Under the pieces are notes generated by a model. The model made no database searches, had not been told where the DNA came from, and saw only the letters and a list, made by a program, of their open reading frames with translations. A stretch of DNA of 11,297 bases. It comes from Candidatus Aenigmatarchaeota archaeon (GTDB lineage: Archaea > Aenigmatarchaeota > Aenigmatarchaeia > PWEA01 > JACRMZ01). Shown piece after piece: positions 1 through 11,297 of the stretch; the first letter of the stretch is position 1, and each line of letters starts with the position of its first letter. Made by a program: the position numbers and the translations under genes. The stretch covers positions 5,816 through 17,112 of the forward strand of contig JACRMZ010000035.1 of assembly GCA_016219455.1 (NCBI GenBank). Direction: 5' to 3'.

Positions 1-2
1 AA

Positions 3-311
3 GTGACGCTCCAAAGCGAGGCGGGAGAGTTTTACGTAACAGGGCACTGCGCAAAGAGCGCCGAAAATCTTGTAGAAATTATGAACAATGGAGGGTGCGA
101 TGAACCCTATAAGTTCTTTTTTAACTACAAGAGAATGGAAAGCGCAAAAACATACAAGAATGTCGGAACGGTGGCAAAGGCCATCATAAACAGGGATGAG
201 GAAAAGATTTCAATTGACATGGTTTTCCCGGAATACCTGGAATTTGCGAAAAAGTACGCGGAGCTGTGGGAAGAGGAGTTCGGAGAAGGAAAAGCAACAA
301 TATTTTACTGA
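3..311 (+). CDS. Unrecognised protein, possibly 5'-truncated by window edge
   Basis: An open frame runs from a GTG at the window edge to TGA at 309-311 (102 codons). The true start may lie before the window, since no ribosome-binding site or promoter can be seen. I do not recognise the family. The protein is soluble-looking, with no signal peptide or membrane segment. It has two Cys residues (in GHCAKS and NGGCDE), a central aromatic/lysine-rich stretch (FFFNYKR) and an acidic amphipathic C-terminal helix (roughly residues 77-93). The next gene starts 7 nt after the stop, and its Shine-Dalgarno-like GAGGG overlaps this stop region, which suggests co-transcription and coupled translation. The coding assignment rests on frame length, tight packing and codon use like that of its neighbours. 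Confidence 0.6.
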   Translation: MTLQSEAGEFYVTGHCAKSAENLVEIMNNGGCDEPYKFFFNYKRMESAKTYKNVGTVAKAIINRDEEKISIDMVFPEYLEFAKKYAELWEEEFGEGKATIFY

Positions 312-318
312 GGGCTGC

Positions 319-594
319 ATGAAGAAGGATTTTGAAATGAAGGTGAAGAAATTCAACCAGAAGGTGAAGACGGACTTCAAGGATTTCGATTTTTCCGAGC
401 GGTTTGTTGACACGGAACACTACCAGCTCAACTTCAAGAAAAAGGGCACGATAAAAAACGCCGCGGACATAATATACGGCGAAGACGCCATGCAGATACA
501 TGTGTACGACCGTTCGCTTACTCAAAAACTCAGGAAATACGGGAAAGACGGCGAAAGGGAGCTTGGTGTAGCCTCGGTGGTTATGGAGCTTTGA
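319..594 (+). CDS. Unrecognised small basic protein (91 aa)
   Basis: I chose the ATG at 319 because GAGGG at 310-314 lies just upstream and the start falls right after the preceding stop. An in-frame start at 196 would overlap the upstream gene by over 100 nt and adds a low-quality N-terminus. The protein begins with a lysine-rich segment (about residues 1-22), followed by alternating charged/hydrophobic residues consistent with an alpha/beta fold, including the motifs HYQLNFKKKG and MQIHVYDRSL. It has no cysteine, signal peptide or membrane helix. The next gene begins 2 nt after the TGA. The function is unknown; the basic N-terminus could bind nucleic acid, but that is only a guess. Confidence 0.65.
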   Translation: MKKDFEMKVKKFNQKVKTDFKDFDFSERFVDTEHYQLNFKKKGTIKNAADIIYGEDAMQIHVYDRSLTQKLRKYGKDGERELGVASVVMEL

Positions 595-595
595 G

Positions 596-817
596 ATGAA
601 CGAAGATGAGATAAAAGCCTACGTCAACAAGCGCATCGAACTTCTCGTGGGCTCAAAACGCTGTGAAGGCATCCTTGCCGAGCAGTTCCAAGACGACGGG
701 GAATGGTGGATGCGCCTCAACGAGTTCTGGTTTTCCGAAGATGGGAAAGAGAAGAAGCGCGACAACTACAGGGTCAAGATTTCGGAGATAAACGGCTACG
801 GCCCGGCGATGGAATAA
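596..817 (+). CDS. Unrecognised small protein (73 aa), possible small beta-barrel
   Basis: The ATG at 596 is preceded by GGAG at 585-588 with about 7 nt spacing, inside the end of the previous gene, so translation is probably coupled. The sequence has a short N-terminal helix (residues 3-13) followed by short alternating strands: IELLVG, CEGILAEQF, WWMRLNEFWF and RVKISEING. A helix followed by strands and a hydrophobic-Gly turn resembles the layout of Sm-like or other small RNA-binding barrels. I see no diagnostic Sm signature, so this is a fold guess and not an identification. It is the last gene of the three-gene cluster; a new TATA element follows at once. Confidence 0.65.
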   Translation: MNEDEIKAYVNKRIELLVGSKRCEGILAEQFQDDGEWWMRLNEFWFSEDGKEKKRDNYRVKISEINGYGPAME

Positions 818-820
818 CCT

Positions 821-828
821 TTTATAAT
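821..828 (+). promoter_or_regulatory. TATA box (TTTATAAT) for retropepsin-like/RimK unit
   Basis: TTTATAAT is centred about 24 nt before the ATG at 848. It lies in the 30-nt gap after the stop at 815-817. The spacing predicts transcription starting at or next to the start codon (leaderless). Confidence 0.6.
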
Positions 829-847
829 CATCGCCTTATTGCTTGCT

Positions 848-1158
848 ATGCGCCTGAATCTTGTGGAACGCATAAAAATCATGGGAAGGGACGGCGAGTT
901 CCGGATTGAAGCCAAGGTTGGCTTGCAAAGCACTTGGGGATAGTTCCGGTGGGGAGGAAAGTGCGTGTCCTGACAGCTGCAATGAAGAGGCCAATAGAGC
1001 GCAGCCTTGCCAAGGCACGGATAGAGCTTAAGGGCGAGACGCATCGCGTCCTAGTCAGCCTTGAGAACAGGTCGCATATGAAATACAAGGCGATAATAGG
1101 GATGGATATCATTGGCCATTACAAGCTGATCTTCATACCAAAGGAGGACGCCACATGA
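848..1158 (+). pseudogene. Retropepsin-like (Zn_protease/RimB family) gene, frame-broken with the DTG active site missing
   Basis: Frame A starts at the ATG at 848 and reads VERIKIMGRDGEFRIEAKV, which resembles the N-terminal strands of RimK-associated retropepsin-like peptidases; it then stops at TAG 941-943. Frame B, read from about 920, gives LAKHLGIVPVGRKVRV and later NRSHMKY..IIGMDII, matching the family's C-terminal half, and ends in TGA 1156-1158. Family members normally have (K/V)xDTGAxxS between these two blocks. No frame here encodes that Asp-Thr-Gly, so a deletion whose length is not a multiple of three fits best. The stop overlaps the start of the RimK gene (ATGA), as in an intact operon. 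It may be a real pseudogene, an assembly error, or a shortened protein started from TTG 934. The family call is from motif memory. Confidence 0.65.
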
Positions 1159-2042
1159 AAAGGCTCCTTGTTCTTGCCCCGATAACAGAAGGGAAGAAAG
1201 TATCGTATACTGTAAAGAGGATACTTGAAGAGGGGAAAAAGAAATTCTCCGTTGACACGGCAGACATAAGCAAAACCGTGCTGAGGGTAAAGGGCGACGG
1301 CACTCCTGAAATAAAGTGCGGAAAACTTGACCTTTCCAAGTACGACTATGTCATACCCCGCATAGACTCGCCGAGAGCCTCGTATGGATACAACATAATC
1401 AGCTTCCTTGATTCCATAGGGATGAAAAAGCCGTATTCAGCAAAGACCGTGATAATAGGGCACAACAAATTCATGACACTCGTTGCGCTTAGGAAAGCAG
1501 GCGTCCGTGTCCCCGACACGGTGATGGTAAGTTCTGTGAAAGTTGCAAGAACTGTACTGGAAGCGTTCAAGTATCCGCTTCTGATAAAGCTTGTCACATC
1601 TTTTGGCGGCGAAGGCGTCTTCTACATAAGCTCGAGGGAAAGCGCAGAAAGCGTGATAAAAACGCTTCAGTTGATGAACATACAGATGATCATAGAGGAG
1701 TTCGTCCCCAATGCCGGCGAAGATATAAGGGGGTTTGTTGTCGGAAACCGCGTAATCGCGTCAATGAAAAGGGTGGCAAAGGAAGGTGAATACCGGGCCA
1801 ACGTCCATCTGGGCGGCAAGGCGGCGCCGTTTGAGTTGACCAAAGAGATGGATGAGATATGCGTTAAAGCGGCCGAAGCAACAGGCGCAAAGATATGCGC
1901 GATTGACATGCTTCAGGACAAGACCACAGGAAAACCGTACGTCATAGAAGTCAACACTAACCCTGGCATACAGGGAATTGAGGCAGCGACGGGGAAGAAC
2001 ATCGCAAAGGAGATAATAGACTTCGCGTATTCGGAATGCTAG
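1155..2042 (+). CDS. RimK-like ATP-grasp amino-acid ligase
   Basis: This 295-residue protein matches the RimK/LysX ATP-grasp family in length and motifs. RimK enzymes use ATP to join glutamate (or related amino acids) to a carboxyl end of a protein or cofactor. Visible features are the N-terminal domain ending in DYVIPRIDSP (64-73), ATP-contacting Lys105 and Lys145, the flexible glycine loop GGEG (151-154), IIEEFV (179-184), DIRGFVVG (190-197), the substrate/phosphate segment EGEYRANVHLGG (210-221), and Mg ligands Asp251, Glu265 and Asn267 in VIEVNTNPG. All expected catalytic residues seem present. It overlaps the preceding retropepsin-like reading frame by ATGA, so it depends on that transcript. 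The substrate cannot be told from sequence: ribosomal protein S6-type tails, coenzyme F420/tetrahydromethanopterin glutamylation and lysine-carrier chemistry are all family options. Confidence 0.88.
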   Translation: MKRLLVLAPITEGKKVSYTVKRILEEGKKKFSVDTADISKTVLRVKGDGTPEIKCGKLDLSKYDYVIPRIDSPRASYGYNIISFLDSIGMKKPYSAKTVIIGHNKFMTLVALRKAGVRVPDTVMVSSVKVARTVLEAFKYPLLIKLVTSFGGEGVFYISSRESAESVIKTLQLMNIQMIIEEFVPNAGEDIRGFVVGNRVIASMKRVAKEGEYRANVHLGGKAAPFELTKEMDEICVKAAEATGAKICAIDMLQDKTTGKPYVIEVNTNPGIQGIEAATGKNIAKEIIDFAYSEC

Positions 2043-2046
2043 CACG

Positions 2047-2057
2047 TTTTTATATAA
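2047..2057 (+). promoter_or_regulatory. TATA box for second RimK-like gene
   Basis: TTTTTATATAA lies right after the first RimK stop and is centred about 25 nt before the ATG at 2078. It is a near-ideal archaeal TATA element and predicts a leaderless transcript. The spacing also argues for the ATG at 2078 over any upstream in-frame codon. Confidence 0.75.
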
Positions 2058-2077
2058 CCCCCATCATTTTAGCTTCT

Positions 2078-2911
2078 ATGAAGTTCTGCGTTATCGGCCC
2101 TGAAAAAAAGAGGTTTGCTGAGGCAAAGCTGATAAACGAAGGGAAGAAAATCTTCGGGAACGCGCTCTACGTCCCCTACAGCAAGATACGGATAAGCATA
2201 AGCGACAGCGCAAACGTACTGTACGGTGATGTCAACCTCGCGGATTTTAATGCAATCATCCCGAGGATACCGGAGGACTGGATGTTTTCATACGTCCTCA
2301 TGAATTCTCTTTCCGGCGCGTATTCGCCGCTGGATACCATATCGTTCATCACGGGGAACAACAAGATACTCCTGTATGATGTGCTTATGAAAAGCGGCGT
2401 TAAGGTCCCAAAAGCCTGCCTTGCCGAATCACCAGAGTCTGCAGAAGAAGCGCTCAAGGAAATGAGCTATCCTATCGGCGTCCGGGCGGCAAACAGCAAA
2501 GAGATAAACATGTTCGCCCTCTCCAGGAAGGAAATCAGCCCTATGATAAACACCATAAGGCGGATGAAAAGTTCCATCTATCTTGAGGAGCGCCTGACAG
2601 ACTCCCTCATAAGGTGTTTTGTAATCGGAGACGAGATAATACCGTTGAAGCTCAACGCAGAGACGGAAGAGAAGTCGATGAAAGCTGAAGGCAAGTGGGA
2701 AACGGTAAAACTTGATTCAAAGACTGAACGGCTTGTTTTGAGGGCTTCTCGCGTCATAGGCGCAAGGATTTGCAGGGTTGATTTCAGGGAGAAAAGCGAG
2801 TCAGTTGTAAACGTAAACATCGTCCCGCCAATGAAGCTTTTTTCAAATGTTTCAGGGAAGAACATACCCAAGATTGCTGTGGAGTTCATGAAAAACGAGA
2901 TTAAACGCTAG
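2078..2911 (+). CDS. Degenerate RimK-like ATP-grasp paralogue, probable pseudoenzyme
   Basis: This 277-residue protein aligns along its length with the preceding RimK-like protein: FNAIIPRIPED (57-67) matches DYVIPRIDSP, GNNK (Lys96) matches GHNK, LIRCFVIG (177-184) matches DIRGFVVG, and the end GKNIPKIAVEF matches GKNIAKEIIDF. The chemistry looks lost. The second ATP lysine is Arg136, the glycine loop is replaced by SKEIN (140-144), the RANVHLGG segment is gone, and VIEVNTNPG has become VVNVNIVPP (243-251), so the metal-binding Glu is Asn. Asp235 remains. The open frame is intact and has its own strong TATA box, so it looks maintained. The likely role is a non-catalytic partner or a scaffold binding peptide or nucleotide. 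Weak residual activity cannot be excluded. Confidence 0.82.
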   Translation: MKFCVIGPEKKRFAEAKLINEGKKIFGNALYVPYSKIRISISDSANVLYGDVNLADFNAIIPRIPEDWMFSYVLMNSLSGAYSPLDTISFITGNNKILLYDVLMKSGVKVPKACLAESPESAEEALKEMSYPIGVRAANSKEINMFALSRKEISPMINTIRRMKSSIYLEERLTDSLIRCFVIGDEIIPLKLNAETEEKSMKAEGKWETVKLDSKTERLVLRASRVIGARICRVDFREKSESVVNVNIVPPMKLFSNVSGKNIPKIAVEFMKNEIKR

Positions 2912-3001
2912 CTGGATTGAGCCAAACTTCACATTCAAAATAATATGAACCTCTTTGATTGGCCTTTTAGTTGATATGCGCCCACCTGGTTTTGATGGCC
3001 A

Positions 3002-3010
3002 GAAAAAAGG
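3002..3010 (-). terminator. Oligo-T terminator of the ABC operon
   Basis: On the minus strand a CCTTTTTTC tract begins just after the TAA stop of the permease gene (3012-3014). Archaeal RNA polymerase commonly terminates at such oligo-T runs without a hairpin. The 100-nt convergent gap 2912-3011 holds nothing else I can name; the plus-strand T4 tracts near 2973 and 2990 are weak. Confidence 0.5.
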
Positions 3011-3011
3011 T

Positions 3012-4217
3012 TTACTCGTACCTCATCGCATCCACAGGGTCCAAGCGCGATGCTCGCCTTGCAGGCAGTATGCCTGAAAGTATCCCTATGAAAAGCGAGA
3101 ACGCGAACCCGAAAACGATAAGATCGGGGCTGAGGTATGCTTTGAGTATGCTGAACCCGGCATTTGCCGCAATGGCCTCGATGGCCTTTGCTATAATGAC
3201 TCCGAGGATTATGCCTATTGACCCGCCAACGACTCCTATTATCCCGGACTCAAGGACGAATATTTTCATTATGTCGCTGTTCGTCGCGCCTACAGCCTTC
3301 ATGACACCAATTTCCTTTGTCCGCTCAAGGACGGATGTGTACATGGTATTCATTATGCCGACACCGCCAACGATGAGTGAAATCGACGCAACGCCGACTA
3401 GGACAATCTGAAGTATCCCCAGAACGCTCCCTATCCTTTCCACCGCTTGCTGCGGCGTTATTACGGAGAAATCCTTCCTTCCGCGGTGGTCCTCGAGCTT
3501 TTTTTCAACGGCCTTGGCAACATCTATATTGTTCCTGTTTGTGGAAACTTTGCTCCAGATAAATGAGATCGCTTCCCCGACGCCGAACAGATTCCTGACC
3601 TCATCAATTGGCATCATCACGGTCCTGTCTGCGGAAGGGTCACCGCTCTGCGTCAGAATGCCTATTATCTCGAACTTCTTTCCTTCGATGGTGAACTTTG
3701 TGCCCAGGCGGACCTCCTTTTCAAAGGCTTCTTTCGCTATCGTTCCGCCTATTATGGCCTTGCCGCTATCGCCTTTGCGTAGCTCTCTCCCGTATTTGAT
3801 TTCAAGCCCCTGGACATTGCTGATAACGTCTTCTATGTTCATGTCCAGCCCCATTACCGTCAGCCTTTTTGTCTGGCGACCGAATGTCACATCGGCGCCC
3901 TGCGAATAGAATGCTGTGACAGAATCTATGCCATTGACCTTTTTTACCACTTCAACATCATCTTTGGAAAGCTGCGTCGTGCCCCTTTGCATCGCGGCCT
4001 CTGGGGCCCCTCCTTCAATAAAGCTGCTGCCAGGCATAACACCGATTTTATCCAGCCCAAATGTCTGAAGCTGGCCGACTATTGCAGACTGCATCCCCAT
4101 TGTTATTGACACGAGAGAGATGACTGCGGCAATTCCTATAACTATCCCGGTAACTGTAAGCCAGCTTCTTGTCCTCCTTTGCCTTATGGAGGAAAACGTC
4201 AAAGAAATGAGGTTCAT
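3012..4217 (-). CDS. MacB/FtsX-type ABC transporter permease
   Basis: This 401-residue protein has the four-helix MacB layout. An N-terminal basic segment is followed by TM1 (about 19-41), then a large external domain (about 42-260, MacB_PCD type), then three C-terminal helices (about 265-290, 322-345 and 364-384). Diagnostic FtsX-family motifs are ERTKEIGVMKAVGATNSDI (298-316) and the end LPARRASRLDPVDAMRYE. Family members act as mechanotransmitters or exporters for peptides, lipoproteins or drugs rather than as classical channels. The start overlaps the upstream gene's stop (TCAT on the plus strand), so the two are translationally coupled. It is third in an operon with its ATPase and an external beta-sandwich protein. 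The substrate is unknown. Confidence 0.92.
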   Translation of the reverse strand: MNLISLTFSSIRQRRTRSWLTVTGIVIGIAAVISLVSITMGMQSAIVGQLQTFGLDKIGVMPGSSFIEGGAPEAAMQRGTTQLSKDDVEVVKKVNGIDSVTAFYSQGADVTFGRQTKRLTVMGLDMNIEDVISNVQGLEIKYGRELRKGDSGKAIIGGTIAKEAFEKEVRLGTKFTIEGKKFEIIGILTQSGDPSADRTVMMPIDEVRNLFGVGEAISFIWSKVSTNRNNIDVAKAVEKKLEDHRGRKDFSVITPQQAVERIGSVLGILQIVLVGVASISLIVGGVGIMNTMYTSVLERTKEIGVMKAVGATNSDIMKIFVLESGIIGVVGGSIGIILGVIIAKAIEAIAANAGFSILKAYLSPDLIVFGFAFSLFIGILSGILPARRASRLDPVDAMRYE

Positions 4218-5329
4218 ATCTTGATTATCTTCTTGTATCTGAGAATGAGCACAAGGGCGATTATGATCAGCACTATGTATATCGTGTAGTCCTTCTTCAC
4301 CTGGACTGTAGAAATATCAATTTCATTTTTTTCATCAACCTCATTGGAATAGCTGTCCTTGTATGTTATCGTTACTGACATCTTATAGTTAGAAGATGGC
4401 GCCACCTGGTCAACATCTATGGTCTCGTAGTCATCGGGGTCCAGTTTCCCCACATAGGCGGTCTTGCTGCCATAGGGAGATTCAAACCTGATGGTAAGGA
4501 ACTCTGCAGTCATATCACCGCGGTTGGCTATCGCTATGGTCGTTTTTGCGTTTGGCCCTGCGATAGGCCTTTTGTCAAGAAGGACTATTATGTCTGCCTT
4601 CCCCGAAAGCTTCACGCCTATGGTCCGCGTGGCATTGTATATTTTTCCAGAGGCATCCTCGTACGTGAGCATGACAGGCAACGAGTATGCCTTGATGTCC
4701 ACGCCCTTTGAAATCTGGAGCTTGAATGAAATGGTTTTGCTTGACTGCGCGCTTATGGAAGGTATGTACTCTATCACGTCCCCTTCCACAGGAACGAACG
4801 GCAGTCCCGCAAGAGCAAGCTCGGCCTTGATATTGGCGGCGCTTCCCTTTCCAACATTCTCGATGTCAAGCGAGAAGTCTATCGGTTTTCCTGGGATAGC
4901 TGTCCCATAGGTTATGTTAGACACTCTGAGTATGACTACCCCTCCTATGGCGACTGGAACGGAAAGCTCCTCGGTCCTGTCTGCCCCTTCACCTACGCCA
5001 TACTTAACGCTTACTCTGACGGACGCTGTCCCGGTTATTGACGATTTCACTGTTATGGGAACGCTTATAGTCTTTGAGCTTCCTGCCTCGAGGTTCCCGA
5101 TGGAGAATGAGGTCTGCTTGAAATCGATAATCTCGCTTGAGGATATTGTAAGCCTTATGTTGGAAGCGTATGTGCTCCCTATGTTCTTGAATGTTATGTC
5201 CATCGTGCCGCTCTCGCCAACGGAAATCTGAGATGGCGTAACGGAAGCGGAAGTCGTCAGCGTGACTGACTGCGCGCCTGCGAGTGGCAACAAAAGCAAA
5301 ACCATGAGAGCGAGGTATTTACTTGACAT
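4214..5329 (-). CDS. Secreted, membrane-anchored CARDB/COG1361-like beta-sandwich protein
   Basis: This 371-residue protein has a clear signal peptide: MSSK, then a hydrophobic stretch (about 5-17) with likely cleavage after AGA near residue 19. It continues with about three consecutive Ig-like beta-sandwich units (roughly 21-128, 130-242 and 243-345). Recurrent phrases are typical of CARDB/S-layer-like COG1361 domains: [35 protein letters not shown] and [16 protein letters not shown] single C-terminal helix (about 348-364) is followed by a basic tail (RYKKIIK), giving an external body anchored in the membrane. It begins 11 nt inside the end of the ATPase gene and overlaps the permease start. 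Its position suggests it replaces the membrane-fusion/adaptor protein of bacterial MacAB systems, perhaps capturing substrate outside the cell. That role is inferred. Confidence 0.85.
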
Positions 5330-5996
5330 CGGTTATCTCTCCGTCCTTTAAGTATATAACCCTTCCCGCCTCCTTCGCAATCAATGAGTCGTGGGTGACT
5401 ATTATTATTGACAATCCTTCGGAACTAAGCCTTTTCAATAATGCGAGAATCTGGTCAGATGTTTTTGAATCCAGATTTCCAGTGGGCTCGTCTGCAAGTA
5501 TTATCTCAGGCGAGTTCGCCAACGAACGCGCTATCGCCACCCTTTGCTTCTGACCGCCAGAAAGTTCGGAAGGGCGATGCTTCTCCCTGCCGGACAAGCC
5601 GACTTGGGACAAAAGCAATGACGCTTTCTCTTCCATTTCTTTGTCAGTCATCTTTTCGAACATCATTGGGAGTTCGACGTTTCCACGGGCAGTCAGGCTG
5701 CCTATGAGGTTGAAAGACTGGAAAACAAATCCTACCTTCTCCCTTCTCAGCTTGGCAAGCTCATCAGAATCCATTTTCGAGGCGTCTTTCCCTCCAATAA
5801 GGACGCGTCCCTGTGTTGGCCTGTCGAGACAGCCTATGATCTGGAGAAGCGTTGATTTTCCCGAGCCGCTGGATCCCATTATGGCGACGAACTCGCCCTT
5901 TTTTATGCTTACTGAGAGGTTTTTGAGCGCATTGACCTCTTCAGGCGTTCCGGCACGGTAGGTCTTCCACACGTTCTCGAGGGATATTACTGGCAT
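5319..5996 (-). CDS. MacB/LolD-type ABC transporter ATPase
   Basis: This 225-residue nucleotide-binding subunit has all expected motifs in order: Walker [10 protein letters not shown] (41-49), Q-loop Gln93 in VFQSFNL, signature LSGGQKQR (145-152), Walker [14 protein letters not shown] (165-177) and switch His202 in IVTHD. The DEPTGNLDS form and the length place it in the MacB/LolD/FtsE group that pairs with FtsX-type permeases, which agrees with the downstream permease. It is the first gene of the minus-strand operon. The ATG at 5994-5996 lies about 24 nt after a TATA element, so the mRNA is probably leaderless. A palindrome immediately upstream of the start may control it. Confidence 0.95.
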
Positions 5997-6011
5997 GGGG
6001 AATCATTCCCC
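5997..6011. promoter_or_regulatory. 15-nt palindrome, candidate operator of the ABC operon
   Basis: GGGGAATCATTCCCC is two perfect 7-nt inverted arms around one central base. It fills the space between the minus-strand TATA box and the ATG of the ABC ATPase, abutting the start codon. A dimeric repressor bound here would cover the expected transcription start site. On RNA it could also form a tight hairpin, but with a one-base loop that is unlikely. The regulator is not visible in the window. Confidence 0.45.
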
Positions 6012-6013
6012 CT

Positions 6014-6024
6014 GTATGTATAAA
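6014..6024 (-). promoter_or_regulatory. TATA box for the ABC operon
   Basis: Read on the minus strand this is TTTATACATAC, centred about 24 nt before the ATG of the ATPase. A purine-rich CCAAAGGG precedes it, in the place of a TFB-recognition element. It faces away from the FKBP promoter in the same 78-nt gap. Confidence 0.65.
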
Positions 6025-6046
6025 CCCTTTGGAGTAACCGCAAAGC

Positions 6047-6055
6047 TAATAAAAC
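6047..6055 (+). promoter_or_regulatory. TATA box for FKBP gene
   Basis: TAATAAAAC is centred about 24 nt before the ATG at 6075, with GCAAAGC just upstream as a possible TFB-recognition element. A GGAAGGG run directly precedes the start codon but is too close to serve as a normal Shine-Dalgarno site. Confidence 0.55.
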
Positions 6056-6074
6056 TTCTTACCGAAGGAAGGGT

Positions 6075-6737
6075 ATGCAAAAAGGCGATTTCATAAAAAT
6101 AACATACACGGGAAGGATCAAGGGGACAAACGAGCTTTTCGATACAACCGATGAGGCACTTGCAAGGAAAGAGAACGCTTTCAACCGTAACGCAAAGTAC
6201 GGGCCGATGCCTGTCATAACGGGGGAGAAAAGAGTTATTGCGGGGCTTGACGATGCGTTGCTGGCGATGTCAGTCAGCGAAAAGAAGACCGTTGAGGTCG
6301 CGCCTGACAAAGCGTTCGGCCAGCGCGACGCGAAGATGATAAAGCTGTTCCCTGCAACGCAGTTCCGTTCGCAAAATATAGAACCGTATCCTGGCATGCT
6401 TGTCACGATGAACAATGCGCTTGGGAAAGTGATGTCTGTCTCGTCAGGACGCATCCGCGTCGATTTCAACCATCCGCTTGCGGGGAAAACTCTGGTATAC
6501 GACCTTCAAGTCGTTGAGAAAATTGAATCACATGACGGGAAAGCAAAGGCTATCATAGACTTCTATGTTGGCGATGGAAAAGCAAAGATACACGGCGAAG
6601 AAGCCGTTCTCAATGTCGATGCCGGCAAAGACGCCAAGGAAGCGATATCAAAGGAGATAATGAAGTACATACCTGAGGTCAAAAAGGTCAGATTTGAAGA
6701 AGTTTTTGAGAACGTTGATATAGCAGCGAAGAAATAA
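6075..6737 (+). CDS. FKBP-type peptidyl-prolyl cis-trans isomerase (SlyD-like, long archaeal form)
   Basis: This 220-residue cytosolic folding catalyst isomerises X-Pro bonds and usually also acts as a chaperone. The split FKBP domain is visible: KGDFIKITYTGRIKG and FDTT (residues 3-25), then VITGEKRVIAGLDDALLAM (47-65). An inserted flap (IF) domain follows (about 86-130, including FGQRDAKMIKLFPATQF), and the FKBP fold closes with DFNHPLAGKTLVYDLQV (130-146). The C-terminal part (about 150-220, rich in Lys/Glu) is the extra domain of long archaeal FKBPs; its function is less clear. There is no His-rich metal tail as in bacterial SlyD. The MIP18 gene starts 7 nt downstream, suggesting a shared transcript. 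Confidence 0.9.
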   Translation: MQKGDFIKITYTGRIKGTNELFDTTDEALARKENAFNRNAKYGPMPVITGEKRVIAGLDDALLAMSVSEKKTVEVAPDKAFGQRDAKMIKLFPATQFRSQNIEPYPGMLVTMNNALGKVMSVSSGRIRVDFNHPLAGKTLVYDLQVVEKIESHDGKAKAIIDFYVGDGKAKIHGEEAVLNVDAGKDAKEAISKEIMKYIPEVKKVRFEEVFENVDIAAKK

Positions 6738-6744
6738 TCCAGTT

Positions 6745-7044
6745 ATGCCCACAAAGGAAGAGGTCATCGAGGCCCTCAAGGAATGCTACGACCCTGAGAT
6801 ACCCATAGACATATGGAACCTGGGCCTCGTTTATGACATCCTGATTGACAGCGACACAGTGAAAATAAAGATGACACTCACTGCAGTGGGCTGCCCGATG
6901 AGCGGGCAGATTGGCACGGATGTCAAGAGCAAGATAGAAGCGCTTCCCGGCGTGAAGACTGCGTTCATCGAAATAGTGTGGGACCCGCCTTGGAATCCTG
7001 ACAGGATGACTGAGGAAGCGAAGGCAAAATTAGGGTATTATTGA
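6745..7044 (+). CDS. MIP18 family (DUF59/SufT-PaaD-like) Fe-S assembly protein
   Basis: This is a 99-residue single-domain MIP18 protein. The family motifs are clear: the DPEIPIDIWNLGLVYDI block (residues 16-32), MTLTAVGCPMSG (43-54) with the conserved Cys50, and the C-terminal WDPPWNPDRMTEEAKAKLG (79-97). Relatives help mature Fe-S proteins (SufT, eukaryotic CIA2/MIP18) or phenylacetyl-CoA oxygenase (PaaD). No phenylacetate genes are nearby, so an Fe-S role is favoured. It follows the FKBP gene by 7 nt with no promoter visible between. The next gene after a 228-nt gap is an Mrp/Nbp35-type ATPase, the usual functional partner. Confidence 0.9.
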   Translation: MPTKEEVIEALKECYDPEIPIDIWNLGLVYDILIDSDTVKIKMTLTAVGCPMSGQIGTDVKSKIEALPGVKTAFIEIVWDPPWNPDRMTEEAKAKLGYY

Positions 7045-7147
7045 TTGTTCTTGCCGGCTGAAAAACGCGGCCGTTTGGCGCAAAAATGTTACTGCCTCCT
7101 ATAACAGGGAGTTTCCCAAAGTCCAAAATCAGACGGCTCAGATCGTT

Positions 7148-7225
7148 GTTTTTGATGGTTACCAATGGTACTGCTGGTGGAATTTTTTGTTTCCAACAGA
7201 TGTTACAGTCAAGCTTGGTTTTTTG
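7148..7225 (+). terminator. Intergenic region with three oligo-T tracts
   Basis: The 228-nt gap 7045-7272 is the longest in the window. It contains T5 at 7149-7153, T6 at 7183-7188 and T6 at 7219-7224. In archaea, clustered T-runs commonly end transcription, here probably that of the FKBP-MIP18 unit. I see no convincing hairpin, RNA gene or protein gene in the gap. It is more T-rich than its surroundings. Confidence 0.45.
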
Positions 7226-7238
7226 GGGTTTAATCCAA

Positions 7239-7247
7239 AATAAATAC
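7239..7247 (+). promoter_or_regulatory. Probable TATA box for Mrp/Nbp35 gene
   Basis: AATAAATAC is centred about 30 nt before the ATG at 7273, predicting a start site a few bases before the codon. A second AT-rich run (CTTTAAAC, from about 7255) is too close to the start to be the main element. Confidence 0.45.
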
Positions 7248-7272
7248 ACGTTGGCTTTAAACAATACTGGTT

Positions 7273-8052
7273 ATGGCTGAATTACCTGTCCAGCAAGTCC
7301 GCTCACCAATGATTGAAGCGTGGAAGCAGAAGAAACGCATAAACGACAATCTCGCGAACGTTAAATTCAAGATAGCCGTCCTTTCCGGAAAAGGGGGCGT
7401 TGGAAAGACGACTGTGGCGGTAAACCTCGCAGCTGCACTTGTCAAACATGGCAAGTCCGTTGGGATACTGGACGCTGACATCGACTGCCCCAATGTGAAC
7501 AAAGTTCTGGGGATAAGCGAACTTTTCAGGGCAGTCCACGACAAGATTTTGCCGATTGAAAAGTATGGGATGAGGATCGTCAGCATGGCAAGCGTCCAGC
7601 AGGGCAACGACGTCCTGATATGGAGGGGCCCGATGCTCACGCATGCCATCCTTCAATTCCTCGAAATGGTCGAATGGGGAAACCTTGACTATCTTATAAT
7701 AGACCTTCCGCCTGGGACAAGCGATGCCCCGCTGACTGTCATGCAAAGCTCCAGCCTAGATGGCGCAATCATAGTGACTACGCCGCAGCCTGTTGCAAAT
7801 GCCAAAAAGGCCGCGAAGATGGCAAAGCAGCTCAACGTCAAGGTCCTTGGGATAGTCGAGAATATGGCCGGTGACGTGTTTGGAAGGGGTGGTGGAAGCG
7901 AAGCCGCCAAAGAGCTTGGCGTTCCTCTCCTGACAACAATAGAACTCAGGAAGGAAGTGCGGGACTATTCGGACAATGGCATTCCTCCGGCAATAAAAGA
8001 CTCTAAAACGCTGGAGAACTTCGAGGAAATCATCGCCAAAATGAAGCTCTAG
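7273..8052 (+). CDS. Mrp/Nbp35-type P-loop ATPase lacking the CxxC motif
   Basis: This is a 259-residue SIMIBI-class ATPase. It has a short N-terminal helix (QKKRINDNLANV), deviant Walker A SGKGGVGKTT (38-47), switch I DADIDCPN (67-74), RGPM (118-121), and DLPPGTSD (144-151). These match the Mrp/ApbC/Nbp35 carriers that hold and transfer Fe-S clusters. The family normally has a Cys-x-x-Cys between ENM and the FGxGGG stretch, which bridges a 4Fe-4S cluster across the dimer. Here GIVENMAGDVFGRGGG (193-208) runs straight through, with about ten residues absent. Cys72 is the only cysteine I find. Nucleotide binding should be intact, but standard cluster binding cannot be. The MIP18 gene upstream still ties it to Fe-S biology. 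Confidence 0.9.
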   Translation: MAELPVQQVRSPMIEAWKQKKRINDNLANVKFKIAVLSGKGGVGKTTVAVNLAAALVKHGKSVGILDADIDCPNVNKVLGISELFRAVHDKILPIEKYGMRIVSMASVQQGNDVLIWRGPMLTHAILQFLEMVEWGNLDYLIIDLPPGTSDAPLTVMQSSSLDGAIIVTTPQPVANAKKAAKMAKQLNVKVLGIVENMAGDVFGRGGGSEAAKELGVPLLTTIELRKEVRDYSDNGIPPAIKDSKTLENFEEIIAKMKL

Positions 8053-8063
8053 ATTAATATTAG
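8053..8063 (+). promoter_or_regulatory. TATA box for MinD-like gene
   Basis: ATTAATATTAG directly follows the preceding TAG stop and is centred about 24 nt before the GTG at 8081. It supports GTG as a leaderless start. Confidence 0.55.
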
Positions 8064-8080
8064 CGCGGCAAATCCTATAT

Positions 8081-8854
8081 GTGGGAATTTCTATCGGCGT
8101 TGCCAGCGGCAAGGGAGGCGTGGGAAAGACGACCACTGTCCTCAACATAGGGGCTTCGCTTCATTCCCTTGGGAAATCAGTTGTTCTTGTTGATGCCAAT
8201 CTTGAGGCAGCGGACTTGAGCCTTTATCTCGGGGACATAAGCTATGACAAGACGCTTTTCGATGTTCTCTGCGGCGGGTCAAATATCAGCGATGTTTTCA
8301 TAAGCCAGCAGCACGGCCTCAAGATCGTTCCAGGCCCACTCGGGATTTTGGAGGAAACGGGCCTTGAAAACCTTAAGGTGCACATAGACTCGCTGAAGGA
8401 AAACCACGACTTTGTCATTGTGGATATTTCCCCGGGAACAGGAAAGCACGTCCGCGACTCAATCAGGGCGTGCGATGAAATAATCATAGTCACAGTTCCC
8501 CAGCTGCCAGCAGTGACGGACGCGAGAAAGATAATGGAACTTGCTTCACAGGAACGTGTCCCCATAAAGGGTCTCGTTGTCAATGCTGTTGGCAGGGGCA
8601 AAAACGAGCTGTCTTCAGACGATATCGCCGACTTCTGCCGTGCCGAGGTGATAGGAAGCATACCAGAAGACAGGGAAGTCTGCTCTTCTGTTGACAGGCT
8701 GACGCCAGTAATCTTCATGAACCCCAAATCCCGGGCAGCAGAAAACTTCGCTAAAATTTCTTCGTCAATCGCTTCCATACCCTACGAGAAACGCGCTGGT
8801 TTCTTGGGGCGCCTGAACGAAGCCATAAGGTACATAATCTCGGGAAAGATTTAG
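8081..8854 (+). CDS. MinD/ParA-like ATPase
   Basis: This 257-residue protein is translated from GTG, chosen because it gives the normal MinD N-terminus (GISIGVASGKGGVGKTT) and sits about 24 nt after a TATA element; no ATG is available nearby. It has deviant Walker A KGGVGKTT (11-18) with signature Lys11, VDANLEAADLSLYLG (37-51) and the Walker B/switch II region VIVDISPGTGK (112-122). The C-terminus GFLGRLNEAIRYIISGKI (240-257) looks like an amphipathic helix similar in placement to MinD's membrane-targeting sequence. Archaeal MinD-like proteins position chemotaxis or motility machinery, or act in other spatial roles; no MinE, FtsZ or Soj partner is visible. It may be a second member of the ATPase family placed beside the Mrp gene by tandem duplication. 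Confidence 0.88.
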   Translation: MGISIGVASGKGGVGKTTTVLNIGASLHSLGKSVVLVDANLEAADLSLYLGDISYDKTLFDVLCGGSNISDVFISQQHGLKIVPGPLGILEETGLENLKVHIDSLKENHDFVIVDISPGTGKHVRDSIRACDEIIIVTVPQLPAVTDARKIMELASQERVPIKGLVVNAVGRGKNELSSDDIADFCRAEVIGSIPEDREVCSSVDRLTPVIFMNPKSRAAENFAKISSSIASIPYEKRAGFLGRLNEAIRYIISGKI

Positions 8855-8857
8855 GCG

Positions 8858-8866
8858 TTTTAAATA
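8858..8866 (+). promoter_or_regulatory. TATA box for aIF5B gene
   Basis: TTTTAAATA is centred about 26 nt before the ATG at 8888, in the 33-nt gap after the MinD-like gene. Transcription is predicted to start at the codon. Confidence 0.6.
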
Positions 8867-8887
8867 GATTCTAACATTGTTTTACTC

Positions 8888-10600
8888 ATGATTCGCCAAC
8901 CCATAGTCGTTGTCATGGGCCACGTTGACCATGGGAAGACGACGCTTCTTGATGGCATCAGGAAAAGCACTGTCGCCGCGAAGGAGGCAGGCCTTATAAC
9001 CCAGCACATAGGAGCTACAGAGGTCCCGATAGAGTCCATAAAAAAGCTCTGCGGGTCGATGATGGACACCGATAAGATAAAGATCCCGGGCCTCCTTTTC
9101 CTTGACACGCCTGGCCATGAGGCGTTCACGACATTGAGGAAGCGGGGGAGCAGCATAGCTGACCTTGCAATCCTTATTGTGGATATCAAAGAAGGCATAA
9201 TGCCCCAGACAGAGGAAAGCATAATGCTTCTCAAAGAGTACAAGACGCCGTTTTTGGTGGCTGCAAACAAGATAGACAGATTGGGGTGGAAAAGCCACGG
9301 GAGCTTCCGGCAGTCGGTTGAAAAACAACCTCAGGAAATAATGGAAAGCGTTGACAATGCCATATACACTCTCATGGGCAAACTGTCCGAGCGCGGTTTT
9401 GATGCCGACAGGTTTGACCGCGTCAGGGACTTCCGGAAAACCGTGGCAATAGTCCCGGTTTCGGGGATGCTGGGATTTGGCATTCCGGAGTTGGTAGCAA
9501 TGCTAGTCGGCCTTAGCCAGCAATTCCTCAAAGACGCACTTGACGTAGAGCAAGGAATGGGAAAGGGCAGCATACTCGAGGTCAAAGAGGTCAAGGGGCT
9601 TGGGGTTGCCATCGACGCTATACTCTATGATGGCAGCATGAAAGAGGGGGATTATATTGTGATTGGGGGCAAGAACCCGATTGTTGCCAATATCCGCTCG
9701 CTTCTCAAGCCGCCGCCTTTGGGGGAAATGCGTGTTGAGAAGAAATTTCAGCGCGTTAAAATCGTGAATGCGGCATCAGGGATAAAGATCTCTGCCACAG
9801 GCCTTGAGAACGCAATAGCAGGCATGCCTTTCCGCGCAACGCCTGACAAGCAGCTTCTTGAGAAACTGAAAGAAGAGCTCAGGGAGCAGGTGACGGAAGC
9901 AGAAATAGAAGAACCCACGGACGGAGCAACGATAAAGGCCGATACGCTGGGAAGCCTTGAGGCAATCGTCAAAATACTCAGAGCAAAGGATGTGCCGATA
10001 AAGCGCGCGCGAATCGGCAGCGTTACACGGAAAGACGTCATGGAAATAAAGTCAATGCCAGAAGACAAGCGCATCATATTCGCATTCAATGTCCCAGTCC
10101 TCAAGGACGCCGAAGCGGAGGCAATGGGTGACGTCAAGATGTTCAGGAGCAACATCATCTACGAGCTTCTTGACGAATACGAGAAGTGGATTGGCAACTG
10201 GGAAGAAGAGCGCGACAAGGCGACGCTTGAACATGTCATACTTCCGGGAAAATTCCGGTTCCTCAATGGCTATGTGTTCAGGCAAAGGAAGCCCGCCATA
10301 ATCGGCGTTGAAGTTGAAAATGGCACCATACGCACAGGATACCATGTGATGAAAGACGGCAAGACTATAGGAAGAATCGTTGACATACAGAAAGAAGGCA
10401 AGAGTGTCGGCGAGGCAAAAAAAGGCGAGCAGGTGGCATTGAGCATTGACGGCCCGACTGTCGGCAGGCAGATAAACGAAGGCGATGTCCTATTCAACCG
10501 CATCGGGAGCGAAGACCGGAGAACGCTTGAAGAGCACAAGAAGTCGCTCAAGCATGGGGAAGCCGAGGTTCTAGAGGAACTCGATAAAATGGGCTATTAA
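8888..10600 (+). CDS. infB: Translation initiation factor aIF5B (IF2-like GTPase)
   Basis: This 570-residue factor promotes subunit joining and initiator-tRNA placement at the ribosome. The G domain starts at residue 1 with no N-terminal extension: G1 GHVDHGKTTL (11-20), G2 region ITQHIGATEV (37-46), G3 DTPGHEAF (73-80), G4 NKIDR (127-131) and G5-like VPVSG. Domain II begins near residue 224 (GKGSILEVKEVKGLG), domain III near 346 (ATIKADTLGSLEAIVKIL), and domain IV near 447 (HVILPGKFRF) and ends in a helical tail (LEELDKMGY). Length and order match archaeal/eukaryotic IF5B cores. There is no intein, although some archaeal copies carry one. The EndA gene follows after 24 nt. Confidence 0.97.
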   Translation: MIRQPIVVVMGHVDHGKTTLLDGIRKSTVAAKEAGLITQHIGATEVPIESIKKLCGSMMDTDKIKIPGLLFLDTPGHEAFTTLRKRGSSIADLAILIVDIKEGIMPQTEESIMLLKEYKTPFLVAANKIDRLGWKSHGSFRQSVEKQPQEIMESVDNAIYTLMGKLSERGFDADRFDRVRDFRKTVAIVPVSGMLGFGIPELVAMLVGLSQQFLKDALDVEQGMGKGSILEVKEVKGLGVAIDAILYDGSMKEGDYIVIGGKNPIVANIRSLLKPPPLGEMRVEKKFQRVKIVNAASGIKISATGLENAIAGMPFRATPDKQLLEKLKEELREQVTEAEIEEPTDGATIKADTLGSLEAIVKILRAKDVPIKRARIGSVTRKDVMEIKSMPEDKRIIFAFNVPVLKDAEAEAMGDVKMFRSNIIYELLDEYEKWIGNWEEERDKATLEHVILPGKFRFLNGYVFRQRKPAIIGVEVENGTIRTGYHVMKDGKTIGRIVDIQKEGKSVGEAKKGEQVALSIDGPTVGRQINEGDVLFNRIGSEDRRTLEEHKKSLKHGEAEVLEELDKMGY

Positions 10601-10603
10601 AAG
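10595..10603 (+). promoter_or_regulatory. TATA box for EndA gene, overlapping the aIF5B stop
   Basis: TATTAAAAG spans the last codons and stop of aIF5B and is centred about 26 nt before the ATG at 10625. EndA may therefore be transcribed both from here and by read-through. Confidence 0.45.
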
Positions 10604-10624
10604 CTTGTTCCAGGTTGTGTTGTT

Positions 10625-11158
10625 ATGATAACGGGCGAGTTTGTAAACAACGAAGTCGTCGTTTTCGGGAAGGCAGAAAGCGAGGAGGTGTACGGCATAG
10701 GCACCTACGGAAAGATAAAGGATGATAACCTTGTCCTCAGCCTCTGCGAAGCGCTTCACCTTGTCGAACGCGGCAAGATAAAAATAAAGATTGCCAAAAA
10801 GGAGGCGCCAAAGGAAGATTTGTACAAACTGTTTTCAGAGTCTGACAAGGAGTTCACGCAGAAATATGCCGTTTACAAAGACTTGAGGGAGCGCGGCTTC
10901 CTTGTTAGGACGGGTTTTAAATTCGGCACGCACTTTCGGGTTTACGACCGCGGAGTCGAGATGAAGAAAGGGCCAAAAGCCCCGACAGAACACACGAAGT
11001 GGATTGTGCATGCTGTTCCGGAGGGGTTTACATGCAGCTACCAGGAGCTTTCCCGTGCCGTACGTTTAGCGCACAACATAAGGGCAAAGATGCTTTGGGC
11101 AATCGTTGACGAAGAAAAAGACGTGACTTATTACAAGATAGAAAGGATTACGCCTTGA
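10625..11158 (+). CDS. endA: tRNA-splicing endonuclease EndA
   Basis: This 177-residue enzyme cuts introns from precursor tRNAs at bulge-helix-bulge sites. The C-terminal nuclease domain carries the full catalytic set: Tyr107 in THFRVYDRG, His123 in PTEHTKWIV and Lys155 in HNIRAKMLWAIVDEE. YAVYKDLRERGFLVRTGFKFG (81-101) is the typical segment before the tyrosine. The N-terminal half (1-75) is the smaller recognition domain. A single unit of about 180 residues fits the homotetrameric (alpha4) type rather than the fused dimeric types, although an unlinked partner subunit elsewhere cannot be ruled out. It sits 24 nt downstream of aIF5B, a neighbourhood of RNA and translation genes. Confidence 0.95.
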   Translation: MITGEFVNNEVVVFGKAESEEVYGIGTYGKIKDDNLVLSLCEALHLVERGKIKIKIAKKEAPKEDLYKLFSESDKEFTQKYAVYKDLRERGFLVRTGFKFGTHFRVYDRGVEMKKGPKAPTEHTKWIVHAVPEGFTCSYQELSRAVRLAHNIRAKMLWAIVDEEKDVTYYKIERITP

Positions 11159-11165
11159 CTAAAGC

Positions 11166-11174
11166 TTATTAAAC
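11166..11174 (+). promoter_or_regulatory. TATA box for CBS-domain gene
   Basis: TTATTAAAC predicts transcription from around 11195, about 12 nt before the ATG at 11207. This leaves a short leader holding a GGTGAT Shine-Dalgarno sequence, unlike the leaderless genes upstream. Confidence 0.45.
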
Positions 11175-11194
11175 TCAGATTCCAATTCTAAGAT

Positions 11195-11200
11195 GGTGAT
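11195..11200 (+). promoter_or_regulatory. Shine-Dalgarno GGTGAT that sets the start at 11207
   Basis: GGTGAT is complementary to the usual archaeal 16S rRNA 3' end (AUCACC) and lies 6 nt before the ATG at 11207. The other nearby ATG (11193) runs into a TGA after five codons, so 11207 is the start. Confidence 0.65.
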
Positions 11201-11206
11201 GGGGAC

Positions 11207-11297
11207 ATGAGATTCAATGACATACAGGTAAAGGACGTAATGAAAACCGAGGTCATCGATATTTCCCCAGATGCTACGCTTTCAGAGGCCCGGGCAA
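11207..11297 (+). CDS. CBS-domain protein, 3' end outside window
   Basis: Only the first 30 codons are present. RFNDIQVKDVMKTEVIDISP followed by DATLSEARA is the classic opening of a CBS domain: the VKDVM(K)T strand-turn, then the first helix. CBS pairs bind adenosine nucleotides and regulate enzymes, channels or, in archaea, many stand-alone sensors. What follows the first CBS motif cannot be seen, so the full architecture and function are open. Confidence 0.8.
   Translation, partial: MRFNDIQVKDVMKTEVIDISPDATLSEARA

Follow-up and report, generated by a model that had tools for sequence, protein, structure and literature searches.

Gene content of the locus

The window, by which we mean the whole stretch of 11,297 nucleotides that was analysed, lies on contig C23 of a host genome of 866 kb in 121 contigs that is 65% complete. 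It holds two RimK-family genes, A and B, whose reading frames are both intact and whose products are 26% identical; searches with either one found no further A-like or B-like place in this 65% complete assembly. The features of the locus are collected in Table 1. Codes beginning with G, C, L and f denote genomes, contigs, loci and families, respectively.

Table 1. Features of the window, in window coordinates.
Feature	Position	Strand	Remark
TATA-like stretch TTTTATAATC	820..829	+	about 18 nt upstream of the relic ATG at 848; no exact consensus match
PF05618 retropepsin-like peptidase relic	848..1158	+	3' end overlaps the start of gene A
Gene A, RimK-family ATP-grasp ligase, 295 aa	1155..2042	+	11 of 11 scored catalytic positions
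Archaeal TATA-box sequence TTTATATA, exact	2049..2056	+	precedes gene B; putative promoter
Gene B, full-length RimK paralogue (pseudoligase), 277 aa	2078..2911	+	alternative longest-frame start at 2036
Mrp-type and MinD-type ATPases	7273-8052, 8081-8854		ordinary archaeal genes
aIF5B-like GTPase (presumed, as judged from sequence alone)	8888-10600		ordinary archaeal gene
tRNA-intron lyase EndA	10625-11158		ordinary archaeal gene

Gene A matched the ATP-grasp domain PF08443 at an E-value of 9e-42 and scored 184.3 bits against TIGR00768, the model for the RimK subfamily, above its curated cut-off of 143.4. Among the 25 of 43 families listed, A fell under every equivalog cut-off (MptN, 159.4 bits against 350; E. 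coli RimK, 147.8 against 331; LysX, 135.2 against 275.6; CofF, 92 against 300). Gene B also exceeded the PF08443 cut-off (45.8 bits against 21), and with 65.8 bits against TIGR00768 it lies below 143.4 and therefore outside the RimK subfamily as that model defines it; its match to the RimK pre-ATP-grasp domain was likewise below cut-off.

The initial annotation had credited B with an intact frame and one of the strongest TATA boxes in the window, and both statements hold: the box is the single exact copy of TTTATATA on either strand, where mononucleotide shuffles predict 0.13 copies per strand. As 21 nt separate it from the ATG at 2078, this start is favoured over that of the longest frame, and translation of B probably begins there. 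The TTTTATAATC stretch is a possible promoter for the peptidase relic together with gene A.

Gene B lacks the standard ligase active site

Numbered from 2078, B retains the fold landmarks IPRI (61), GNNK (93), IRCFVIG (178) and GKNI (260), and carries Arg at residue 136 and Asn at residue 245, where A has the ATP lysine and the metal-binding Glu, respectively. The glycine loop is gone, both of its scored glycines being absent, and the RANVHLGG segment is degraded, with its Asn and one Gly missing. In all these respects the earlier description of B as a full-length, inactive-looking paralogue was borne out, and the Asp of the DIR motif is absent as well.

To compare proteins, 11 positions were scored on a RimK alignment (A numbering: K105, K145, G152, G154, D190, R192, N216, G220, D251, E265 and N267). 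By alignment mapping, K145 and N216 correspond to ADP contacts of Pseudomonas RimK, and R192 and N267 to its contacts with the glutamate chain, according to the structural study (PMC10092738). The window's B keeps four of the 11 (K105, R192, D251 and N267) and is therefore not blank everywhere.

Across genomes, all 89 A proteins carried 11 of 11 positions and all 71 B proteins carried 0 to 4, a separation to be read with the caveat that the A and B labels came from whole-protein profile scores to which the scored residues themselves contribute. Among the 89 are two copies from G129 and three members of a third RimK type, namely that of G045 and the second copies of G122 and G137. The count excludes proteins that scored below the limits or did not exceed 200 aa in length (the B fragments from G149 and G123 are examples), an additional RimK found in G174 and the five proteins of f10. 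Thus B lacks the standard ligase active site, and the residue set of a competent RimK (ATP lysine, glycine loop, DIR, RxN..GG and the D/E/N residues) is incomplete in it.

The f10 proteins are lone RimK-like proteins (L054, L055, L056, L057 and L138) that keep 5 of the 11 positions; the glycine loop, ATP lysine, N216 and D251 are retained, and DIR, E265 and N267 are gone. Gene A was not found in their genomes, and we leave them unplaced, as either an intermediate or a different pseudoenzyme.

A and B occur together in Aenigmatarchaeota and beyond

With B alone as query, matches were found in 23 of 60 relatives, and with 18 aligned B proteins in 72 of 156 phylum genomes, many of them weak; a scan of named genomes with 15 related B proteins returned 23 loci, titled Candidatus Aenigmatarchaeota (21), "archaeon" (1) and Nanoarchaeota (1). 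The stronger matches were fetched, their proteins typed and the genomes then classed by hand. Of the 156 phylum genomes, 43 carry both genes (including G123, whose B is a contig-end fragment), 4 carry A only, 3 carry B only and 106 carry neither, and the seven single-gene genomes are all incomplete (64-85%). Fisher's test for this co-occurrence gave p 4e-30, a value that is indicative only, since the genomes are related. The initial annotation had proposed conserved pairing as a check, and relatives do carry both genes with intact B frames in the fetched set: a dead paralogue is conserved with an active partner.

A and B lie on a common fetched stretch in 27 of the 43 pair genomes, four of which (G022, G039, G049 and G123) have intervening genes or a fragment. 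They lie on different stretches in the remaining 16, comprising 11 genomes of f18 together with G055, G027, G059, G124 and G152, where short contigs may mask linkage. We counted 49 adjacent same-strand pairs, 38 in the order B-A and 11 in the order A-B. Spacing was 20 nt or less in 43 of these 49 and the genes overlapped in 36, although longest-frame starts inflate the overlap counts, and the window was scored as overlapping solely through the start at 2036.

A search of 392 relatives gave strong matches in 129, of which 73 lie outside the phylum; these matches and the pairs fetched from among them rule out a pair restricted to one phylum. Thirty-nine of the 73 were fetched. Both genes were present in 27 of the 39, which is not an unbiased rate because genomes were picked for two matches or high scores; the pair is adjacent in 26 and on separate contigs in G355. 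The 27 span 12 family codes (f44, f49, f50, f51, f75, f77, f101, f103, f111, f117, f124 and f125), of which f49 appears to be Nanohaloarchaea, with G193 as Ca. Nanohalobium constans. Another 11 of the 39 carry A only, counting G302, which had a second match beyond the fetched set, and a retropepsin-like gene lies nearby in 9 of these 11; G192 yielded no typed protein.

Origin and selection

In an IQ-TREE analysis of 54 rows, a branch with support 95/97 that recurred in 94% of 200 bootstrap trees set all 23 B rows apart. A 71-row quick tree with 30 B rows supported the B clade at 98, and one restricted to the phylum at just 80. Several groups recur in both the A and the B halves of the 71-row tree: f50 with G030, G044, G079 and G091; f44, f75, f101 and f124; f51, f103, f111 and f117; and f49, f125 and G004. 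Family f77, which has a long B branch, is placed differently in the two halves. These trees suggest that the pair stems from one old duplication, with good, not absolute, support.

The correlation between A and B distances over 69 genomes is r 0.92, a value that none of the 2000 shuffles used for comparison reached and to which shared descent alone contributes part. The nearest neighbour is identical in the A and B trees for 43 of the 69 genomes, and B is the more divergent protein (mean tree distance 3.33, against 2.42 for A). NG86 dN/dS was computable in five of eight genome pairs for B (0.102, 0.058, 0.091, 0.105 and 0.075) and in seven of eight for A (0.023-0.089), with dS below 1 for both genes in just two of the eight. 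Where computable, the B values are thus far under 1, as expected under the selection on B that the dN/dS check had been meant to detect. Homologues 90 and 92% identical to the window's B are full length, and B motifs of its own are conserved within the f7/f14/f18 group. A and B are largely co-inherited and both under purifying selection where measurable, and the ligase-pseudoligase pair kept by selection, as the initial annotation had proposed, is supported.

Hydrolase, MscS-like and other neighbours

Hydrolase genes often lie near the A/B pair. The window pair had been described as lying beside a peptidase, a description that fails for an intact gene: the sequence is a frame-broken, PF05618-like relic, with an N-terminal piece in one frame, a C-terminal half in another and the DTG motif absent, and it scored 14.8 bits (E 0.028) against a PF05618 cut-off of 27. 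The break is either a true loss or an assembly error. An intact retropepsin gene adjoining rimK, as in the RimB-RimK arrangement, is thus missing from the window and found in relatives. PF05618 occurs in 35 of the 156 phylum genomes, 33 of which carry A and/or B, and in 15 of the 35 it directly adjoins A by coordinates, at the position that the relic occupies in the window.

Some lineages that lack a PF05618 match carry other hydrolase-like genes. Members of one family, A6 (about 290 aa; L046, L093-L095, L097, L098 and L180), directly adjoin A in six phylum genomes and five f50 genomes; A6 occurs in 7 of the 156 phylum genomes, 6 of which carry both A and B. A second family, A7 (about 331 aa; L036, L044 and others), occurs in 33 of the 156, 30 of which carry A and/or B. 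Both contain motifs that we take to be N-formylglutamate-amidohydrolase-like. Identification as N-formylglutamate amidohydrolases was rejected, as the likeness is at the level of motifs and profile searches gave nothing secure, whether in Pfam (A6 and one A7 member), NCBIfam (A7) or PDB sequences (both). The FGase model PF05013 had no match in 6 genomes at E up to 10, and one f50 A6 member reached 17.1 bits (E 0.0065) against a curated cut-off of 28.9. Aligned with hhalign, A6 and A7 gave a probability of 9% (E 0.0037). One contig (G098:C16, locus L163) bears two A7 genes and an A6 fragment in a genome with no A or B match of any strength.

Of the 46 phylum genomes that carry B, 25 have an MscS-like gene as the immediate same-strand neighbour of B, recognised in 24 by profile and in one (a G011 fragment) by cluster. 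Among the 11 f18 genomes with A elsewhere, it still adjoins B in 10. Outside the phylum, the profile placed such a gene next to B in 8 of 27 genomes and Pfam did so in G174, and in three f75 genomes it adjoins A. Pfam also identified a C39 peptidase domain fused to MscS-like sequence beside B in G004, G172 and G174.

Translation genes lie near the pairs L173 (G172), L174 (G193), L051 (G004) and L037 (G022), namely those for aIF2 gamma and S6e (f49), EF-2, S7 and S12 (f5) and EF-1 alpha (f14), which may be chance. In f49, a glutamate-cysteine-ligase-like gene of the GCS2 family (PF04107) follows A, and a YheCD-like ATP-grasp gene is nearby in G172.

A proposed two-subunit ligase and its alternatives

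We think it probable, though well short of certain, that A and B together form a single hetero-oligomeric amino-acid ligase of the RimK type, in which A is the catalytic subunit and B a non-catalytic one. A mixed oligomer is the simplest reading of a closely spaced, co-inherited paralogue that is catalytically dead. The solved RimK proteins are tetramers in which two dimers associate and the glutamate sites lie at the core, according to the structural work (PMC10092738), so B would be expected to occupy the place of some A protomers. A would attach to an acceptor an amino acid that is probably glutamate, and B would stabilise or activate A, for which the prozyme of trypanosome AdoMetDC is a precedent (PMC5201418); B may also dock the acceptor or a membrane partner, namely the MscS-like protein. 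A hydrolase would then remove the product, a retropepsin in many lineages and possibly an FGase-like protein or C39 domain in others. Counting against an A:B oligomer are the 16 of 43 genomes in which the genes lie on different fetched stretches, with B keeping its MscS-like neighbour in 10 of the 11 from f18, the 4 A-only and 3 B-only genomes, the f77 discordance and the agreement of nearest neighbours in just 43 of 69 genomes.

The idea that B is a decaying duplicate could draw on its lost catalytic residues and greater divergence (3.33 against 2.42), and we give it scarcely any credence: its one old origin, full-length frames in many families, dN/dS of 0.058-0.105 where computable and its own motifs in f7/f14/f18 contradict it. 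Nor is B likely to be alive with a changed reaction in a rearranged site (for example, with Asp and an Asn-x-Glu pair where Glu-x-Asn would stand and with Arg substituting for Lys), which we hold to be quite improbable. Phylum B proteins do keep D251 in 25 of 44 and show Asn for E265 in 23, Glu for N267 in 14 and Arg for K145 in 29, and such substitution patterns recur within the f7/f14/f18 group. However, none of the 44 phylum B proteins retains N216 or D190, and outside the phylum neither D251 nor E265 survives in any of the 27, so that no alternative site is common to the B clade.

The MscS-like neighbours invite the proposal that B is a RimK-derived cytosolic sensor or docking domain for the MscS-like protein, sharing just ancestry and regulation with A. 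We consider it unlikely, even though 25 of 46 phylum genomes show this neighbourhood, including 10 of the 11 f18 genomes with A elsewhere, as do 8 of 27 genomes plus G174 outside the phylum. In 21 of the 46 the MscS-like gene was not seen directly beside B, B occurs without A in just 3 of 46, the two genes adjoin in 49 loci, often overlapping, and in f75 the MscS-like gene adjoins A. The nature of the product is a separate matter: that the pair makes a small peptide or a cofactor side chain and not a protein tag is a serious possibility, though not the likelier one, and is compatible with the subunit reading. It is favoured by the GCS2-family gene after A in f49, the YheCD-like gene in G172, the scores of A below all equivalog cut-offs among the models listed and the extension of the methylofuran polyglutamate side chain by the RimK homologue MyfB (PMC8141765). 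Against it, one member of the partner retropepsin family is RimB, an enzyme that removes glutamates from the protein RpsF (PMC11957791).

Returning to the hetero-oligomer of A and B, we put forward tentatively, as an extension that is doubtful as a whole, that B couples this amidoligase to the MscS-like protein, such that membrane or osmotic state would control the writing of a glutamate-type tag or peptide, with interchangeable hydrolases to erase it.

Relation to known systems

Four known systems bear comparison. RimK with RimB, in the rimABK system of Pseudomonas (PMC11957791, PMC10092738), likewise combines a RimK-family ligase with a retropepsin-like partner gene, and its ligase is similarly regulated by a partner protein; that ligase is a homotetramer whose known target is RpsF, whereas the archaeal locus has a conserved dead RimK paralogue, and the window's retropepsin is a broken one. 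The RloABC system found in Pseudomonas aeruginosa (PMC12239564), which is linked to hypo-osmotic stress, also encodes an ATP-grasp protein, a retropepsin and a membrane protein together, but its inactive component is a transglutaminase-like membrane protein, whereas in the archaea the ATP-grasp paralogue is inactive and an MscS-like gene encodes the membrane protein. Branch 8 graspetide loci (PMC8939145) pair an ATP-grasp ligase with a second, catalytically inactive ATP-grasp protein; the latter is truncated to two N-terminal domains, in contrast to the full-length, RimK-family B. The trypanosome AdoMetDC-prozyme couple (PMC5201418) joins an active enzyme to a dead paralogous partner in an unrelated fold and reaction, with heterodimer and activation proven there and proposed here.

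In the literature searched (titles and abstract openings, with few subscription papers), we found no description of a full-length RimK pseudoligase, of a heteromeric RimK enzyme or of a membrane-coupled write/erase amidoligase system. Databases name B-type proteins "RimK family alpha-L-glutamate ligase", "ATP-grasp domain-containing protein" or "hypothetical protein". Many small-genomed archaea carry both A and B, often adjacent, which points to an unrecognised two-part enzyme. The pair also offers a deep natural experiment in how a duplicated ATP-grasp copy can turn partner rather than pseudogene. Should B prove to be a dead subunit, the active form of the enzyme in these archaea would be a heteromer.
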